Below, piece by piece: positions 1 to 64,000 of a stretch of 64,000 nucleotides of DNA. The position numbers were made by a program, and so were the translations under genes. Under the pieces are notes generated by a model, which saw nothing but the letters and a program-made list of their open reading frames with translations, did not search any database and was not told the DNA's origin. This stretch comes from Acidimicrobiales bacterium. Its GTDB lineage: Bacteria; Actinomycetota; Acidimicrobiia; Acidimicrobiales; JACCXE01. Each line of letters starts with the position of its first letter. Within the stretch, counting starts at the first letter, position 1. The DNA lies in assembly GCA_035546775.1 (NCBI GenBank), contig DASZWD010000030.1, positions 124,001 through 188,000 on the forward strand. Direction: 5' to 3'.

Positions 1-1480
1 CTCGATCGGTGAAGCCGTAGAGGTGCGCGGTGCGCTGCGTCTGCTGCTGCACGACGAACTCGAGCGGCAGTTTCGCGCCGCGCGTGCGGTCCCGCGCCCA
101 GTGCGTGAGATTGAACGTCGTCATCGACGCGTCGCAAATGAGCCCGCAGTGCGCGCCACCGTCGGAGAGACCGAGCACCGTCGCCGGATGCGACACCATC
201 TCGCGGATGGCGTCGAAGTTGTGGTGCACGTAGCTCGCCAGCGGTGCGAAGAACAACGCCTTTCCATCGCGCTCGAGCAACCAGTCCAGCGCCACTTCTT
301 CGGGACGGCGCCCTTCGCGCTCGGCGGTGGCGGCGACGCTGGCTTCCCGCGGCGGCTCGTAGTCGCACGGATCGCCGAGTTGGAACATCTGGTCCCACCG
401 CGACATGAGCGGCGACATCGCCTTGCCCTCCTCGCTCAGCAGCGCGGCGCACACTTCGGGCTTGCGCAACTCGGCGACGCGCCGTTCCAGCGGCAGGTCG
501 CGTAGCGCCCGGTACGTCGGATGCGTGATGAACGGGTGGAACGACGACTGGAGACCGAACAACATGCCCGTCGGCCGGTTGCCCACCTGCGGGACGAACT
601 GCACACCCTCCTCCTGCAACGCCAGAGCGTGGTCGAGCACGTCGCGGTAGCCCTCGGGCGCGAAAGGCGACTGGGCGGTGAGGAAGGTGACGGGACGGCC
701 CGTCGAGCGCGCGATCTCGACCATCCAGTCGCGTTCGGGACCGTCGTGGCCCGAGCGGTCGCTGATGATCTGGATGACGCCCTTGCCGACCTTGCCGATC
801 GCCTCGGCGATGGCGACGACCTCTTCGCCCGGCGCCGTCGTGCCGGGCACGAGCCCGTACTTGGAACGGTGCAGCACGGTGCGCGACGTCGAGAAACCCA
901 CGGCGCCGCACTCGATCGCCTCGGCGGTCAGCTTCGCCATCATCGCCACGTCTTCGCTGGTGGCGTCGTCGTCGTGGGCCCGCGCGCCCATCACGTAGGC
1001 GCGCAGCGCCGCGTGGGGCACCTGTGCGGCGACGTCGAGCACGCGCGGCATCGCATCGACGGCGTCGAGATATTCGGGGAACGACTCCCACTGCCAGTCG
1101 ATGCCCTCGTGCAGCGCGGTGCCGGGGATGTCCTCCACCGACTCCATCAGTTCGATCAGCAGCGCCTGCTCGTCGTCGCCGCGGCGCGCCGGTGCGAAGC
1201 CGACACCGCAGTTGCCCATCACGATCGTGGTGGCGCCGTGCCACGACGACGGCGTCACTTCCGGATCCCAGGTGACCTGGCCGTCGTAGTGCGTGTGCAC
1301 GTCGACCCAGCCCGGTGCGGCCAACTTGCCCTCGGCGTCGATCTCGCGCGCACCGGCGGGCGCGGTGCCCGGCGCCTCGATCGACGTGATCGTGTCGCCG
1401 TCGACGACGATGTCACCGGCGAAGGCCGGCGCCCCCGTGCCGTCGACGATGGTGGCGTTGCGGATGACCAAATCTGCCAT
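1..1480 (-). CDS. N-acyl-D-amino-acid deacylase-type amidohydrolase (3' end outside window)
   Basis: Translating the reverse strand from the ATG at 1480 gives about 493 residues with no stop before the window edge, so the C-terminus is missing. The start [16 protein letters not shown] is the usual small beta domain of the amidohydrolase superfamily. DVHTHYDGQ at about residues 60-68 holds the two metal-binding histidines and [10 protein letters not shown] near the visible end is the downstream metal/acid motif of D-aminoacylase-like enzymes. The family removes N-acyl groups from D-amino acids or acts on related amides and dihydropyrimidines; the substrate here is unknown. The following hydrolase and amidase genes suggest amide or ester breakdown. 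The fold is secure, the exact reaction is not. Confidence 0.85.
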
Positions 1481-1503
1481 CCGGCGATTCTAATGCAGGT
1501 GCA

Positions 1504-2271
1504 TCAATCGGGCAGGGCCGAAACGAAGCGGCCGATGCGATCGGCCACCGCGTCGGCGTGGGTGAACACCAAGTAGTGGGCGGCGTCGGGCATCGTCTCG
1601 ACTTCGATCGACGGGTGTGTTGCGGCGAGTGCGTCCAGATCGCGCCCGAGCCCGGCGCGGTAGGCCGACATCACCGGCGCCGTCCACGCCATCTGGTTGC
1701 TGTTGGCCATCGGGTCGGGGCCGCAGGCGTTGAAGATCAACTGCGGGCACGTGACGTTCGCGTAGTGGTCGAACATGAAGAGCGCCTCGATCGTCGGCAA
1801 CATGGCGTTGAGCGCCGGCCGCTGTTCCCCGTTGAGCGCCAGTTGCACGTCACGCAGCCGCGCCAGCGCGTCGGTCACCTCGTCTTCGGTCATGCCGACG
1901 TACTGGTGCGGACGACCCATCCCATGGCCGTCGATATTCACGACACCGCGAGCGTCGCCGGTCGCCTCGGCGAACAGCACACCGACCATCCCACCGAGCG
2001 AATGGCCGCCGACGACGGGACGGTCGAGGCCGTAGTGGTCGCGCACGGCCGCGATGTCGTCGAACACCCGCGGCCACGTCCACTCCCCTTCGCCCGACGC
2101 GCCGTGATTGCGCATGTCAAAGGTGACGATGCGGAACCGCGGCCCGAGTCGCCGCACCACCGGACCGAGGTGGCCCTGCTCGCCCCCCATCCCGTGGGTG
2201 AGCAACAGGGCCGGACCGTCGCCGCCGTAATCAGTCGCCGCGATGTCGACGCCGGCGCCGCGCACGGTCAC
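1504..2271 (-). CDS. alpha/beta hydrolase
   Basis: A 255-residue alpha/beta hydrolase. Visible landmarks are the oxyanion region THGMGG near residue 25, the nucleophile elbow GGHSLGG near residue 100, and a C-terminal DAAHYLVFTHAD with the likely catalytic histidine. No signal peptide is seen, so it should be cytoplasmic. I chose the GTG at 2271 because it overlaps the TGA of the upstream amidase (GTGA), a sign of translational coupling, and the protein then begins directly with a beta strand. A longer frame runs upstream but reads the amidase in the wrong frame. Substrate unknown. Confidence 0.85.
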   Translation of the reverse strand: MTVRGAGVDIAATDYGGDGPALLLTHGMGGEQGHLGPVVRRLGPRFRIVTFDMRNHGASGEGEWTWPRVFDDIAAVRDHYGLDRPVVGGHSLGGMVGVLFAEATGDARGVVNIDGHGMGRPHQYVGMTEDEVTDALARLRDVQLALNGEQRPALNAMLPTIEALFMFDHYANVTCPQLIFNACGPDPMANSNQMAWTAPVMSAYRAGLGRDLDALAATHPSIEVETMPDAAHYLVFTHADAVADRIGRFVSALPD

Positions 2272-3374
2272 CACGCGAGCGCCACCGCCTGCTCGATCAC
2301 CGCCGCGGTAGCCAGCAGCAGTTCCTCTCCGCCCGGCGCCGCCACCAGCTGCAAACTCTCCCCCGGTCCGGTGCCCACGGGAATCGAGATCGCCGGTGTG
2401 CGCGCCGTGTTGAACGGGTGCACCAACGGGTTCGGCAGGAAGTCGGCGTCCGTAGTGACCGGGCGCTCGTGCAGCGTCGGCAACGCCAACACCGGCACGC
2501 GCTGGAGCAACGCGGCCACCTCGTCGACCCACGCTTCGCGCGTCGGCAGCGCGGCGTCGTACTGCTGGCGCGTGATCGAGGCGCAGCCGCGCAGGCGATC
2601 GCCGACGTAGTCGTGCACGCCGCCCGGAACGTCCATGAGCGCCGCATCGGAGCGCCACGCCTCGAAGCCGATGACGAGCGCGAACGTGACGTTCGCTTGA
2701 TCCCAGCCGGCGAGGGCGACGTCCTGCACCGCGATACCGCTGCGGGCCAGCGCGTCGTCGACGACGCGCTGCAACGCCGGGTCGACGGCCACCGGCGACG
2801 CCAGGCGGCCGATCGCCGGCGCCGCCGCGACGCCCTCGAGGGAGAACCCGGGTTCGAGCAGTTGCATGCCGAGCACGAGTCCGGCGACATCGCGCGCGAG
2901 CGGCCCCACCGTGTCGAGCGCCGGGGACAGCGGCCACACGCCGTCGAGCGATACACGACCCCACGTGGTCTTGAGCCCGGCGATGCCGCAGCACGCAGCC
3001 GGCAGGCGCACGGAGCCTCCGGTGTCGGTTCCGTAGGCGACGTCGGCTTCGTCGAGCACGATCGCGACCGCCGAACCACTCGACGACCCGCCGGGCACGA
3101 GGTCGGGCCAGCGCGGGTTGAGCGGATTCCCGAAGGTCGGGTTGAGACCCGTCGTCCCAAAGCACAGTTCGTGCAGGTTCGCCTTGCCCACGATGCGCGC
3201 TCCCGCGGCGCGCGCCGTCGCCACGCACGGCGCGTCAGCGCCGGCTGGCTGCGCCGAGTCGGCGATCGCCTTGCATCCGACCGTCGTCGGTACGCCGGCG
3301 ACGTCGATGGCGTCTTTCACCGCGAGGCGCGGCCCGTTCCCCGTGGCGTCGAGGCGCGTGATCCACTCGTTCAT
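2268..3374 (-). CDS. amidase (amidase-signature family)
   Basis: A 368-residue amidase-signature enzyme that hydrolyses carboxamides to acid and ammonia. The Ser-cisSer-Lys triad is visible: LAVKDAIDV supplies the lysine near residue 20, PGGSSSGSAVAI the cis-serine near residue 95, and YGTDTGGSVRLPA the nucleophilic serine near residue 115. It is shorter than typical family members (450-500 residues), with a trimmed C-terminal half. The ATG at 3374 overlaps the stop of the upstream methyltransferase (ATGA), and its own TGA overlaps the next hydrolase, so these genes form one operon. Substrate unknown. Confidence 0.88.
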   Translation of the reverse strand: MNEWITRLDATGNGPRLAVKDAIDVAGVPTTVGCKAIADSAQPAGADAPCVATARAAGARIVGKANLHELCFGTTGLNPTFGNPLNPRWPDLVPGGSSSGSAVAIVLDEADVAYGTDTGGSVRLPAACCGIAGLKTTWGRVSLDGVWPLSPALDTVGPLARDVAGLVLGMQLLEPGFSLEGVAAAPAIGRLASPVAVDPALQRVVDDALARSGIAVQDVALAGWDQANVTFALVIGFEAWRSDAALMDVPGGVHDYVGDRLRGCASITRQQYDAALPTREAWVDEVAALLQRVPVLALPTLHERPVTTDADFLPNPLVHPFNTARTPAISIPVGTGPGESLQLVAAPGGEELLLATAAVIEQAVALAW

Positions 3375-4153
3375 GGCCGCCGCGCCGAGATGTTCAGGCG
3401 GACGTAGTCCAAGGTCACGTTGCCGGGCGAGCCGAGCCCCTCTGCCACTTCGTGTACGAATGCCATGCCTAGGTCGTCCCCCAAACGCTCGACGTGAGGC
3501 CCGAGAATGATCGTGCGGAGGTACGCAATCGGGTCGTCGGGCACGACCGGAATCTCCTCCAGCCAGCAGCGGACTGCCGTGAAGCCCGCAGCGCGCAGGC
3601 GCGACTCGGTGTCCTCCGGCGTCGCAAAGTTCGTCACGCCTTCGACGTCGTAGAGCGCGTCCGCGTACTGCTCCTGACGCGCCACGTCGCGCGCCACCGC
3701 GTGGACGCGCGCCAGATTGGCGCCGCCACCGCACTGCGCCTCGAGCCGACCTCCGGGAACCAACGCGGCGAGCAGGCGAGCGAAGAGCGCGTCGTGATCC
3801 TGGATCCAGTGAAACGTCGCGGTCGAGAACACACAGTCCACGGCGTCGAGGCCCACGGCGAGCGCCGGAAGGTCGAGCTGGAGGAGGTCGACCTGACGCA
3901 CAACGGCCGACGTTCCTACGAGCGCTGCCGCGGCGGCGCGCACCATGTCCGCGTCGGCGTCGACTGCAACGACGCGACCCTCCGGCACGGCGTCTGTGAC
4001 GTGCTGGGTGACTCGCCCGCTGCCGCAGCCGGCGTCGAGCACACGCTCGTCGCCGCGCAGCGCCAGGCGCGCCAGCACCGGCAGCGCCATCGCCTCCAGC
4101 GGAGCCGACACGCGGTGGTAGGTGCCGGCGTCCCAGACGCGCCCGGGCGTCAC
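3371..4153 (-). CDS. class I SAM-dependent methyltransferase
   Basis: A 260-residue Rossmann methyltransferase. The SAM-binding motif I VLDAGCGSGRVT lies near residue 40, the acidic end of strand 2 is VAVDADADM, and FSTATFHWI fits motif IV of the UbiE/trans-aconitate methyltransferase type. The GTG at 4153 overlaps the TGA of the upstream hydrolase; a longer frame from 4192 would add residues that match nothing. Only a small-molecule acceptor can be guessed. It sits in the same coupled operon as the hydrolases and amidase. Confidence 0.83.
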   Translation of the reverse strand: MTPGRVWDAGTYHRVSAPLEAMALPVLARLALRGDERVLDAGCGSGRVTQHVTDAVPEGRVVAVDADADMVRAAAAALVGTSAVVRQVDLLQLDLPALAVGLDAVDCVFSTATFHWIQDHDALFARLLAALVPGGRLEAQCGGGANLARVHAVARDVARQEQYADALYDVEGVTNFATPEDTESRLRAAGFTAVRCWLEEIPVVPDDPIAYLRTIILGPHVERLGDDLGMAFVHEVAEGLGSPGNVTLDYVRLNISARRP

Positions 4154-4932
4154 TCGGAGTCCGCCCGCACGGGGCCGAGCCGCGAGGCCCAACCGACGAG
4201 CATCGCGATCGCCCGCGGGTCGTGACGCAAGCGGTGACCGGCACCCACGAGCATGCGCACCTCCACGTCGCCGTGGTGTTGCGTGATGGCCGCTTCGATC
4301 CGGCGCACGTCGGTCGGCGCCACGACGTCGTCGTCGTATCCCTGCACGAGCATGACGGGTCGCTTACCCACGTGCGCCGCCGCGCGCTCGGGCGTCTCCG
4401 CCACGAATTCCTGGGCCCACGCGGCCACGTCGAGCGGGAAATCTTTGTCGCGCACGACCCCGAGCGACCGGCAGCGGTCGAGGAACTTGCGCGGTTCATT
4501 CGACCAGTCGTCGAAGGTCGCAGGGACGGCGAAGCCGGCGACCGAACTGACGCGCTCGTCCACCGCCGCACGACACAGAGCCACGGCGCCTCCGGCGCTG
4601 AAACCCGCGACGCCGACTTCGCCGACGTTGCGCGTCTTGATCAGCCAGTCGACGGCGACGCCGAGGTCGTCGATCCACCCGCGCAGCGAGAAGTCGCCGG
4701 CGGAACGGCCACAGCCGCGGAACGTGAACGTCAGGACCGCCGCGCCCGTCTCGTCGGCGACGAACTCGGCCAGCTCGGCGTATCCCTCGCCGCTGGCGCG
4801 GGCACCCCGTGGAGGTGACGGGAAGCCGTGGCACAACACCATCGCTGCCGCGCCGCGCTCGGCGCCCGGCGGCAGCGCCAGCCGGCCCACGAGGTCGCCG
4901 GCCGCACCGGGCAAGACGACCGACTCAGCCAC
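4150..4932 (-). CDS. alpha/beta hydrolase, dienelactone-hydrolase/peptidase S9-like
   Basis: A 260-residue alpha/beta hydrolase. It has LCHGFPSPPRG (oxyanion region) near residue 33, TFRGCGRS, the nucleophile elbow GFSAGGAV near residue 110, an acid-bearing QGYDDDVVAPTD and a late histidine in GAGHRLRHDP. This order matches the small acyl-peptide-hydrolase/DLH-like group that acts on esters or short peptides. It starts with ATG 8 bp after a 71-residue ORF and ends overlapping the methyltransferase start. Substrate unknown. Confidence 0.82.
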   Translation of the reverse strand: MAESVVLPGAAGDLVGRLALPPGAERGAAAMVLCHGFPSPPRGARASGEGYAELAEFVADETGAAVLTFTFRGCGRSAGDFSLRGWIDDLGVAVDWLIKTRNVGEVGVAGFSAGGAVALCRAAVDERVSSVAGFAVPATFDDWSNEPRKFLDRCRSLGVVRDKDFPLDVAAWAQEFVAETPERAAAHVGKRPVMLVQGYDDDVVAPTDVRRIEAAITQHHGDVEVRMLVGAGHRLRHDPRAIAMLVGWASRLGPVRADSE

Positions 4933-4940
4933 GTCGCGCC

Positions 4941-5156
4941 CTACTCAGGGTGACGGTCGGCGTGGCCCTTCCACAGGTGGTAGCCGCGGTTGCGGGCCTC
5001 CGCGAGACGATCGGGTCCGAAGCAGATGTACGTCTGCGCCTGCATCAACTCGTCGATTCGCCCCGCGTCGAGATCGGTGGCGTCGAGGTCATAGACGACT
5101 TGTGAACGCTTGTCGCCGACAAAGCGGTGATGCTCAAAACGAATAGGCCGGCTCAT
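4941..5156 (-). CDS. small hypothetical protein
   Basis: A 71-residue acidic soluble protein (MSRPIRFEHHRFVGDKR...) with no motif I recognise and no membrane segment. It begins with ATG and ends 8 bp before the alpha/beta hydrolase, so it is probably the first gene of this minus-strand operon. Coding potential is supported by the tight spacing and matching GC-rich third positions. It lies directly downstream of the structured leader at 5160-5400 and would be the gene affected if that leader is regulatory. Function not assignable. Confidence 0.6.
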   Translation of the reverse strand: MSRPIRFEHHRFVGDKRSQVVYDLDATDLDAGRIDELMQAQTYICFGPDRLAEARNRGYHLWKGHADRHPE

Positions 5157-5332
5157 GATCCGGCGAACTTATCCGCGTCGAAGGGGCGCCCACGTGTTTC
5201 CACGCAGACGCCCCTTCGAGCAGTTCGTTATCGGAATTACCCGCTGGTCGGATTGCGACGGATGGGACCTCATCCGTCCGAGAGCAGCGAGGGTGGCTGG
5301 TGAGGATTCACCAAGTGGTCCGACGAGCCGCC

Positions 5333-5374
5333 TTAGCGGCCAGCCACCTCCAGGGTCCTAAAACCTAAGTGCAT
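5333..5374 (-). CDS. candidate 13-residue leader peptide ORF
   Basis: An ATG at 5374 opens MHLGFRTLEVAGR followed by TAA. It lies 11 nt after an AGGAGG core embedded in AGAAAGGAGGTGGTCC, which matches 15 of 16 positions of the complement of the usual 16S 3' end. The ORF overlaps the left arm of the stem GGTGGCTGG/CCAGCCACC, so a ribosome translating it would open that stem. Such an arrangement is typical of leader peptides, but translation is an inference and the peptide resembles nothing I can name. Confidence 0.45.
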   Translation of the reverse strand: MHLGFRTLEVAGR

Positions 5375-5379
5375 TCTGG

Positions 5380-5395
5380 GGACCACCTCCTTTCT
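5380..5395 (-). promoter_or_regulatory. extended Shine-Dalgarno sequence
   Basis: On the minus strand AGAAAGGAGGTGGTCC is complementary to nearly the whole 3' tail of 16S rRNA (one mismatch to AGAAAGGAGGTGATCC), far longer than the 4-6 nt seen before other genes here. AGGTGGTCC within it can also pair with GGACCACTT 60 nt downstream (minus strand, 5321-5313), which would hide it. Confidence 0.7.
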
Positions 5396-5449
5396 CTGGT
5401 GCGATTAGTAAATCACGCGGCGGAGGCGGTGTTGTGGCATTTCGGCGAG

Positions 5450-5890
5450 CTATTCGTCGTCCTGCGCCTCGAGCCCGATGGCGCCGATTGTTTCGAGGTA
5501 CGCCAGCACCTGCTCGACCGCGGCGCGCACGTCCTCCCGGTGCAATTCGACGCCTTTCGCCATGGCTTCGGTAATCGAGTAGTCGACCGCGGAGTCGATG
5601 TCGATGACGGCCGCCTCTCCGGCGTCGGGCACCTCACCGCTCGTGCGGGCGACTGCGGCGCGCCGGCGCAACAAATCGAGGGTCCACTGCACGATCTGGC
5701 CCAGTTCGGCGTAGGACAACACCGCGGTGACCTGTGGTGGCAGGCGCTCGGCGATCCAGGTCGTTGCCTCGTCGGGATCGAAGACGGGACGCGCCGGCAC
5801 GGCGTCGAGTCGCTGCGCCTCGCGCCCGACCGCGCCGGCCGCGATGGCGAACACGACGAGCATCGTGACGACGGCCGCGGCTATGACCAC
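5450..5890 (-). CDS. membrane-anchored hypothetical protein
   Basis: A 146-residue protein starting at GTG 5890. Residues 1-20 (VVIAAAVVTMLVVFAIAAGAV) form one hydrophobic segment, either a signal anchor or an uncleaved signal. The rest is soluble and mostly helical, with FDPDEATTWIAERLP near residue 37 and a conserved-looking C-terminal helix AVEQVLAYLETIGAIG. Only 3 bp separate it from the Thr-rich surface protein gene upstream, so the two are likely co-transcribed with the acyl-CoA dehydrogenase. I recognise no family. Confidence 0.7.
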   Translation of the reverse strand: MVIAAAVVTMLVVFAIAAGAVGREAQRLDAVPARPVFDPDEATTWIAERLPPQVTAVLSYAELGQIVQWTLDLLRRRAAVARTSGEVPDAGEAAVIDIDSAVDYSITEAMAKGVELHREDVRAAVEQVLAYLETIGAIGLEAQDDE

Positions 5891-5893
5891 GGA

Positions 5894-6307
5894 TCAAGCA
5901 TTGCGCATCCGGGTGAACACCCAGATGGCTGCGCCGCCGACGGCGGCGATCAACAGCACGAGCAACGCGACCGCGCCGCCGTTGACGCTGCTGCCGGCGT
6001 TCTTCGCCGGCACCGACGTCGAGGTCGTCGACGTGTTCGACGTGCTCGTCGTGCTCCCGAGGTCGATCGTGCCGCCGGTCGTGGTCGTGGCTTTCAGCGT
6101 GGTCGTCGTGGTGGCCGGTGCCGCCGTCGTGGTCGTGGTGCGCGGCACCGTCGTGGTCGTCACGTGCGCCGTCGTCGTGGTCGTGACGTGCGCGGTGGTG
6201 CTCGGCGGGTTGGTCGTGGTGGTGACGTCCGCACGCGCAACAGCGGCGCCCAGGAGGAACGCCGCTGCTGCGCTGAGCGTCGCTAGAAGGAGAAGTGCGC
6301 GACGCAC
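5894..6307 (-). CDS. Thr-rich stalked surface protein
   Basis: A 137-residue protein from GTG 6307: basic start VRRALLLL, hydrophobic signal ending ...GAAVARA, then about 65 residues made almost only of Thr, Ser, Ala and Pro, and a C-terminal membrane helix VALLVLLIAAVGGAAIWVF with a basic tail. This is a stalk between a cleaved signal peptide and a membrane anchor with no enzymatic domain. It follows the acyl-CoA dehydrogenase by 8 bp. Similar stalks occur in the transpeptidase at 17906 and the lipoprotein at 33834. The role is probably structural at the cell surface. Confidence 0.72.
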   Translation of the reverse strand: MRRALLLLATLSAAAAFLLGAAVARADVTTTTNPPSTTAHVTTTTTAHVTTTTVPRTTTTTAAPATTTTTLKATTTTGGTIDLGSTTSTSNTSTTSTSVPAKNAGSSVNGGAVALLVLLIAAVGGAAIWVFTRMRNA

Positions 6308-6315
6308 TGCTGAAC

Positions 6316-7428
6316 TTAAATACCGATGCGCTGCGCCAGCAGCTCGCGGTGATACGTCGGGTCGCCGAGGAACAGTTCCATCGACTTGGCCCGCTTGAAG
6401 TACAGGTGGGCGTCGTGCTCCCAGGTGAAGCCGATGCCGCCGTGGATCTGGATGTTCTCGGCCGCCGCGTGGAAGTACGCGTCCGAGCAGTACGCCTTGG
6501 CGAGCGACGCCGTGACGGGCAACTCGTCGTTCATCTCCGCCGCGCACCACGCCGCGTAGTACGCCGCTGACTTGGCCGACTCGACCTCGAGCAGCATGTC
6601 GGCGCACTTGTGCTTGATCGCCTGGAACGAACCGATCGGGCGACCGAACTGCACGCGCACCTTGGCGTACTCGACCGACATCTCGAGCACCTTCTGCGCC
6701 CCGCCAACCTGCTCGTTGGCGAGCGCCACAGCCGCGAGGTCGAGCGTGGTCTGCATCGTCGCCCAGCCGCCGCCGTCGGTGCCGATCAGCTTGGCCGGCG
6801 TGTTGTTGAAGGTGACGCTCGCCTGCTTGCGCGTCTGGTCCATCGTCGAGAGTGCTTCGCGGGTCACCGAGCTGTCGGTGGCGTCAACGGCGAAGAGCGA
6901 CACGCCGGCGCCGGTGCGGGCGGCGACGACGATCAAATTGGCGACGTGGCCGTCGAGCACGAACATCTTGTTGCCGTTGAGCGTCCAGCTGTCGCCGGAC
7001 TGCGTCGCCGGCAGCGTGATGCCCTCCTCGTCCCAGCGGCCGTTCTGCTCGGTGAAGGCGAGGGTGGCGATGGTCTCACCCGACGCGATCCCCGGCAGGA
7101 ACTCCTTCTTGGCGGCGTCGTCGCCCGACTGGAGCAGCGCCGTCTGGGCGAGCACGCCAGAGAAGAACGGAGCGCACAGCAGGGCGCGACCCATCTCCTC
7201 GAGGACGATGCCGAGCTCGATGAACGAGTAGCCCGAGCCGCCGAACTCCTCGGGGATGGCGAGGCCCTGGAGGCCGAGCTGGTTGGCCATCTGGTCCCAC
7301 ACCGCCGGGTCGTAACCGTCGGTCGTTTCCATGAGGCGGCGCACCTCGGCGGAGGGCGACTTCTGCTCCATGAACTTGCGCACGGAGCTGCGCAGCTCGT
7401 CTTGCTCTTCGGTGAAGGCGAAATTCAT
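6316..7428 (-). CDS. acyl-CoA dehydrogenase
   Basis: A 370-residue FAD enzyme that introduces an alpha-beta double bond into an acyl-CoA. N-terminal helices begin MNFAFTEEQDELRSSVRKF, the middle beta domain holds LAFTEQNGRWDE and the C-terminal helical domain ends QIHGGIGFTWEHDAHLYFKRA, typical of the family. The usual catalytic Glu position near the C-terminus is not clear-cut, as in several steroid side-chain and actinobacterial paralogs, so the substrate may not be a simple fatty acyl-CoA. A TetR-type palindrome lies just upstream. Confidence 0.88.
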   Translation of the reverse strand: MNFAFTEEQDELRSSVRKFMEQKSPSAEVRRLMETTDGYDPAVWDQMANQLGLQGLAIPEEFGGSGYSFIELGIVLEEMGRALLCAPFFSGVLAQTALLQSGDDAAKKEFLPGIASGETIATLAFTEQNGRWDEEGITLPATQSGDSWTLNGNKMFVLDGHVANLIVVAARTGAGVSLFAVDATDSSVTREALSTMDQTRKQASVTFNNTPAKLIGTDGGGWATMQTTLDLAAVALANEQVGGAQKVLEMSVEYAKVRVQFGRPIGSFQAIKHKCADMLLEVESAKSAAYYAAWCAAEMNDELPVTASLAKAYCSDAYFHAAAENIQIHGGIGFTWEHDAHLYFKRAKSMELFLGDPTYHRELLAQRIGI

Positions 7429-7442
7429 GCCGGCTTACTTAC

Positions 7443-7458
7443 TAGACCGCTCGGTCAA
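7443..7458. promoter_or_regulatory. palindromic TetR-type operator candidate
   Basis: TAGACCGCTCGGTCAA contains the perfect inverted repeat GACCG-CT-CGGTC (7445-7456), 15 bp ahead of the acyl-CoA dehydrogenase start. Sites of this form are typical of TetR regulators of acyl-CoA metabolism. No regulator gene is adjacent; the TetR gene in this window lies 55 kb away. Confidence 0.45.
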
Positions 7459-7482
7459 GTTTCCTTGCACCCAGCGCATTTT

Positions 7483-7497
7483 GATGCACAATGCATC
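7483..7497. promoter_or_regulatory. candidate operator of the VapBC pair
   Basis: GATGC-acaat-GCATC is a perfect 5-bp inverted repeat ending 3 bp before the antitoxin start codon. Ribbon-helix-helix antitoxins commonly repress their own operon by binding such repeats, so this is the most likely autoregulation site. Confidence 0.45.
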
Positions 7498-7500
7498 TTG

Positions 7501-7722
7501 ATGCGAACCACGATCGACCTGCCCGACGACATCCACGCTGTCGCGCGCGGCTTGTCCCGAGACCAGCGCATAACGATGAGCGAAGCCGTCGTGATGCTCA
7601 TCCGCCGCGGACTCGGCGAGCCGGGCAACGTCGCCCTCGGGCGGTCTCGGCGCACCGGTCTCCCGCTCGCCCGCGTCGGCCGCCTCGTAACCCAGGACGA
7701 CGTCCGCGCCCTCGATGACTGA
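7501..7722 (+). CDS. VapB-like ribbon-helix-helix antitoxin
   Basis: A 73-residue protein. The opening MRTTIDLPDDI is the beta-strand signature of ribbon-helix-helix antitoxins, followed by helices around ITMSEAVVMLIRRGL and a flexible C-terminus that would clasp the toxin. The ATG at 7501 is chosen because the family begins exactly here. It overlaps the downstream PIN-domain gene by 8 bp, the classic antitoxin-toxin layout. It should neutralise the toxin and repress its own promoter. Confidence 0.85.
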   Translation: MRTTIDLPDDIHAVARGLSRDQRITMSEAVVMLIRRGLGEPGNVALGRSRRTGLPLARVGRLVTQDDVRALDD

Positions 7723-8113
7723 CCGGCTGCTCGATCCCAACTTGCTCATCGCACTCGTGGTGGGTGACCACGTCCACCACACGCTCGCAGAGGAATGGTT
7801 CATCCGCGACGGCGAGCCGTTCGCGACATCACCAACGACGCAGGGTGCCCTGGTGCGCTTTCTCATCCGTCACGGCGCGACCGCGGCCGAAGCCATCGCC
7901 GTGCTGCGCGGTGTGACGGGCAACGAGCGGCACAGATTCTGGCCCGACGACAACACCTACGACATCGATCTCGCCGGGGTCATCGGTCCCCGCCAGGTGA
8001 CCGACGCCTACCTGGCGTACCTCGCCCGAGCGCACGACGCGCGCCTCGTCACCCTCGACAAAACCGTCGCCGCCCTCCACCCCGACGTCGCCGACCTCGT
8101 CGGTACCAGATGA
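7715..8113 (+). CDS. vapC: VapC-like PIN-domain toxin ribonuclease
   Basis: A 132-residue PIN-domain protein. Acidic metal ligands are visible in LLDPNLLIAL (Asp7), FWPDD..TYDID, QVTDAYLAYLA and LVTLDKTVA. TSPTTQGALVRFL is the region where many VapC proteins carry a glutamate and others a glutamine, as here. VapC toxins cut RNA, often tRNA or the 23S sarcin-ricin loop, until inhibited by the antitoxin. ATG 7715 lies inside the end of the antitoxin gene, so translation is coupled. Confidence 0.87.
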   Translation: MTDRLLDPNLLIALVVGDHVHHTLAEEWFIRDGEPFATSPTTQGALVRFLIRHGATAAEAIAVLRGVTGNERHRFWPDDNTYDIDLAGVIGPRQVTDAYLAYLARAHDARLVTLDKTVAALHPDVADLVGTR

Positions 8114-8166
8114 TTGGCGGAGTTTGGACCGTGATTCGGGTCGAATCACGATCCAAAGTCCGCCAA
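8114..8166. repeat. 53-bp near-perfect palindrome
   Basis: Two 25-bp arms starting TTGGCGGA and ending TCCGCCAA surround a 3-nt centre and differ at two positions. It starts at the vapC stop and ends 26 bp before the next gene. It could fold as a terminator-like hairpin although no T-run follows, or be a miniature repeat element. Confidence 0.8.
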
Positions 8167-8192
8167 AGGCCACAACGCGTAGCGTGGCAGCT

Positions 8193-8801
8193 GTGAGCAC
8201 GCTCATCTTCGAGGACGCGTTGGCCGAAGTGCACATGGTGGTCGTGGGGGCCTACGACAACAACGTGTACGTGGTGCGATGCAAGGAGACGGGCGAGGGC
8301 ATGCTCGTCGACGCGGCGAACGAGCACGAGAAGCTGCTCGACTTGTGCCGGGCGCTCGACGTGCGCCGGGTCGTCGAGACCCACGGCCACTGGGACCACA
8401 TCCAGGCCGTGCCCGCGGTCCGCGACGCCGGCTACTCGGTGGCCGTCACGCAGGCCGACGCCGGGATGCTCCCGTCCTATGACGAGATCCTCGAAGACGA
8501 GTCCGTGATCGAAGTCGGCCGCCTGCGGATCCACACGATCGCCACCCCGGGCCACACCCCGGGCTCGATGTGCTTCCAAGTGCAGGGCACGCCCCTGCTG
8601 TTGACGGGCGACACCCTGTTCCCGGGCGGCCCGGGTGCGACGCACTTCGAGAACGCGTCGTTCCCGACGATCATGCAGTCGCTGCGCCAGCGGCTCTTCA
8701 CCTACCCCGACGAGATGCTCGTGCTGCCGGGGCACGGCAAGTCGACGACGCTCGGCACCGAACGGCCCCACGTCGACGAGTGGGAAGCCCGCGGCTGGTA
8801 G
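8193..8801 (+). CDS. MBL-fold metallo-hydrolase (glyoxalase II-like)
   Basis: A 202-residue metallo-beta-lactamase-fold protein. The metal motif THGHWDH lies at residues 63-69, PGHTPGSMCF carries the next histidine, GDTLFPGGPG the bridging aspartate and LPGHGKST the last histidine. The family binds two Zn or Fe ions and hydrolyses thioesters or similar bonds; length and order resemble glyoxalase II-like proteins. I chose GTG 8193 because upstream in-frame residues derive from the palindrome. It ends in TAG whose G begins the next gene. Confidence 0.87.
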   Translation: MSTLIFEDALAEVHMVVVGAYDNNVYVVRCKETGEGMLVDAANEHEKLLDLCRALDVRRVVETHGHWDHIQAVPAVRDAGYSVAVTQADAGMLPSYDEILEDESVIEVGRLRIHTIATPGHTPGSMCFQVQGTPLLLTGDTLFPGGPGATHFENASFPTIMQSLRQRLFTYPDEMLVLPGHGKSTTLGTERPHVDEWEARGW

Positions 8802-9382
8802 TGGACGCCCTCGACGCCATCTTCGCCCGCCGCTCGATCGGACGCCTGCAACCGCCGGCGCCGACGCCCGAGGACCTCGACACGATTCTGCGCGCCGCCG
8901 CCGTCGCTCCGGACCACAAGACGCTGCGCCCATGGAAGTTCGTCGTCCTCGACGGCGACGCCAAGGACGCGTTCGGGGGCGTGCTCGCCGATGCCTATCG
9001 CGCCCGCACTCTCGCGGCGGGAAAGGAGATCGTCGCCGCCAAGGAGGACAAGGAACGCACGAAGCTGGGCCGCGCCCCGCTCGTGGTTGTCGTGGGTGCG
9101 GTGAACCGCGGCGAGGACTCGATCCCGTTCATCGAGCAGTACGCCGCGGCCGCGGCGGCGTCACAGAACATGCTGATCGCCGCGACCGCTCTCGGCTACG
9201 GGTCGATGTGGCGCACCGGCGACCCGGCCTATGACGACGACGTGAAAGCGGCGCTCGGCTTCTCCGAGGACGACGCCATCGTCGGCTTCCTCTACCTCGG
9301 CACGCCCACCGCCGCGGCGGCGAAGCACCCCAACGAGGCCGACCTCACCGACCTCGTTACCCGCTGGCGGCCCCAGACCTAG
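8801..9382 (+). CDS. nitroreductase-family FMN protein (YdjA-like)
   Basis: A 193-residue flavin reductase-fold protein starting with GTG at 8801, sharing one base with the upstream stop. The start VDALDAIFARRSIGRL and APDHKTLRPWKFVVL match the short, YdjA-type nitroreductases, and ASQNMLIAATALGYGSMW is the conserved FMN-site helix. Such enzymes use NAD(P)H to reduce nitro groups, quinones or enones. It ends convergent with the glycosidase gene; the two stop codons share a CTAG. Confidence 0.87.
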   Translation: MDALDAIFARRSIGRLQPPAPTPEDLDTILRAAAVAPDHKTLRPWKFVVLDGDAKDAFGGVLADAYRARTLAAGKEIVAAKEDKERTKLGRAPLVVVVGAVNRGEDSIPFIEQYAAAAAASQNMLIAATALGYGSMWRTGDPAYDDDVKAALGFSEDDAIVGFLYLGTPTAAAAKHPNEADLTDLVTRWRPQT

Positions 9383-11532
9383 GGGGCGCTCGGCGTCTGC
9401 GCCGTCATCGGATCGCGTGGTTCGGTCACGAGCTCGATCCCATCGGGCAGCCCCTCGACTTCGGTGCCCTTCTCCGTCACGAGGACCGTGACGCGCCCGC
9501 CCCCCAGGTTGATGTTGTGGACCTTCAGTTCCGACATTCCGGGCAGGAGCTGCGGCGCCATCCAGATCTGGGCGTGGGGCACCCAGGGGTCGAGGCGCAG
9601 GATGGCGCGCAGGAACGCCAGCGGCGTCGCCGACGCCCATGCTTGCGGCGAGCACGACGTCGGGTAGGGCACGACGCCGGGAAACTCGTCGCGCGCCAAC
9701 CCGGCGAACAGCTCGGGCAGGCGGCGGTTGTAGAGCGCGGCGGCGTCGAACATGCCGTTCATGATCACGTGCGCCTCTTCGACGAAGCCGTACCGCACGA
9801 GCCCGGCGACGATCACGGCGTTGTCGTGGGGCCACACCGAACCGGTGTGGTAGCCGATCGGGTTGTAGCCCGCCGAGCTCGTCGCCATGGTGCGCACGCC
9901 CCAGCCCGAGAACATCTCGGGCGACATCAACGTCCGCACGACGGCCGCCGCCCTCTCCGGCTCGACGATGCCGGTCCACAGGCAGTGGCCCTGGTTCGAA
10001 GCGACGGCGTCAACCGGTCGCTTGTCGCCGTCAAGCGCGATGGCGAAACACTGCTTGTCCTCGAGCCAGAAGTCTTCGTTGAAGCGGCGCTTGAGTTCGG
10101 CGGCACGCTCACGCCACTCGCCCGACTCGTCACCGCGACCGAGTTCAGCAAGGAAGTACGCCCACGCGAGGTAGGCGGCGTAGGCGTAGCCCTGCACTTC
10201 GGCGAGCGCGATGGGGGCGCGCGCGATGGTGCCGTCGGCAAACTGCACCCCGTCCCACGAGTCCTTCCAGCCTTGGTTCGCGAGACCGTGGTCCGTCTTG
10301 CGCTGGTACTCGACGTAGCCGTCGCCGTCGGCGTCGCCGTATTCGACGAGCCACTTCACCGCCGCTTCAGCGTTCGGCGCCAGCGCGTCGACGATCTCGG
10401 GCGCCAGACCCCAGCGGCGCAACTCGCCCAGCACGATCACGAACAGCGGGGTGGCGTCGGCGGTGCCGTAGTAGATCGTCCCGCCGCCCAACGACAGCGA
10501 GGACGCCTCGCCGAAACGCATCTCGTGCAGGATGCGACCGGGTTCCTCCTCGGTGCGCAGGTCGACCTTGGTCCCCTGAAAGCGCGCCAGCGTTTGCAGC
10601 ACGCCGAGGGCGAGGTCGGGGTCGACGACCATCGACATCCACGACGTGAGCAACGAGTCGCGCCCGAACAGCGTCATGAACCACGGCGCGCCGGCGGCCA
10701 CCACGGCCCGCTCGGGATGCTCGGGATCGAAGATGCGCAGCGCGCCGAGGTCCTCGGCGCCGCGGGCGATGACGGACGCCAACAGCGGGTGGTCGGAGTC
10801 GACGTCGGGGACCGCGGCGCGCCAGCGGTTGAGACGTTCTTCGGGTGCGGCTTGCGCCGTTGACACGCCGGGCTTGAAGCGCGGCTCGATCTCGTGGTCG
10901 TCGATGGCGACCGACGCGCCGATCGACGCCGACCACGTGCCGTCGGCCGGCACGATCGCCTCCCACGTGACGCCCTTGTCGGTGACACGGGCGCCGTCAC
11001 CGAAGGCGACCGTCAGCCGGCGCGACGACTCGCCGCGCACGTGGGTGAAGACGATCGAATCGCCCCGGACTTCGGCGGTGGTCTGGCCGCCGCCGCTGAC
11101 ACGTTGCTCCTTCACTTCGAACAAGTCGGCGAAGTCGGACTCGACCGCCAACTCGACGCGGCAGTACGCCGGTTCCTTCCCCACGTTGCGCAGCTCGATG
11201 TCCTCGCGCATGCCCCGGCCGATCCAGCGGCGCCGGAACAGCATGAGGGTCGAGTCGGCGTGACCGGGCCGCGGGCGATCGCGTGCCACCGTGACCCCGG
11301 CGAAGGGGTCGGGTTCGACGTGGGCGAGCGCCTCGGGACGGCTGCCGTTGAGCCGCAGCTCCCACCGGCTGATCAGGCGCGAGTCCCGGAAGAACAGGCC
11401 GTGGGGTGAACCGGCGACGATGTCGCCCGATGCCGCGCTGACGCAGAACGACGAGCCCTCGACCAGCGAGGTGACGTCGCCCGCGGCCCCGAGAACCGGC
11501 GGTTCGCTGGCGAAGGTCCAGGGCGCAGTCAT
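9379..11532 (-). CDS. amylo-alpha-1,6-glucosidase / glycogen-debranching-type glycosidase
   Basis: A 717-residue protein with two parts. Residues 1-230 are the beta-rich N-terminal glycogen-debranching domain (GDIVAGSPHGLFFRDSRLISRWEL). Residues 250-650 are an (alpha/alpha)6 barrel with WFMTLFGRDSLLTSWMS, YVEYQRKTDHGLANQGWKDSWD and HTGSVWPHDNAVIVAGL, which contain the usual carboxylates of this glycosidase group. Relatives trim alpha-linked glucans or glucosylglycerate-type solutes. No signal peptide is present, so it is cytoplasmic. It is divergent from sufC1 and alone in its unit. Confidence 0.85.
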   Translation of the reverse strand: MTAPWTFASEPPVLGAAGDVTSLVEGSSFCVSAASGDIVAGSPHGLFFRDSRLISRWELRLNGSRPEALAHVEPDPFAGVTVARDRPRPGHADSTLMLFRRRWIGRGMREDIELRNVGKEPAYCRVELAVESDFADLFEVKEQRVSGGGQTTAEVRGDSIVFTHVRGESSRRLTVAFGDGARVTDKGVTWEAIVPADGTWSASIGASVAIDDHEIEPRFKPGVSTAQAAPEERLNRWRAAVPDVDSDHPLLASVIARGAEDLGALRIFDPEHPERAVVAAGAPWFMTLFGRDSLLTSWMSMVVDPDLALGVLQTLARFQGTKVDLRTEEEPGRILHEMRFGEASSLSLGGGTIYYGTADATPLFVIVLGELRRWGLAPEIVDALAPNAEAAVKWLVEYGDADGDGYVEYQRKTDHGLANQGWKDSWDGVQFADGTIARAPIALAEVQGYAYAAYLAWAYFLAELGRGDESGEWRERAAELKRRFNEDFWLEDKQCFAIALDGDKRPVDAVASNQGHCLWTGIVEPERAAAVVRTLMSPEMFSGWGVRTMATSSAGYNPIGYHTGSVWPHDNAVIVAGLVRYGFVEEAHVIMNGMFDAAALYNRRLPELFAGLARDEFPGVVPYPTSCSPQAWASATPLAFLRAILRLDPWVPHAQIWMAPQLLPGMSELKVHNINLGGGRVTVLVTEKGTEVEGLPDGIELVTEPRDPMTAQTPSAP

Positions 11533-11563
11533 GGCGAGTGAAAGCTACCCCGTCGTATTTCCC

Positions 11564-11578
11564 CTATCGCCGTAGTGG
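11564..11578 (+). promoter_or_regulatory. shared suf element, copy upstream of sufC1
   Basis: CTATC-N3-GTAGTGG lies with exactly 18 nt between it and the sufC1 GTG. The same string, spacer length and distance occur before sufB (35678-35692). This suggests a common operator or promoter core, plausibly for an iron-sulfur-sensing regulator that is not encoded in the window. Confidence 0.6.
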
Positions 11579-11596
11579 TAATAAACTGGAGCGGTC

Positions 11597-12348
<752 letters not shown>

Positions 12349-12352
<4 letters not shown>

Positions 12353-13572
12353 CGCCGAAGCTCGACTCCACGGTCGTCCGCAAGGACTTTCCGATCCTCG
12401 CCGACGGCAAACTCGTGTACCTCGACAGCGCGTCGTCGTCGCAGAAGCCCACGGCTGTACTCGACGCCATGACCCGCTACTACGAGACGACGCACGCCAA
12501 CGTGCACCGCGGCGTCTACGCGATCGCCGAGCAGGCCACGCAGATGTACGAGGACGCGCGGGCGAAGATGGCGCGCTTCCTCGGCGCCGGCGACACCGCC
12601 GAGGTCGTCTTCGCCAAGAACGTCACCGAAGGCATCAACTTGTTCGTCCAGAGCTGGGGCCGCCAAAACCTCAAGCCGGGCGACGTCGTCCTGCTGACCA
12701 CCATGGAGCACCACGCGATGTTGGTGCCGTGGCTGATGCTGGCGCCGCAACTCGGCGTCGAGTTGCGCTACCTCGAGACGACGCCCGACGGCTACCTCGA
12801 CCTGTCGGACCTCGACGCCAAGCTCGCGGGCGTGAAGTTCGTCGGCGTCACCGCGGCGTCGAACGTGCTCGGCACGCTCAACCCAATCCGCCAGATCACC
12901 GACGCGGCGCACGCGGCCGGGGCCGTCGTACTCGTCGACGGCGCGCAGTCAGCGCCGCACGTCGTCACCGACGTCGCCGCGCTCGGCTGTGACGCCTTCG
13001 GGTGGACGGGCCACAAGATGCTCGGCCCGACCGGCATCGGCGGCCTGTGGGCGCGCCGCGACCTGCTCGAGCAGATCCCGCCGTTCCTCGGCGGTGGCGA
13101 GATGATCCGCGACGTCCGCCTCGATGGCTTCGAGCCCAACGACGTGCCGTGGAAGTTCGAGGCGGGCACGCCCCCGATCGCCGAGGCGATCGGGCTCGGC
13201 GCGGCCGTCGACTACATCGGCGCCCTCGGCATGGATGCGATCCGCCAGCACGAGATGGAATTGACGCAGTACGCGTTCGACGCCTTCCGCGAGCACTTCG
13301 GCGACGACGCCACGGTCCACGGACCGCACAACGTCGAGCACCGCACCGGCGTGTTCTCGTTCGCGTACAAGGACATCCACCCGCACGACATCGCCCAGGT
13401 GCTCGACACCCACGGCGTGTGCGTGCGCGCCGGTCACCACTGCGCCAAGCCGCTGATGCGCTGCCTCGGCGTGCCCGCTACCGCCCGCGCGTCGTTCTAC
13501 GTGTACAACGACACGTCCGACGTCGACGCCCTGATCACTGCGTTGGTCGATGCCGACGCCATGTTTTGCTAG
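12349..13572 (+). CDS. sufS: SufS, cysteine desulfurase
   Basis: A 407-residue PLP enzyme that takes sulfur from cysteine for Fe-S cluster synthesis. THANVHRGVYAIAEQ sits near residue 45, the PLP lysine lies in GWTGHKMLGPTGIGGLW near residue 222, and the catalytic cysteine in RAGHHCAKPLM near residue 360. Length and the short catalytic-Cys loop match SufU-dependent SufS enzymes, and sufU follows directly. GTG 12349 overlaps the sufC stop. Confidence 0.96.
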
Positions 13573-13585
13573 GAATCTGATCGCC

Positions 13586-14068
13586 ATGGCCGGCCTCGAA
13601 GACCTCTATCGCGAGATCATCCTCGACCATTACCGCTCGCCGCGGAACCGGGGCGAGTTGCCGTCGCCCCCCGCCACCAAGGTCGAGGGCTACAACCCGC
13701 TGTGCGGCGACGAGATCGTGCTGTACCTCCAGGTCGAAGACGGCGTCGTGACCGACGTGAAGATCGGCGGCCAGGGCTGCTCGATCAGCCAGTCCTCGGC
13801 GTCGATGATGTCGGCCGCCATCAAGGGCAAGACCGTCGCCGAGGTGCGGGCGCTCGTGCGGGCGTTCAAGTCGATGATGTCGATCCACGAGAGCCGTCTC
13901 GAGGGCGAAGGCGAAGCCCCGTCCGCCGAGGATGCCGCCGCCGACGCCGACGTCAAGCTCGGCGATCTCGAGGCGCTTCAGGGCGTGGTGAAGTTCCCCG
14001 TCCGCATCAAGTGCGCCACGCTGAGCTGGAACACGCTCACCCAAGCATTGGACGAAGCCACCGCCTAA
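13586..14068 (+). CDS. sufU: SufU, zinc-dependent sulfurtransferase
   Basis: A 160-residue IscU-like protein. Three conserved cysteines are seen in YNPLCGDEI (near residue 40), IGGQGCSISQSSASMM (near 65) and RIKCATLSW (near 145); the Asp after the first Cys is the fourth Zn ligand. The roughly 20-residue insertion between the second and third motifs is diagnostic of SufU rather than IscU. It accepts persulfide from SufS and passes it to SufBCD. ATG 13586 is 13 bp after sufS; an in-frame ATG at 13550 lies inside sufS and is less likely. Confidence 0.94.
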   Translation: MAGLEDLYREIILDHYRSPRNRGELPSPPATKVEGYNPLCGDEIVLYLQVEDGVVTDVKIGGQGCSISQSSASMMSAAIKGKTVAEVRALVRAFKSMMSIHESRLEGEGEAPSAEDAAADADVKLGDLEALQGVVKFPVRIKCATLSWNTLTQALDEATA

Positions 14069-14082
14069 CTAGAGTTCCCGGC

Positions 14083-14310
14083 GTGGCCCGCGAATACGCA
14101 CCCCATAAGTACGCGACCGAAGACCTCACCGGGCTGATGCTCAAGGTGCACGACAAGGTGGAGGCGATCACGGATCTGCCGGGCGTGCCCGCGGGCACCA
14201 AGGGCAAGGTCATCGTCGCCAACGGCATGAACTGGCGCCGCTACCGGGTCTTGTTCGACAACAAGCAAGAGCTCGGGCACCTCGACGCCCGGCACATCAA
14301 GCAGGTCTGA
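14083..14310 (+). CDS. small hypothetical protein, possible SH3/KOW-like barrel
   Basis: A 75-residue protein from GTG 14083, 14 bp after sufU and in line with it. The run LKVHDKVEAITDLPGVPAGTKGKVIVANGMNWRRYRVLF has the beta-turn pattern of small SH3/KOW-like barrels, but this is only a resemblance. Its position suggests co-transcription with the suf genes. No cysteines are present, so it is not itself an Fe-S protein. Confidence 0.65.
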   Translation: MAREYAPHKYATEDLTGLMLKVHDKVEAITDLPGVPAGTKGKVIVANGMNWRRYRVLFDNKQELGHLDARHIKQV

Positions 14311-14317
14311 GGTCCAG

Positions 14318-15061
14318 ATGGGGGGACGGCTCGACGGCAAGGTGGCGCTGATCTCGGGTGGCGCCCGCGGTCAAGGAGCGACCGAGGCGGAACTGTTCGT
14401 AAGCGAGGGCGCCCGCGTCGTCATCGGCGACGTGCTCGACGACGAGGGCAAGGCCACGGCGGAGCGCATCGGCGAGGCGTGCCGCTACGTGCACCTCGAC
14501 GTCACCTCCGAAGAGGACTGGCAGGCGGCCCTGCAGTTCACCGTCGACGAGTTCGGCGCGCCCGACATCCTCGTGAACAACGCCGGCATCTTCATCATTC
14601 GCCCGATCGCGATGACGTCGCTCGAGGACTTCCAGCGCGTGCAGAACATCAACACCACGGGCGTGTTCCTCGGGATCAAGACGGTCGGCCCGGCGATGTG
14701 CGAGGCGGGCCGCGGCTCGATCATCAACATCTCGTCGGTGGCGGGCCTCAAGGGCACCGCCGGCACGATCGCCTACACCGCGTCGAAGTGGGCGGTGCGC
14801 GGCATGACCAAGACCGCGGCCAACGAATACGCGGCGTTCGGCGTGCGGGTGAACTCGGTCCACCCCGGCATCATCGACACGCCGATGGCGGCCGAGTTCA
14901 AAGACCTCGGCGTGATGGACGCCGTGCGCCAAGTCATCCCGATGGGTCAGGAAACCGGGCCGGAGACGGTCGCCAAGCTCGTGCTGTTCCTGGCGTCGGA
15001 TGACTCGTTCTACTCAACCGGTTCTGAATTCGTTGTCGACGGAGGGATGGTCGCCCGATGA
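14318..15061 (+). CDS. short-chain dehydrogenase/reductase
   Basis: A 247-residue SDR. The cofactor motif GGARGQGA is near residue 14, the aspartate VIGDVLDD favours NAD(H), NNAGI lies near residue 87, catalytic Ser in INISSVAG, and YTASK near residue 150. The overall sequence resembles 3-alpha/20-beta-hydroxysteroid dehydrogenase-like enzymes. It overlaps the ferredoxin start by 4 bp (ATGA), which suggests both work on the same substrate pathway, possibly alongside a cytochrome P450 encoded elsewhere. Confidence 0.88.
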   Translation: MGGRLDGKVALISGGARGQGATEAELFVSEGARVVIGDVLDDEGKATAERIGEACRYVHLDVTSEEDWQAALQFTVDEFGAPDILVNNAGIFIIRPIAMTSLEDFQRVQNINTTGVFLGIKTVGPAMCEAGRGSIINISSVAGLKGTAGTIAYTASKWAVRGMTKTAANEYAAFGVRVNSVHPGIIDTPMAAEFKDLGVMDAVRQVIPMGQETGPETVAKLVLFLASDDSFYSTGSEFVVDGGMVAR

Positions 15062-15249
15062 AGGTCGTTGTCGATTTCGACATCTGCCAGTCCAACGCGG
15101 TCTGCATGGAGATCGCCCCGAAGGTGTTCGAGGTCCGCGACGACGGCTACCTCTACGTCCTGATCGAAGAACCGCCGGAATCGATGCGCGCCGAGGTCGA
15201 GGAAGCGGCCGAGCGCTGCCCGACCGGCGCCATCACCATCGAGGGCTAG
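15058..15249 (+). CDS. 3Fe-4S-type ferredoxin
   Basis: A 63-residue acidic ferredoxin: VDFDICQSNAVCMEIAP carries the first two cysteines (C-x5-C, lacking the middle cysteine of a 4Fe-4S motif) and RCPTGAI the third, the pattern of 3Fe-4S ferredoxins that feed electrons to cytochromes P450 in actinobacteria. ATG 15058 overlaps the SDR stop. No P450 gene is in this window. Confidence 0.9.
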   Translation: MKVVVDFDICQSNAVCMEIAPKVFEVRDDGYLYVLIEEPPESMRAEVEEAAERCPTGAITIEG

Positions 15250-15256
15250 CCACCAC

Positions 15257-16621
15257 GTGCCCGACGGCCTGTGGGCTCCGGCCCGACGGGCCGTCACCGT
15301 CGGGCTGATCCTCCTCGTCACGCTGGTCGCCTTCGAGGCGCTGGCGGTCAACACCGCGCTGCCCGCCGCCGCGAAGGAACTCGGCAGCGTCGGCCTCTAC
15401 GGCTGGGTGTTCGCCGCGTTCATGCTGTCGATGGTGGCGAGCATCGCCATCTCCGGGCGTGCCATCGACGAGCGCGGGCTGTACTTCGTGCTCACCGTCG
15501 GCGCGCCGCTGTTCTGCGCCGGCCTGCTGATCTGCGCCACGGCGCCGTCGATGATCGTGCTCGTCGGCGGGCGCATCGTGCAGGGCCTCGGCGCCGGCGC
15601 CGTGTCGTCGGTGGCCAACGTCGCCATCGGGCGCGCTTATCCCCCGCGTCTGCGCGCCGCCATGTTGGCGGTGATGTCGAGTTCGTGGGTCGTGCCGGGA
15701 CTCGTCGGACCCGGCGCCTCGGCGTTGGTGACGACGGCGTTCGGCTGGCGCTGGGTGTTCGCCGGGCTGATCCCGCTTGTCGCCGTCGCCAGCGGCCTGA
15801 CGCTTCCGGCGCTGCGCCCGTTCGTGCCTACCGCGGAGTCGATCGCCCACGCGGCAACGCGGCGAGTGGCCGATCCGCTGTTCGTCGCCGTCGGCTTTGC
15901 CTGCGTCATCGGCGGGCTCACCAATGCCCACGACCTCTGGCCGCTCGCCTTCACCGCCGTCGGCTTCGCCGTCGCCGGGCCGGCGCTGTACCGGCTCAGC
16001 CCGGCGGGCACATTCCGTCTCGCGGCGGGCGCGCCCGCCGCCATCGCGCTCAATGCCGTCATCAATTTCGCGTTCTTCTCGACCGATGCCTTCGTGCCGC
16101 TGGCTGTCACCCGCGTCCGCCACCGCTCGGTCGGATTCGCCGGGTTGGCGCTCACCCTCGGGGCGATCTCGTGGACGGTCGGTGCGTGGCTCACGGCTCG
16201 TCTCAACGAGACCGTGTCGGCGACGACGCGGGTCCGCGCCGGGTTTGTGTTCGTGCTCGGCGGGATCGTGCTCGTGCTGCTCGGGTTGCGCCCGGACGTC
16301 CCGATCGTGATCTTCCCCGGCGCCTGGATCGTCGCCGGCCTTGGAATGGGCCTGGGCTACCAAGGTGTTGCCCTCATCGTGCTCAACGCGGGCGCGGCCG
16401 ACGAGGGCGATGACGACACCGGCCCGGCCGGCACCACCATCGCGGCCCGCCAGATCTTCGACACCCTCGGCACGGCGACAGGCACCGGCGTCGCCGGCGC
16501 GATCGTGGCCATCGCGACGGCCGGGCATCATTCGACCAAGGGCGCGTTGTCGGTGACCTTCGGCGTGATGATCGCCGTCGCCGTGGTCGGATTCGCGTTG
16601 TCGTCGCGGGTCGACGCATGA
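15257..16621 (+). CDS. MFS transporter, DHA2-like drug exporter family
   Basis: A 454-residue polytopic membrane protein with 12-14 hydrophobic segments. RAIDERGLYFVL and VGGRIVQGLGAGAVSSVANVAIGR are the loop 2-3 and motif-C-like sequences of DHA2-type exporters. GTG 15257 follows the ferredoxin by 7 bp. Its end overlaps the next MFS gene by 4 bp, so both are made together. Substrate unknown. Confidence 0.85.
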   Translation: MPDGLWAPARRAVTVGLILLVTLVAFEALAVNTALPAAAKELGSVGLYGWVFAAFMLSMVASIAISGRAIDERGLYFVLTVGAPLFCAGLLICATAPSMIVLVGGRIVQGLGAGAVSSVANVAIGRAYPPRLRAAMLAVMSSSWVVPGLVGPGASALVTTAFGWRWVFAGLIPLVAVASGLTLPALRPFVPTAESIAHAATRRVADPLFVAVGFACVIGGLTNAHDLWPLAFTAVGFAVAGPALYRLSPAGTFRLAAGAPAAIALNAVINFAFFSTDAFVPLAVTRVRHRSVGFAGLALTLGAISWTVGAWLTARLNETVSATTRVRAGFVFVLGGIVLVLLGLRPDVPIVIFPGAWIVAGLGMGLGYQGVALIVLNAGAADEGDDDTGPAGTTIAARQIFDTLGTATGTGVAGAIVAIATAGHHSTKGALSVTFGVMIAVAVVGFALSSRVDA

Positions 16622-17889
16622 AGCTGCCGGCGTCGCTGGCGCCGATGCGCCATCGCGACTTCGCCATCGTGTGGGCCGCCGGCTTCGTCTCCAACGCCGG
16701 CAGCTGGATGCAGACGGTCGCCGTCGGCGCCTTCGTCACGGCGCGCACCGGGCAGGCGTCGTGGGCCGGACTCGCGGCGGCGGCCGCCTTCCTCCCGATC
16801 GGGCTGCTGGCGCCGATCGGCGGCGCCCTCGCCGACCGCTTCGACCGGCGCATCTTCGTGATGATCGCCAGCATCTTCGAGGCCGTCATGGCGACGTTGC
16901 TGGCGTGGATGGCGGCGACCGGGCGCGCCCACCCGGGATCGGTGACCGTGGTCGTGTTCGTCGCCGGGTGCATCGGCGCGCTGCGCCTCCCGTTCCAGCA
17001 GGCGATGATCCTCGACCTCGTCGAGCGCGACGAGTTCCTCGCGGCGGCCAGCCTCGGCTCGGCCCAGTACAACTTCGGGCGGGTCTTCGGCCCGTCGCTC
17101 GCGGCCGTGGTGATCGCAGTGTGGGGCTACAGCTGGGCCTTCACCGTCAACGCCGTCAGCTTCTTCGCCGTTGTGGCGGCAATGGCCGTCATCCGGCTCC
17201 CCCACATCCGCTCACTCGACGGCACCCGGCTGTGGGAGCGCATTCGCATCGGCGCGCGGGCCACGCGCGCCAACCCGGGAGCGCGGGCCGCCATCACGTT
17301 GATGGCGGTGGTGGCGTTCCTGGTGTCGCCGTTCATCGCGCTCATCCCGGCGCGCGCGTATCAACTTGCACCCCACAACGCCGGTCGCGTCGCCGCCATC
17401 ACCGGCTGGCTCACGACCGCGCAAGGCATCGGCGCGGTAATTGGTGCCCTCGCCATCGCACCTTTGGCGGCGCGCTTCGGTCGGCGTCGCATGCTGCTGC
17501 TCAACGTCGTGGCCACGCCGCTGGCGTTGATCGCCTACGCGGCGGTGCCGAGCGAGGCGGCGGCCGTCGCCCTCCTCGGCCTAGTCGGCGCGCTCTACAT
17601 CGGCGTGCTCTCGGGGTTACAGAACGTGGTGTCGCTGTGGGCGCCCGTCGAACTGCGCGGCCGCATCCTCAGCCTGTACCTCGTCGCCCTCGGTGCCATC
17701 TACCCGATCGGCGGCCTGTTCCAGGGCTGGATCGCCGACAAGATCGGGCTCACCGAGACAACGACGGCGGGCGCGTTGGCCCTTGTCGCCATCGTCGCGG
17801 TGTGGCGCGCCACGCGGCCGACAATCCTCCACCCGCTGACCGATCCGGACGAATTGGGCATCGATCCGGAAAATTTCGCCTCCGTCTGA
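16618..17889 (+). CDS. MFS transporter, EntS/MFS_3-like
   Basis: A 423-residue MFS protein. SLAPMRHRDFAIVWAAGFVSNAGSW and GGALADRFDRRIF are typical of the transmembrane secretion effector group that includes enterobactin exporter EntS. GRVFGPSLAAVVIAVWGY marks the middle helices. It starts with ATG overlapping the previous MFS stop. It probably exports a small molecule, but nothing indicates which. Confidence 0.86.
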   Translation: MKLPASLAPMRHRDFAIVWAAGFVSNAGSWMQTVAVGAFVTARTGQASWAGLAAAAAFLPIGLLAPIGGALADRFDRRIFVMIASIFEAVMATLLAWMAATGRAHPGSVTVVVFVAGCIGALRLPFQQAMILDLVERDEFLAAASLGSAQYNFGRVFGPSLAAVVIAVWGYSWAFTVNAVSFFAVVAAMAVIRLPHIRSLDGTRLWERIRIGARATRANPGARAAITLMAVVAFLVSPFIALIPARAYQLAPHNAGRVAAITGWLTTAQGIGAVIGALAIAPLAARFGRRRMLLLNVVATPLALIAYAAVPSEAAAVALLGLVGALYIGVLSGLQNVVSLWAPVELRGRILSLYLVALGAIYPIGGLFQGWIADKIGLTETTTAGALALVAIVAVWRATRPTILHPLTDPDELGIDPENFASV

Positions 17890-17905
17890 CAAACTGTTGT
17901 CCGCA

Positions 17906-18859
17906 ATGAAGGCTGTTGCACTTCCCCATCGCATGTTTGCCGCGCTTGCCGCGCTGGCGGTTGGGTTCGGCGCGTCCGCGTGCGACCGGTCCGACGCCAA
18001 AGACGCCGCCGCCATCAAGCGCACGACGACCACGTCGAGCACCACCACGAGCACCTCGACGACGACCACGGCGCCGCCGATCGTCGCCCCCGCTGGTCTT
18101 GGTATGGGCTCGAAGGGCCCGCAGGTGCAGGAGCTCGAGACGCGCCTCGCCGCCCAGAAGTACGACCCGGGCAAGGTCGACGGCTACTTCGACTCCTCGA
18201 CCTACCACGCGGTGCTCGCCTTCCAGAAGGTGCACGGGCTCAAGCGCACCGGCCGCGCCACCGACGACGTGCTGAACCTCATCGGCACGGTCGGCGCGCC
18301 GGGACCGATGCTGCCCGCCGGCGGCGCGACGCGCGTCGAGGTCGACCTCCAGCGCCAGATCCTCCAGCTCTACGTCGGCGGCGCGCTCAACAGGGTGGTC
18401 GACGTGTCGACCGGCTCGGGCAAGAAGTACTGCGTGCCCGGCGACGGCTGCGCCACCGCGGTCACGCCCGGCGGGTCCTACAAGGTGTTTTTCCGCCGCA
18501 ACGGCTGGCGCACGAGCAAGCTCGGCAAGCTCTACAACCCGCTGTACTTCAACGGCGGCATCGCCATTCACGGAGAGCCGGCGGTGCCCGCCTACCCGGC
18601 GTCGCACGGCTGCGTGCGCATCCCGATGTACGTGTCGTACTACTTCCCGAGCCTCGTGCCCAACGGCACGCCGGTCTACGTGATCGGTGGCGCGAAGGCC
18701 GCCGTGCCGTTCAACGAGCCGGCACCGAACGGCGAGACGGGTACCGGTGGTCCGGCCACGACAACCAGCACCACCGCGGCACCGGCTACGACGACTACGA
18801 CAACCCACAGCATCTTCCCGACGACCACAACGTCGTCGACCACCACCACGACGCCGTAA
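17906..18859 (+). CDS. L,D-transpeptidase with peptidoglycan-binding domain and Thr-rich linkers
   Basis: A 317-residue exported enzyme. A signal peptide ending near FGASAC (a weak lipobox) is followed by a Thr/Ser stalk, a peptidoglycan-binding domain (GSKGPQVQELETRLAAQKYDPG) and a YkuD catalytic domain. HGEPAVPAYPASHGCVRIPM holds the catalytic His, Ser and Cys near residue 235. It should form 3-3 cross-links or attach proteins to peptidoglycan. A Thr/Ser tail of about 40 residues ends the protein. ATG 17906 is 16 bp after the MFS gene. Confidence 0.9.
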   Translation: MKAVALPHRMFAALAALAVGFGASACDRSDAKDAAAIKRTTTTSSTTTSTSTTTTAPPIVAPAGLGMGSKGPQVQELETRLAAQKYDPGKVDGYFDSSTYHAVLAFQKVHGLKRTGRATDDVLNLIGTVGAPGPMLPAGGATRVEVDLQRQILQLYVGGALNRVVDVSTGSGKKYCVPGDGCATAVTPGGSYKVFFRRNGWRTSKLGKLYNPLYFNGGIAIHGEPAVPAYPASHGCVRIPMYVSYYFPSLVPNGTPVYVIGGAKAAVPFNEPAPNGETGTGGPATTTSTTAAPATTTTTTHSIFPTTTTSSTTTTTP

Positions 18860-18869
18860 GTCCGGGCGT

Positions 18870-19652
18870 TCAGGCGAAGGGGTCGGCGAAGGGATCGTCG
18901 GCAGCGGGCGTAGGAACGACGTCGTCCTCGGCGTAGCCCGCGTAGCCCGTCTCTTCGAGTTGCTGGGCCAATTCGGGGCCGCCGGTGGCCACGATGCGAC
19001 CTCCGGCCAGGACGTGCACGACGTCGGGGCGCAGCTCGGTCAGCAGACGCGAGTAGTGGGTGATCGCCAGCACGCCGAGGTTGTCCTCCTGCGTGGCCGC
19101 TTCGATGCGGCGGGCCACGTCGCGCAACGCGTCGACGTCGAGGCCCGAGTCGAGCTCGTCGAGAATGGCGAACTTCGGGCGCAGCACGCCGAGCTGCATG
19201 GTCTCGTTGCGCTTGCGCTCGCCGCCCGACAGGTCGACGTTGAGCGGGCGGTGGATGAACCGCTCGTCGAAGCCGATGCGCGCCGCCTCGGCGCGGATGA
19301 GGTCCCCCACCGGCTCGACGGCGCGGCCACTGGCGCGGAACGCCTCGGTCAGCGCGTCGGTCACCGAGACGCCCGGCACTTCGATCGGGTACTGCATGGC
19401 GAGGAACAAGCCGCGCTGGGCGCGCTCCCAGGCCGGCAGTGCCAGCAGGTTCTCGCCGTCGAGTTCGACGACGCCACCGGTGACCTCGTAGCCCGGTTTG
19501 CCGGCGAGCACGTGGCTCAGCGTCGACTTGCCCGAACCGTTGGGTCCCATGACAGCGTGCACCTCACCGCTGCGCACCTCGAGGTCGATGCCCTTGAGGA
19601 TGTCGCGGCCGGGAATCGACGCCGTGAGCCCACGGATGGAGAGCACGCTCAC
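18870..19652 (-). CDS. sufC: SufC, Fe-S assembly ATPase (copy 2)
   Basis: A 260-residue second SufC. Walker A GPNGSGKST, signature LSGGERKRNET and Walker B AILDELDSGLDVDALR are intact, so it should be active. Unlike copy 1 it has an acidic Pro/Asp C-terminal tail (PTPAADDPFADPFA). GTG 19652 overlaps the Rieske ferredoxin stop (GTGA), giving the order sufD-Rieske-sufC. This operon has its own SufC partner for SufD while sufB stands alone. Confidence 0.94.
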   Translation of the reverse strand: MSVLSIRGLTASIPGRDILKGIDLEVRSGEVHAVMGPNGSGKSTLSHVLAGKPGYEVTGGVVELDGENLLALPAWERAQRGLFLAMQYPIEVPGVSVTDALTEAFRASGRAVEPVGDLIRAEAARIGFDERFIHRPLNVDLSGGERKRNETMQLGVLRPKFAILDELDSGLDVDALRDVARRIEAATQEDNLGVLAITHYSRLLTELRPDVVHVLAGGRIVATGGPELAQQLEETGYAGYAEDDVVPTPAADDPFADPFA

Positions 19653-19963
19653 GGCAACTCCACGTATACGTCGTCGCCGTCGACCTCGGTGGCGTACACC
19701 GGGACGGGGGCGGTAGCGGGCAGGCACTGCGGTTCGCCGTCGAGCAGGCTGAACGTCGAGCCGTGCTTCGGGCACTCGAGTTCGAGTTCGCCGGCGTACA
19801 GCTCGCCTTCGGACAGCGAGTAGTCGGCGTGCGAGCAGACGTCGCCGATGGCATACACGCGCCCGCCGATCAACGCCGCAGCGATCTTGTGGCCCTCGAC
19901 TTCGAAACGCGTCGCCGCCTCGTCGGACAGCTCCTTCACCGAACACAGACGCACCCGGCTCAC
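19649..19963 (-). CDS. Rieske-type [2Fe-2S] ferredoxin
   Basis: A 104-residue protein with one Rieske domain. CSHADYSLSEGEL supplies Cys-x-His and CPKHGSTFSLLDG supplies Cys-x2-His, the complete cluster ligand set of soluble BphA3-like ferredoxins. GTG 19963 overlaps the sufD stop and its own TGA overlaps sufC2, so it is embedded in the operon. In several actinobacteria a Rieske gene accompanies suf genes; a role in electron supply for cluster assembly is plausible but unproven. Confidence 0.92.
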   Translation of the reverse strand: MSRVRLCSVKELSDEAATRFEVEGHKIAAALIGGRVYAIGDVCSHADYSLSEGELYAGELELECPKHGSTFSLLDGEPQCLPATAPVPVYATEVDGDDVYVELP

Positions 19964-21174
19964 AGCACCCCTCCGGCGGCGGCGAACTTCAGGGCAACGG
20001 CGGTGCGCAGCGCGTCGCGCAGCTCGACGACGGGCGTGCGCTCGATGATGTCGTCGAAGAAACCGAGCACGATGAGCCGCTCGGCCACTTCGGTCGGCAC
20101 GCCCCGGGCTTCCAGGTAGAAGCGCTGGTCGGCGTCGACGGGCCCGACGGCGGACGCGTGCGAACACTTCACGTCGTTCTCTTCGATCTCGAGGTTGGGC
20201 ACCGAGTCGGCGTGGGCGCCCTCGCCGAGGACAAGGTTGCGATTGGTCTGGAACGCCGCTGATCCCGAGGCGCCGGGACGGATGCGGATGAGGCCCGAGT
20301 ACACCGACCGGGACGTGTCGGTCAGCACGCCCTTGAACAGCAGATCGCTGCTGGTCTTGGGCGCGTGGTGGTCCTGCATCGTGCGGAAGTCGTGGATCTG
20401 CTCGCCCGAACCGAAGTAGGCGGCGATGAGTTCGGCTGAGGCACCCGGGCCGAGGACCTTGGAGTCGAGCCGGGCGCGGGCGTACGCGCCGCCGAGCGCG
20501 ATCGCCGCGCAGGTGAGGTGGCCGTCGCGTTCGACGCGCGCACCGGCCGTGGCGATCTGCCACACCTTCGGCCCGAGCGCCTGGACGGACTCGTAGCGCA
20601 GCGAGGCGTTGGCGCCGGCGCACAGTTCGACGACGGGCAGGATCAGCGCGTCGATCTCGGCCGAGAGCGCCACGTCGAGCACGGTGACATTGGCCGACGT
20701 GCCGGCGCGCACCAGGATGCGGGGATACACGAGGGCGCCGTCGACGGTGACGTCGTGGACCACGACCACGGGCGTGTCGACGACGGCGTTGGCGGCGACG
20801 TCGACGACGACGCCCGACTCGCTGTAGGCGTCGTTGCGCAGGGTGAAGGCGTCGGGCTCGCTGATCGCCGAGCCCAGCTCGGCCGGAGCCTCGGCGAAGT
20901 CGGACAGCGCGCGCACGCTCAAGCCGGGAGCGTTGACCTCGAGGTGCACGATGCGGTCGTCGCGCACGACGACGAGGGCGGCGCGCTCGGCGGGCACGAG
21001 CGGGTGCTCGACCGCCGGATCCGCGGGGCCGGCGTCGGCCACGGCGGCGTAGCGGCCGAGGTCGAGACCGTCGATACGGCTGTAGCGCCACACTTCGAGG
21101 TCGGAAGTAGGCAGCGCGACGCCGTTCAAAGTCGCCTCGGCCGAGGCGCGTCGGGTCACCAGCCAGTCATTCAC
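19960..21174 (-). CDS. sufD: SufD, Fe-S scaffold subunit
   Basis: A 404-residue beta-helix protein of the SufB/SufD family. The C-terminal core KTSSDLLFKGVLTDTSRSVYSGLIRI and DVKCSHASAVGPVD (near residue 340) contain the conserved His and Cys region. It partners SufB and SufC for cluster assembly and iron entry. Start ATG at 21174. The upstream FAD oxidoreductase ends 17 bp before it, so read-through from that gene is possible; no copy of the sufB/sufC1 element precedes it. Confidence 0.93.
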   Translation of the reverse strand: MNDWLVTRRASAEATLNGVALPTSDLEVWRYSRIDGLDLGRYAAVADAGPADPAVEHPLVPAERAALVVVRDDRIVHLEVNAPGLSVRALSDFAEAPAELGSAISEPDAFTLRNDAYSESGVVVDVAANAVVDTPVVVVHDVTVDGALVYPRILVRAGTSANVTVLDVALSAEIDALILPVVELCAGANASLRYESVQALGPKVWQIATAGARVERDGHLTCAAIALGGAYARARLDSKVLGPGASAELIAAYFGSGEQIHDFRTMQDHHAPKTSSDLLFKGVLTDTSRSVYSGLIRIRPGASGSAAFQTNRNLVLGEGAHADSVPNLEIEENDVKCSHASAVGPVDADQRFYLEARGVPTEVAERLIVLGFFDDIIERTPVVELRDALRTAVALKFAAAGGVL

Positions 21175-21191
21175 GGGATGGCAACTCTAGG

Positions 21192-22439
21192 TCACAGGCC
21201 TCCGACCCCAAACATCTCGGCGACCCGCACCGCGCTTTCGACCCCGTCCTCGTGGAAGCCCCACCCCCAGTAGGCGCCGCAGTAGTGGGTGCGGTTGACG
21301 CCGCTGATCTCCTTGTGCCGCCGCTGGGCGTCACGGCCCGCAGCCGTGAACACCGGATGGGCGTAATCGATGCGCTGGATGACCGTGGACGGGTCGATCG
21401 CCGCGGTGTGGTTGAGCGTGACGCAGAACTCGCGGTCGGCCCGCAGCGACTGGAGGCGGTTCATGTAATACGTGACCGTCGTCAGCGGGGGCGGGTCGGC
21501 CAGCAGGTGGAAGTTCCAGCTCGCCCAGGCCCGCCGCCGCCGCGGCAGCAGCGAACGGTCGGTGTGCAGCACGGCCTCGTTGTGCTGGTACGGAATGGCG
21601 CCGAGGATCTCGTGTTCGCGACCTGACGCGTCGGTCAACCGCCGCAGCGCCTGGTCGGAGTGCACCGCGAACACCACTTCGTCGAAGCGCCGCGCCTCGC
21701 CGCCTGTGGGCTGCACCAGCACGTGGTCGTCGAGACGCGTCACCGCCGCCACCGGCGCCTTCACGTGAATCCGGTCGCGCATCGGGGCCACGAGCGCTTC
21801 GACGTAGCGGTGCGAACCGCCCACCACTGTGCGCCACTTCGGCCGCCCGCGAATGGCGAGCATGCCGTGGTTGTCGAAGAACTCGGCGAGGAACGACGCC
21901 GGGAACTCCCACATCTGGCGTGGATCGGCCGACCACACCGACGAGGCCTGCGGCACGATCAGCCGGTCGATGAAGGCCCGCGAGAAACGCTTGCGCTCGA
22001 GCCAGGCGCCGAGCGATTCGTCGCCCTCGGGGTCGTCGAGCAGTTCGCTCGCTTCGCGGTGGAAGCGGTTGAGGTCGTTGAGCATCCGGTAGAAGCCGGG
22101 TTGGAGGGCGTGGGTGCGCTTGGCGAAGATGCCGTTGACGCCGGTGCTGGCGTACTCGAAATCGCCGTGGTCGTCGGTGACCGAAAAGCTCATGTCCGAG
22201 GGCTGCCAGCCCACGCCGAGGGTGCGCAACAACCGCTCGAATAGCGGGTAGTTGCGGTCGTTGAACACGATGAAGCCGGTGTCGACCCAGTACGTGTTGT
22301 CGGCGGTGTCGACCCGGACGGTGTTGGTGTGGCCGCCGATGTAGTCGCCGGCCTCGAAGACCGTGACGGCGTGTTTGCGCCGCAAGAGGTGGGCGGCTAC
22401 GAGTCCCGAGACGCCGCCGCCGATGACCGCGATCTCCAC
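21192..22439 (-). CDS. FAD-dependent amine-oxidase-fold oxidoreductase (COG2907-like)
   Basis: A 415-residue flavoprotein starting with GTG 22439. VIGGGVSGLVAAHLLRR is the FAD-binding Rossmann motif and FEAGDYIGGHTNTV the second FAD motif; WVDTGFIVFNDRNYPLF and YCGAYWGWGFHEDGV are characteristic of COG2907 proteins. These are repeatedly found next to DUF1365 and cyclopropane-synthase genes, as here, and are implicated in modifying membrane fatty acids. It is divergent from the methyltransferase at 22471 with shared inverted repeats between them. Confidence 0.85.
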   Translation of the reverse strand: MEIAVIGGGVSGLVAAHLLRRKHAVTVFEAGDYIGGHTNTVRVDTADNTYWVDTGFIVFNDRNYPLFERLLRTLGVGWQPSDMSFSVTDDHGDFEYASTGVNGIFAKRTHALQPGFYRMLNDLNRFHREASELLDDPEGDESLGAWLERKRFSRAFIDRLIVPQASSVWSADPRQMWEFPASFLAEFFDNHGMLAIRGRPKWRTVVGGSHRYVEALVAPMRDRIHVKAPVAAVTRLDDHVLVQPTGGEARRFDEVVFAVHSDQALRRLTDASGREHEILGAIPYQHNEAVLHTDRSLLPRRRRAWASWNFHLLADPPPLTTVTYYMNRLQSLRADREFCVTLNHTAAIDPSTVIQRIDYAHPVFTAAGRDAQRRHKEISGVNRTHYCGAYWGWGFHEDGVESAVRVAEMFGVGGL

Positions 22440-22443
22440 GGAA

Positions 22444-22476
22444 TGTCATCCGGTGCCGCCCGGGCTCCGGATGACA
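22444..22476. promoter_or_regulatory. inverted repeat, copy 1 of lipid-cluster operator
   Basis: TGTCATCCGG and CCGGATGACA form a perfect 10-bp inverted repeat separated by 13 bp, lying between divergent genes and overlapping the start codon of the plus-strand methyltransferase. The same halves, fused, recur at 24357-24370. Confidence 0.65.
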
Positions 22477-23526
22477 GATATGACGGCTCGCCGCTACGAA
22501 CTGCTCGATCGCGCTCTCAGCCTCGGGGTCGTGCCCGACGCCGCGCTGCGACTCGGATCACGCCTCAGCGCCTGGAACCGGGAGCGCAACGAGGCGCGCG
22601 GCGGCGTCGAAGCCCAGGAGCGCCGCAGCGCCGACATCGTCGCCCACATGTCGACCGGGCCGGTGGCCGAGCTGCCCGCCAAGGCGAACGAGCAGCACTA
22701 CGAACTGCCGGCCGATTTCATGGCGCTGTTCATGGGGGCGCGGCGCAAGTACAGCTGCTGCTACTGGCCCGCGGGCGTCGACACCCTCGACGCCGCCGAG
22801 GACGCCATGCTGCGCCTCACCTGCGAACGGGCGCGCATCGCCGACGGCATGCAGGTCCTCGACCTCGGCTGCGGCTGGGGCGCGCTGTCGCTGTGGATGG
22901 CGGAGCACTACGACGTGTGCATTGTGGCGGTGTCGAACTCGCAGTCGCAGCGCGCCTGGATCGAAGCCGAACGCGACCGCCGGGGGCTGACCGAGAAGCT
23001 CGAAGTGATCACCGCCGACGTCAACGCATTCGAGCCCGAAGGCAGCTTCGATCGCGTCGTGTCCGTCGAGATGTTCGAGCACATGCGCAACTGGAAGGAG
23101 CTGCTGCACCGCATCTCCACGTGGCTAAAGCCCGATGGCCTGCTGTTCGTCCACGTGTTCTCGCACCGCAGCCTCGCCTACCGCTTCGCCGACACCTGGG
23201 CGTCGGAGCGATTCTTCACCGCCGGCACGATGCCGTCGCACGACCTGTTGCTCCGCTTCGGTGAGGACTTCGCCGTGCGTGAGCGCTGGGCGCTCGACGG
23301 TTCGCACTACGCCAAGACGCTCGCCGCGTGGCTCGAGCGCTTCGACGCCCGCCGCGACGAGGCCCTCGCCGTCCTGCGCCGGGACCGTTCCGAGTCCGAG
23401 GCCCGCCGCCTTGTCGCCACGTGGCGACTGTTCTTCATCTCTACGAAGGAGATTTGGAGCTGGCGCCGGGGGAACGCCTGGATGGTGTCGCACTACCTGC
23501 TCGATCCGTCGCCTGCGCAGCGATAG
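22471..23526 (+). CDS. cyclopropane-fatty-acid-synthase-like methyltransferase 1
   Basis: A 351-residue SAM-dependent methyltransferase (345-350 depending on which ATG, 22471 or 22480, is used). The SAM motif VLDLGCGWGALSLWMA is near residue 130, SVEMFEHMRNW follows at about 195, and WASERFFTAGTMPSHDLL and WRLFFISTKEIW mark the C-terminal region. It lacks the longer N-terminal domain of classical Cfa and resembles the shorter coclaurine N-methyltransferase-like branch. Probable target is an unsaturated acyl chain. Its end overlaps the opposite-strand hydrolase by 86 bp. Confidence 0.82.
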   Translation: MTDMTARRYELLDRALSLGVVPDAALRLGSRLSAWNRERNEARGGVEAQERRSADIVAHMSTGPVAELPAKANEQHYELPADFMALFMGARRKYSCCYWPAGVDTLDAAEDAMLRLTCERARIADGMQVLDLGCGWGALSLWMAEHYDVCIVAVSNSQSQRAWIEAERDRRGLTEKLEVITADVNAFEPEGSFDRVVSVEMFEHMRNWKELLHRISTWLKPDGLLFVHVFSHRSLAYRFADTWASERFFTAGTMPSHDLLLRFGEDFAVRERWALDGSHYAKTLAAWLERFDARRDEALAVLRRDRSESEARRLVATWRLFFISTKEIWSWRRGNAWMVSHYLLDPSPAQR

Positions 23527-24361
23527 GGCCGATCACGTCGGCGGCGATCCGACGGTAGAGCTCTCCGTCGAACAGATCGCTGGCGTGGCCGTGACCCGGA
23601 CGCCACCACACCGTCGCCGTCGTGCCGGCGCGTGCCGCCAGTGCCTCGACCTGATCGGCGCCGAAGTACCAGTCGTCGGGGTCGTGGACGAGCAGCAGCG
23701 GTGCCGGGGCGATGTTCGCCACGACGTCGATCGGGTCGCACCACCCGAGCCCGGCCACGTCGACGAGGCGCACGCGCATGAACAACCGCATCCCGCCCCG
23801 GGTGATGCCAGAGCTGGCGGCGCGCAGGAGCCGAGCGACGCCTTGGCGTGGCCGCTCCGGCGTCCACCAACCCGGACCCGAGATCGAAACGACGGCGTCG
23901 GGGACCCGCAGGCCGCGTTCGGCTGCCGTGCCGCAGTACACGACCGAAGCCGCCGCGCCCAGGCTGACGCCGACCAGAACGAGCGCCTGGCCCGCCGGCA
24001 CGGCGGCGACGGCGGCGGCGACGTCAGCGGACTCGACCGAGCCGAGCGTGCTGGCGCCGCCCGAGTGCCCGTGGCCCCGCAACTCGAGCACCACGACGTT
24101 GGCGTGGGCCGCCATGGCCGAGGCGAACTCGACCAGCTTGGAATGACGATGCCAGTGCCCGAATCCGGGGGCGATGAGGACGGTCACCCCGCTGGTCGGC
24201 GGGCCGGCGAGCGTGACGGTATGCAGCCGCACGCCATCGCTGGTGGTGACGTAGCCGTCGACCCCGGCGCGGTAGCGCGGGGCGATGACGTAGTTGCGCA
24301 TCCAGGCTCCGAGCACACCACCGAGACGCATCGCAGCTTTCCTACGGGGCTGATCCGTCAT
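23441..24361 (-). CDS. alpha/beta hydrolase in lipid cluster
   Basis: A 306-residue protein with APGFGHWHRHSK, RGHGHSGGAS, a nucleophile elbow VGVSLGAAASV and late acid/His motifs VHDPDDWYFG and WRPGHGHASD. The ATG at 24361 lies within the palindrome GTCATCCGGATGAC. It is divergent from DUF1365 and convergent with the methyltransferase, overlapping it at the 3' end. The family suggests an esterase, lipase or thioesterase; membership of the lipid-modifying cluster is the only clue to substrate. Confidence 0.78.
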   Translation of the reverse strand: MTDQPRRKAAMRLGGVLGAWMRNYVIAPRYRAGVDGYVTTSDGVRLHTVTLAGPPTSGVTVLIAPGFGHWHRHSKLVEFASAMAAHANVVVLELRGHGHSGGASTLGSVESADVAAAVAAVPAGQALVLVGVSLGAAASVVYCGTAAERGLRVPDAVVSISGPGWWTPERPRQGVARLLRAASSGITRGGMRLFMRVRLVDVAGLGWCDPIDVVANIAPAPLLLVHDPDDWYFGADQVEALAARAGTTATVWWRPGHGHASDLFDGELYRRIAADVIGPIAAQATDRAGSATPSRRSPGASSKSPS

Positions 24362-24370
24362 CCGGATGAC
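24357..24370. promoter_or_regulatory. perfect palindrome, copy 2 of lipid-cluster operator
   Basis: GTCATCCGGATGAC is a perfect 14-bp palindrome between the divergent hydrolase and DUF1365 genes, 21 bp before the latter. It is made of the same half-sites as 22444-22476, so a single dimeric regulator could bind both regions. Confidence 0.65.
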
Positions 24371-24391
24371 CCGTGGCGACGGATAGAGGTC

Positions 24392-25117
24392 ATGGCCGTG
24401 GGAACCGCCAGCGCCGTGTACGAGGGCACCGTGCGCCACCGCCGCTACACCGAGCACCCCCAGGTGTTCACGCACCGCGTCGCCATGGCGTACCTCGACC
24501 TCGCCGAGATGCCGACGTCGTTAGGCAGCGGGTTCAGCTTCGAGCGGTCCGACTTCATGGGCGACCCCGCCCAACCGCTCGACGAGTGCGTACGCGACGC
24601 CGTCGCCGCGGGGCTCGCCTTCCGGCCGACCGGGGCCGTCCGCCTGTTGACGACGCTGCGCAGCTTCGGCCACAGCTTCAACCCGGCCAGCTTCTACTAC
24701 TGCTTCGACGAATCGGACCGATTGCAGGCCGTCGCCGTCGAGGTGACCAACACTCCGTGGCGTGAACGTCACACCTACGTCATGGCGTGCGACCCCGAAC
24801 GCACGACCACGGCGAGGGTGACCAAGCGCCTCCACGTCTCCCCGTTCTTGGACATGGATCACACCTACAACTTCACCCTCCGCCCGCCCTCGAGCACGCT
24901 GTTCGTGCACATCGACAACTTCCAGGACGATCGGCGCGTGTTCGACGCCACGCTGCACCTCGAACGCCAACCGTTCGATCGCGCCACGCTGCGCCGCATC
25001 GCCTGGCGATATCCGCTCCCGAGCCGGCGTCATCTCGCACTGATCTACGGTCACGCTGCCGCGCTGTCGGCCCGGGGCGTGAAGGTGCGGCGTCACCGCA
25101 AGGCGGTCTCCGCGTGA
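24392..25117 (+). CDS. DUF1365 family protein
   Basis: A 241-residue protein of DUF1365. It begins with YEGTVRHRRYTEHPQVFTHRVAMAYLDL, the family signature, followed by LRSFGHSFNPASFYYCFD near residue 95 and KRLHVSPFLDMDHTYNF near 150. The biochemical role is not established, but the gene is almost always next to COG2907 and Cfa-like genes, which matches this locus. ATG 24392 was chosen at the conserved start. Its TGA overlaps the next methyltransferase ATG. Confidence 0.88.
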   Translation: MAVGTASAVYEGTVRHRRYTEHPQVFTHRVAMAYLDLAEMPTSLGSGFSFERSDFMGDPAQPLDECVRDAVAAGLAFRPTGAVRLLTTLRSFGHSFNPASFYYCFDESDRLQAVAVEVTNTPWRERHTYVMACDPERTTTARVTKRLHVSPFLDMDHTYNFTLRPPSSTLFVHIDNFQDDRRVFDATLHLERQPFDRATLRRIAWRYPLPSRRHLALIYGHAAALSARGVKVRRHRKAVSA

Positions 25118-26382
25118 TGCCGGCGCAGACGGCGCGCCGCGCCGCCCTGACGGTGCTGCGGCGAATTCGCGTCGGGCAACTCACGATCCACGATCACACC
25201 GGTGAAGTCATCGTGTGCGGGCCCGGCGGCGACGGCCCACGCGCCGAGGTGTTCGTCCGCGACGAGCGGGCCTGGCGGCTCGTGCTGCGCGGCAGCCGCG
25301 GCATCGTCGACGGGTACGTCGACGGATGGTGGGACACACCCGATCTGACGGCGGTGTTCCGCGTGGCGGCGCGCAACATCGGGCGCGCCGACCGGCTCGT
25401 GGCGAAGCTCTCACCGATACGCACGCCATGGCTGCGCCTGCGCAGCGGGTTCGTGCGGAACACGCCGAGCCGGAGCCGCAAGGACATCTCGGCGCACTAC
25501 GACCTGGGTAACGACATGTTCGCGTTGTGGCTCGACCCGCGACTGATGTACTCGTGCGCCTTCTTCGCCGAACGCGACACGCCGCTCGCCGAGGCCGCTG
25601 AGGCCAAGCTCGAGGCGACCTGCCGCAAGCTCGACCTGCGCGCCGACGACCACCTGCTCGAGATCGGCACCGGCTGGGGCGGCTTCGCCGTCTACGCCGC
25701 CACGACGCGGGGCTGTCGGGTCACCACGACCACCATCTCGCGCGAGCAGTACGACGAGGCCGTCGCCCGCGTGAAAGCGGCCGGCGTCGACCACCTCGTC
25801 GAGGTACGCCTCGACGACTACCGTGAGCTCACCGGCACCTACGACAAGCTCGTATCCATCGAGATGATCGAAGCCGTCGGCTACCGCGACTTCGACACCT
25901 TCTTTGCCCGCTGCTCGGCGCTCCTGAAGCCCGACGGCCTCATGGTGTTGCAGGCGATCACGATCGACGATCGCAGCTTCGAGATCTCGAAGGACGCCCG
26001 CAGCTTCATCCGCACCTACATCTTCCCCAACGGCTGCTTGCCCTCGGTCGAAGTGATGGCGCATCACGTCAAGCACGACACCGACATGCGGACGCTGCGC
26101 CTCGACGACTACGCGGACCACTACGCCGAGACGCTGCGGCGCTGGCGAAACAACTTCGAGGCTGCCACCGACGCGCTCGACGCGCTGGGTTACGACGAGC
26201 GCTTCCGCCGGTTGTGGCGCGCGTACCTCTGCTACTGCGAGGCCGGCTTCGACGAGCGCCACGTCGGCCTCGTGCAGCTGGTCCTGGCGAAGCCGCTGTA
26301 TCGCGCCGACGGCGTGCCGGAACGCGCCACGCACGACGCGCCGACGGCGTCATCGGTCCAGCGCTCCTACGCTACGAGGTGA
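25117..26382 (+). CDS. cyclopropane-fatty-acyl-phospholipid synthase family protein 2
   Basis: A 421-residue member of the Cfa family with the full N-terminal domain (residues 1-120) and a SAM methyltransferase domain: KDISAHYDLGNDMFALWLD, YSCAFF, LLEIGTGWGGFAVYAA near residue 185, SIEMIEAVGYRDFDTFF near 250. It transfers a methylene or methyl group to double bonds of phospholipid acyl chains. It is coupled to DUF1365 (TGATG) and followed in the same way by the dioxygenase. Product could be cyclopropane or methyl-branched lipid. Confidence 0.92.
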   Translation: MPAQTARRAALTVLRRIRVGQLTIHDHTGEVIVCGPGGDGPRAEVFVRDERAWRLVLRGSRGIVDGYVDGWWDTPDLTAVFRVAARNIGRADRLVAKLSPIRTPWLRLRSGFVRNTPSRSRKDISAHYDLGNDMFALWLDPRLMYSCAFFAERDTPLAEAAEAKLEATCRKLDLRADDHLLEIGTGWGGFAVYAATTRGCRVTTTTISREQYDEAVARVKAAGVDHLVEVRLDDYRELTGTYDKLVSIEMIEAVGYRDFDTFFARCSALLKPDGLMVLQAITIDDRSFEISKDARSFIRTYIFPNGCLPSVEVMAHHVKHDTDMRTLRLDDYADHYAETLRRWRNNFEAATDALDALGYDERFRRLWRAYLCYCEAGFDERHVGLVQLVLAKPLYRADGVPERATHDAPTASSVQRSYATR

Positions 26383-27149
26383 TGCTGACAGAGGAGCAGT
26401 TGGCGCAGTACGCCGAAGTCGGATACGTCCGCATCGAGCGGTTCAGCGACGCCGCGACGTGCCAGGCGATGCTGGACCGCGTGATCGCGGTGGCGCGGGC
26501 CCACGCCGAAGGTGATCGTTCAGCCGGGTGGCTGCTGCCCGAGGCGAACCTCGCCGGGACCGCGGGCCGACCCGAGCAACTTGTCGCGAAAATCTTCCGG
26601 CTGCATCGCGACTCGGTGTTCCACGAGTGGATCACGGCGCCTGCCGTCGTCGACATCGCCGCCGACCTCATCGGGTCGCCCGACGTCGACTGCTTCCTGT
26701 CGCAGTTCATCTTCAAGAACCCGGGCGCGTGGGGCCAGCCCTGGCACCAGGACAGCCATTACTTCGCCTTCGGCCCCGAAAACGGCGGGCGGCCGATCGT
26801 CGGTCTGTGGCTGGCGGTGACGGATGCAACGCTCGAGAACGGCTGCTTGTGGGTCGTGCCCGGCTCGCACCACGAGCCCGTGCACGAGCACGTCGACGAC
26901 CGCCGCCCCGGCGCTAACTACGGCTACCGCGAAATCGTCGACTTCGACACGTCGGCGCAGGTACCCGTGCTGATGCACGCCGGGGACCTACTCCTATTCG
27001 ACAGCCACCTCATGCACCGCTCGACCGACAACGTCAGCAACGGCATCCGCGCCGCCATGGTGTACCACTGCGCAGCCACCGGGACGGTGGACCTCGCCGA
27101 TCACCCCATCAACGACTTCATGACGGTGCGGAGCGTGTCGAACCGCTGA
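26382..27149 (+). CDS. phytanoyl-CoA dioxygenase (PhyH) family protein
   Basis: A 255-residue Fe(II)/2-oxoglutarate dioxygenase. The iron ligands are visible as HxD in WHQDSHYF (near residue 125) and a distal His in DSHLMHRSTDN (near 210), with a basic residue nearby for 2-oxoglutarate. NGCLWVVPGSH is typical of PhyH proteins. It is the last gene of the DUF1365-Cfa unit, so a hydroxylation on a fatty chain or lipid head group is plausible. Its end overlaps the opposite-strand phosphatase by 49 bp. Confidence 0.88.
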   Translation: MLTEEQLAQYAEVGYVRIERFSDAATCQAMLDRVIAVARAHAEGDRSAGWLLPEANLAGTAGRPEQLVAKIFRLHRDSVFHEWITAPAVVDIAADLIGSPDVDCFLSQFIFKNPGAWGQPWHQDSHYFAFGPENGGRPIVGLWLAVTDATLENGCLWVVPGSHHEPVHEHVDDRRPGANYGYREIVDFDTSAQVPVLMHAGDLLLFDSHLMHRSTDNVSNGIRAAMVYHCAATGTVDLADHPINDFMTVRSVSNR

Positions 27150-27721
27150 TAAGCGATGCTCTCGTCGTCGCACCAGGTCGCGAGAGCTTCAGTGGCGAAC
27201 ACCACATCGGCGGCACGCGCCGCGTGGCGGTCGCTCGTCCCGTCGCCCACGAATACCGTCGTGCGCCCGCGAGCCGCAGCTTCCTCGATCAAGCGGCGCT
27301 TGCACGTGCCGCACTGGGCGCACTCGACGCAGTCGGGATTCGCATTCGGGAACCGCATCGTGTTGGTCGCGAAGTCGACTTCGTTGGTGAAGACGGGCAC
27401 ACCGAACGGGTCGACGCGGTCGTGCACGTAGAAGCCGAACCCGTCGGAGACGACGGTCACCTCCGCGCCCCCCGCCCGTAATGCCTCCACCAGGGGCCCG
27501 AACGCCGGGTCAATCGGCACTTCGGCGGCCACCGCGTGGCGCGTCGCTTCGTCGACGTCGGTGGGGATGCACGCCCACTGCTCGACCATGCACTGACGGC
27601 TACCGATGACGCCGTCGCAGTAGCGGTCGTCGAGCGCCCGCCAGTCGCCCGTCGCCAGCCGCTCGAGCAGGTGGACGCCGATGTCCTTGGTCGAGATGGT
27701 CCCGTCGAAATCGAAGAACAC
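27101..27721 (-). CDS. HAD-superfamily phosphatase (MtnX/phosphoserine-phosphatase-like)
   Basis: A 206-residue HAD hydrolase starting with GTG 27721. FFDFDGTIS is motif I, VTVVSDGFGF near residue 90 motif II, and VFVGDGTSDRHAA the Mg-binding motif IV. Between them NPDCVECAQCGTCKRRL has Cys-x2-Cys-x2-Cys-x2-Cys spacing, which suggests a metal site. The closest known groups are MtnX-like methionine-salvage phosphatases and phosphoserine phosphatases. No other methionine-salvage gene is nearby, so the substrate is open. Confidence 0.82.
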   Translation of the reverse strand: MFFDFDGTISTKDIGVHLLERLATGDWRALDDRYCDGVIGSRQCMVEQWACIPTDVDEATRHAVAAEVPIDPAFGPLVEALRAGGAEVTVVSDGFGFYVHDRVDPFGVPVFTNEVDFATNTMRFPNANPDCVECAQCGTCKRRLIEEAAARGRTTVFVGDGTSDRHAARAADVVFATEALATWCDDESIAYQRFDTLRTVMKSLMG

Positions 27722-27738
27722 CGACGCGGTGGCGAGGT

Positions 27739-28095
27739 TCAGCGTTTGCCGCGCTTCTTCTTGAACTTGGGCAGGATGCCCTTGCTCTTCTTCGCTTCGG
27801 CGGCTCGATGCTCGGCGAGGACGTCGGCTCCGATGTCGTTGATGACGTCTTCGGCCATGTCGAGCAGCGCCGCGATCTCCTCGGGGTCGCCCGCTGGCTC
27901 AGCCGGTTTGGGGGCGGTGTCGGCCAGCTTGCCCTGCGTCCAGCCGGCGTCCCACGTGCGCCGCTCGAAGCGAGCGCAGTCTTCGGGGCATTTCCACGGC
28001 GCCTCGGGCGCGAGGTCGAGCCGGCACATGCGCACGATCTCGCCGTTGCCGTACGTCCGGGTGGCGTAGTGCTTGCAGTCCTCCCGCATTGCCAT
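27739..28095 (-). CDS. hypothetical Cys-containing protein with basic tail
   Basis: A 118-residue protein. The N-terminal half has cysteines at EDCKHYATR, VRMCRLDL, WKCPEDCARF, suggesting a small metal or disulfide site; the C-terminus is helical (DPEEIAALLDMAEDVINDIG) ending in Lys/Arg-rich FKKKRGKR. It lies 17 bp before the HAD phosphatase, which also has a four-cysteine cluster. I do not recognise the family. Confidence 0.7.
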   Translation of the reverse strand: MAMREDCKHYATRTYGNGEIVRMCRLDLAPEAPWKCPEDCARFERRTWDAGWTQGKLADTAPKPAEPAGDPEEIAALLDMAEDVINDIGADVLAEHRAAEAKKSKGILPKFKKKRGKR

Positions 28096-28427
28096 GGCTC
28101 CATGGTCTCACATGACATCTGAGCCCAAACAGCAGCGCGTCGCCGCGTCGAAAGCCATCAGGTTTGGGACCTCTGGCAGTGAAGCAGCGGACGCGTCGTA
28201 CGCCGGTCGGCCGCGCCAGCGTCCCCCCTTGTTGGTGCCCTGCGCCTCTACTGCCGGACTCGTGTGGGCCGTACTCCTTGAGCATGCCGGAGAGAAAACC
28301 GGTGGGGCGATGCACAGATCTGCGGACCGCGCAGCGGTCGCCACTGGTCCGCAAGGAGCGAATGGCGAGACCGACGCCTCGACACCACGCAGCGGGAGTC
28401 GCTGCCCTTTGGAAACGGAGACAACTC
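28096..28427 (+). other. 332-bp gap with structured leader of the export operon
   Basis: No convincing gene is present; in-frame upstream residues of the TasA-like ORF look random. Near the operon the sequence can fold: TGCGGACC (28321-28328) pairs with GGTCCGCA (28346-28353), and GACCGC/GCGGTC offers an alternative hairpin over the same bases. I found no match to a riboswitch consensus I know. A promoter must lie here but no clear -35/-10 pair stands out. Confidence 0.4.
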
Positions 28428-29048
28428 ATGAACCGAAAGATTCTGTGGTCTGGTCTCGCGATCGCGGTCGCAGCGACCACGATTGGTGCGGGAGCTTTCG
28501 CCACGTACGTCGACTCGGATACGTCGGCACAGGTCGACGTGACGGCCGGCACGCTCAAGCTCGAAGTCGGTGGCAGTGCCGCGACGGTTGACTACGACGT
28601 CGCCAACGCCTATCCCGGTTCCGACACTGGAGTGGGCCACGGCTTCGTCCTCCAGAACACCGGGACCCTGCCCGGCAACCTGCACGTTTACCTCGTGAAG
28701 GACGCTGACGCGGAGAACGGCATGGTCGATCCCGAGACCGACGCGCCCGACACGGACCCAGTCGGCGGCGAGATCGACAACTGGCTCAAGGTCAACGTCG
28801 ACGGCAACTCGTTCGGCTATGGCGGCACGGTCCCATCGATGGGACTCGACACCCTGGCCGTCGGTGGCTCCGAAGAGATCACCGACCTGATCTGGGGTCC
28901 TCACCCGATTCTGATCCCGGCCGGAGACCAGTACCCGGCTGCTCCCTTCGAGTTGTGGTTCGGATGGAAGATCTCGGATGACGCGACCAACCAGATCCAA
29001 TCGGACTCGCTGTCGTTCCATCTCGAGTTCGTGTTGGAACAGGCCTGA
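28428..29048 (+). CDS. TasA/camelysin-like secreted protein with SipW-type signal
   Basis: A 206-residue exported protein. Residues 1-30 (MNRKILWSGLAIAVAATTIGAGAFATYVDSDTS) form the long signal peptide typical of SipW substrates, followed by the hallmark QVDVTAGTLKLEV. The mature part is beta-rich with NTGTLPGNLHVYL and WGPHPILIPAGDQYPA, as in the TasA/CalY (camelysin) family that builds extracellular fibres. A strong RBS GGAG precedes ATG 28428. It is followed by a hairpin and the dedicated signal peptidase. I expect a fibre or matrix subunit; polymerisation is not shown. Confidence 0.82.
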   Translation: MNRKILWSGLAIAVAATTIGAGAFATYVDSDTSAQVDVTAGTLKLEVGGSAATVDYDVANAYPGSDTGVGHGFVLQNTGTLPGNLHVYLVKDADAENGMVDPETDAPDTDPVGGEIDNWLKVNVDGNSFGYGGTVPSMGLDTLAVGGSEEITDLIWGPHPILIPAGDQYPAAPFELWFGWKISDDATNQIQSDSLSFHLEFVLEQA

Positions 29049-29057
29049 CCCTTCACG

Positions 29058-29094
29058 GTGGCCCGAGCGGTCGTAGCGACCGCTCGGGTCACCG
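29058..29094 (+). terminator. strong hairpin between tasA-like gene and signal peptidase
   Basis: Two 17-nt arms (GGTGGCCCGAGCGGTCG and CGACCGCTCGGGTCACC) pair with one mismatch around a TAG loop. No T-run follows, so it is probably a partial terminator or an mRNA-stabilising structure that keeps the structural protein above the peptidase. Confidence 0.65.
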
Positions 29095-29107
29095 GACGGT
29101 GCCCGTG

Positions 29108-29989
29108 ATGCGTAAAGCCACGAGACTTCTCACGATTGCAGCACAAGCGCTGGCGGTTGCGGCTGCCCTGACGGCGCTCACCATCCTGGTCGTGCCGCGC
29201 GCGTTCGGATGGCGGCTCGTCGACGTCCTGTCGGGGAGCATGACGCCGACCTATCCCGCTCGCTCGGTTCTGGCACTCGAGGCGGTGAACCCGTCACGCG
29301 TCCGCGCCGGTGACGTCATCGCGTTCCATCGCGGCGACGATCCCCGCACGCTTGTGACCCACCGCGTGGTGCGGGTTCAGCACTCCGGCGGACAACTCAG
29401 CTTCGTCACGAAAGGCGATGCCAACAGCGACGCCGATCGGGACCCGGTACCGGCCAGCGAACTACGCGGACGCGTCGTCTTCGGCGCCCCGCATCTGGGG
29501 TGGCTGGTCCAGACGGTCCACACTCCGGCCGGATACGCCGGACTGCTGCTGTTCCCCGGCATGCTGGTCATCGCCAACGAAATCGGCTCGATCCGCCGCG
29601 AACTGCGCGGCGGCGCCTCGGCGGGCGAGGCGGGCGCGGACGGCACGACTCGGCAAGTTCTCTTGGCGACGATCGCCGCCGACTGGACGCAACTGCTCAG
29701 CATCGCCGATCTCACCACGCGAGCGGGGGGCAGCATCGAAGTGGTCGGACCGGCGTCGATCACGGTCGCGCTCGTGGCGGAGCCGGCGCGGGTCCGCGCG
29801 TTCGAAGAGGCGTTGCAGCGCTATGGCGTTGTCGCCTCGGCGAAGTCCCGAGCCGTCACCGTGCCCGCGCCGGCAGGGCTCGGCGATGACGTCGACGGCT
29901 CGACCGCCGCCCGACTCGACCTCGGAATGAAGACCATGGCCGTCGCCTTGCGCACCAACCACGGGTCGGCCGCGGGAGAGGAAGAGTGA
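29108..29989 (+). CDS. sipW: SipW-type signal peptidase I with cytoplasmic extension
   Basis: A 293-residue S26 peptidase. After one membrane helix, DVLSGSMTPTYPARSVL holds the catalytic Ser near residue 46, and TLVTHRVVRV a histidine where bacterial enzymes carry lysine: the Ser-His type of SipW and eukaryotic signal peptidases. GDANSDADRDPVP and a second membrane helix GYAGLLLFPGMLVIA near residue 150 complete the fold. About 120 further residues, including GSIEVVGPASITVALVAEPARVRAFEEAL, form an unusual C-terminal domain. Its TGA overlaps the next ATG. It should process the proteins encoded at 28428 and 30699. Confidence 0.88.
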   Translation: MRKATRLLTIAAQALAVAAALTALTILVVPRAFGWRLVDVLSGSMTPTYPARSVLALEAVNPSRVRAGDVIAFHRGDDPRTLVTHRVVRVQHSGGQLSFVTKGDANSDADRDPVPASELRGRVVFGAPHLGWLVQTVHTPAGYAGLLLFPGMLVIANEIGSIRRELRGGASAGEAGADGTTRQVLLATIAADWTQLLSIADLTTRAGGSIEVVGPASITVALVAEPARVRAFEEALQRYGVVASAKSRAVTVPAPAGLGDDVDGSTAARLDLGMKTMAVALRTNHGSAAGEEE

Positions 29990-30699
29990 TGAAACGGATA
30001 CGCGTCGGAGCCGCGCTGGCCACGATCGCACTCGCCGCGCTCTATGGAGTTCCCGGAGCACCGGCCCGAGCAGCGGAGAGCGCTGCGTGGCTTTCGATCC
30101 CGGGCGCCCCGCCGTTATTCCACCTCAGCGGCATCGCCCCCGGGCAGGGAGAAGCCGCCACGTTCACGGTGACGAACCCGAACGCGTTCCCGGTCGAATT
30201 CGCGCTCGCGGTCCGTGATCTGCGTTCCGACGACCGCGGCTGCGACCGTCCCGAGAAGCAAGCGGGCGATACGACTTGCGGGCTGGGCGGCGGCGAGTTG
30301 CAGAACGACTTGCAGCTGTCGCTGTCCGTGCCCGACGACAGCGACCGCGCGGTGCACGTCGACACCCTCGACGACTGGAGCGACCAGTACGCCGTCGACT
30401 CCGTCCCTCTCGCCGCGCAAGAGTCGCGCACCTACGCGGTTGCCGACCTCTTGCCTCGCAGCTCCACCAACCTCACGCAGTCCGACCTGGTCTCGTTCGT
30501 GTTCGAGATGCGCATCGAGGAGGTGGCCGGTGGCACCAGCGTGGCGGGAGCCCAGATCACCCGCGTGCAAGGCACGCCCGCGCTCGGCGCGACAGGCCTC
30601 GACGTGAAGAGGCTCGTCGCCCCCGCATTAGAACTGATCGCCGCCGGGCTCGTACTGGTCGTGATCCAACAGATCCGCCTGACGAGGAGGCACACGTGA
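29989..30699 (+). CDS. secreted, C-terminally anchored protein of the export operon
   Basis: A 236-residue protein: signal peptide ending GAPARA, a beta-rich domain with GIAPGQGEAATFTVTNPN resembling a conserved extracellular Ig-like fold, two cysteines likely disulfide-bonded (GCDRPEKQAGDTTCG), and a C-terminal LGATG-like string, membrane helix VAPALELIAAGLVLVVI and basic tail. The end resembles a sortase signal but the proline is missing. It is coupled on both sides by TGATG junctions and may hold or guide the fibre proteins at the cell surface. Confidence 0.75.
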   Translation: MKRIRVGAALATIALAALYGVPGAPARAAESAAWLSIPGAPPLFHLSGIAPGQGEAATFTVTNPNAFPVEFALAVRDLRSDDRGCDRPEKQAGDTTCGLGGGELQNDLQLSLSVPDDSDRAVHVDTLDDWSDQYAVDSVPLAAQESRTYAVADLLPRSSTNLTQSDLVSFVFEMRIEEVAGGTSVAGAQITRVQGTPALGATGLDVKRLVAPALELIAAGLVLVVIQQIRLTRRHT

Positions 30700-31232
30700 T
30701 GCGTTGGCACCGTTCGCTCATCGCGATGACTTCCGTCGCCGCCGCCGGTGCGCTGATGTGCGGGACGTTTGTCTACGCGCGACTTGGCGACCGGGACTCG
30801 ACCGCCACCTACAGCATCACGGCCGGGACCTGGACGCCATCACCCCCGCCCGAGTGCGCAGGGATGGTGTTCACCCACGTCATCACCGGTACCGGGGGCG
30901 ATGACGTGCTCTACGGCACCGTTCACGCCGATCTCATATTCGGATTCGGGGGCAACGACGTCATTCACGGCGGCAATCAGGACGACTGCATCGTCGGCGG
31001 ACTCGGCGACGACACGCTCTACGGCGGCAACGGGAAGGACGTGCTGATCGGAGGCAACGGCGGCGACGTTCTCAACGGAGAAAACGGCAAAGATCGTCTC
31101 TTCGGCGGTGACGGCGACGACGTTCTCGATGGCGGGAACGCCCCGGACTTCCTCGACGGTGGTCAAGGCACCGACGCCTGCTCCTCTGCGCCTGGACCGG
31201 ACGCCGTGCTCAACTGCGAGCAGCCCGTGTAG
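30699..31232 (+). CDS. RTX-repeat calcium-binding protein with SipW-type N-terminus
   Basis: A 177-residue exported protein. Residues 1-30 are a hydrophobic signal, then ARLGDRDSTATYSITAGTWTP closely parallels the region after the signal in the TasA-like protein, so the same peptidase should cut it. From about residue 60 come some nine Gly-Gly-x-Gly-x-Asp nonapeptides (GGLGDDTLYGGNGKDVLIGG...), the calcium-binding parallel beta-roll of RTX proteins. It is far too small to be a toxin. Four cysteines flank the repeats. It is the last gene of the operon. Confidence 0.85.
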   Translation: MRWHRSLIAMTSVAAAGALMCGTFVYARLGDRDSTATYSITAGTWTPSPPPECAGMVFTHVITGTGGDDVLYGTVHADLIFGFGGNDVIHGGNQDDCIVGGLGDDTLYGGNGKDVLIGGNGGDVLNGENGKDRLFGGDGDDVLDGGNAPDFLDGGQGTDACSSAPGPDAVLNCEQPV

Positions 31233-31253
31233 GTGCGCCGGCCACGAGACCGG

Positions 31254-32210
31254 CTACAGCCCCGACTCGTACAGACGCCGGATGGCGGATTCGATGTCGG
31301 GCTCCTCGATCGTCAACTCGACGATCTCGGCGGCGGCGGCGACCCCGGCGATGACCGCCGCCGCCGACGCCTCCGAGCGCTTGAACGCGAAGCGCTGGCG
31401 CGTCCCTTCGACCGACACCAGCCGCGTGCCCGGCACCGTCAGCGGCGGCGACTCGGCGGCGAGGTCGACGACCAGCGTTCGTTCCTCTCCCAGCCGCTCG
31501 ATCACCTCGACCAGCCCGCCGTCGAACAGCAACCGGCCGTGGTCGATGATCATCACCCGCTGGCACAGGTGCTCGATGTCGTCGAGGTCATGCGTCGTCA
31601 GCAGCACGGTGGTGCCCCGCTCGGCGTTGCGCTTCGCCAGGAACTCACGCACCCGCGCCTTGCTCACCACGTCGAGACCGATGGTCGGCTCGTCGAGGTA
31701 GAGGATCGCGGGGTCGTGCAGCAGCGACGCGGCGATGTCGCCGCGCATGCGTTGGCCGAGCGAGAGCTGCCGTACGGGGACCGGCAGCAGCGCGTCCAGG
31801 TCGAGGAGGTCGACGAGTTCGTCGAGGGTGGCGCGATAGTCGGCGTCGCCCACCTTGTAGACGCGCCGCAACAGGTCGAAGCTGTCGGCCAGGGGGAGGT
31901 CCCACCACAGCTGCGTGCGCTGGCCGAACACGACGCCGACCTGGCGCGCCACCTCCGTCCGCCGGCGCGACGGGTCGAGGCCCAGCACGCGCACGTCACC
32001 GTGCGACGGCACGAGGATGCCGGTCAGCATCTTGATCGTCGTGGACTTCCCGGCGCCGTTCGGCCCGATGTAGCCGACCATCTCACCCGGTTCGACGGCG
32101 AAGTGCAGATCGGAAACGGCCACGACGTTCTCGACGCGCCGCCGCAGTCGCCCGGCACGGCGGCGGACACGGAACGTCTTGCCCAAACCCTCGGCGGTGA
32201 TGACGGCCAT
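31254..32210 (-). CDS. ABC-2 type transporter ATP-binding protein
   Basis: A 318-residue ATPase. Walker A GPNGAGKST is near residue 48, QLSLGQRMRGDIAASLLH is a signature variant, LYLDEPTIGLDVVSK is Walker B and LLTTHDLDDIEHLC the switch. The N-terminal VRRRAGRLRRRVENVVAV and length match the COG4586 family, which always pairs with two DUF990-like permeases, as here. The cargo is unknown. Its 3' end faces the RTX gene. Confidence 0.88.
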   Translation of the reverse strand: MAVITAEGLGKTFRVRRRAGRLRRRVENVVAVSDLHFAVEPGEMVGYIGPNGAGKSTTIKMLTGILVPSHGDVRVLGLDPSRRRTEVARQVGVVFGQRTQLWWDLPLADSFDLLRRVYKVGDADYRATLDELVDLLDLDALLPVPVRQLSLGQRMRGDIAASLLHDPAILYLDEPTIGLDVVSKARVREFLAKRNAERGTTVLLTTHDLDDIEHLCQRVMIIDHGRLLFDGGLVEVIERLGEERTLVVDLAAESPPLTVPGTRLVSVEGTRQRFAFKRSEASAAAVIAGVAAAAEIVELTIEEPDIESAIRRLYESGL

Positions 32211-33025
32211 CAGCTACCCGTGCTCCGGTAGTGCCGCAGCCCCGTGCGCCACGCCGCCGCCGCCGCCACGGACACGGCGACGGCGACGAGCGGGCTCGCG
32301 AAAGAGATCCACGCCGGGGCGCCAAGCCGATCGGTGCGCCCCAGCACGTAGACCGCCGGGAAGTAGTTGGCGAACGCGATCGGCACCCCGAAGGCGAGCA
32401 CGCGGCGCAGTATGCCGCCGTAGACCGCCAGCGGGTACTCAGCGAGGAACGCGCCGCCGTAGGTGACGGCGTTTGCCGCCTCGCGGGCGTCGACCCACCA
32501 GAAGCACAAGCACGTCGCCAGCACCCACACGGCACCGAAGATCGCAGCCGCGCTCAGCAGGGACACGACGAGCATCGCGGCGCGCGTAACCGTCCAGTGA
32601 ATCGGCGCGGCGACGCAACCGATGACCAGCACCGTCAGGCCCTCGAGCACCTTGCCGATGCGGCGCAACGAGAACTCGTCCGCGATCACCTGCACCATCG
32701 GCGAGGCCGGCCGCAGCAGGAACCGGTCGAGGCTGCCCTCGCGCACGTGAATCTGTACCGCCTCGATGGCCGAGACGAACAGGTCGGCCAAGGCGAAACC
32801 GAGATTGCCGAGGCCGTAGAGGAACGCCACCTCGCCCACGGTCCAGCCCTTCAGTGAGTGCACGTTGGTGAACACGATGAGGACGGCGATGAAGTCCAGC
32901 GCCGTGATCAAGAACTGGCTCAGGGTGAACAACACGAAGCTGACGCGGTATTCGAGGTCGGACCGCAACCGCGCGCCGGCGAGGATGCGGTAGGTGCCGA
33001 CGGCGCTGCGCACCGCCTCAACCAC
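32210..33025 (-). CDS. ABC-2 type permease (COG3694-like)
   Basis: A 271-residue membrane protein with six hydrophobic segments. GSLDRFLLRPASPMVQV near residue 95 is the cytosolic coupling sequence of this permease group. The GTG start at 33025 lies within the end of the partner permease, and its stop overlaps the ATPase start, so the three genes are coupled. It forms the channel with the gene at 33018. Confidence 0.85.
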   Translation of the reverse strand: MVEAVRSAVGTYRILAGARLRSDLEYRVSFVLFTLSQFLITALDFIAVLIVFTNVHSLKGWTVGEVAFLYGLGNLGFALADLFVSAIEAVQIHVREGSLDRFLLRPASPMVQVIADEFSLRRIGKVLEGLTVLVIGCVAAPIHWTVTRAAMLVVSLLSAAAIFGAVWVLATCLCFWWVDAREAANAVTYGGAFLAEYPLAVYGGILRRVLAFGVPIAFANYFPAVYVLGRTDRLGAPAWISFASPLVAVAVSVAAAAAWRTGLRHYRSTGS

Positions 33026-33812
33026 CCTGGATCACCACCCGGCGCGTGGCCCGCGTCGTCACGTAGCGACCGACGAGGAACAGCACCGCGGCCCACGCCA
33101 CCTGTTGGCCGACGCGGCCGGCGGCGGCGGCCCCCGTGACCTTGCCCATCCACACGTCGGCCGGCGTCTGGATCATCCCGGCGAAGGGCAGCGCCCGCAC
33201 CGTCGGCTCGAGCCAGTGCGGGAAGAACGACAGCGGCGCGGTGTTACCCGACCCGAACATGATGAGCGTGACCGCCAGCTGGGTCGTGCCGCGGATGTCG
33301 AGCAGCCAGAACGACGTCAGGCTGACGAGGTAGCGCACGCCGAAGGAGATGAGCAGCGCGGCGTACATCGACAGCGCGAACAGCGCGGCGACGCCGAAGC
33401 TCGCCGGCCAGCGCACCCCGTAGACGAGCGCGCCGACAGCGACGATCGGCGCGAAGCGACCGACGAGCTGAAACGTGGCCCGGCCGCTGTCGAAGGCGAG
33501 CCACCACGTCTGGAAGTCCGACGGCCGGTAGAAGTCGGTGACGATGTCGCCGGTGCGCACGCGGTTGCTGATCTCTTCGATGCCTGAGAACGCCGAGAGG
33601 AACGCCAGCATCCCCTGCGAGATGAACGTAAAGGTGACGACGTCGCGCACGTCGTAGCCGCCGGCGCCCGGATGCGTTTTCACGACTGCGATGAACACGG
33701 CGGCACGGATCATCCCGAACACCGAATTGGTGAAGATGCCGGCGACGGTGGCGGCGCGGTAGGTCGAGAACCGCCGGAAGCTCCGCCGCGCCACCTCCAC
33801 GTACACCCGCAC
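33018..33812 (-). CDS. ABC-2 type permease (COG4587-like)
   Basis: A 264-residue polytopic membrane protein, first gene of the ABC-2 operon. FRRFSTYRAATVAGIFTNSVFGMI is the family N-terminus and RTGDIVTDFYRPSDFQTWW the coupling region. Together with the second permease and ATPase it forms a complete exporter. It is divergent from the lipoprotein at 33834, with only 21 bp between starts. Confidence 0.85.
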   Translation of the reverse strand: MRVYVEVARRSFRRFSTYRAATVAGIFTNSVFGMIRAAVFIAVVKTHPGAGGYDVRDVVTFTFISQGMLAFLSAFSGIEEISNRVRTGDIVTDFYRPSDFQTWWLAFDSGRATFQLVGRFAPIVAVGALVYGVRWPASFGVAALFALSMYAALLISFGVRYLVSLTSFWLLDIRGTTQLAVTLIMFGSGNTAPLSFFPHWLEPTVRALPFAGMIQTPADVWMGKVTGAAAAGRVGQQVAWAAVLFLVGRYVTTRATRRVVIQGG

Positions 33813-33833
33813 AGGCGTCAGTACCGTAGCGAC

Positions 33834-34256
33834 ATGCGACGACTGGCAGTGGCGGTTTTGTGTGTGCTCGCGCTCGGGGCGTGTGGCAAGAACGACAAGA
33901 AGGACTCGTCAGGTACGGCGACGACGGTGACGACGACCGCGTCGACGACGAGTACGAGCACGACGATTCCGAGCGGCCCGGCCCAGACACCGCAGGGCGC
34001 CGCCGACGGCCTCTACGGCGCGTGGGTGGGCAACAACCAGGACGACGCGTCGCGCTACGCCAAGCCGCAGGCGATCACCAAGCTGTTCGCCCACCCGTAC
34101 TCGTCGGCGACGAAGTACGACCGCCAGCCGTGCACGCCCGTCGGTGGGCAGTTCAACTGCGTGTGGACCTACGAGGGCGGCTCGTTGCAGATGACGGTCG
34201 AGAACTGGCCGGGCGGCGGCTACGTCGTCGACAGCATCATTTACGTGGCGGACTAG
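33834..34256 (+). CDS. small lipoprotein with Thr/Ser stalk
   Basis: A 140-residue lipoprotein: signal [21 protein letters not shown] with lipobox LGAC, a stalk of Thr, Ser and Ala, and a globular part of about 90 residues with two cysteines ([15 protein letters not shown]) likely to form a disulfide. [22 protein letters not shown] is helical. The fold is not recognised. It ends in convergent overlap of 4 bp with sufB. Confidence 0.78.
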
Positions 34257-35659
34257 CCGATCGAGCCTTCCATCTGGAGTTCGATCAACCGGGACCACTC
34301 CACGGCGTACTCCATCGGCAGCGTCTTGGTGATCGGCTCGATGAAGCCGTTCACGATCATGCCCATCGCCTGCTCTTCGGACAGGCCGCGGCTCATCAGA
34401 TAGAAGAGCTGCTCCGAGCCGATCTTCGACACGGTGGCCTCGTGACCGATCGCAGCGTCGCGCTCGCCCACTTCCATGTACGGATAGGTGTCGGACTGGC
34501 TGTCCTCGTCGAGCAACAGGGCGTCGCAGCGGACGAAGCTCTTGGAGTTCGTCGCGCCCTCGTCGACGTGGACGAGGCCGCGGTACGTGGTGCGTCCACC
34601 GTCCTTCGAGATCGACTTCGAGATGATGGTGGACGTGGTCTCCGGCGCGCAGTGGTACATCTTGGCTCCGGTGTCCTGCCACTGATCGGCGCCCGCATAG
34701 GCCACCGACAGCACCTCACCCGACGCCTTCGGACCCATGAGGTACACCGACGGGTACTTGATCGTGCGCTTCGAGCCGATGTTGCCGTCAATCCATTCGA
34801 CGTGGGCGCCCTCTTCGGCACGGGCTCGCTTCGTCACGAGGTTGTAGACGTTGTTCGACCAGTTCTGGATCGTGGTGTACGTGATGCGCGAGTGCGGCTT
34901 GGCGATGAGTTCGACGACCGCCGAGTGCAGCGAGTCGGTGTCCTTGGCGTACACCGGCGCCGAGCAGCCCTCGATGTAGTGCACCTGCGCGCCTTCGTCG
35001 GCGATGATCAGCGTGCGCTCGAACTGGCCGGCGTTTTCCGAGTTGATCCGGAAGTACGCCTGCAGCGGTAGCTCGCAATTCACACCCGGCGGCACGTAGA
35101 TGAACGAGCCACCCGACCAGACCGCCGAGTTGAGGGCGGCGAACTTGTTGTCGCCCGGTGGGATGACGGTGCCGAAGTACTGCTTGAGCAGTTCCGGATA
35201 CTCCCGCAGCGCCGTGTCCATGTCGCAGAAGATGATCCCCTGCTTCTCGAGGTCTTCGCGGTTGCGGTGGTAAACCACTTCGCTCTCATATTGTGAGGTG
35301 ACGCCGGCGAAGTAGCGCTGCTCGGCTTCGGGAATCCCGAGCTTCTCGTAGGTCTGCCGCATCTGTTCGGGCAGCTCGTCCCAGTCGTCGGTGACCTGCT
35401 CCGTCGGCTTGATGTAGTAGTAGATGTCGTCGAAGTCGATGTTCGGGATGTGGTCGGCGAACCACGCCGCCATCGGCTTCTTGTCAAAGCGCTGGAGCGA
35501 CTTCAGCCGGAACTTGGTCATCCAGTCCGGCTCGCCCTTCCACCACGAGATGTCCTTGACGACGTTCTCGCTCAGGCCCTTGGCCGGCTTGAAGACGTAG
35601 TTCTCCGCGTCGCTCCAGCCCAGCGCGTACTTACTGAGGTTGAGCTCTTCAATCGCCAC
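34253..35659 (-). CDS. sufB: SufB, Fe-S scaffold subunit
   Basis: A 468-residue Suf[53 protein letters not shown] and [22 protein letters not shown] are highly conserved in the family, the last with the conserved Cys near residue 405. It is the scaffold on which the cluster forms with SufC and SufD. The start is GTG at 35659. No other suf gene adjoins it; the partner genes are 13-24 kb away. Upstream is the element shared with sufC1. Confidence 0.95.
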
Positions 35660-35677
35660 TGCAACGCCTCCGAATTT

Positions 35678-35692
35678 CCACTACCTAGATAG
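35678..35692 (-). promoter_or_regulatory. shared suf element, copy upstream of sufB
   Basis: On the minus strand CTATC-N3-GTAGTGG ends 18 nt before the sufB GTG, as at sufC1. Here it also overlaps the inverted repeat ACTAC-N7-GTAGT, which supports protein binding by a dimer. Confidence 0.6.
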
Positions 35693-35703
35693 TAGTAAAC
35701 CCG

Positions 35704-37494
35704 TCAAGAGGCAGCCGCATGCCCGGACCAGCTGCCGAACAGGGCGGCGTAGGCGCCGCCGCGCACCACGAGATCGGCGTGGGTGCCCATCTCGACGATG
35801 CCGCCGGCGTCGACCACCGCGACCCGGTCGGCCCGCTCGGCGGTCGTGAGGCGGTGGGCGATCAGGATGACCGTCTTGCCCTCCATGAGCTTGGTGAGGG
35901 CCACCTCGACCTCGACCTCGGTACCGGGGTCGAGCGACGACGTGGCCTCGTCGAGCACGAGCACCTCGGTGTCGGCCAACGCGGCGCGCGCCAGCGACAC
36001 GAGCTGGCGTTCGCCGGCGGAGAAGCGGGACCCCTTTTCGCGCACTTCGGTGTGCAGGCCTTCGGCCAGGGTGGCGAAGTGGTCGAGCACGCCGATGCGC
36101 GCCATGGCGGCTTCGACGTCGGCGTCGCTGGCCGAGGGCTTGGCCAGCCGCACGTTGTCCATGATCGTGCCCTGGAACAGGTAGCCCTCCTGGGGCACGA
36201 CGGTGAAGCGTTCCTTCATCGACGCCAGCGTGGCGTCGCGCAAGTCCACACCGCCGTAGCGGACCGCGCCCTCGAGGGGGTCGTACATGCGCGACAGCAG
36301 CTTGGCCAGCGTCGACTTGCCCGCGCCCGTGGGTCCCACGAAGGCCACGCGCTCGCCGGGTTGGATCTGAATGCCGACGTGGTCGAGGACGCGCGGGCCG
36401 TCGGGGCTGTAGGCGAAGGTGAGGTCGACGGCCTCAAGCACGCCCCGCGCCGGCAGGTCGACCGCCGCCTTGCGCTCCTGGATCGGCGACGGCGTGTCGA
36501 GCACGCCGAACAGCTTGTTGAGCGCCGCGCCGGCGGACTGCAGGGTGTTGAACAACTGGCTCAGCTGCTGCACCGGGTCGAACAGGTTCTGGAGGTACAG
36601 CACGAACGACGTGATGGTGCCGATCGTGATCGTCTTGTCGTGCACCAGCACGCCGCCGATGCCCACGACGATGGCGAGGCCGATGTTGCCGGCGAGTTCG
36701 ACCACCGGGAAGTAGATGGCGGAGATCTTCACCGCGTAGGAGTACGCGTCGAGCTGCTCCTGGTTGTGATGGGCGAAGCGCTTCTCGTTGGCCTGCTCGC
36801 GTCCGAACGCCTGGATGACGCGCACGCCCGACACACTCTCCTGGAACGTGGCCAGCGTCTGGCCGATGCGCTCGCGCACGACCAGATACGCCTTGTTCGA
36901 CGCCCGCTGGAACTGGATCGACGCGATAACCACGATCGGCAGCGCCGCCAGGCACAGCAGCGCCAGCTCCCACGACTTGACCAGCAGCACCCCGATCGTC
37001 ACCACGAGCAGCAGCCCGCTCGTGATGAACACGATGATGCCCTGCTGCACGAGCTCCTGAAGCGAGTCGATGTCGCTGGTCATGCGGGCGACGAGCTTGC
37101 CTGTCTGTTGCGTGTCGAAGAAGCCAAGCGACATCTGCATCAGGTGGTCGAAGACGCGCTCGCGCATGTCGCGCAGGAAGCTCTCTCCGATCCGGTTGAT
37201 CAAAAGGATCTGCGTACGCGACAAGAAGAACACCGCGATCGCGTCGACGGCGAAGAACGCGGCGGCGCGATCGAGTCTGCCGACGTTGCGGTGGACCAGC
37301 GCGTCGACGCCCTTGCCGATGATCCACGGCCCGGCGACGGTGGCGAGGGTCCACATGATGAGCACGCCGACGGTCAGTACGACCTGGGCGCGATAGGGCC
37401 GCAGCATCCGCAGCGCCCGCCGCATCAGCTGGCGACCTTCGCCCGCCTTGAGTTTCTCGGCCTCTTCGACGGCGTGACCGCCCCACATACCCAT
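35704..37494 (-). CDS. ABC exporter, heterodimer subunit B
   Basis: A 596-residue type IV ABC exporter: six membrane helices in residues 40-330 and an ATPase domain. Walker A is GPTGAGKST near residue 400, the signature is RFSAGERQLVSLARA (SAGERQ in place of SGGQ), Walker B VLVLDEATSSLD, then AHRLTTAERAD. The ATG shares one base with the stop of the partner gene, so the two subunits are made together. Cargo may be a drug, lipid or peptide. Confidence 0.9.
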   Translation of the reverse strand: MGMWGGHAVEEAEKLKAGEGRQLMRRALRMLRPYRAQVVLTVGVLIMWTLATVAGPWIIGKGVDALVHRNVGRLDRAAAFFAVDAIAVFFLSRTQILLINRIGESFLRDMRERVFDHLMQMSLGFFDTQQTGKLVARMTSDIDSLQELVQQGIIVFITSGLLLVVTIGVLLVKSWELALLCLAALPIVVIASIQFQRASNKAYLVVRERIGQTLATFQESVSGVRVIQAFGREQANEKRFAHHNQEQLDAYSYAVKISAIYFPVVELAGNIGLAIVVGIGGVLVHDKTITIGTITSFVLYLQNLFDPVQQLSQLFNTLQSAGAALNKLFGVLDTPSPIQERKAAVDLPARGVLEAVDLTFAYSPDGPRVLDHVGIQIQPGERVAFVGPTGAGKSTLAKLLSRMYDPLEGAVRYGGVDLRDATLASMKERFTVVPQEGYLFQGTIMDNVRLAKPSASDADVEAAMARIGVLDHFATLAEGLHTEVREKGSRFSAGERQLVSLARAALADTEVLVLDEATSSLDPGTEVEVEVALTKLMEGKTVILIAHRLTTAERADRVAVVDAGGIVEMGTHADLVVRGGAYAALFGSWSGHAAAS

Positions 37495-39260
37495 CAGGCC
37501 GCCACCTCCTCGGCCTGCGCCAGGACTTGTCGATAGCGCTCGCTGGTCGCCAGCAGTTCGGTGTGAGTGCCCTCGGCGATGATGCGGCCGTCGTCGAGGA
37601 GCACCACGCGGTCGGCCAGCGCGATGGTCGCCGGTCGGTGGGCAATCACGATGGTGGTGCGACCGGCCATCACCGTCTTCAGCGCGTCGCGGATCTCGTG
37701 TTCCTTCGTCGGGTCGACCGAGCTGGTGGCGTCGTCGAGAATCAGCACGCGTGGATCGGCGAGGATCGCGCGAGCCAGGGCGATGCGCTGGCGCTGGCCG
37801 CCCGACAGCGAGAAGCCGCGCTCGCCGATCTCGGTGGCGTACCCGTCGGGCAGTTCGGTGATGAAGTCGTGCGCGCCGGCGAGGGCGGCCGCCGCTTCGA
37901 TTCGCTCCTGGGTGGCGTCGGGATCGGCGAAGGCGATGTTGGCGGCCACGGAGTCGCCGAACAGGAAGGTGTCCTCGAACACGATGCCGATCGACGTGCG
38001 GAGTTGGCTCAGCTTCACGGTGCGCACATCGGCACCGTCGATGGTGATCGACCCACCTGTCACTTCGTAGAAACGCGGCAGGAGACGGGCGACCGTCGTC
38101 TTGCCGCAGCCCGTCGGCCCCACGATGGCCACCGCCTCACCGGCGTGGATTGTGAGGCTGAGGTCGGCGAGGACGGGCTTCTCGGCTTCGGGCGAGTAGC
38201 CGAAGCTCACGTGCTCGAAGCGGATCTCGCCGTGGCCCGGCGGCATCGGCGTTGCGTTCGGGGCGTCGACGATGAGCGCCTCGGTGACCAGGATCTCTTC
38301 GACCCGCTGCGACGCCGCCACGGCGCGCTGACCCTGCGCCACCAGCTGGCCCGTCATGCGCAGCGGGAAGATCAGCATGTTCACGTACAGGAGGAACTTG
38401 ACCAGGTTGCCCAGCGACAGCGAGTGGTTCAGCACGTCGTGGCCACCGAGCAGCACGATGGCGAAGATGCCGACCTGCGGGATGAAATCGAGCAGCGGCA
38501 TGAAACCGGCGCGGACTTGACCGGCGTAGAGCGCCCGGTCGAGCACACGCTCGGCTGTGGCCTTCATGCGCCGCGATTGCAGCGCCTCGGCGCCGAACCC
38601 CTTGACGACGCGAATCCCGGTAACCGCCTCTTCGACGGACGTGGCGACACCGGCAAGTTCTTGCTGCAACTCCATCGACACCGGGTGGATGCGCTTGGAG
38701 AACCGGTTCGCCATCACGTTGAGCAGCGGCAGCGCCGCAAGCGCCACGACCGCCAGTTTCAGGTTGGTGATGAGCAGCAGAATGGCGACGAGCAGGATCT
38801 GCAGGGAATTCGAGATTGTGATCGGGATCATCACCACGAAGCTCTGGATCTGCTGGAGGTCGGTGGCGGCGCGCGACATCAGCTGCCCGGTCTGGGCCCG
38901 GTCGTGATAGGCGAAATGCAGCCGTTGGAGGTGGGCGAACAGGCGCAGCCGCAGGTCCGTCTCGGCGCGGTAGGCCACGCCGAACGCCGCGAATCGCCGC
39001 AGCCCCGTGCACACGGCCGACACCATGGCGACGACCACGATGATCACCGACCACTTGCGCAGCGCGCCCGGCTCGTTGGCGACGATGCCCTGGTCGATGC
39101 CTTTCTGCGCCAGCGTGGGCAGAGCAACCTTCGCCAGCGTCCACACGATGCCGGCGCTGACCCCTATCGATACCGCCAGCTTCTGCTTCCCAATGGTCCG
39201 CCGCAGTAGACGCCAACCGTCAGACCGCGCGACCCCCCCAACCGATTGTGATTGCGACAT
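37494..39260 (-). CDS. ABC exporter, heterodimer subunit A
   Basis: A 588-residue ABC exporter half. Six membrane helices span residues 30-310; Walker A GPTGCGKTT is near residue 385, the signature GFSLSGGQRQRIALARA and Walker B VLILDDATSSVDP are intact except for Asp in place of the catalytic Glu after the Walker B aspartate, which marks the degenerate site usual in heterodimeric exporters. It is first in the two-gene operon, divergent from the fusion ORF at 39323. Confidence 0.9.
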   Translation of the reverse strand: MSQSQSVGGVARSDGWRLLRRTIGKQKLAVSIGVSAGIVWTLAKVALPTLAQKGIDQGIVANEPGALRKWSVIIVVVAMVSAVCTGLRRFAAFGVAYRAETDLRLRLFAHLQRLHFAYHDRAQTGQLMSRAATDLQQIQSFVVMIPITISNSLQILLVAILLLITNLKLAVVALAALPLLNVMANRFSKRIHPVSMELQQELAGVATSVEEAVTGIRVVKGFGAEALQSRRMKATAERVLDRALYAGQVRAGFMPLLDFIPQVGIFAIVLLGGHDVLNHSLSLGNLVKFLLYVNMLIFPLRMTGQLVAQGQRAVAASQRVEEILVTEALIVDAPNATPMPPGHGEIRFEHVSFGYSPEAEKPVLADLSLTIHAGEAVAIVGPTGCGKTTVARLLPRFYEVTGGSITIDGADVRTVKLSQLRTSIGIVFEDTFLFGDSVAANIAFADPDATQERIEAAAALAGAHDFITELPDGYATEIGERGFSLSGGQRQRIALARAILADPRVLILDDATSSVDPTKEHEIRDALKTVMAGRTTIVIAHRPATIALADRVVLLDDGRIIAEGTHTELLATSERYRQVLAQAEEVAA

Positions 39261-39322
39261 CGCGGCCGATCCTACCGGGACCGCTTTTCAGCGGCCGATT
39301 GATTAGCGGTAGAAACGCGGGC

Positions 39323-42300
39323 ATGCGGCGACGAGTCGGTGCGTTGGTCGCCATTGTCGCCCTCGTAGTCGCGTCAGCCGGCGTGTTCTCGACCGCCGCG
39401 GCCGCCGCCACGGTCCGCATCACGAAGCAAACCCCGACGAGTGGGCCGGTCGGCACCAAGATCCACGTCGAGGGGACGGGATGTGCCGCTGGCGGCAGCT
39501 TCGAGGTCACGAACGGGTCGGGGGAACAATTCGCGTTCTCGTCCGCACCGACAGGCTCGTTCAGCTTCGATTACGCGGTGCCGCCCGCCGAAGCGGGCGA
39601 CCAGTCCCCCGACTCGGTGTACGAGACCGATCTGACGTGCAACGACACGAACCGCACGATTCCGGGCTCGACGTTCGAGATCACCGGGCCGGTGTTCACG
39701 TTGGTGCCGGCGTCGGCGCCGGTCGGCGCGACCGTGCACGTGGTCGGGCGCGGGTGCGTGCAGGACGGGTTTGGCGCCGACGATGGGCAGCTGTTGGTCG
39801 ACGGCAAGCCGGTGCGCACCTTCAAGGCCGACGGGAACTACGCATTCGACTTCACGTTCCCGGTGCCCGAAGGGCTGACCGTCGACCGCCAGTACGTCGT
39901 GCAGGTGAACTGCCTCATCCAGCGACTCGAGTCCGCGGCGGGCGAAGGCGGGCAACGGTACGTGTCGCCGGCCTTGCTCCTGGTGACGGCGGCAACGCCC
40001 GCGACGACGGTCACGAGCGCGCCACCGACTTCGGTGCGTCATGGCGAGAAGGCGGACACCGGCGCCCGCGCGGCGGCTAGGGTCGCGCTCGGTGTCGTCG
40101 CGGTCGTGGCGCTGGTGTTCGCGCTGGTGCTGCTGTTGTCGCCGACGGCACGCCGGCGACGCCGCCGTCGCCGCGACGCAGCGCGGGCTGCCTCCCCCGC
40201 CCCGGTTGTTGCACTGCCACTTCAGGTACCTAATCGAACAGTGGAGGAATCTGCACTGTTCGAACAGCTAGCTGATCTAACAGTGGAAGAACCCACCGAC
40301 GAGGACGCAATCGCGATGGAGGCCGCCCGGCTCGAAGCGGTGGCGGCAGAAGCGGCGCGACTCGAGCGGTTGCGGCTCGCCTCCGAAGAGGCCGAACGAA
40401 TCGCGGCGGAGGAAGCGGCTGAATGGCTCGCGGCCGAGGAGGAAGCGCGAGCCGCCGCCGAAGAAGCAGAAGCCGCACGCCTCGCCGCCGAAGAAGCAGA
40501 AGCCACACGCCTCGCCGCCGAAGAAGCAGAAGCCACAGCAGCAGCAGCAGCCGCGGCGGCGGCCGCGGCCGCGGCCGCTTATCCGCGCCGCACCGCGCCG
40601 TTGCGGGCGCGGCGCGTGGCGCCGGTGCGCCTTAAGAATGGGGACGTGTCCTATCCCGAGCCGCCCTACGCCGAACAACGCCCGCACGAGTTGACCGCGT
40701 TCGGCGACGTCCGCGTCGACCCGTACTACTGGCTACGCGAGCGCGACAACCCCGAAGTCATTGCCTACCTCGAAGCGGAGAACGCCTACACCGACACCGT
40801 CCTCGCACCGCTGGCTGACCTGCGCCAAGAGTTGTTCGACACGATCAAGGCACGCACGAAGGAAGACGACACGTCACCGCCGGTGCCGTTGCGCGACTGG
40901 GAGTACTACGTGCGCACCGCGCAGGGCGCGCAGTACCCGGACTCGTGCCGGCGTCCTCGGGGCAGCGGAGACGACGGCGAAGAGACGGTCATCCTCGACC
41001 GCAACACCATGGCCGAGGGTCACGACTATTTGTCCTGCGTCGGCCCGCGCGTGTCGCCGAGCGATCGCTACTGCCTCTACGCCACCGACTTCGACGGTTC
41101 GGAGAAGTACACGATGCGGGTGCGCGACCTCACCACGCTGCGCGACCTGCCCGACGAGATCCCCGACACCGCCGGCGACTCGTGCTGGGTGACCGACGAC
41201 GTCTTCCTCTACGTGATGCTCGACGACGCCCACCGCCCGTACCAGGTACGCCGTCACGTGCTCGGCGACGACCCGGCAGACGACCCGATCGTCTACCAAG
41301 ATGACGACGAGCGCTTCTTCGTGCACGTCGAACGCGACCTTGCCGGCCGCTTCGTGTTCGTGCGCTCGGGCAGCAAGATCTCGAACGAGGACCACTTCCT
41401 GCGCATCGACGATCCGCTCGGCCCGCTCACGGTCGTCGAACCGCGCGTCGACGGTCTCGAATACGAGACGTGCGACGACGGCGAGCGCTTCCTCATCCTC
41501 ACCAACGCTGATGGCGCGCGCGACTTCAAGGTCGTCGCTGCCGGCGTCGACAATCCCGGCCGCGCCCACTGGATCGACGTGCTCGCGCATCGCGAAGGCA
41601 CCCGCGTCACGGAGGTCGCAGCCTTCAAGACCTTCGTTGCCGTCGGCGAGCGGGCCAATGCCCTCACGACCATCCGCATCATCGACAAGGCGACGAGCGC
41701 GCAGCACGTCATGCATCACGCCGAGGCGGTCTACGCCGCCGAGATCGACGCCAACGCCGAGTTCGACACGACGAAGCTGCGTTTCACTTTCACGTCGCTC
41801 AACACGCCGATGACCTGGATCGACTACGACGTCGCCACGCGCCAGCCGACCGTCGTCAAGCAGACCGAGGTGCTCGACGACTTCTCGGCGTCGAACTACC
41901 GCACGGCGCGCGAGTGGGCGACGACCGAAGACGGCACCCGCATCCCGATATCCATCCTCTGCCCCCGCGACTTCGAACCCGACGGCACCACCCCGTGCCT
42001 GCTCTACGGCTACGGCTCCTACGAGATCTCGATCGACCCCTACTTCTCAATCCCGCGCCTCAACCTCGTCGACCGCGGCATCGTCTACGCCATCGCCCAC
42101 GTTCGGGGCGGCGGTGAGATGGGCCGCAACTGGTACGAGAACGGCAAGATGCTGCACAAGCGCAACACGTTCACCGACTTCATCGCCTGCGCTCGCCACC
42201 TCGTCGAGACCGGCTGGTGCGCGCCGGGCGAGCTGGTCGCCCGCGGCGGATCGGCCGGCGGTCTCCTCATGGGCGCCGTAGCGAACATGGCGCCCGAGTT

Positions 42301-42733
42301 GTTCAACACCGTCGTGGCCGAGGTGCCCTTCGTCGACGTAGTCACGACCATGTCCGACGAGACGATCCCCCTCACCGTGACCGAGTGGGAAGAGTGGGGC
42401 AACCCGCGCGACAACGCCGACGACTACCAGTACATGAAGTCGTATTCGCCCTACGACAACGTCGCCGAGACCAACTACCCGGCGCTGTACGTCGAGGCCG
42501 GACTCAACGATCCTCGAGTGCAGTACTGGGAGCCGGCGAAGTGGGTGGCGAAGCTACGCACGACCAAGACCGACGACCGGCCGCTCGTGCTCAAGACCGA
42601 AATGGGCGCCGGGCATGCCGGGCCTTCGGGTCGCTACAGCATGTGGGAGGACGAGGCCCGCGTGCAGGCGTTCATCCTCGCTCAGCTAGGGATGGATGTC
42701 CCTCGTCCTTCGCCGACACGATCGGCGGGCTGA
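39323..42733 (+). CDS. membrane/coiled-coil protein fused to oligopeptidase B-like S9 peptidase
   Basis: One open frame of 1136 residues. Residues 1-30 are a signal peptide; about 35-240 two Ig-like repeats (TPTSGPVGTKIHVEGTGC, PASAPVGATVHVVGRGC); 255-285 a membrane helix followed by an Arg cluster; 320-425 a Glu/Ala coiled coil with 10-residue repeats EEAEAARLAA and a poly-Ala run. From residue 442 (GTG 40646) there is a complete 695-residue oligopeptidase B: ARGGSAGGLLMG (Ser), EAGLNDPRV (Asp), GAGHAGPSGR (His). As read, the peptidase would be tethered inside the membrane. It could also be two genes joined by an indel in the repetitive stretch, or the peptidase may also start internally. 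Confidence 0.7.
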   Translation: MRRRVGALVAIVALVVASAGVFSTAAAAATVRITKQTPTSGPVGTKIHVEGTGCAAGGSFEVTNGSGEQFAFSSAPTGSFSFDYAVPPAEAGDQSPDSVYETDLTCNDTNRTIPGSTFEITGPVFTLVPASAPVGATVHVVGRGCVQDGFGADDGQLLVDGKPVRTFKADGNYAFDFTFPVPEGLTVDRQYVVQVNCLIQRLESAAGEGGQRYVSPALLLVTAATPATTVTSAPPTSVRHGEKADTGARAAARVALGVVAVVALVFALVLLLSPTARRRRRRRRDAARAASPAPVVALPLQVPNRTVEESALFEQLADLTVEEPTDEDAIAMEAARLEAVAAEAARLERLRLASEEAERIAAEEAAEWLAAEEEARAAAEEAEAARLAAEEAEATRLAAEEAEATAAAAAAAAAAAAAAYPRRTAPLRARRVAPVRLKNGDVSYPEPPYAEQRPHELTAFGDVRVDPYYWLRERDNPEVIAYLEAENAYTDTVLAPLADLRQELFDTIKARTKEDDTSPPVPLRDWEYYVRTAQGAQYPDSCRRPRGSGDDGEETVILDRNTMAEGHDYLSCVGPRVSPSDRYCLYATDFDGSEKYTMRVRDLTTLRDLPDEIPDTAGDSCWVTDDVFLYVMLDDAHRPYQVRRHVLGDDPADDPIVYQDDDERFFVHVERDLAGRFVFVRSGSKISNEDHFLRIDDPLGPLTVVEPRVDGLEYETCDDGERFLILTNADGARDFKVVAAGVDNPGRAHWIDVLAHREGTRVTEVAAFKTFVAVGERANALTTIRIIDKATSAQHVMHHAEAVYAAEIDANAEFDTTKLRFTFTSLNTPMTWIDYDVATRQPTVVKQTEVLDDFSASNYRTAREWATTEDGTRIPISILCPRDFEPDGTTPCLLYGYGSYEISIDPYFSIPRLNLVDRGIVYAIAHVRGGGEMGRNWYENGKMLHKRNTFTDFIACARHLVETGWCAPGELVARGGSAGGLLMGAVANMAPELFNTVVAEVPFVDVVTTMSDETIPLTVTEWEEWGNPRDNADDYQYMKSYSPYDNVAETNYPALYVEAGLNDPRVQYWEPAKWVAKLRTTKTDDRPLVLKTEMGAGHAGPSGRYSMWEDEARVQAFILAQLGMDVPRPSPTRSAG
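40459..40560 (+). repeat. 30-bp in-frame repeats and poly-Ala tract
   Basis: Two and a half copies of a 30-bp unit encode EEAEAxRLAA and run into GCAGCAGCAGCAG and GCGGCCGCGGCC stretches. The region is prone to length change and to sequencing slippage. Confidence 0.8.
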
Positions 42734-43196
42734 CGGGCCACGGGATCGCCAGTTCGGGGTCGCGGTAGGAGATCAACGTGTACTGCGCGTCGGGCGACCA
42801 GTGCTGGTTGACGAGGTAGCCGTACACGCAGTCGTCGGTCAGCGTCTGATACGAGTTGCCGAGTCCGCGCGACACGAAGATCGCGTTCTCGGGCGTCAGC
42901 GTGAACTGCTCGTACTGCTTGTAGGTCGGCGAGTCGTCGCGCAGGTCGACGATGGCGGCATACGCCTCGCCGGCGATGACGTGGATGTACTTGTCCCACG
43001 GCTCGGCGTGGATGCCCCGCAGCGTTCCGCGCGACACGTTGGTGGAGATGTTCCACTGCACGACACCGAGGTCGGGCAGACCGAGGGCGAGCAGCTTCTC
43101 GCGCTGGTACGCCTCGCGAAACGAACCGCGGTCGTCGCGGTTGATGTCAAGCGAGATCTCGAAGAGCCCGGCGATCGACGTCTCGCGGACCTTCAT
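42672..43196 (-). CDS. dTDP-4-dehydrorhamnose 3,5-epimerase-like cupin
   Basis: A 174-residue RmlC-family protein: RDDRGSFREAYQREKL, VVQWNISTNVSRGTLRGIHAEPWDKYIHV with the catalytic His near residue 64, and FVSRGLGNSYQTLTDDCVYGYLVNQHW. It would epimerise a nucleotide-linked keto-sugar; the family also contains dTDP-sugar isomerases. No other deoxysugar gene is nearby. Its ATG overlaps the stop of the flavin reductase, and its end overlaps the opposite-strand peptidase by 62 bp. Confidence 0.85.
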   Translation of the reverse strand: MKVRETSIAGLFEISLDINRDDRGSFREAYQREKLLALGLPDLGVVQWNISTNVSRGTLRGIHAEPWDKYIHVIAGEAYAAIVDLRDDSPTYKQYEQFTLTPENAIFVSRGLGNSYQTLTDDCVYGYLVNQHWSPDAQYTLISYRDPELAIPWPVSPPIVSAKDEGHPSLAERG

Positions 43197-43687
43197 GACG
43201 TGAACGAACCGAACCCGGCTCGGTAGAACAGCAGCGGTCCATGCGGATGGCCTTCGCTCGTGGCCTCGCCCATGTCCTCGACGCGCACCACGACGATTTC
43301 GTGGTCGCCGGCCGGATGCGTCGCCTCGATACGGCCTTCGACCCACGCGAGCGAGCCGTCGATCAACGGCGCACCGGTGCGCGGTGCTGCGCTCCAACCG
43401 ACGCCTGAGAACTTGTCGGCTCCGGGCGTCGCCATGGCGCGACAGACCGGCTCCTGATCGGCGCCGAGGATGTTGATGCACAGACCGTCAGCCGCCGCGA
43501 TCCTCGGCCATGAGGTCGACGACCGCGCCGGGCACACGGCGACGAGCGGCGGGTCGATCGACAGCGACACGAAACTCTGCGCGGTGAAGCCGACCGGTGT
43601 TTCACCTTCAAGGGCGGTGACGATCGTGACGCCCGTGGCGAAGTGGCCCATGACGGTTTTGAAGCGTCCCGTGTCGATGCTGTTCAC
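43193..43687 (-). CDS. flavin reductase-family FMN-binding protein
   Basis: A 164-residue protein of the flavin reductase-like fold: FKTVMGHFATGVTIVTA at the N-terminus, GFTAQSFVSLSIDPPLVAVCPARSS near residue 33, and GDHEIVVVRVEDM near 130. Relatives supply reduced FMN/FAD to two-component monooxygenases (HpaC/HsaB-type). No partner monooxygenase is adjacent. It is coupled to the epimerase by ATGA. Confidence 0.88.
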   Translation of the reverse strand: MNSIDTGRFKTVMGHFATGVTIVTALEGETPVGFTAQSFVSLSIDPPLVAVCPARSSTSWPRIAAADGLCINILGADQEPVCRAMATPGADKFSGVGWSAAPRTGAPLIDGSLAWVEGRIEATHPAGDHEIVVVRVEDMGEATSEGHPHGPLLFYRAGFGSFTS

Positions 43688-43697
43688 GCCGGTGACG

Positions 43698-44549
43698 CTA
43701 CAGGTCGATGACGAGACCTTCGTAGGTGCCGACGACTTCGGGGATCCCCATGGCGAGGCCCTTGCACTTCGCGTCCTCGATCAGCTGGTCCATGCGTTCG
43801 TCGCTGTGGCCGGGATCGTGGTGGAACATGGCGAGAGCCTGCACGCCGGCGCGCTTGGCGAGCATGAGCGCGTAGTCGATCGTGCAGTGACCCCAATAGG
43901 ACTTCTGCGCGAACTCGGCGGGCGTGTACTGCGCGTCGTGGATCAGCATGTCGACGCCGTCGCACAACTCGAGCACGCCGGCGTCGATGTGGTTCGTCGG
44001 CGTGGGCGTGTCGTTGACCGTCGAGTACGGCGCCTGGTGGTCGCTGATGTAGGCGATGCTGGCGCCGTCCCAGTCGAGGCGGTACCCGACGGTCGGCCCG
44101 ACGTGGGGCACCGGCCGCACCAGCACCTTGGCGTTGCCGATCGCCATTTCCTCCGACGTCACGTCGATGAAGTTGACGTCGCCTTGGAGCTCGCTGAAGT
44201 GGATCGGGAAGTACGGCGGCTTCATCAGCCCGCCGAAGACCTCCGCCAGCGTGCCGTCGGCCTGATGCGGGCCGTAGATGTCGAGGCGGTTGCCGGGCAC
44301 GTGGATCTGCGGGAAGAACGGCAGACCCTGGACGTGGTCCCAGTGGATATGGGTTACGAGCGCGGACGCCACGAACGGCGTGATCGGCATCGACTGGCCC
44401 AGCAGGCGCAATCCGGTCCCGAGATCGAACAGGATCGGGTTTTCCCCGTGGACTTCTACGGCGACAGACGCGGTGTTTCCTCCGTAGCGGACGTTGTCGT
44501 CGCTAGGGCATGGGCAGCTGCCGCGTACGCCGTGGAACGAGACTTTCAG
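43698..44549 (-). CDS. MBL-fold metal-dependent hydrolase with CTG start
   Basis: A 283-residue MBL protein if initiated at CTG 44549. In-frame translation upstream of the first usual codon (TTG 44411) gives KVSFHGVRGSCPCPSDDNVRYGGNTASV, which matches the conserved start of this family (commonly M-x-V-x-F-x-GVRGS...RYGGNT). The only plausible start is CTG, preceded by GGGGGGGAG at good spacing; no ATG, GTG or TTG lies between it and the in-frame stop. THIHWDHVQGLPFF carries the metal motif and AYISDHQAPYS and FHHDPGHSDE the rest. Relatives are PhnP-like phosphodiesterases or tRNase Z-like proteins. Confidence 0.82.
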   Translation of the reverse strand: MKVSFHGVRGSCPCPSDDNVRYGGNTASVAVEVHGENPILFDLGTGLRLLGQSMPITPFVASALVTHIHWDHVQGLPFFPQIHVPGNRLDIYGPHQADGTLAEVFGGLMKPPYFPIHFSELQGDVNFIDVTSEEMAIGNAKVLVRPVPHVGPTVGYRLDWDGASIAYISDHQAPYSTVNDTPTPTNHIDAGVLELCDGVDMLIHDAQYTPAEFAQKSYWGHCTIDYALMLAKRAGVQALAMFHHDPGHSDERMDQLIEDAKCKGLAMGIPEVVGTYEGLVIDL

Positions 44550-44617
44550 CGCTGCTCCCCCCCAATCAGTCCTTCTCTTGCGGGCAGGTTACTGCTTCGT
44601 GCATTCGATGCTCCAGG

Positions 44618-44633
44618 TGTGACCAAGGTCACA
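44618..44633. promoter_or_regulatory. CRP/GlxR-type operator candidate
   Basis: TGTGACCAAGGTCACA fits the consensus TGTGA-N6-TCACA exactly. It lies 69 bp before the MBL hydrolase start and abuts the mutY stop, so it most likely controls the hydrolase. The CRP-family regulator is not in this window. Confidence 0.55.
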
Positions 44634-44634
44634 G

Positions 44635-45471
44635 CTACTGACGCAAGCAAAGCGTCAGTGAATTGTCTGCCCAGTCTGCCAGGCCGTCAGCCACGACGGA
44701 CAACGCGACGCGCTGTGCCCGCTTTGTGTCCCCCGGCCAACCCATGATCTCGGCCAGGTCGGCGGGGTCGGCGGACACCGCGCCCAGCCGGAGCGCGTCG
44801 ACGAGACGGCCTCGTCCCTGGCGGTCCGAGCCTTCGAACTTCGACTGCCGCGTTCGGGCCGGCGCCGGGTCGGGTCCGGCGCGATGCCACGCGCAGTCGT
44901 CGGACAACGGGCAGTCACCGCAACGCGGTTGGCGCTTCGTGCAGATTGTGGCGCCGAGGTCGAGGATGGCCTGATTCCACGCCCACGCCTGGCCGCTGGG
45001 CGCCGCCGCGTCGGCGGTCGTCTGGTCGACGGGCGCGCCGGCCAAGCGAGCGTGCACTCGCGCCGCGTTCACGTCGAGGACACCCACCGCGCGCTCGTAG
45101 GCGAAGGCGAGGACGGCGCGTGCGGTGTAGGCGCCGATCCCGGGCAGCGCCAAAAGCGCGTCGAGGTCGTCGGGCACGCGGCCGGCGTGGTCGGCCGTCA
45201 CGGCGATGGCGCAGCGATGCAGGCTGACGGCGCGGCGGTTGTACCCCATGCCCCGCCACGCGGTTACGACGTCGGACTGCGGCGCCGCCGCGCACGCCGG
45301 CGCCGTCGGGAACCGTTCGAGGAAGGCCCGCCAGACCGGAACTACCCGCGCCACCTGCGTCTGCTGGAGCATCACCTCGCTGACAAGGATCGCCCACGGG
45401 TCGCGGGTGTGGCGCCACGGCAGGTCGCGACCGTTGACCGCGGCCCACGCGATCAGGCGGTGCGCCGACAC
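44635..45471 (-). CDS. mutY: A/G-specific adenine glycosylase (MutY)
   Basis: A 278-residue DNA repair enzyme that removes adenine opposite 8-oxoguanine. VNGRDLPWRHTRDPWAILVSEVMLQQTQV is the family start with the catalytic Glu, LPGIGAYTARAVLAFAY the helix-hairpin-helix, LDVNAARV the catalytic Asp, and CTKRQPRCGDCPLSDDC the 4Fe-4S ligands (C-x6-C-x2-C-x5-C). The C-terminal NUDIX-like 8-oxoG-recognition domain is mostly missing, so the protein is short, as in other actinobacteria. GTG 45471 is inside the end of the upstream methyltransferase. Confidence 0.92.
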   Translation of the reverse strand: MSAHRLIAWAAVNGRDLPWRHTRDPWAILVSEVMLQQTQVARVVPVWRAFLERFPTAPACAAAPQSDVVTAWRGMGYNRRAVSLHRCAIAVTADHAGRVPDDLDALLALPGIGAYTARAVLAFAYERAVGVLDVNAARVHARLAGAPVDQTTADAAAPSGQAWAWNQAILDLGATICTKRQPRCGDCPLSDDCAWHRAGPDPAPARTRQSKFEGSDRQGRGRLVDALRLGAVSADPADLAEIMGWPGDTKRAQRVALSVVADGLADWADNSLTLCLRQ

Positions 45472-46202
45472 CAGTGGACGTAGCAGTTGTACGGCAACGC
45501 GAAACGCTCCGGCAGTCCCGCCTCGTCGCACACCGCGAGCACGTGGCGCACCAGTCGCTCGCGCTGTTCGGCGGGACCGCGGGCAACGAAGCTGATCGAC
45601 GTCACCCGGGCGACGAGCCCGTCGCGGTCGGTCGGATGGTCGTGGCGGAACGTGGCGGTGCGGAGCGGACCGAATCCCGACGCGTCGTCGAAGGCGGCGC
45701 GCCAGGCGTAGGACCACGCGCTCGGCGTGTCGTCGCGGGCCGCGTCGACCTGCTCCCAAATCGCGTCGACCCAGTCGATACTGCGGTCCTGACCGTTCCA
45801 AACGAGACCGAGCCCGCCCAACGGCCGCAGGACGCGACCGATCTCGCGCAGCGCCGCGGCCCCGTCGAACCAGTGGAACGCTTGCGCCGCCACAACCGCG
45901 TCGACCGCGTTGTCGGCCAACGGCATCGACTCGGCGGTGCCGTCGACGATCTCGACGCCGAGGTTCTGCTCGGCCAGCGTCGCCCGCATGTGCGCCACCG
46001 GCTCGACCGCCACCGGGGTGACGCCGGCGTTAAGCAACGCGCGGGTGAACTTGCCGGTCCCGGCGGCCAAGTCGACCACGCGCTCGCCGCCGAGGCGCTG
46101 CAACAGGAAGGCGACGGCGTCGGGCGGGTACTCGGGCCGACCCCTTTCGTACGTCGGCCCGACGTGGGCGTAGCCCTCTTCGGCTGACACGTGAACCGGC
46201 AC
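45453..46202 (-). CDS. class I SAM-dependent methyltransferase
   Basis: A 249-residue methyltransferase. YAHVGPTYERGRPEYPPDAV, VVDLAAGTGKFTRALL (SAM motif I, near residue 43), AAQAFHWFDGAAALREI and VLRPLGGLGLVWN are typical of the UbiE-like group found in actinobacteria and fungi. GTG 46202 or GTG 46190 could be the start. It overlaps mutY by 19 bp, so the pair is co-transcribed. Acceptor unknown. Confidence 0.85.
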   Translation of the reverse strand: MPVHVSAEEGYAHVGPTYERGRPEYPPDAVAFLLQRLGGERVVDLAAGTGKFTRALLNAGVTPVAVEPVAHMRATLAEQNLGVEIVDGTAESMPLADNAVDAVVAAQAFHWFDGAAALREIGRVLRPLGGLGLVWNGQDRSIDWVDAIWEQVDAARDDTPSAWSYAWRAAFDDASGFGPLRTATFRHDHPTDRDGLVARVTSISFVARGPAEQRERLVRHVLAVCDEAGLPERFALPYNCYVHWCRRTA

Positions 46203-46223
46203 GGCGAATACTTTGGCGCCCGC

Positions 46224-46313
46224 CCGCCCGCCCTGCCTCTTTGGGGCGCTCGCTACGCTCGCCGCCCGCCCACCCGCCCTGCCTCTTTGGGGCGCTCGCT
46301 ACGCTCGCCGCCC
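46224..46313. repeat. two tandem copies of a 46-bp repeat
   Basis: The unit around CCCTGCCTCTTTGGGG followed by CGCTCGCTACGCTCGC occurs twice with a 46-bp period (anchors at 46231 and 46277) between the divergent methyltransferase and hydrolase genes. It reaches the hydrolase start and so occupies its leader. Confidence 0.85.
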
Positions 46314-47153
46314 ATGCCGACGATCGATGCCAACGGACTCGCATTCGCCTACCTCGAAGCGGGTCCCGCCGACGGGCCGCTGGCGTTGTGCCTGCACGGG
46401 TTCCCCGACGCCGCCCCCACCTGGAACCCGCTGCTCGCCGCCCTTGCCGACGCCGGCTTTCACGCCGTGGCGCCGTGGATGCGCGGCTACGCGCCGACGC
46501 AGGTACCCCCCGACGGTATCTACGGCGTCGGCATGCTCGAGCAGGACGCCAACGCGTTGCACGAGGCCCTCGGGGGCGACGGGCGCGCCGTGATCATCGG
46601 TCATGACTGGGGTGCGATCACCACCTACGGCACCGCTGTCGTCGCCCCCGATCGGTGGCGGCGTGTCGTCACCATGGCGGTGCCACCGGCGCCGGCCCTG
46701 GGCGCCGGCTTCCTGTCGTTCAAGCAGCTGCGGCGCAGTTGGTACATGTTCTTCTTCCAGAGCCCGATGGCCGAGATGGCCGTCGGGGTGAACGACCTCG
46801 AGTTCATCGACGGCCTGTGGGCCGAGTGGTCCCCCGGCTTCGACGGCTCGGCACACATCCCCGCGGTCAAGGACGCTCTGCGCGATCCGGCAAACCTCGC
46901 CGCCGCCATCGGTTACTACCGCGCCATGCTCGGGAGCACGGACCATCCCGGCACGCAGGGCGTCCCCCCGCAACCGCTGTTGTACCTCCACGGCCGCGAC
47001 GACGGCTGCCTCGGCGTCGACCTCACGACGACCGCCGCGACGTTCCTGTCCCCCGAATCACGCGTCGAGGTGCTCGACGACTGCGGTCACTTCCTTCAGG
47101 TCGAGCGGCCCGACCTGGTCAACAAACTCGTCGTCGACTGGGTGACGGCTTAA
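46314..47153 (+). CDS. alpha/beta hydrolase, epoxide hydrolase-like
   Basis: A 279-residue hydrolase. LCLHGFPDAAPTWNP is the HGFP oxyanion motif, IGHDWGAITTYG near residue 100 places Asp as nucleophile, and DDCGHFLQVERPD contributes the catalytic His. An Asp nucleophile with HGxP points to epoxide hydrolases or haloalkane dehalogenases. The ATG at 46314 is immediately after the tandem repeat; an upstream in-frame frame reads the repeat and is unlikely to be translated. Confidence 0.86.
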   Translation: MPTIDANGLAFAYLEAGPADGPLALCLHGFPDAAPTWNPLLAALADAGFHAVAPWMRGYAPTQVPPDGIYGVGMLEQDANALHEALGGDGRAVIIGHDWGAITTYGTAVVAPDRWRRVVTMAVPPAPALGAGFLSFKQLRRSWYMFFFQSPMAEMAVGVNDLEFIDGLWAEWSPGFDGSAHIPAVKDALRDPANLAAAIGYYRAMLGSTDHPGTQGVPPQPLLYLHGRDDGCLGVDLTTTAATFLSPESRVEVLDDCGHFLQVERPDLVNKLVVDWVTA

Positions 47154-47665
47154 CTCGACCAGACGTCGTCACCGTAGGGACGCCGGCGCACCGGAGCGGC
47201 GTCCTTCTTCCACACCATGACCTTGCGGCGGAAGTAGCAGACCTCGTCGCCGTGCTGGTTGAAGCCCTTGGTTTCGACGGTGACGATGCCGCGGTCGGGC
47301 TTGGAGGACGACTCGACCTTGTCGAGCACGCGCGTCTCGGCGTAGATGGTGTCGCCGTGGAACGTCGGCTTCTTGTGGGTCAGCGACTCGATCTCGAGAT
47401 TCGCGATCGCCGCGCCGGACACGTCGGGCACCGACATGCCGAGCACGAGTGAATACACGAGGTTGCCGACGACGACGTTCTTGCCGTGCACCGTCTCGTT
47501 CTCGGCGAACCACACGTTGGTGTGCAGCGGGTGGTGATTCATCGTGATCATGCAGAAGAGGTGATCGTCGTATTCGGTGATCGTCTTGCCGGGCCAGTGC
47601 TTGTAGATGTCGCCCACCTCGAAGTCCTCGAGGTACCGCCCAAACGGCCTGTCGTACGTCGTCAT
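47150..47665 (-). CDS. MaoC-like hydratase, probable mesaconyl-CoA hydratase
   Basis: A 171-residue hot-dog protein. KTITEYDDHLFCMITMNHHPLHTN is the hydratase-2 motif with Asp/His near residues 33-48, followed by VVVGNLVYSLVLGMSVPD. It is divergent from the long acyl-CoA dehydrogenase with 52 bp between them. Short single-domain MaoC proteins beside such dehydrogenases act as mesaconyl-CoA hydratase in the actinobacterial ethylmalonyl-CoA pathway, which would make beta-methylmalyl-CoA here. The family is certain, the reaction is inferred. Confidence 0.82.
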   Translation of the reverse strand: MTTYDRPFGRYLEDFEVGDIYKHWPGKTITEYDDHLFCMITMNHHPLHTNVWFAENETVHGKNVVVGNLVYSLVLGMSVPDVSGAAIANLEIESLTHKKPTFHGDTIYAETRVLDKVESSSKPDRGIVTVETKGFNQHGDEVCYFRRKVMVWKKDAAPVRRRPYGDDVWSS

Positions 47666-47717
47666 GCCAGCCAAGCTAATGGTGGGGCCCGCGCGTCCCA
47701 AACGTAGGATTGCGGGC

Positions 47718-49301
47718 ATGCCAGCCCCTTTTTCGATGGATGAGGCCCGCGCCGCGTTGGGGGACGCGCAATCGCTCGTGGACGCGTGTGCCCGGCGCAT
47801 CGCCGGTAACGGCGGCGTCGACGCCCACCAGGTCGTGGCGTACGACTTGGCCCACGCCGCCGCCGCGGTCGCCTGCGCCCGGGGCGCAGCCGACTACGGC
47901 GACCGCGGGGACGTCGAAGCGCGGCTGGCGGCGGCCTTCGTCGCCGACGCCATCCACGACGTGGCGTCGCGGGTCACCGGTCGTGAGGCGGCGTGGGGCG
48001 TCGAGCCGGGCGCGCTCGACAAGGCCCTGCGGCTCACCGCCGCCGGCCGCGATCCCGAGTTCATGGCGTCGCTGTGCGGCGAGGAAGGCCCGCGGCACCT
48101 GGGCGACGACATGCAACTCGTCGCCGACACGTTCCGCCGGTTCGCCGAGGACAAGGTCCGCCCCGTCGCCGAGCACATCCACCGGACCAACAGCGATATC
48201 CCCGAAGACATCATCAGTGGCCTCGCCGAGCTCGGCACGTTCGGCCTGTCCGTCCCCGAGCAGTACGGCGGCTGGGCGACAGGAAGCGACGACGAGTACG
48301 TCTCGATGGTGGTGGCCACCGAGGAGTTGTCGCGGGGCAGCCTCGGCGTGGGCGGCAGCCTCATCACGCGACCCGAAATCCTCACGCGTGCACTCCTCAA
48401 GGGCGGCACCGAGGAACAGAAGGCCGAGTGGCTGCCCAAGCTGGCGACGGGTGAAGTCATGAACGCGGTGGCCGTCACCGAGCCCGACTTCGGCTCCGAC
48501 GTCGCCGGCGTCAAGGTCACCGCGGTACGCGACGGCGACGACTATGTCGTCAACGGCGTCAAGACGTGGTGCACGTTCGCGGCGCGCGCCGACGTGCTGA
48601 TGCTGCTCGTGCGCACCGGAACCCCCGACTCGGGCCACCGCGGCCTGTCGCTGCTGATTTCGCCGAAGGAACGCGGCGACGGCCACGGCTTCCTCCTCAC
48701 CCAGGACGGCGGCGGCAAGCTCGAAGGCCGCCCGATCGACACCCTCGGCTACCGCGGCATGCACTCCTACGAACTCGCCTTCGAGAACTGGCTCGTTCCG
48801 GCCGCCAACCTCATCGGCCTCGACGACGGGTTGGGCAAGGGCTTCTACATGCAGATGGCCGGCTTCGAGAACGGCCGCCTGCAAACCGCGGCGCGCGCCA
48901 TCGGCGTGATGCAGGCCGCCTACGAAGCGGCGCTCGACTACGCGAGCAACCGCGTCGTGTTCGGCGAGCCGATCGTCAACTACCAACTCACGCGCGCCAA
49001 GCTCACCAAGATGGCGGCGATCATCCAGGCCGCCCGCCAGTTCAGTTATCACGTCGCCCACCTGATGGCCAAGGGCGAGGGCTCGATGGAGGCCAGCCTC
49101 GTCAAGGCCTACGTGTGCCGCGCCGCCGAGTGGGTGACGCGCGAAGCCCTGCAGATCCACGGCGGCATGGGTTACGCCGAGGAGTTCCCCGTCAGCCGCT
49201 ACTTCGTCGACGCCCGCGTGCTGTCGATCTTCGAGGGCGCCGACGAAACGCTCGCCCTCAAGGTGATCGCCCGCCGCCTCACCGAGGCTGCGGCGTCCTA
49301 A
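47718..49301 (+). CDS. mcd: acyl-CoA dehydrogenase with N-terminal extension, probable methylsuccinyl-CoA dehydrogenase
   Basis: A 527-residue protein. Residues 1-105 form an extra helical domain (VAYDLAHAAAAVACARGAADYG) absent from ordinary acyl-CoA dehydrogenases but typical of (2S)-methylsuccinyl-CoA dehydrogenase. The remaining FAD domain has AVTEPDFGSDVAGVK, YVVNGVKTWCTFAARADV, LQIHGGMGYAEEFPVSRYFVDARVLSIFEGADET with the catalytic Glu. Together with the divergent MaoC gene and the nearby lyase it fits the ethylmalonyl-CoA pathway. The early enzymes (crotonyl-CoA carboxylase/reductase, ethylmalonyl-CoA mutase) are not in this window. Confidence 0.8.
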   Translation: MPAPFSMDEARAALGDAQSLVDACARRIAGNGGVDAHQVVAYDLAHAAAAVACARGAADYGDRGDVEARLAAAFVADAIHDVASRVTGREAAWGVEPGALDKALRLTAAGRDPEFMASLCGEEGPRHLGDDMQLVADTFRRFAEDKVRPVAEHIHRTNSDIPEDIISGLAELGTFGLSVPEQYGGWATGSDDEYVSMVVATEELSRGSLGVGGSLITRPEILTRALLKGGTEEQKAEWLPKLATGEVMNAVAVTEPDFGSDVAGVKVTAVRDGDDYVVNGVKTWCTFAARADVLMLLVRTGTPDSGHRGLSLLISPKERGDGHGFLLTQDGGGKLEGRPIDTLGYRGMHSYELAFENWLVPAANLIGLDDGLGKGFYMQMAGFENGRLQTAARAIGVMQAAYEAALDYASNRVVFGEPIVNYQLTRAKLTKMAAIIQAARQFSYHVAHLMAKGEGSMEASLVKAYVCRAAEWVTREALQIHGGMGYAEEFPVSRYFVDARVLSIFEGADETLALKVIARRLTEAAAS

Positions 49302-49855
49302 TGGGCGTCGGCGACTGGGACGTCCCACGTCCGGGCTGGACGTGCGCCGAATGCGGCTTCGCGTTCGACGACTTCGACCCGCACTCGGTGGCGGAGTCCA
49401 TCGCCAAGACGGGTAAGCGCCTGCGCGCTCCTCTCACCCGCGGCCTGAAGGACGAGGACCTCGACGCCGTCCTGCGCGCGCGACCCGTGCCCGACATGTG
49501 GTCGGCGCTCGAATATGCCTGCCACGTGCGCGACGCGCTGCGCATCAACATCGAGCGCGTGCCCGCCACCGTCGCCGGCAACCCGCCCGAGTTCCAGGCG
49601 CTGGCGCGTGACAAGGCGGCGTTGAGCAGGCGCTATAACGAGCAGGATCCGGCGGCGGTCGCCGACGAGATCGACGCCGCCGCTGCCGAGTTGAGCGCGG
49701 CGTTCGCCGCCGTACCCGACGACGGTTGGGATCGCTACTGGATGCGCGACGACATGAAGTTCACCATCGACTGGATGGCACGCAACGTGCAGCACGAAGT
49801 CGATCACCACCTCCTCGACATCGGAAGGACCCTGCGGCAGGTACGCGGGCGTTGA
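49301..49855 (+). CDS. DinB-like four-helix protein
   Basis: A 184-residue protein beginning with a Cys-x2-Cys segment (WTCAECGFAFDDFDP), then a helical bundle with WSALEYACHVRDAL and IDWMARNVQHEVDHHLLDIGR. The spaced histidines are those of DinB/mycothiol-dependent maleylpyruvate isomerase-like proteins, which bind a metal and often use thiol cofactors. The ATG shares one base with the stop of the dehydrogenase. Confidence 0.82.
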   Translation: MGVGDWDVPRPGWTCAECGFAFDDFDPHSVAESIAKTGKRLRAPLTRGLKDEDLDAVLRARPVPDMWSALEYACHVRDALRINIERVPATVAGNPPEFQALARDKAALSRRYNEQDPAAVADEIDAAAAELSAAFAAVPDDGWDRYWMRDDMKFTIDWMARNVQHEVDHHLLDIGRTLRQVRGR

Positions 49856-49893
49856 GCGAACAGCTCACAGACGGAACTAAGAAAGGCACTCAT

Positions 49894-50781
49894 ATGAACC
49901 AGGAACAGCTCGACAAGGTCCGCGCCGGCCGTGGCTTCATCGCCGCCCTCGACCAGTCCGGCGGGTCGACTCCCAAGGCCCTCAGGCTCTACGGCATCGA
50001 AGAGTCGGAGTACTCGGGGGAGGCCGAGATGTTCGACAAGATCCACGAGATGCGTTCTCGGATCATCGAGAGCCCGTCGTTCAACGGCGACCGCATCCTC
50101 GGGGCGATCCTGTTCGAGATGACGATGGACCGCCAGATCTCGGGCATGGACACCGCGGAGTACCTGTGGTCGAAGAAGGGCGTCGTGCCGTTTTTGAAGA
50201 TCGACAAAGGCCTCGCCGACGAAGCCGACAACGTGCAGCTGATGAAGGCCATGCCCGACCTCGACGCGCTGCTCGAGCGCGGCGTGGCCAAGGGCATCTT
50301 CGGCACGAAGGAGCGCTCGGTCATCAACGACGCCAACGAGACAGGCGTGCAGGCGATCGCGGCGCAGCAGTTTGAGGTCGGCAAGCAGGTCCTGTCGCAC
50401 GGCCTCGTGCCCATCCTCGAACCCGAGGTCAACATCAAGGCGCCCAACAAGGCCGAAGCCGAGGCGCAGCTGAAGGCGGCGCTGCTCGCCGGCCTCGACG
50501 ACCTGTCCGCCGACCAGCACGTGATGTTCAAGCTCACGCTGCCATCCGAAGACGGTTTCTACAGCGACCTCGTCAACCACCCGAAGGTGGTCAAGGTCGT
50601 CGCCCTCTCGGGCGGCTACACCCGCGCCGAGGCGTGCGAGAAGCTGGCCAAGAACCCCGGCGTGATCGCGTCGTTCTCCCGCGCGTTGACCGAGGGTCTC
50701 ACGGCCCAGCAGAGCGACCAAGAGTTCGACAAGGCCCTCGACGCGTCGATCCAGGCGATCTTCGACGCCTCGGTCAAGTAG
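49894..50781 (+). CDS. fda: class I fructose-bisphosphate aldolase
   Basis: A 295-residue Schiff-base aldolase. RAGRGFIAALDQSGGSTPKALRLYG, GVVPFLKIDKGLADE (with lysine), LVPILEPEVNI and FKLTLPSEDGFYSDLVNHPKVVKVVALSGGYTRAEAC match the short class I aldolases of Staphylococcus and actinobacteria. It cleaves fructose 1,6-bisphosphate in glycolysis or runs backwards in gluconeogenesis. AAGAAAGG precedes ATG 49894. It ends before a strong two-way hairpin. Confidence 0.93.
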   Translation: MNQEQLDKVRAGRGFIAALDQSGGSTPKALRLYGIEESEYSGEAEMFDKIHEMRSRIIESPSFNGDRILGAILFEMTMDRQISGMDTAEYLWSKKGVVPFLKIDKGLADEADNVQLMKAMPDLDALLERGVAKGIFGTKERSVINDANETGVQAIAAQQFEVGKQVLSHGLVPILEPEVNIKAPNKAEAEAQLKAALLAGLDDLSADQHVMFKLTLPSEDGFYSDLVNHPKVVKVVALSGGYTRAEACEKLAKNPGVIASFSRALTEGLTAQQSDQEFDKALDASIQAIFDASVK

Positions 50782-50791
50782 CCCTCCCCGC

Positions 50792-50842
50792 ACTTCTGTG
50801 AAGGGTTTCCCGCCCTATGGGCGGGCAACCCTTCACAGAAGT
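50792..50842. terminator. bidirectional terminator hairpin
   Basis: ACTTCTGTGAAGGGTT pairs perfectly with AACCCTTCACAGAAGT, with an inner CCCGCC/GGGCGG stem and a CTAT loop. It lies exactly between the convergent aldolase and CitE-like genes and would terminate both. Confidence 0.85.
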
Positions 50843-50844
50843 CG

Positions 50845-51786
50845 TTAGCCGGGGGTGCGGGTGCGGCCGGCGCGCTTGCCGCGGGCCACCAACTTGACCG
50901 CGACCTTGCGGCTGGCTTCGTCGATCATCTCGTCGCCGAACATCACCGCGCCCTTGCGGTCGCCGGTGGTAGTGGCCTTCTCGTAGGCGTCGAGCACGTC
51001 CCATGCCTTGTCGAACTGCTCCTGCGTGCCCGAGAACAAGTCGTTGAGGATCTCGACCTGGTCGGGGTGCAGCGCCCACTTGCCGTCGAAGCCGAGGATC
51101 TGCGTGCGGGTGGCGTAGTCCTTGAAGCCCTCGCTGTCGCGCACCTTCACGTACGGGCCGTCGATCACCTGGAGGCCAGCAGCGCGCCCGGCCATGAGGA
51201 TCTTCATGAACACGTAGTGGAAGTAGTCGCCCGGATACTCGGGGATCTGGAGACCGCCGGCGAGCGAGGGCATCTCCATCGACGCCGAGAAGTCGACGGG
51301 ACCGAGGATGATCGTCTCGAGACGGGGCGACGCCTTGCAGATCTCTTCGACGTTGATGAGGCCCTGCGCCGTTTCGATCTGGGCCTCGATGCCGATGTGA
51401 CCAAGGGGCAGCCCGCTGTTCTTTTCGACCTGCGTGAGCAGCAGGTCGAGGGCGACGACCTCGGCCGCCGTGTTGACCTTCGGCAGCATGATCTCGTCGA
51501 GACGCTCCCCCGCGTTCCCCACGACCTCGATCACGTCGCCGTAGGTCCAGATGGTGTCCCAGGCGTTGACGCGCACGCACAGCACGCGGTCGCCCCAGTC
51601 GAGGTTCTTGATGGCATCGACGACCTTGGCGCGGGCGTCGACCTTCTCCAGCGGCGCCACGGCGTCCTCGAGGTCGAGGAACGTCATGTCAGCGTTGATC
51701 GTCGGGCCCTTGGCGAGGAACTTCTCGCTCGATCCGGGAACCGAAAGGCAGCTACGGCGGGGCAGGTCGCGGGAACGTGCGGACAT
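50845..51786 (-). CDS. HpcH/HpaI/CitE-family lyase, probable malyl-CoA/beta-methylmalyl-CoA lyase
   Basis: A 313-residue TIM-barrel lyase. RRSCLSVPGSSEKFLAKGP is the family start, MTFLDLEDAVAP gives the Mg-binding Glu/Asp near residue 40, IGIEAQIETAQGLINVEEI the second Glu, and IILGPVDFSASM the metal Asp. Length and motifs match malyl-CoA lyases. Near the methylsuccinyl-CoA dehydrogenase and MaoC genes it is best read as the enzyme that splits beta-methylmalyl-CoA to glyoxylate and propionyl-CoA. A CitE-like thioesterase role is possible. Confidence 0.83.
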   Translation of the reverse strand: MSARSRDLPRRSCLSVPGSSEKFLAKGPTINADMTFLDLEDAVAPLEKVDARAKVVDAIKNLDWGDRVLCVRVNAWDTIWTYGDVIEVVGNAGERLDEIMLPKVNTAAEVVALDLLLTQVEKNSGLPLGHIGIEAQIETAQGLINVEEICKASPRLETIILGPVDFSASMEMPSLAGGLQIPEYPGDYFHYVFMKILMAGRAAGLQVIDGPYVKVRDSEGFKDYATRTQILGFDGKWALHPDQVEILNDLFSGTQEQFDKAWDVLDAYEKATTTGDRKGAVMFGDEMIDEASRKVAVKLVARGKRAGRTRTPG

Positions 51787-51795
51787 GCGCAGAGC

Positions 51796-52491
51796 CTACG
51801 ACGAGAGGTTCTGCTTCAGGAAAGCGAACGCGTCGGCGAGGCACTGCTCGGCGACGTCGTGGTTGTAGGTGCCCAAGGCGTTGGTCTCGTTGGCGAAGGC
51901 GTGACCGGTGCCCGGGTGAATCGTGAAGGAGACGTCCTTACCGAGACCCCGCAGCTCGTCCTGCAGCGCGTTGATCTTGTCGGGCCCGAAGAAGTCGTCG
52001 TTCTCGGCGTAGTGGCCCTTGACCGGCGCAGTGAGGCCGTTCCAGTCGGGGGCATTGCCGAACACCGGGGCGCCGTAGAACGGGACGACGGCGCCGATCT
52101 TGGCGCCGTACTCGGCGCCGAGCATGAGCGAGAGCATCCCGCCCATGCAGAACCCGATCACACCGACCTTGCTGCTGGTGGTCTCGTTGCGGCCCTGGAG
52201 GTAGTCGACGGCGCCCTCCATGTCGCGCACGGCCCGCGCCTGGTCGAGCGTCGACATGAGGTGGCTCGCCTTGTCCATCTCGTCGTGCTCGGCCAACTCG
52301 CCGTGGTACAGGTCCGGGGCGAGCGCGACGAAGCCTTCACCGGCGAGGCGGTCGGCCATGCCCTTGATCTGGGGGTTCAGCCCCCACCACTCCTGGATCA
52401 CGAGCACGCCCGGGCCCGACCCGCTCGCCGGAAGGGCGAGGTAGCCGCTCGCGTTGTCGCCGTTGGACGGAAAGGAAACGGTCTCGCTCAT
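51796..52491 (-). CDS. dienelactone hydrolase family protein
   Basis: A 231-residue alpha/beta hydrolase with a cysteine nucleophile: VIQEWWGLNPQIKGMADRLA, VGVIGFCMGGMLSL near residue 115, and HPGTGHAFANETN with the catalytic His. The Glu in QEWWG and Cys in GFCMGG are specific for dienelactone hydrolases, which open lactones in chlorocatechol or similar routes; most genomic copies have unknown substrates. It lies 9 bp before the CitE-like gene and may be co-transcribed. Confidence 0.9.
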   Translation of the reverse strand: MSETVSFPSNGDNASGYLALPASGSGPGVLVIQEWWGLNPQIKGMADRLAGEGFVALAPDLYHGELAEHDEMDKASHLMSTLDQARAVRDMEGAVDYLQGRNETTSSKVGVIGFCMGGMLSLMLGAEYGAKIGAVVPFYGAPVFGNAPDWNGLTAPVKGHYAENDDFFGPDKINALQDELRGLGKDVSFTIHPGTGHAFANETNALGTYNHDVAEQCLADAFAFLKQNLSS

Positions 52492-52500
52492 GGCGCAGTT

Positions 52501-53316
52501 CTAGCGGAGCGGGCGGAGCAGTTCTGCCGCGATCGGGCAGTCGGCGCGGGTGACGGCGCGGCCCGGGTCCATGGCGCCGGTCGGGCCGACGATCGTCTCG
52601 ATCAACGACAGCGGCACGAACTCGTAGTCCGCATCCCAGGCGTCGTCGTCGGCGTCGACGGCTGCGCCCAGCGCCTCCCACATACGCGCCGGCAGCACGG
52701 TCGCCTCGCCCGCCGCGACCACGACGTGGCGGCCGGCAGCGCGGCCGACCGCGGCCGCGGCGCGTGACCCGCTCGCGGCGATGACGCCGTCGGGACCGAC
52801 GGCGGTGGCGTCGATCATGACGACGTCCGCCGCCGCGGCCGCGGCGCCAATACCCGAGTCGCGCACGCCGATGGCGTCCACGTCGGCGCGCTCGAGGGCG
52901 CGCGCCAGCCCGTAGCCCACCGGCGTGTCGACGGCGAGCACGGTGATGTCGCCGCGCCGCGTCAAGGCGTCGCCCGAATACCACGGCGGGCCGACCAGCA
53001 GGATCGTGGACTCGCCCGGGATCAGCCCGTCGAGGAAGTAGGCGACCTCCTCGCCGGTCGGGTCCTCGACCAGCAAGTCTTCGATCAGGTCCGCCTCGAC
53101 GTGGGCATGGTCGGGCGTGACGAGCATCCGGGCCGTCACCCACCACACCGGGCCCATCGCCGGCTGGCGCTGCACGAGCCGGCGGCAGGCGGTGACGAGA
53201 CCGGCGGGGTCGCCGACGAAGCCACCGAGGGCCCGCGCCGCGGTCAACCCCGCCAGCCGCGGACCATCGCCGTCATTGCGCGCCGCCCACCGCAGCCTCT
53301 CGATCGGGTGTGCCAT
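52501..53316 (-). CDS. eIF-2B/MtnA-like Rossmann protein, probably degenerate
   Basis: A 271-residue protein. The C-terminal half, VVMIDATAVGPDGVIAASGSRAAAAVGRAAGRHVVVAAG near residues 165-205, has the layout of the eIF2B-alpha/ribose-1,5-bisphosphate isomerase/MtnA family, where Asp and the GT/NK residues bind the sugar phosphate. Here the Asn-Lys pair is replaced by Ala-Ser, so catalysis may be lost or changed. The N-terminal half is helical, as in the family. The assignment is moderate. Confidence 0.6.
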   Translation of the reverse strand: MAHPIERLRWAARNDGDGPRLAGLTAARALGGFVGDPAGLVTACRRLVQRQPAMGPVWWVTARMLVTPDHAHVEADLIEDLLVEDPTGEEVAYFLDGLIPGESTILLVGPPWYSGDALTRRGDITVLAVDTPVGYGLARALERADVDAIGVRDSGIGAAAAAADVVMIDATAVGPDGVIAASGSRAAAAVGRAAGRHVVVAAGEATVLPARMWEALGAAVDADDDAWDADYEFVPLSLIETIVGPTGAMDPGRAVTRADCPIAAELLRPLR

Positions 53317-53422
53317 TGTTCAGCGCCCTGCGGGCGCAGCCAATGGCTTGGCCGCAGTTCCGTTGATTCGCTCGCTCCACTCGCTCATCTCGCTTCCAGC
53401 GTAGGCGTGCCACTACGTTTTC

Positions 53423-53905
53423 GTGCTCGTGGCGACGACGATTTCCACCGACGTAACGCTGGCCCCGTTGACGGGACGGGCGCGCACGCTCGAAGAGTTC
53501 CTCACGACCTTCCACATGGCCGTCGTGGCGCTCGATCCCTTCACGCAAGAAGGTGCGTGGATCCTGCCGATCGCCACCCGGGTGCTGACGCATTTCAGCC
53601 AGGCCGACGTGCGCGTGGCCCTGTTGCTGCCGGCGACGCCCGACGAGTGCCGCCTGTTCCTCGGCCCCTGGGTGAACACCCTGCTCACCTTCGCCGACCC
53701 CGAGCGCGAGGCGATCCGGGGAATGGGCTTCGACAAGCTGCCCGCGTTTGCCCATATCGCCATGGACGGCACCGTCGAGGGCAAGGCCGAAGGCTGGTTC
53801 CCCGAGGAATGGCAGAAGGTCGTCGACCACCTCGCCGAGGTCATGAGCTGGAGCTCGACGGTCGTCGAGCGCGACGGCGACCCCGCACCGTTCCCGGCGC
53901 GCTGA
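53423..53905 (+). CDS. conserved-looking hypothetical protein
   Basis: A 160-residue soluble protein starting with GTG 53423. The middle part FHMAVVALDPFTQEGAWILPIATRVLTHFSQADVRVALLLPATPDECRLFLGPWVNTLL reads like an alpha/beta thioredoxin-like fold without the Cys-x2-Cys pair. FAHIAMDGTVEGKAEGW could be the cis-Pro-like strand. I cannot name a family. It is divergent from the eIF-2B-like gene and convergent with the acyltransferase. Confidence 0.68.
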   Translation: MLVATTISTDVTLAPLTGRARTLEEFLTTFHMAVVALDPFTQEGAWILPIATRVLTHFSQADVRVALLLPATPDECRLFLGPWVNTLLTFADPEREAIRGMGFDKLPAFAHIAMDGTVEGKAEGWFPEEWQKVVDHLAEVMSWSSTVVERDGDPAPFPAR

Positions 53906-53915
53906 CGAGCCCGTC

Positions 53916-55115
53916 TCAGGGCGCGGCGGCGTCCTCGACGCGGTGCCGGGCGCGGTCGGTCGCCGTCTCCCGCCGCCGGGCCCAACGGATCGCCGGCTGC
54001 TCGACCCAGCGGTAGCTGATCGCGCCGGCCACGAGCGCGATCGGGACGATCACGGCCAGGCCGCGCAGCAGCCCCGCCGCCGTCGGTTGCGAGTGCAAGA
54101 CGCCGTTGTAGAGCAGGGCGATGGCGATGCTGTGGAACAGGTACACGCCGTAGGACCGGTCGCCGATCCACTTGAGCGGGCGGCTCCCGAGCAGCGCATT
54201 GGCCCGCTCCAGATGCGCGGCACCGAACAGAAACGCACCGAAGCCGACCGCCAACACCGGACGGCCGACGAAGTACGCCATCCACCTCGGCTGCACCGCG
54301 TGATCGCGCGCCGCCAGATCGCCGAGCCACAACCAGACGGCCGCCGTGACGGCGAAGCCGCCGGCGGCGAGCAAGAACGCGGTCCAGCGTCGGGGTGCTG
54401 CTCGGCGCGCGACAGTCCACGCCACGAGCATCCCGACGGCGAAATGACCGCCGTAGCCGATGATGCCTTCGGCCATCGCCCGCACGAACAACTGCACGGC
54501 CTCGGGCAGGTGGTGCATCACTGATGCTGCGCGGAACGCCACGATGCGCGTCGCGGTGGCGACGACCAGCGCGCCGATCGTGTACGCGGTCGGCGCCTGG
54601 CGGAACCGACGCGCGATCTCCGGCAACACGCCGTAGTACATCGCTTCCCACGTCAGTGTCCACCACGCGCCGTCGATGCCCAGACCGAAGGTGGCGTGCA
54701 CGATTGGCAACACCAGCGCCTGCGCCATGACGAGGTGCATCGCCACCTGGAACACGCCGTCGCCCGTCGTGAGGGGATGGTGCGTGCTCGGCGGCTGGTG
54801 CAGCGCGAACGACCACACGGCCAGCACGACCGCGATCGAGACGTAATACGCCGGCAGGATGCGAGCAACGCGGCGGCGCGCATAGGCGCGGGGCCGGAAC
54901 GGCTGGTCGGTGGCGAAGGGCAGGAACATGACGAAGCCGCTGATGACGAAGAACATGTCGACGCCGAGGTAGCCGCCGCCGGCGGCGTTGAGCACTCGGT
55001 GGGCGAAGCGGGGCGCGCCGATGATCTCCCAGGTGTGGAACACGACAACCGCCAGCGCGGCGACGGCGCGCAAGCCGTCGATCGCGGGAACCCGCAGCGG
55101 CTTGGTGGCGTTCAC
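53916..55115 (-). CDS. acyltransferase 3 (OafA/YrhL-like) membrane protein
   Basis: A 399-residue polytopic membrane protein with about ten helices. RVPAIDGLRAVAALAVVVFHTW is the catalytic His-bearing start of the acyltransferase 3 family, and GYLGVDMFFVISGFVMFL the second signature. It transfers an acyl group, usually acetyl, to surface sugars or lipids from the cytoplasmic acyl-CoA pool. There is no fused SGNH domain. It follows the membrane protein at 55139 by 23 bp. Confidence 0.9.
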   Translation of the reverse strand: MNATKPLRVPAIDGLRAVAALAVVVFHTWEIIGAPRFAHRVLNAAGGGYLGVDMFFVISGFVMFLPFATDQPFRPRAYARRRVARILPAYYVSIAVVLAVWSFALHQPPSTHHPLTTGDGVFQVAMHLVMAQALVLPIVHATFGLGIDGAWWTLTWEAMYYGVLPEIARRFRQAPTAYTIGALVVATATRIVAFRAASVMHHLPEAVQLFVRAMAEGIIGYGGHFAVGMLVAWTVARRAAPRRWTAFLLAAGGFAVTAAVWLWLGDLAARDHAVQPRWMAYFVGRPVLAVGFGAFLFGAAHLERANALLGSRPLKWIGDRSYGVYLFHSIAIALLYNGVLHSQPTAAGLLRGLAVIVPIALVAGAISYRWVEQPAIRWARRRETATDRARHRVEDAAAP

Positions 55116-55138
55116 GTGGTGGAACTATTGCGCGGCAC

Positions 55139-56764
55139 TCAGGCGCCGGCACGCAGGCCGCAGACCTGGTGCTCGCCCGCCGGGAGTTGCAGGATGAGCG
55201 GACCGGCCACGACGAACGCGATCGTCACGGCGGAACCCGCGGTGAGCGGCACGATCCGCGGCCCGGCGAATCCGCCCGGGTACGGGACGTAGATGAGGGC
55301 CGAACCGCTGCGCCCGGGCCGCACGGACACGACGCCGGTCGCACCCGTCCGCGTGAGCGCGGCGTTCTCGCCCCGCAGGTCGACCGTGTCGCAGGCGCCC
55401 CTCCGCCGGCTCGTCGCGTCCGGTCCGAGCGCGGCGACGACACCGCCGACCGGGCGGCGCGACGACTGGCTGACCGCCACTTGCAGGGCCAGGCGCGCCT
55501 GGGCCAGCTGCCGCGGGTTGGGTGACAGCCGCGGCAGCCTCCCGCGGTCGCGCAGCGACGCCATCTCCGCCACGGTGATGTCGTGGTTGTAGGTGAAGTC
55601 GACGAAGTTGCTGACGCGTGGCTCGGATCGCGCCACCGTGAGCGCCGCCAGCATCTGCCCGCGCACCGTCTGGTCGCGGGTCCGGTCGTCGCGGGCGTTG
55701 TCGCGCAACTGCAACCAGCCGGACGCGGCGAGTCCGACGCTGACGGCCAGCACCAACGCCACCCGCAGCACCGACCGGCCGGCGAACTGCTGCACCGCGA
55801 ACGCGATGAACGCCAGCAGCAAGGCGGCGCACAAGTACAGGTAACGCGACGCCGCCGCCATGCCGATGTTGCCGCGCCCTTGAGAGATGACGGCGAACAT
55901 CACCGGGGCGGCCACGGCGAGGGCGCACACTTCCGGCGCCCGTCGCCACCACGACCGGCCGCGTGCCGCGGCCACCACCACCAGCGCGACCAGAAGCACT
56001 TTGCCGACAGTGTCGCTATGAAACGGCGCGCCCAGGGTGGCCGACATCCCGCCCCACACGTAGTGGGGGATGTCGTCCGGGCCGCCGTGCAGCGACTTGG
56101 TGTCGCCGCTGAGACCGACGGCGCCGGCGGTGCGCAACCACACCACGTAGACCGCGGCGGCCGGCGCGGCGACAACGGCCGCGGCGCGTGCTCCCCAGCG
56201 TCCGAACGCGCCGAGCGCCAGGGCCATCACCATGACGACCGAGATCCCCGACAGCAGCAGCGAGGCCACCGCGCCCGCACTGACGAGCGCCACCCGGCGC
56301 CGCGTCGGCGCGCCGTCGAGCGCCAGCAGCAACGCCATGCCCGACACCAGCGAGCCGACGAAGCCGACCTGGAACGCCCACGTCATGTTCTCGGACCCGG
56401 CACCGAAGAAGGCGAACACCGTCACCAGCCCGGTGGCGACCGCGATACCCACGCCGGCGCGACGCATCAGGCGCCACAAGAGGTGACACGCCAGCAGGTG
56501 CAGGCCGAAGACGCCCGCAAGGTAGGGCCAGTAGCTGCGCAGGCCGAAAACGCTGAAGACGGCTCGGTACCAGAGGATCGGCAGCGTGCTCCAGTGCTCG
56601 TTGTGGGGGTACAGCAAGCCCCAGCGGGGGTGGTGCAACCCGCGATAGAGGATGAAGTCCCACTCGTCGCCGAAGAACCACTTGCCGCGGCACACGACCG
56701 CCAGCGCGACGAAGGCCAGCGCCAGCGTCGCCAGGTGGACGCGCGTCCACTGGCGCGTCGCCAT
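55139..56764 (-). CDS. polytopic membrane protein, possible GT-C glycosyltransferase
   Basis: A 541-residue membrane protein with about 10-11 helices and a soluble C-terminal part of about 120 residues. The first outside loop FFGDEWDFILYRGLHHPRW has an acidic pair like the catalytic DE/DD of GT-C enzymes that use lipid-linked sugars, and NEHWSTLPILWYR follows. That supports a glycosyltransferase-like role, but no family match is certain. It is next to an acyltransferase, which suggests joint surface-glycan modification. ATG 56764 precedes a basic start and first helix. Confidence 0.72.
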   Translation of the reverse strand: MATRQWTRVHLATLALAFVALAVVCRGKWFFGDEWDFILYRGLHHPRWGLLYPHNEHWSTLPILWYRAVFSVFGLRSYWPYLAGVFGLHLLACHLLWRLMRRAGVGIAVATGLVTVFAFFGAGSENMTWAFQVGFVGSLVSGMALLLALDGAPTRRRVALVSAGAVASLLLSGISVVMVMALALGAFGRWGARAAAVVAAPAAAVYVVWLRTAGAVGLSGDTKSLHGGPDDIPHYVWGGMSATLGAPFHSDTVGKVLLVALVVVAAARGRSWWRRAPEVCALAVAAPVMFAVISQGRGNIGMAAASRYLYLCAALLLAFIAFAVQQFAGRSVLRVALVLAVSVGLAASGWLQLRDNARDDRTRDQTVRGQMLAALTVARSEPRVSNFVDFTYNHDITVAEMASLRDRGRLPRLSPNPRQLAQARLALQVAVSQSSRRPVGGVVAALGPDATSRRRGACDTVDLRGENAALTRTGATGVVSVRPGRSGSALIYVPYPGGFAGPRIVPLTAGSAVTIAFVVAGPLILQLPAGEHQVCGLRAGA

Positions 56765-56787
56765 CGCGCCGCTGCGGGTGGGCGCCG

Positions 56788-58176
56788 CTACTTGATGACT
56801 CCGCCCTTGGTGAGGGCCATGACGTCGAGCGCCTTGTCGGCCTCGGCTTCGGTGAGCAGCCCTTCCTCGAGGACGACTTCTTTCAACGTCTTGTTTTCCT
56901 TCAACGACTTCTTGATGACGCGCGCCGCCTCGTCGTAGCCGATGTAGGGATTGAGCGACGTGCCCACCGAGGGCGACGACAGCGCGTGGCGCAGGCACTG
57001 CTCGACGTTGGCCTCGATGCCACTGATGCACTTGTCGGCGAAGGTCCGCGACACCGACGACAGGAGGCGGATCGACTCGAGCAGGTTCCGGGCGATCACC
57101 GGCAGCATCACGTTGAGCTCGAAGTTCCCGGCGCTGCCGCCGAACGCGACCGCGGCGTCGTTGCCGATTACCTGCGACACGACCTGGCACACCGCTTCGG
57201 GCACGACCGGGTTGACTTTGCCCGGCATGATCGACGAGCCGGGCTGCAGGTCGGGAATGTGGATCTCCATCAGACCCGTGCGCGGTCCCGAGCCCATCCA
57301 GCGCAGGTCGTTGGCGATCTTGTACAGCGACACCGCGATGGTGCGCAGGACACCGCTGCACTCGACCAGGGCGTCGCGCGACGCCTGGGCCTCGAAGTGG
57401 TCGCGGGCCTCCGACAGCGGCAGCCCCTTGTAGCGCTTGGCGACGCGGGCGATCACGCCGGCGGCGAACCCCGGCGGGCAGTTGAGGCCGGTGCCGACGG
57501 CGGTGCCCCCGAGGGGCAACTCGCCCACGCGAGGCAGCGCGGCGTTGATCCGCTCGATGCCGTATTCGATCGACGCCGCGTAGCCGGAGAACTCCTGGCC
57601 GAGGGTGACGGGCGTGGCGTCCATCAGGTGGGTGCGACCGCTCTTGACGACCTTGTCGAACTCCTTGGCCTTCTTGCGCAGTGCCTTGGCCAGGTGCGTG
57701 AGCGCGGGAATGAGATCCTGGACGAGGCCCGCCGTGGCGGCGACGTGGATCGACGAGGGGAACACGTCATTCGAGGACTGCGACGCGTTGACGTGGTCGT
57801 TGGGGTGGACGGGCTTGCCCAGCTTGTCGGTGGCGAGCGACGCCAGCACCTCGTTGGCGTTCATGTTCGACGACGTGCCCGAACCCGTCTGGTACACGTC
57901 GATCGGGAACTGATCACGGTAGGCGCCGTCGATGATTTCGTCCGCCGCGTCCGAAATGGCCTTGGCCACGTCCTTGGGCACGATCTTGAGTCGGGCGTTC
58001 TCCATCGCCGCCGCGCCCTTGATGGCGGCGAGCGCCGAGATCAGCAGCGGGTCGATCGTGAGGCCCGAGATCGGGAAGTTCTCGACGGCGCGTTGGGTCT
58101 GAGCAGCCCATTTGGCCTTTGCCGGGACCTTGACGTCGCCCAACGAATCGCGCTCAATTCGAAACTTTTCAGCCAT
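56788..58176 (-). CDS. fumC: fumarate hydratase class II
   Basis: A 462-residue fumarase: [15 protein letters not shown] near residue 98, [14 protein letters not shown] near 135, [34 protein letters not shown] and the superfamily signature [12 protein letters not shown] near residue 318. It interconverts fumarate and malate in the TCA cycle, is iron-independent, and would also process C4 acids from the ethylmalonyl-CoA pathway. It is divergent from the NlpC/P60 gene. Confidence 0.96.
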
Positions 58177-58247
58177 GAAAAAACCCTACGTCCGGCTTTG
58201 CGAGATTCCCCAATTCGCAGGTGAACCCGATAAGGTGTCGCCCCAAC

Positions 58248-59318
58248 GTGTTGCAGACAACGGCCCGCCGGGCTGCCACCGTTCTAGCGCTCATCCTTTC
58301 GCTGGGGATGTTGAGCACGATCGTCGCCCCCTTGGCGTCGGCCGACTCTGTCGCGTCCAAAAAGGCCGAGGCGGCGCGCATCTCCGCTGAGTTGGATCGC
58401 CTCGCCGAGCGGGTGAGCATCCTCGACGAGGACTACAACCAGGCCCGGGTCAAGGCCACCGATCTCGACAACAAGACGCGCAACGCCCAGGCCGATCTGG
58501 CGCGCACGACCGCCAAGGCGCAGTCGGCGACCGACGCCCTCAAGGCAATGTCGATCTCGGCGTACATGAAGGGCGGCATCACGCCGTCGGGTGTCGGTCT
58601 CGGTACCGACGATCCGGCGCGCGCCGAGTACTACCTGCACGCCACGGCCAACCGACAGCAGGACGCCATCGACGCGCTGCACGCGGCGCGTCTCCAGTTG
58701 GCCGAGCAGCAGAGCGCCCTGGTCGGCCAGCGTGACCAGGCCCGCCGCAACCTCGCCGCCGTCAACGCCAAGCGCAAGGCCGCCGAGAGCGCCGTCGCCG
58801 CCGAGCAAGCACTGCTGTCCAAGATCAAGGGCGACCTCGCCCGCCTTGTCGCCGCCGACCAGGCCCGCCGCCGGGCGGCGACCGCGCCCCGCGCCTCGCG
58901 GGGTCGCAGCGGCCGCGGCATCGGCACGCCGCCCACCGTCGACGTCCCGGCCCCCAACGCGGCGGCCGCCGGTGCCGTCGCCGAAGCCAAGCGGCAGTTG
59001 GGCAAGCCGTATCACTACGGCGCCGCGGGTCCTGACAGCTTCGACTGCTCCGGCCTGACGATGTGGTCGTGGGCCCACGGTGGTGGCCGCTCGCTGCCCC
59101 ACTCGTCGCGGGCGCAGTACTCGGCAACGTCGCGAGTCCCGCTCAACGAGATCGCTCCCGGCGACCTCGTGTTCTTCGGCTCGTCGGTCGGCTCGATCCA
59201 CCACGTCGGCATCTACGTCGGCGGCGGCAAGATGATCCACGCCCCCGAAACCGGCGAAGTCGTCTCGTACCAAAACGCCTTCCGCAGCGACCTCGTCGGA
59301 GTCGGCCGAGTGAATTAG
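58248..59318 (+). CDS. secreted NlpC/P60 peptidoglycan hydrolase with coiled coil
   Basis: A 356-residue exported protein. A signal peptide (LALILSLGMLSTIVAPLASA) is followed by a long coiled coil in residues 35-215 and an NlpC/P60 domain from about 240. The catalytic Cys is in DSFDCSGLTMW, His in HHVGIYVGGGKMIHAP, and a further polar residue follows. The layout matches RipA/PcsB-like enzymes that split peptide stems during division and are held inactive by their coiled coil. GTG 58248 is chosen; GTG 58221 is possible. Confidence 0.9.
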   Translation: MLQTTARRAATVLALILSLGMLSTIVAPLASADSVASKKAEAARISAELDRLAERVSILDEDYNQARVKATDLDNKTRNAQADLARTTAKAQSATDALKAMSISAYMKGGITPSGVGLGTDDPARAEYYLHATANRQQDAIDALHAARLQLAEQQSALVGQRDQARRNLAAVNAKRKAAESAVAAEQALLSKIKGDLARLVAADQARRRAATAPRASRGRSGRGIGTPPTVDVPAPNAAAAGAVAEAKRQLGKPYHYGAAGPDSFDCSGLTMWSWAHGGGRSLPHSSRAQYSATSRVPLNEIAPGDLVFFGSSVGSIHHVGIYVGGGKMIHAPETGEVVSYQNAFRSDLVGVGRVN

Positions 59319-59343
59319 CGCCGCAAGCAGAGCTCGCGGCGCT
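59317..59343. terminator. hairpin after the NlpC/P60 gene
   Basis: AGCGCCGC and GCGGCGCT form an 8-bp stem that begins within the stop codon. No T-run follows, so termination may be weak or Rho-assisted. Confidence 0.5.
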
Positions 59344-59375
59344 AGCGCAACCCGGCCTCACCTCTCGTTGCCTCC

Positions 59376-59394
59376 GGGCCGAACAAGTCGGCCC
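59376..59394. promoter_or_regulatory. inverted repeat upstream of the LLM oxidoreductase
   Basis: GGGCCGA-acaag-TCGGCCC is a perfect 7-bp inverted repeat 39 bp before the oxidoreductase start. It may be an operator or the second half of a terminator for the upstream gene. Confidence 0.4.
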
Positions 59395-59433
59395 TGCGGC
59401 GTCACGGTTCGCGTTGCTTTAGGTTCTGTGGGC

Positions 59434-60324
59434 ATGCGTACTGGTGTGTTCTTGGCGGCGGACGGGACTCTCGAGCAGCTGGGCGAGGGACTCGCTGATG
59501 TGGCTGAGCGGGGGTTCGACTCGGCGTGGTTGCCGAACATCTTCGGCTTCGACGCCCTAACGGCGATTGCCGCGGTCGGCAACCGTGGACCCGGCATCGA
59601 GATCGGCACGGCGGTGATCCCGACCTACCCGCGTCACCCGATGATGCTGGCGAGCCAGGCGCTGACGACCCAGGCGGCGATCGGCAACCGGCTGGCGCTC
59701 GGCATCGGCCTGTCGCACCAGATCGTGATCGAGAACATGTTCGGCTACTCCTTCGACAAGCCGGCGCGGCACATGAAGGAGTACCTCCAGGCGCTCCTGC
59801 CGCTGCTGGCGGGCGAGCCGGTCAACGTGCAGGGCGAGACGCTCAAAGCCGTCGGGCAGCTCTCGGTCGCCGGCGCGCAACGCCCGCCGGTCCTGCTTGC
59901 CGCCCTGGCACCGACGATGCTCAAACTCGCCGGCGGCGTCGCCGACGGCACCGTCACGTGGATGACGGGTCCGGCGACGGTCGGTGACCACATCGTGCCG
60001 TCGATCACCGCCGCCGCCGAAGCCGCAGGGCGTCCGGCGCCGCGCACGGTGGTGGCGCTGCCGACGATGGTCACCAACGACGTCGACGAAGCCAAAGCGC
60101 GCGCCAGCAAGGTGTTCGTCGTCTACGGAGGCCTGCCCTCCTATCGCGCCATGCTCGACCGCGAGGGCGCGGCGGGCCCGGCCGACGTCGTGATCGCCGG
60201 CGACGAAGCGACGGTGCGCAAGGCCATCGACGGCGTGCGCGACGCCGGCGCCACCGACTTCGTCGCCGTGCCCTTCGGCAACGCGGAGGAGAACGCCCGC
60301 ACGCTCACCGTCGTCAAGGGCTGA
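59434..60324 (+). CDS. LLM-class oxidoreductase, probably F420-dependent
   Basis: A 296-residue luciferase-like TIM barrel: MRTGVFLAADGTLEQLGEGLADVAERGFDSAWLPN, GTAVIPTYPRHPMMLASQALTTQAAIGNRLALGIG near residue 55, and PVLLAALAPTMLKLAGGVADGTVTWM. In actinobacteria the short members that begin this way generally use coenzyme F420 for hydride transfer. Substrate unknown. The next gene starts 2 bp after its stop, so the two redox enzymes are co-transcribed. Confidence 0.87.
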   Translation: MRTGVFLAADGTLEQLGEGLADVAERGFDSAWLPNIFGFDALTAIAAVGNRGPGIEIGTAVIPTYPRHPMMLASQALTTQAAIGNRLALGIGLSHQIVIENMFGYSFDKPARHMKEYLQALLPLLAGEPVNVQGETLKAVGQLSVAGAQRPPVLLAALAPTMLKLAGGVADGTVTWMTGPATVGDHIVPSITAAAEAAGRPAPRTVVALPTMVTNDVDEAKARASKVFVVYGGLPSYRAMLDREGAAGPADVVIAGDEATVRKAIDGVRDAGATDFVAVPFGNAEENARTLTVVKG

Positions 60325-60325
60325 C

Positions 60326-61267
60326 GTGCGAGCCGTCGTCGTGCGTGACGGCGCCCTCGTCGTCGAAGCGCGGCCCGATCCCACGCCTGGACCGGGCGAG
60401 GTCCTCGTCGCCGTCAAGGCGGCCGGCCTCAACGCCGCTGACTTGTTGCAGCGGCGCGGTTTCTATCCCGCCCCGCCGGGCTCGCCGCCCGACATCCCGG
60501 GATTGGAGATGGCCGGCGAGGTGGCGGCGCTGGGAACGGCGGCGACTCGCTTCGGCGTCGGCGACCGCGTGATGGCCGTCGTCGGCGGGGGCGCGCAGGC
60601 GACCCATCTCGTAGTGCACGAGCGCGTCCTCATGGCGGTGCCGCCGGGCGTCGACTGGGCACAGGCGGGCGGCTTCCCCGAAGCCTTCACCACGGCCCAT
60701 GACGCGCTGTTCACCCAGTGCGGCCTGGCCATGGGTGATCGCGTCTGCGTGCACGGCGCCGCGGGCGGCGTCGGCACCGCTGCGGTGCAGATGGCACACG
60801 CCGCGGGCGCCCACGTGACCGCGACGGTGCGCGATGAGTCACGCCACGACGAGGTGCGGGCGCTCGGCGCGGACGTCGTCATCGCGCCCGACCGGTTCGC
60901 CGACACGACGGGCTACGACGTCATCCTCGAACTCGTCGGCGGGCCGAACATGGACACGAACATCCAGGCGTTGAACACCGGCGGTCGCATCTCGGTGATC
61001 GGCGTCGGCGCCGGGATCATGGCGGAGGTCAACCTGGCGAACCTGATGGGCAAGCGCGGCGCGATCCACGCGTCCACGCTGCGGGCGCGCCCGCTCGAGC
61101 AAAAAGCCGACGCGGCGCGCCGCGTCGAACAGCACGTGGTGCCGTTGCTGGCCAACGGGCGCGTGCGCGTGCCCGTGCTGGCGACTTACAGGCTCGACGA
61201 AGTCGAGGCTGCCTACGAACGATTCTCGGCTGGGGGGAAGCTCGGGAAGATCGTGCTGACGAACTAG
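60326..61267 (+). CDS. NADPH:quinone reductase-like MDR oxidoreductase
   Basis: A 313-residue zinc-free medium-chain dehydrogenase/reductase. VKAAGLNAADLLQRRGFYPAPPGSPPDIPGLEMAGEV is the quinone-reductase start, VHGAAGGVGTAAVQMA near residue 145 the NADPH motif, and LEQKADAARRVEQHVVPLLANGRVRVPV the C-terminal part. Zn ligands are absent. It likely reduces quinones or enones. GTG 60326 is used. Confidence 0.9.
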   Translation: MRAVVVRDGALVVEARPDPTPGPGEVLVAVKAAGLNAADLLQRRGFYPAPPGSPPDIPGLEMAGEVAALGTAATRFGVGDRVMAVVGGGAQATHLVVHERVLMAVPPGVDWAQAGGFPEAFTTAHDALFTQCGLAMGDRVCVHGAAGGVGTAAVQMAHAAGAHVTATVRDESRHDEVRALGADVVIAPDRFADTTGYDVILELVGGPNMDTNIQALNTGGRISVIGVGAGIMAEVNLANLMGKRGAIHASTLRARPLEQKADAARRVEQHVVPLLANGRVRVPVLATYRLDEVEAAYERFSAGGKLGKIVLTN

Positions 61268-61282
61268 CCGTCAGTCACGTCG

Positions 61283-61486
61283 TCAGGCGAGGTCCGTACC
61301 CACGTCCTCGAAGCGCTCGAGCAGCTCCTTGACTTCGCTCGCCCGGAACCGGCGGTGCCCACCGAGCGTGCGCAGCGCCGTCAGCTTGCCCGAACGGGCC
61401 CAGCGGGTGACCGTTTTGGGGCTGACACGGAACAGCGTCGCGACCTCAGCAGGGGTCAGCAGGTCGGATTCGACAGAAATCGTCAT
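61283..61486 (-). CDS. bldC: BldC-like MerR-family small DNA-binding protein
   Basis: A 67-residue single winged helix: LLTPAEVATLFRVSPKTVTRWARSGKLTALRTLGGHRRFRASEV, nearly the whole of BldC from Streptomyces, where it binds direct repeats cooperatively and sets the timing of development. It lacks a dimerisation or sensor domain. ATG 61486 sits after AGGTGTTCCTCCC. The 88-bp leader contains CTCGCCC/GGGCGAG (hairpin) and an A-run just before the RBS. Confidence 0.93.
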   Translation of the reverse strand: MTISVESDLLTPAEVATLFRVSPKTVTRWARSGKLTALRTLGGHRRFRASEVKELLERFEDVGTDLA

Positions 61487-61574
61487 GGGAGGAACACCTT
61501 TTTTCGTCTCGCCCAGGGACAACGGGCGAGAGAGGTATTTCTGGCGCGATTCCGGCACTATTTCCTATTCCCAC

Positions 61575-62327
61575 TCAGATGGCCGTCCAACCCCCGTCGA
61601 CGGCCAAAACCTGCCCCGTCACGAACGACGACGCATCGCTGGCGAGGAAGAGGAGCGCTCCGTCGAGTTCGCCCGGCTTCCCCGGGCGTGCCATCGGGGT
61701 CTTGCGGCGCACCAGCGTCATGGCGTTCTCGTCGGCGAACATCACCGCCGTCATCTCGCTTTCGAACCAGCCAGGCGCCAACGCGTTGACGCGCACGCCC
61801 TGCCGGGCCCACTGCGCCGCAAGGTCACGGGTGAGTTGGATGACGGCTCCCTTGGACGACGCGTAGGAGGCGGAGGCGAACATGCCGGCGCCGACCATGC
61901 CGAGGATCGACGCCACGTTGACGATCGAACCGCGGCCGGCCGCGAGCATGTGGCGCCCCGCTTTCTGACACAGCGCGAAGGTCGCAGTGAGGTTGACCGC
62001 AACCGTGTTGCGGAACTCGTCCACCGGTTCGTCGATTGCCGCGATCGGCTCGCCGATGCCGGCGTTGTTGACGACGATGTCGATGCGGCCGTAGTTGTCC
62101 ATGGTGGCGGCGACGAGATCGTCGAGGTCGTCGTCCACGGCGACGTCGCACGTGAGCGGCAACGAGCGTTCGAGTTCGTCGGCCAATGCCTTGATGCGAT
62201 CGGCGCGTCGCGCCGCGAGCACGACCGTCGCACCAGCGTCGTGGAGCGCATGCGCCATCTGCACGCCGATGCCCGACGACGCGCCAGTCACGATCGCGGT
62301 CTTGCCTTCGAGGGAAAAGAGATCCAT
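61575..62327 (-). CDS. short-chain dehydrogenase/reductase
   Basis: A 250-residue SDR: IVTGASSGIGVQMA near residue 12, AARRADRI (basic, favouring NADPH), NNAGIGEP near 88, IVNVASILGMV, and YASSK near 155. ATG 62327 shares one base with the TetR stop (TGATG). The close coupling suggests the TetR regulator controls this enzyme and itself. Substrate unknown; similar to gluconate or glucose dehydrogenase-like SDRs. Confidence 0.88.
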   Translation of the reverse strand: MDLFSLEGKTAIVTGASSGIGVQMAHALHDAGATVVLAARRADRIKALADELERSLPLTCDVAVDDDLDDLVAATMDNYGRIDIVVNNAGIGEPIAAIDEPVDEFRNTVAVNLTATFALCQKAGRHMLAAGRGSIVNVASILGMVGAGMFASASYASSKGAVIQLTRDLAAQWARQGVRVNALAPGWFESEMTAVMFADENAMTLVRRKTPMARPGKPGELDGALLFLASDASSFVTGQVLAVDGGWTAI

Positions 62328-62830
62328 CACGCTCCGTCGTGTTCGGCCGACACCACGGCGGCGGCGACCTTCAATACGTGTGCCAGTTCAGCAGACGGCA
62401 ACGCGCGGCCGAGGGCTTGCATGACGACGGCGCCGACCGCCATCAACTCCAGGGCGAGACCCATCGCTTCAGCCGACACGTCGAACTCGGCGCCGCGGGC
62501 GTTGACGATCTCGGCGATCTGGTCACTGGACGCCTTGAGCGCCGCCTCGACGGCGCGTGCCGCGGTCTCGTCACGCGGTGCCAGCGCCAGCACGTCGAGG
62601 AACAAGCGATGTTGCGTCGAGCAGCTGGCGGCGAGGGCGGCGGTCAGGAGTTCGGCCTTGCTCTCGAAGTTGCCGTAGATGGCGCCCGTCGTGAGCCCGG
62701 CGCGGCGGGCGATCTCGGCGACGCGCGTCCCGTCGTACCCCTTCTCCATGAAGACCTCGGTGGCCGCGTCGAGCAGGCGCTGCCGGGTGCTGTCGGCGGG
62801 TGCGCCGCCCCCAAACCGGGTCGCCTCCAT
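62327..62830 (-). CDS. TetR-family transcriptional regulator
   Basis: A 167-residue regulator. STRQRLLDAATEVFMEKGYDGTRVAEIARRAGLTTGAIYGNFESKAELLTAAL is the complete TetR helix-turn-helix region; the ligand domain is shorter than usual, about 110 residues. It is first in a two-gene operon with the SDR. The palindrome AACGCGTT (62842-62849), 12 bp before its start, may be its operator. Confidence 0.93.
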   Translation of the reverse strand: MEATRFGGGAPADSTRQRLLDAATEVFMEKGYDGTRVAEIARRAGLTTGAIYGNFESKAELLTAALAASCSTQHRLFLDVLALAPRDETAARAVEAALKASSDQIAEIVNARGAEFDVSAEAMGLALELMAVGAVVMQALGRALPSAELAHVLKVAAAVVSAEHDGA

Positions 62831-62906
62831 GCAGTTTGTTTAACGCGTTCGGACCGCGCTCGCCTTGAGACCCTAGAGTTCACGGCCTGGATCTGGGGAG
62901 GCATCG

Positions 62907-63968
62907 ATGCAATTGGAATGGACCGAAGCGGAACTGCTCGAGACGCATGCCGTCGAGGCACCGCTCTTCGCCGGCGGCGTGAAGTGCCACGGTGGCTTCG
63001 GCCATGACGGCGAATACGTCTCGCCGCGCACCAAGAACCGCTGGACGGCCATCGAAAACTGGAAGGCCGAACATCAGAAGAACTTCGGCACCGAGTTGCT
63101 CGACATCGGCCTCGACCGCTGGCCGGCGCACTACCCCAACGTGGCGCAGGCGAAGTACCTGTTGCGGAACGGCGTGTTCGAACCGATGACCTCGACGCTC
63201 ACCCGCGTCGGCACGGTCGAAGGCTTCGGCGCCTACTTGCGTTACTCCCCGATTCCCGACCTCCAGGCGCACTTCGTCGAGCCCATCAAGGGCACGGCGA
63301 TGGCGCACCTTGGTGGCGGACTGTTCGAGGCGCACGCCCGCGACGAGGCGGGCTTCGACAGCGCCGACGGGTTCGAGGGCGGCCACAAGCAGATGTGGTT
63401 CGCGGCGCGCGACGTCGCCTTCGAGAACCCCGTCACCGACGACCAGGTGGAAGTGATGCTGGCGCGCATGGGCATCGGGCAGAACGCCAACCCGCAGCAG
63501 CGCTCGACCGGCGTGCTGTCACAGCTCAACGCCGACCAGCAGGTGCCCGAGATCGACGCGACGCTCGAGTCGCTGATCCAGCGCATGACGTCGCTGCTGC
63601 TCATCGAAATCAGCGCGTTCCACATCTTCGCTTTCGCCGAAGAGGTGCTGTCCGATAACGAGCTCACCGCCGGCGACGGTCTGGCGGCACAACTCGTGTC
63701 CTACATCCGCGCCGACGAGACGCCACACGTCGAGTACCTGAAGACGACGCTGACCGAGATGCGCGACCGCACGTTCGTCGGCGTCGACGGTCAACACATT
63801 GCGGGCCGCGACGTGATCGGTCCGATCTGGGAGCGCGCCGTGGCCAACTCGCTCGGCCCCAACCGCGAGGCGAACCTCGCCACGCAGATGAGCGAGCTGC
63901 ACCACGCACTGTCGTCACGCAAGAACGGCGGCGAGATCCTCGAGGGCTTCCACGCCCTCGCCACTTAG
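62907..63968 (+). CDS. hypothetical protein, possible ferritin-like diiron fold
   Basis: A 353-residue soluble protein. The C-terminal half is helical with Glu and His pairs: LLIEISAFHIFAFAEEVLSD near residue 235 and YIRADETPHVEYLKTTLTEM near 270, the last having the Glu-x2-His spacing of diiron carboxylate proteins. HGGFGHDGEYVSPRTKNRW near the N-terminus is a conserved-looking motif. I do not know the family. It is divergent from the TetR gene, so it may be one of its targets. Confidence 0.68.
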   Translation: MQLEWTEAELLETHAVEAPLFAGGVKCHGGFGHDGEYVSPRTKNRWTAIENWKAEHQKNFGTELLDIGLDRWPAHYPNVAQAKYLLRNGVFEPMTSTLTRVGTVEGFGAYLRYSPIPDLQAHFVEPIKGTAMAHLGGGLFEAHARDEAGFDSADGFEGGHKQMWFAARDVAFENPVTDDQVEVMLARMGIGQNANPQQRSTGVLSQLNADQQVPEIDATLESLIQRMTSLLLIEISAFHIFAFAEEVLSDNELTAGDGLAAQLVSYIRADETPHVEYLKTTLTEMRDRTFVGVDGQHIAGRDVIGPIWERAVANSLGPNREANLATQMSELHHALSSRKNGGEILEGFHALAT

Positions 63969-64000
63969 CCGGTCGTTCAGAACAGCGTGTTGTCGACGCG

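Follow-up and report, generated by a model that had tools for sequence, protein, structure and literature searches.

How can the genes of a SUF system be kept in step when they lie in several places? The question arose from the DNA considered here, a stretch of 64,000 nucleotides from a genome of the Acidimicrobiales (hereafter the window). An earlier note had reported one element, CTATC-N3-GTAGTGG, upstream of both sufC1 and sufB, and had proposed it as an unrecognised, Fe-S-responsive operator which coordinates a split SUF system. Both copies were found at the coordinates and on the strands reported, CTATCGCCGTAGTGG at 11564-11578 (+) and CTATCTAGGTAGTGG at 35678-35692 (−), each followed by 18 nt and then by a GTG start codon. 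The genes concerned are sufC and sufB according to TIGR01978 and TIGR01980. The additional repeat reported at sufB, ACTAC-N7-GTAGT, is also present. The proposal of a coordinating operator is supported by the analysis below, with the response to Fe-S status as a predicted property.

The window contains a full SUF gene set, in which sufB, sufD, sufC, sufS and sufU all exceed NCBIfam equivalog or subfamily cut-offs. The host genome has two genes of the SufBD family, both located within the window. The genes form three units: sufC1-sufS-sufU with a short ORF (11597-14307, +), sufD-Rieske-sufC2 (21174-18870, −) and sufB (−).

11597-12352, +, sufC1, Fe-S assembly ATPase (TIGR01978, 320 bits, above cut-off)
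12349-13572, +, sufS, cysteine desulfurase (TIGR01979, 500.8 bits, above cut-off)
13586-14068, +, sufU (TIGR01994, 155.6 bits, above cut-off)
18870-19649, −, sufC2 (TIGR01978, 270 bits)
19649-19960, −, Rieske-type ferredoxin between sufD and sufC2 (reading frame, named by sequence; relatives have homologues in this position)
19960-21174, −, sufD (TIGR01981, 228.2 bits against a cut-off of 222)
34253-35659, −, sufB (TIGR01980, 697 bits)

The system is split, as had been claimed, but into three units, and the sufD-Rieske-sufC2 unit between the two copies has no site. A scan of the window with a position weight matrix revealed no recognisable operator copy at the sufD unit, whereas relatives carry one at sufD. 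The short ORF after sufU (14083-14307, +, about 75 aa) is 79% identical to an ORF at the same place in a genome of the same genus (G003); it has no Pfam or NCBIfam match and possibly encodes a SUF accessory protein. TAGAGT hexamers occur a few bases before GTG starts at 14068-14085 and 21174-21195 of the window, which suggests that leaderless transcripts are widespread in this organism.

When the whole host genome (3.75 Mb, 75 contigs) was searched for CTATC-N3-GTAGTGG with at most one mismatch, only the two places before sufC1 and sufB were found, compared with 12 for the reversed control pattern; about 0.18 exact matches are expected from base composition. The upstream regions of sufB in Acidimicrobiales relatives share a longer common element, RRTTGTTACTATSNNSRTAGKRGWAATTY. 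Combination of the sufB, sufC1 and sufD sites yields a dyad of 28 bp with the consensus ATTnCCACTAY-N4-RTAGTGGnAAT. The 12 fixed bases first noticed are present in both copies, but the conserved unit is this larger dyad. Similarly, the exact distance of 18 nt is true for both host genes but is not conserved: in relatives the gap between element and sufB ranges from about 19 nt to 90 nt or beyond. We therefore regard the shared spacing as a coincidence of the host genome and dropped it as a functional feature. The two dyads of the window are:

11556-11583, no strand, palindromic operator at sufC1, containing 11564-11578 (20 of 28 positions symmetric; genome profile E = 4.6e-4)
35673-35700, no strand, palindromic operator at sufB, containing 35678-35692 (18 of 28 positions symmetric; genome profile E = 1.1e-5)

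A symmetry of at least 18 of 28 positions is reached by 519 of the 63,972 28-mers of the window. Since such symmetry alone is not rare, the weight of the dyad comes from its conservation.

A strict form of the dyad pattern occurs at 97 places in 91 of 148 Acidimicrobiales genomes, compared with three places for the reversed control. Eighty of these places are located 42-233 nt upstream of a match to the sufB profile. The other 17 include places at sufC1 (G116, G146, G115), at sufD (G116, G063, G006), at a sufB split by an intein (G042) and at a gene for an Nfu-type scaffold (G116, L153:4613-5000). Four more precede sufB genes whose profile match begins late (G123, G090, G045, G041), three are near contig ends (G135, G067, G071) and one is in G089; the last, next to a cytochrome oxidase gene in G143, is apparently a chance match. 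An Rrf2 gene with several cysteines is found about 0.9 kb from the Nfu-type scaffold site. SufB frames of about 590-895 aa with an interrupted profile match, as expected for inteins in SufB, occur in ten genomes (G097, G129, G099, G010, G042, G045, G072, G089, G090, G123).

With a profile (R1), the dyad was found in 117 of the 148 genomes. All 40 of the places outside sufB that were fetched lie directly before sufC1-sufS(-sufU), sufS-sufU or sufD(-Rieske). In G163, which belongs to a different order of the class, the site precedes a sufB-sufD-Rieske-sufC run. Outside the class Acidimicrobiia, matches are scattered and look random, and the dyad was not found in the sufB upstream regions of Streptomyces and Mycobacterium. 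Two findings had been named in advance as speaking against an operator, many copies away from Fe-S genes and absence from the sufB/sufC promoters in close relatives. The host genome has no copy at an unrelated gene, and most relatives carry the site at these promoters. Sequence comparison thus strongly supports the dyad as the operator of a SUF regulon.

The position of the dyad relative to the promoters was analysed with −10 elements that were assigned by consensus only throughout. In the window, these are:

11582-11587, +, putative sufC1 −10, TAAACT, which overlaps the edge of the operator (at +13 relative to the dyad centre; 16 relatives share this register)
35689-35694, −, putative sufB −10, TACTAT, within the left half-site

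TACTAT is found inside the left half at 49 of 57 sufB sites. At sufC1, TAnAnT starts at +13 from the dyad centre in 17 of 37 sites and at about +27 in 15 of them, and the sufD sites have TAGNNT at +4 (8 of 14) or TAGAAT at +7 (4 of 14). As several registers overlap the core promoter, the factor which binds the dyad would most simply be a repressor.

A candidate for this factor was found at a third site. At E ≤ 3, the profile search of the host genome gave only three matches. Two are those at sufB and sufC1, and the third lies on contig C16, between a gene for a SufR-like winged-helix protein and a divergent gene for an Fe-S carrier of the Mrp/ApbC type (Pfam FeS_assembly_P and a NUBPL-type ATPase).

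C16:37838-38542, −, SufR-like winged-helix regulator, 234 aa (HTH_20; C-X12-C-X32-C near the C-terminus)

The same regulator-site-mrp arrangement is found in six relatives (G014, G063, G006, G011, G044, G061). Most of their sites contain TAGAAT or TATAAT in the right half, a short distance upstream of the regulator start codon. A recognisable site at the promoter of the regulator gene itself was found in none of four other genomes with an orthologue (G026, G096, G128, G048), and in G146 it is at most weak. The winged-helix domain of the host protein scores 35.8 bits against Pfam HTH_20 (cut-off 27). Three cysteines, C183, C196 and C229, are invariant in 12 SufR-like orthologues (pattern CPFG...HPV.CA...GD..C.T). 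Profile comparison with SufR of Streptomyces, Mycobacterium and Actinomadura (hhalign, 99.2% probability, E = 3.5e-19, 195 columns) revealed homology over the full length and paired the three cysteines with cysteines of the actinobacterial SufR proteins. The host regulator reaches only 26.8 bits with the TIGR02702 equivalog model (cut-off 178.8 bits), and we therefore call it SufR-like. This cut-off does not separate the branch from accepted actinobacterial SufR proteins, because those encoded at the suf loci of Streptomyces and Mycobacterium also fall below it (97 and 79 bits). A second winged-helix regulator (29-36% identical, CPF...LVC) is encoded divergently from a second Mrp-type ATPase gene, without the palindrome, at four loci (L336, L339, L346, L348), where it forms a parallel regulator-Mrp pair.

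The SufR-like protein tends to occur together with the motif. Among 24 genomes searched for SufR-like proteins, with G128 left out of the table because no sufB was found there, 11 have both orthologue and motif, none the regulator only, four the motif only and eight neither (Fisher p = 0.0013, from hand counts uncorrected for shared ancestry). Searches with the TIGR02702 HMM detected no orthologue in motif-bearing G116 and G019, nor in the motif-bearing incomplete assemblies G003 and G134. Orthologues have probably been missed in motif-bearing genomes, since this HMM is weak for the branch. Within family f26, the SufR-like gene occurs with a good site in G026, both are missing from G075 and G143, and only a degraded site is present in G111. 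A classical SufR gene adjoins a different sufB in four genomes which lack the motif (G138, G133, G050, G080; L317-L320), where it is divergent from a gene of a second SufB clade. This clade occurs in some Acidimicrobiales, and five genomes carry both SufB types (G044, G047, G058, G100, G126). Classical, sufB-linked SufR was rejected as the reader of the dyad, as it is found only in these second-clade lineages without the motif. The SufR-like protein is most likely the repressor which reads the dyad and is a well-supported candidate for this role; we infer from its sequence that it binds the operator, represses and senses an Fe-S cluster.

Could the repeat be explained without a regulator? It might belong to the core promoter of the suf genes, as a −10 or extended −10, since the sufB sites contain TGTTACTAT, which resembles an extended −10, and −10-like hexamers are present inside or beside all sites. 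However, the −10 registers differ among sufB, sufD and sufC1 while the dyad is kept, and core promoter elements are not limited to two or three places per genome, which makes this reading very improbable. Even less probable is an RNA hairpin in the 5′ leader of the suf mRNAs. A stem of 5 to 10 base pairs could form from the dyad, but the likely −10 of most sufC1 and sufD promoters is located in the right half or further downstream, which would leave the dyad there untranscribed; the dyad also occurs between divergent genes. Both readings were rejected on the −10 registers. A chance likeness of two promoters had to be considered at the outset, as the 12 fixed bases had been spotted by eye in a single window; conservation of the dyad at the same genes in more than 100 genomes refutes it and leaves it the least credible explanation of all.

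A more serious alternative accepts the operator but assigns it to a regulator of the IscR/Rrf2 type rather than to the SufR-like protein. Both Rrf2- and SufR-type regulators had been named in the earlier note, and the evidence came to favour the latter. The host gene is:

C40:40532-40969 (L005:1462-1902), −, IscR-like Rrf2 regulator (motif GAC-x-HEGQC; invariant C-x-HEG-x-C)

This protein was favoured at first because it is near-universal in the order (found at 66% identity or above in about 136 of the 148 genomes) and because its recognition helix resembles that of IscR (YLEQ). The dyad also contains CC-N14-GG in an A/T-rich frame, which we take to be loosely like IscR type 2 sites. The association of Rrf2 with the motif is weak by hand counts (107 of 136 genomes with Rrf2 against 5 of 12 without, p about 0.009). 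Against this, no site was found at the gene's own promoter in 30 loci examined, many lineages have lost the motif but kept Rrf2, and no Rrf2 at all was found in G096 and G026, which bear the motif. Rrf2 is lacking in all four genomes of family f26. Its gene thus shows neither a site of its own nor consistent presence in motif-bearing genomes, and we demoted Rrf2 to a much less likely reader of the dyad; the reading as a whole is improbable, though less so than those of the preceding paragraph. A second Rrf2 paralogue (host contig C48) was dropped due to its patchy distribution.

Our preferred reading, to which we assign a probability of roughly 0.77, is that the dyad is the operator of the SUF regulon across Acidimicrobiia and is repressed by the unlinked, autoregulated SufR-like protein. 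A dimeric repressor would bind the 28-bp palindrome, overlapping or abutting the core promoter. When Fe-S clusters are plentiful, the holo-regulator would bind and silence sufB, sufC1-sufS-sufU and its own gene, and in relatives also sufD-Rieske-sufC. Upon loss of the clusters, the scattered suf operons would be released together. A further idea is more speculative, and we consider it doubtful. The regulator may constitute a separate SufR branch that reads a DNA code of its own and is encoded apart from suf, head-to-head with Mrp; regulator and carrier would form a feedback module for a dispersed SUF system. Mrp might then supply or drain the cluster of the regulator and so set the expression of SUF over two or three operons.

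For a poorly studied actinobacterial class, these results define an operator and a closed regulon and point to a single regulator that can be tested, and they illustrate how coordination of a split SUF system can be maintained. Genomes that keep regulator and operator, genomes in which these have decayed and genomes with classical sufB-linked SufR in their place form a natural series within the class. SufR and its repression of suf are already known. The Acidimicrobiia branch, its operator sequence, the position of its gene beside mrp and the class-wide regulon of dispersed operons seem not to have been described in searchable papers; a literature search that excluded most subscription journals found no paper on both Acidimicrobi* and SufR.

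Three known systems may be compared. With IscR/Rrf2, the Acidimicrobiia system shares a regulon for Fe-S biogenesis, a palindromic operator and, presumably, the logic of repression, and an IscR-like gene is present in the host genome; it differs in that the Rrf2 gene of the order has no site and its presence does not track the motif. ArnR of Corynebacterium is a winged-helix protein which carries a [4Fe-4S] cluster and has three cysteines near its C-terminus (PMC12343034). By description, the Acidimicrobiia regulator resembles it in the winged helix and the cysteines, but ArnR governs nitrate respiration and hmp rather than suf.

The closest likeness is to SufR, reported to repress suf and itself in Streptomyces avermitilis, Mycobacterium tuberculosis (Rv1460) and cyanobacteria (PMC11995493, PMC8593673, PMC6034842). 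Shared features are the winged-helix regulator, the C-terminal cysteines with C-X12-C spacing, and a threonine that follows the third cysteine. In Rv1460, C203, C216 and C244 are needed for function (PMC6034842); the third cysteine is spaced differently, with C-X12-C-X27-C in Rv1460 and C-X12-C-X32-C in the Acidimicrobiia regulator. The S. avermitilis SufR site overlaps the −10 and ends at the transcription start (PMC11995493), in agreement with the overlap of dyad and putative −10 elements found here. Known SufR sites of cyanobacteria and Streptomyces have the form CAAC-N6-GTTG (PMC8593673, PMC11995493), from which the consensus palindrome of the Acidimicrobiia differs. TIGR02702 scores are 24-37 bits for the Acidimicrobiia regulator and 79-100 bits for the SufR proteins tested. 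Finally, the known sufR gene is part of a suf operon, whereas the SufR-like gene of the Acidimicrobiia adjoins mrp, and its product would govern two or three separate suf operons.

Follow-up and report, generated by a model that had tools for sequence, protein, structure and literature searches.

Introduction

The closest described systems are SigK-RskA of mycobacteria and sigmaE-ChrR of Rhodobacter sphaeroides. The published consensus of SigK promoters has CATCC as its -35 element, and the genes Rv0449c to Rv0447c are presumably those of a FAD oxidoreductase, a DUF1365 protein and a Cfa-like protein. In mycobacteria (Mycobacterium tuberculosis), sigK controls its own expression via the Rv0449c promoter, sites for SigK are conserved throughout the Actinobacteria, and cysteines 133 and 183 of SigK are found in 94% of ECF18 and 56% of ECF19 (PMC7509140). 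For R. sphaeroides, the core regulon of sigmaE (RpoE, ECF11) and ChrR is described as including furan fatty acid genes along with the operon of the sigma factor itself (PMC6852236). Furan fatty acids there rise when ChrR is lost, and UfaO carries DUF1365; within the RSP1091-1087 operon, the ufaO gene adjoins the one for UfaD, a desaturase of FAD type (PMC7380195). Here we analyze a gene cluster of the same families in an Acidimicrobiales genome, within a stretch of 64 kb that we call the window, and ask how its two inverted repeats are best read.

Gene Content and Start Codons

The cluster includes a COG2907-like FAD-dependent oxidoreductase (21192-22439, minus strand; Amino_oxidase PF01593, 96.3 bits), putatively a UfaD-type desaturase, and, diverging from it, a CMAS/Cfa-like methyltransferase (22480-23526, plus strand; PF02353, 160.3 bits). 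A second divergent pair is formed by an alpha/beta hydrolase (23441-24331, minus strand; PF12697, 33.9 bits) and a DUF1365 protein that is UfaO-type by family (24392-25117, plus strand; PF07103, 206.8 bits). The DUF1365 gene opens an overlapping operon, its stop being overlapped by a second CMAS/Cfa-like methyltransferase gene (25117-26382, plus strand; PF02353, 277.1 bits) and the stop of the latter by a PhyH-family dioxygenase gene (26382-27149, plus strand; PF05721, 139.5 bits); because of this overlap the dioxygenase probably belongs to the same operon as DUF1365. The two CMAS methyltransferases are possible counterparts of UfaM, at the family level only. The cluster probably makes methylated or furan fatty acids. 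The claim that no regulator is encoded within the cluster was borne out for the seven proteins scanned against domain families. Further along the window, at 28164-31232 on the plus strand, a TasA/camelysin-like secreted protein, a signal-peptidase-like protein and an RTX-like glycine-rich-repeat protein follow in succession (assigned by eye).

The initial annotation placed the start codon inside the repeat in two genes, such that a bound protein would block initiation directly. ATG triplets do lie within the motif (22471 on the plus strand and 24361 on the minus strand), but as start codons they are wrong for the methyltransferase and doubtful for the hydrolase. The methyltransferase N-terminus MTARR, read from 22480, is common to both copies of the locus in the congener G003, where the motif ATG is out of frame with the MTARR start; on sequence grounds the start is 22480 and not 22471. 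For the hydrolase, an in-frame ATG lies within the palindrome at 24361; we prefer the start at 24331, though this choice is not proven, because the best homolog (in G003) has a candidate ATG only three residues further out (by eye). Hydrolase homologs were found in 16 of 148 genomes of the order, our own included, with a query that began at 24331 and hence left out the 10 residues upstream. Given these start assignments, a block of the start codon by an operator can be rejected for the methyltransferase and is questionable for the hydrolase.

Predicted Promoters at the Inverted Repeats

The letters and coordinates of both repeats were confirmed. Site 1, between the FAD and methyltransferase genes, consists of TGTCATCCGG (22444-22453) and CCGGATGACA (22467-22476) with a 13-base gap, and the perfect palindrome GTCATCCGGATGAC lies at 24357-24370, between the hydrolase and DUF1365 genes. 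The window contains one copy of the 14-base palindrome when up to two mismatches are allowed, and shuffled sequences contain 0.54 on average, so that the palindrome alone is weak evidence.

A directional pattern accounts for more of what stands at these sites. All four divergent genes are preceded by TCATCC, 16-17 bases and then CGGA or CGTA, with the start codon 8, 8, 9 or 11 bases further on. For the FAD oxidoreductase, on the minus strand, the predicted -35 element TCATCC (22469-22474) and the predicted -10 element CGGAT (22448-22452) are 16 nt apart (pattern match 22474-22449), and the -10 lies 8 nt before the GTG at 22439; the -35 is in the same place in G003. For the methyltransferase, on the plus strand, both sequence and pattern match give a predicted -35 TCATCC at 22446-22451, and the predicted -10 CGGAT at 22468-22472 follows after 16 nt, 7 nt before the ATG at 22480. 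The -35 of each gene overlaps the -10 of the other, and the repeat at 22444-22476 reads better as two putative promoters that face each other, each with its -35 on the other's -10. At the second site, the predicted -35 of DUF1365 (TCATCC, 24358-24363, plus strand) is the left half of the palindrome, with a predicted -10 CGGAT at 24380-24384, 16 nt from the -35 and 7 nt before the ATG at 24392. The right half is the predicted -35 of the hydrolase (TCATCC, 24364-24369, minus strand), with a predicted -10 CGTA at 24343-24346, 17 nt away and 11 nt before the ATG at 24331 (pattern match 24369-24343). This form, TCATCC-N17-CGTA, also stands before the sigma gene of G003; for the hydrolase we dropped CTATCC-N16-CGGATG, which has two mismatches, in its favor. 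The palindrome at 24357-24370 likewise reads better as two candidate -35 elements that touch back to back. We see no inverted symmetry except where two such putative promoters diverge.

Five matches to the directional element NCATCC-N15-17-CG[A/G/T]A occur in the window, four of them at the four cluster gene starts and the fifth, at 41952, within coding sequence. Restricted to TCATCC, there are four window matches against a shuffle mean of 1.3 (maximum 5 among 60 shuffles); this count is not striking by itself, but the placement at gene starts is. Genome-wide, the strict promoter TCATCC-N15-17-CGGAT has five matches, three of which are in the cluster; a search of the sigma loci for this strict form, with up to two mismatches allowed, gave nothing usable. 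The form CATCCN{16,17}CGNAN{7,9}RTG has 24, three within the 2 kb discussed here, against four for the reversed-pattern control. Visual inspection of open frame, third-position GC and protein sequence leads us to place five of these 24 at real gene starts, namely three cluster genes, a sigma operon on contig 72 and a TatA-like gene on contig 64. In a related genome scan, 24 of 27 matches were judged by eye to be background, some with the nominal start 7 nt on and inside a coding frame. The relaxed -10 (CGNA) was derived from sigma loci after the cluster had been seen and is thus partly post hoc, with shuffles and antisense counts as its control. The short TatA-like gene (by eye; G000:C64:2264, L252) has TCATCC-N17-CGTA-N8-ATG in front of it and is covered by an antisense open frame; it is a possible further member of the regulon.

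A Candidate Sigma Factor on Contig 72

The genome encodes 22 Sigma70_r2 proteins and a single RskA_C anti-sigma factor, whose gene directly follows an ECF sigma gene on contig 72. This anti-sigma factor contains RskA_C (51 bits; cut-off 29.4), RskA_N (27.7 bits; cut-off 27) and zf-HC2 domains, and it has no PDB match at E <= 0.01. The sigma factor finds SigK (4nqw) as the best of its 10 PDB matches (8e-29), followed by R. sphaeroides RpoE (1e-18), and the SigK model is the best of 66 in NCBIfam, with 170.9 bits against a curated cut-off of 226. Because it falls under this cut-off, and because its translation has no cysteine and so lacks the cysteines of most SigK proteins, we call it SigK-like rather than SigK. 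The operon, in the order cupredoxin, ferritin-like protein, sigma, RskA, lies on one strand at G000:C72:144370-147576 (L166:5371-8577, minus strand), the ferritin-like protein belonging to Ferritin_2; these neighbors may connect the sigma factor to metals or redox state. Its first gene is preceded by CCATCC-N17-CGGA-N8-GTG, with the same geometry as in the cluster. This operon promoter lies about 1.9 kb upstream of the sigma gene, which has no element directly before it, and was picked out once the pattern was known.

Among the 30 best loci of contig-72-type sigma factors, our own genome included, 25 have NCATCC-N15-17-CG[AGT]A in the stretch that runs from 120 nt upstream of the projected start to 25 nt downstream of it. 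The rate in dinucleotide shuffles is 0.95%, no antisense match turned up at any of the 30 loci, and ours is one of the five that lack the element. Exact TCATCC with CGAA occurs at 12 of the 30 best loci (shuffle rate 0.12%). In none of the 25 promoters does an inverted GGATG copy lie in the interval from the -35 to 8 nt beyond the -10. Since 25 of 30 loci carry the element and none of the 25 an inverted copy, the element would be a directional, autoregulatory promoter rather than an operator for a dimer. The -10 at these promoters is CGAA in 19 and CGTA in 6 and never CGGA, unlike three of the cluster sites, and this difference counts against the proposed SigK-like sigma factor as the reader of the cluster sites. 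At E <= 1e-20, the contig-72 sigma factor finds matches, paralogs among them, in 92 of 148 order genomes, and DUF1365 is present in 20, which suggests that elsewhere the main job of this sigma factor is something else.

Conservation in the Order and Beyond

The congener G003, the one other member of the genus examined, carries TCATCC-N17-CGGA in both directions between its FAD and methyltransferase genes, in two contig copies, with the FAD GTG 8 nt after CGGA. The gap between the arms is 14 bases there and 13 here, and the arms, which are perfect over 10 bp at site 1, measure 8-9 bp in the two G003 copies. G003 also has TCATCC-N17-CGTA ahead of its sigma gene and, read by eye, TCATCC-N16-CGTA ahead of a cupredoxin-like gene that diverges from it.

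Across the order, the expectation that the repeat would be kept in the same cluster of relatives had a mixed outcome: apart from the two genomes of the genus, none has the exact repeat at this locus, whereas the general element stands before the FAD gene in 5 of 18 relatives, the congener among them. The exact inverted repeat occurs anywhere in 6 of 397 order genomes, with 0 in every row of the reversed-pattern control. In the four of these genomes that lie outside the genus, no FAD gene was seen in the frames listed around the strict repeat. One strict inverted TCATCCGG repeat, in another member of the order (L162:1501-1528; G101:C7:48364-48391), shares bases with the 3' end of a DNA polymerase IV-like gene and is probably due to chance.

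The 18 FAD-gene upstream regions come from the 19 other genomes with DUF1365, the contig of G121 ending before its FAD gene. The element is found in G003, G012, G044, G057 and G123 (shuffle rate 0.33%), and in four of these five the -10 ends 8-9 nt before the FAD start; the antisense control gives 1 of 18, which the two-way site of G003 would account for. The 13 relatives without the element before the FAD gene count against the sigma reading and indicate that control of the cluster has changed often. Four order relatives without the TCATCC element have, ahead of the FAD gene, another perfect palindrome, TTTAGCACTAAA (L132:7999, L133:11448, L140:3045 and 3211, and L145:4106); there, the operon is probably under a distinct regulator.

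In L048, an Actinomycetes metagenome-assembled genome and the closest named contig, the sigma factor encoded upstream of the cluster best matches that of contig 72 (4.8e-37), the gene after it resembles RskA (by eye), and TGATCC-N16/17-CGTA has just two occurrences in 18.5 kb, one ahead of the sigma gene and one ahead of the FAD gene. In L139 (genome G088), the cluster-side sigma factor again best matches that of contig 72, and four matches of the element fall in 19 kb, two of them facing outwards between a fasciclin-like gene (by eye) and the divergent sigma gene; none stands before the FAD gene. The FAD gene, DUF1365 and the Cfa-like gene occur together in about 71 of 80 named contigs (L048-L127) from many phyla, several of the others being short, and on this count the cluster is far more widespread than the promoter type.

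Discussion

We consider it probable that the palindromes are overlapping divergent promoters for one SigK-like ECF sigma factor. The near-fixed distance to the start codon and the change of the arm gap from 13 to 14 between congeners suit a -35/-10 pair better than a dimer site. The UfaO- and UfaD-type gene families, together with the precedents of sigmaE-ChrR and SigK, make an ECF-sigma-controlled cluster for furan- or methyl-branched fatty acids the natural reading. We infer sigma binding, the start sites, the signal and the lipid product alike. Polymerase carrying the sigma factor would read TCATCC as the -35 and CGGA or CGTA as the -10, 16-17 bp apart, and transcription would begin near the start codons; the mRNAs of the FAD oxidoreductase, the methyltransferase and DUF1365 would have no leader or a very short one, and that of the hydrolase a short one. 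The predicted promoters at 24343-24384 would stand back to back, their two -35 elements forming the 14-bp palindrome. At 22446-22474 the facing promoters have bases in common, so that only one direction could be occupied at a time. The best candidate for the sigma factor would be the contig-72 ECF protein, held by the RskA-like anti-sigma factor encoded just after it; by analogy, its release by a signal, perhaps oxidative or light stress, may switch the cluster on. Of the proposal in the initial annotation that one operator joins the cluster, the part that survives is a single trans-acting factor encoded elsewhere, which is supported by inference; an operator that blocks initiation is not supported.

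The same ECF promoters could be read by another ECF sigma factor of the genome, or by one missing from an assembly that is 97.5% complete; 22 Sigma70_r2 proteins are at hand, an ATCC-type -35 may be common to several ECF groups, and G012 has the element before its FAD gene and yet no match to the contig-72 sigma factor at 1e-20. We judge this unlikely given that a search of the 400 nt before the region-2 match at all 22 sigma loci returned one match only (L023), 231 nt off, that the contig-72 operon is the only one holding a sigma gene among the matches judged to be real gene starts, and that the cluster-side sigma factors of L048 and L139 both point to contig 72.

Less probable still is a dimeric repressor or activator that co-regulates the cluster from inverted TCATCCGG half-sites. 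The perfect 10-bp arms at site 1 exceed the symmetry that two promoters strictly need, which counts against the sigma reading, and not only are arms of 8-9 bp kept in both G003 copies but the strict TCATCCGG..CCGGATGA arrangement is at this locus in both members of the genus. Against such a dimer, the half element stands single and in one orientation at 25 of the 30 sigma loci, the arm gap is not fixed, and both the CG-N-A element and the start distance would be left unexplained. A dimeric regulator may nonetheless act on the same bases besides the sigma factor. RNA hairpins (an attenuator or terminator) or mere chance are highly improbable, for although the GC-rich arms could pair in RNA, the genes diverge from the repeats, which would place a hairpin either at the start site or ahead of it, the repeats have no T-run, and the congener keeps the arms while its loop differs.

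If the palindromes are indeed superimposed promoters of a SigK-like sigma factor, they show that two ECF promoters, and not an operator, can underlie an inverted repeat between divergent genes, and a tempting misreading is corrected. A candidate regulator and promoter code would also become available for the widespread FAD gene-DUF1365-Cfa cluster. The same membrane-lipid genes may be the target on which both SigK-RskA and sigmaE-ChrR converge, and this is relevant to SigK, whose signal and lipid output are poorly known. As one joint and tentative suggestion, which we regard as possible but rather doubtful, SigK/RskA-type pairs would command furan-type fatty acid synthesis in Actinomycetota as sigmaE/ChrR does in Proteobacteria, the superimposed promoters would, in this genus, be a direction switch that fixes the ratio of desaturase to methyltransferase by competition for one sigma-holoenzyme, and the cupredoxin/ferritin module would provide the redox input. 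The literature searched lay mostly outside subscription papers, and within it we found none that joins SigK to furan fatty acids and none that describes superimposed ECF promoters of this shape.

Compared with the known systems, the locus shares features with each. As in sigmaE-ChrR of R. sphaeroides, an ECF sigma factor would be linked to UfaD/UfaO-type genes; unlike in that system, the anti-sigma factor is RskA-like, and the sigma factor matches RpoE more weakly (1e-18) than SigK (8e-29). In contrast to mycobacterial SigK-RskA, the sigma factor and the cluster are on separate contigs, the sigma gene stands beside cupredoxin and ferritin-like genes, the protein has no cysteines, the predicted -10 is CGGA or CGTA, and the cluster genes diverge from overlapping promoters. 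With SigK-RskA (ECF18/ECF19) the present system nevertheless has in common an ECF sigma factor with an adjacent RskA, SigK itself as the nearest solved relative, and a predicted CATCC -35 element.
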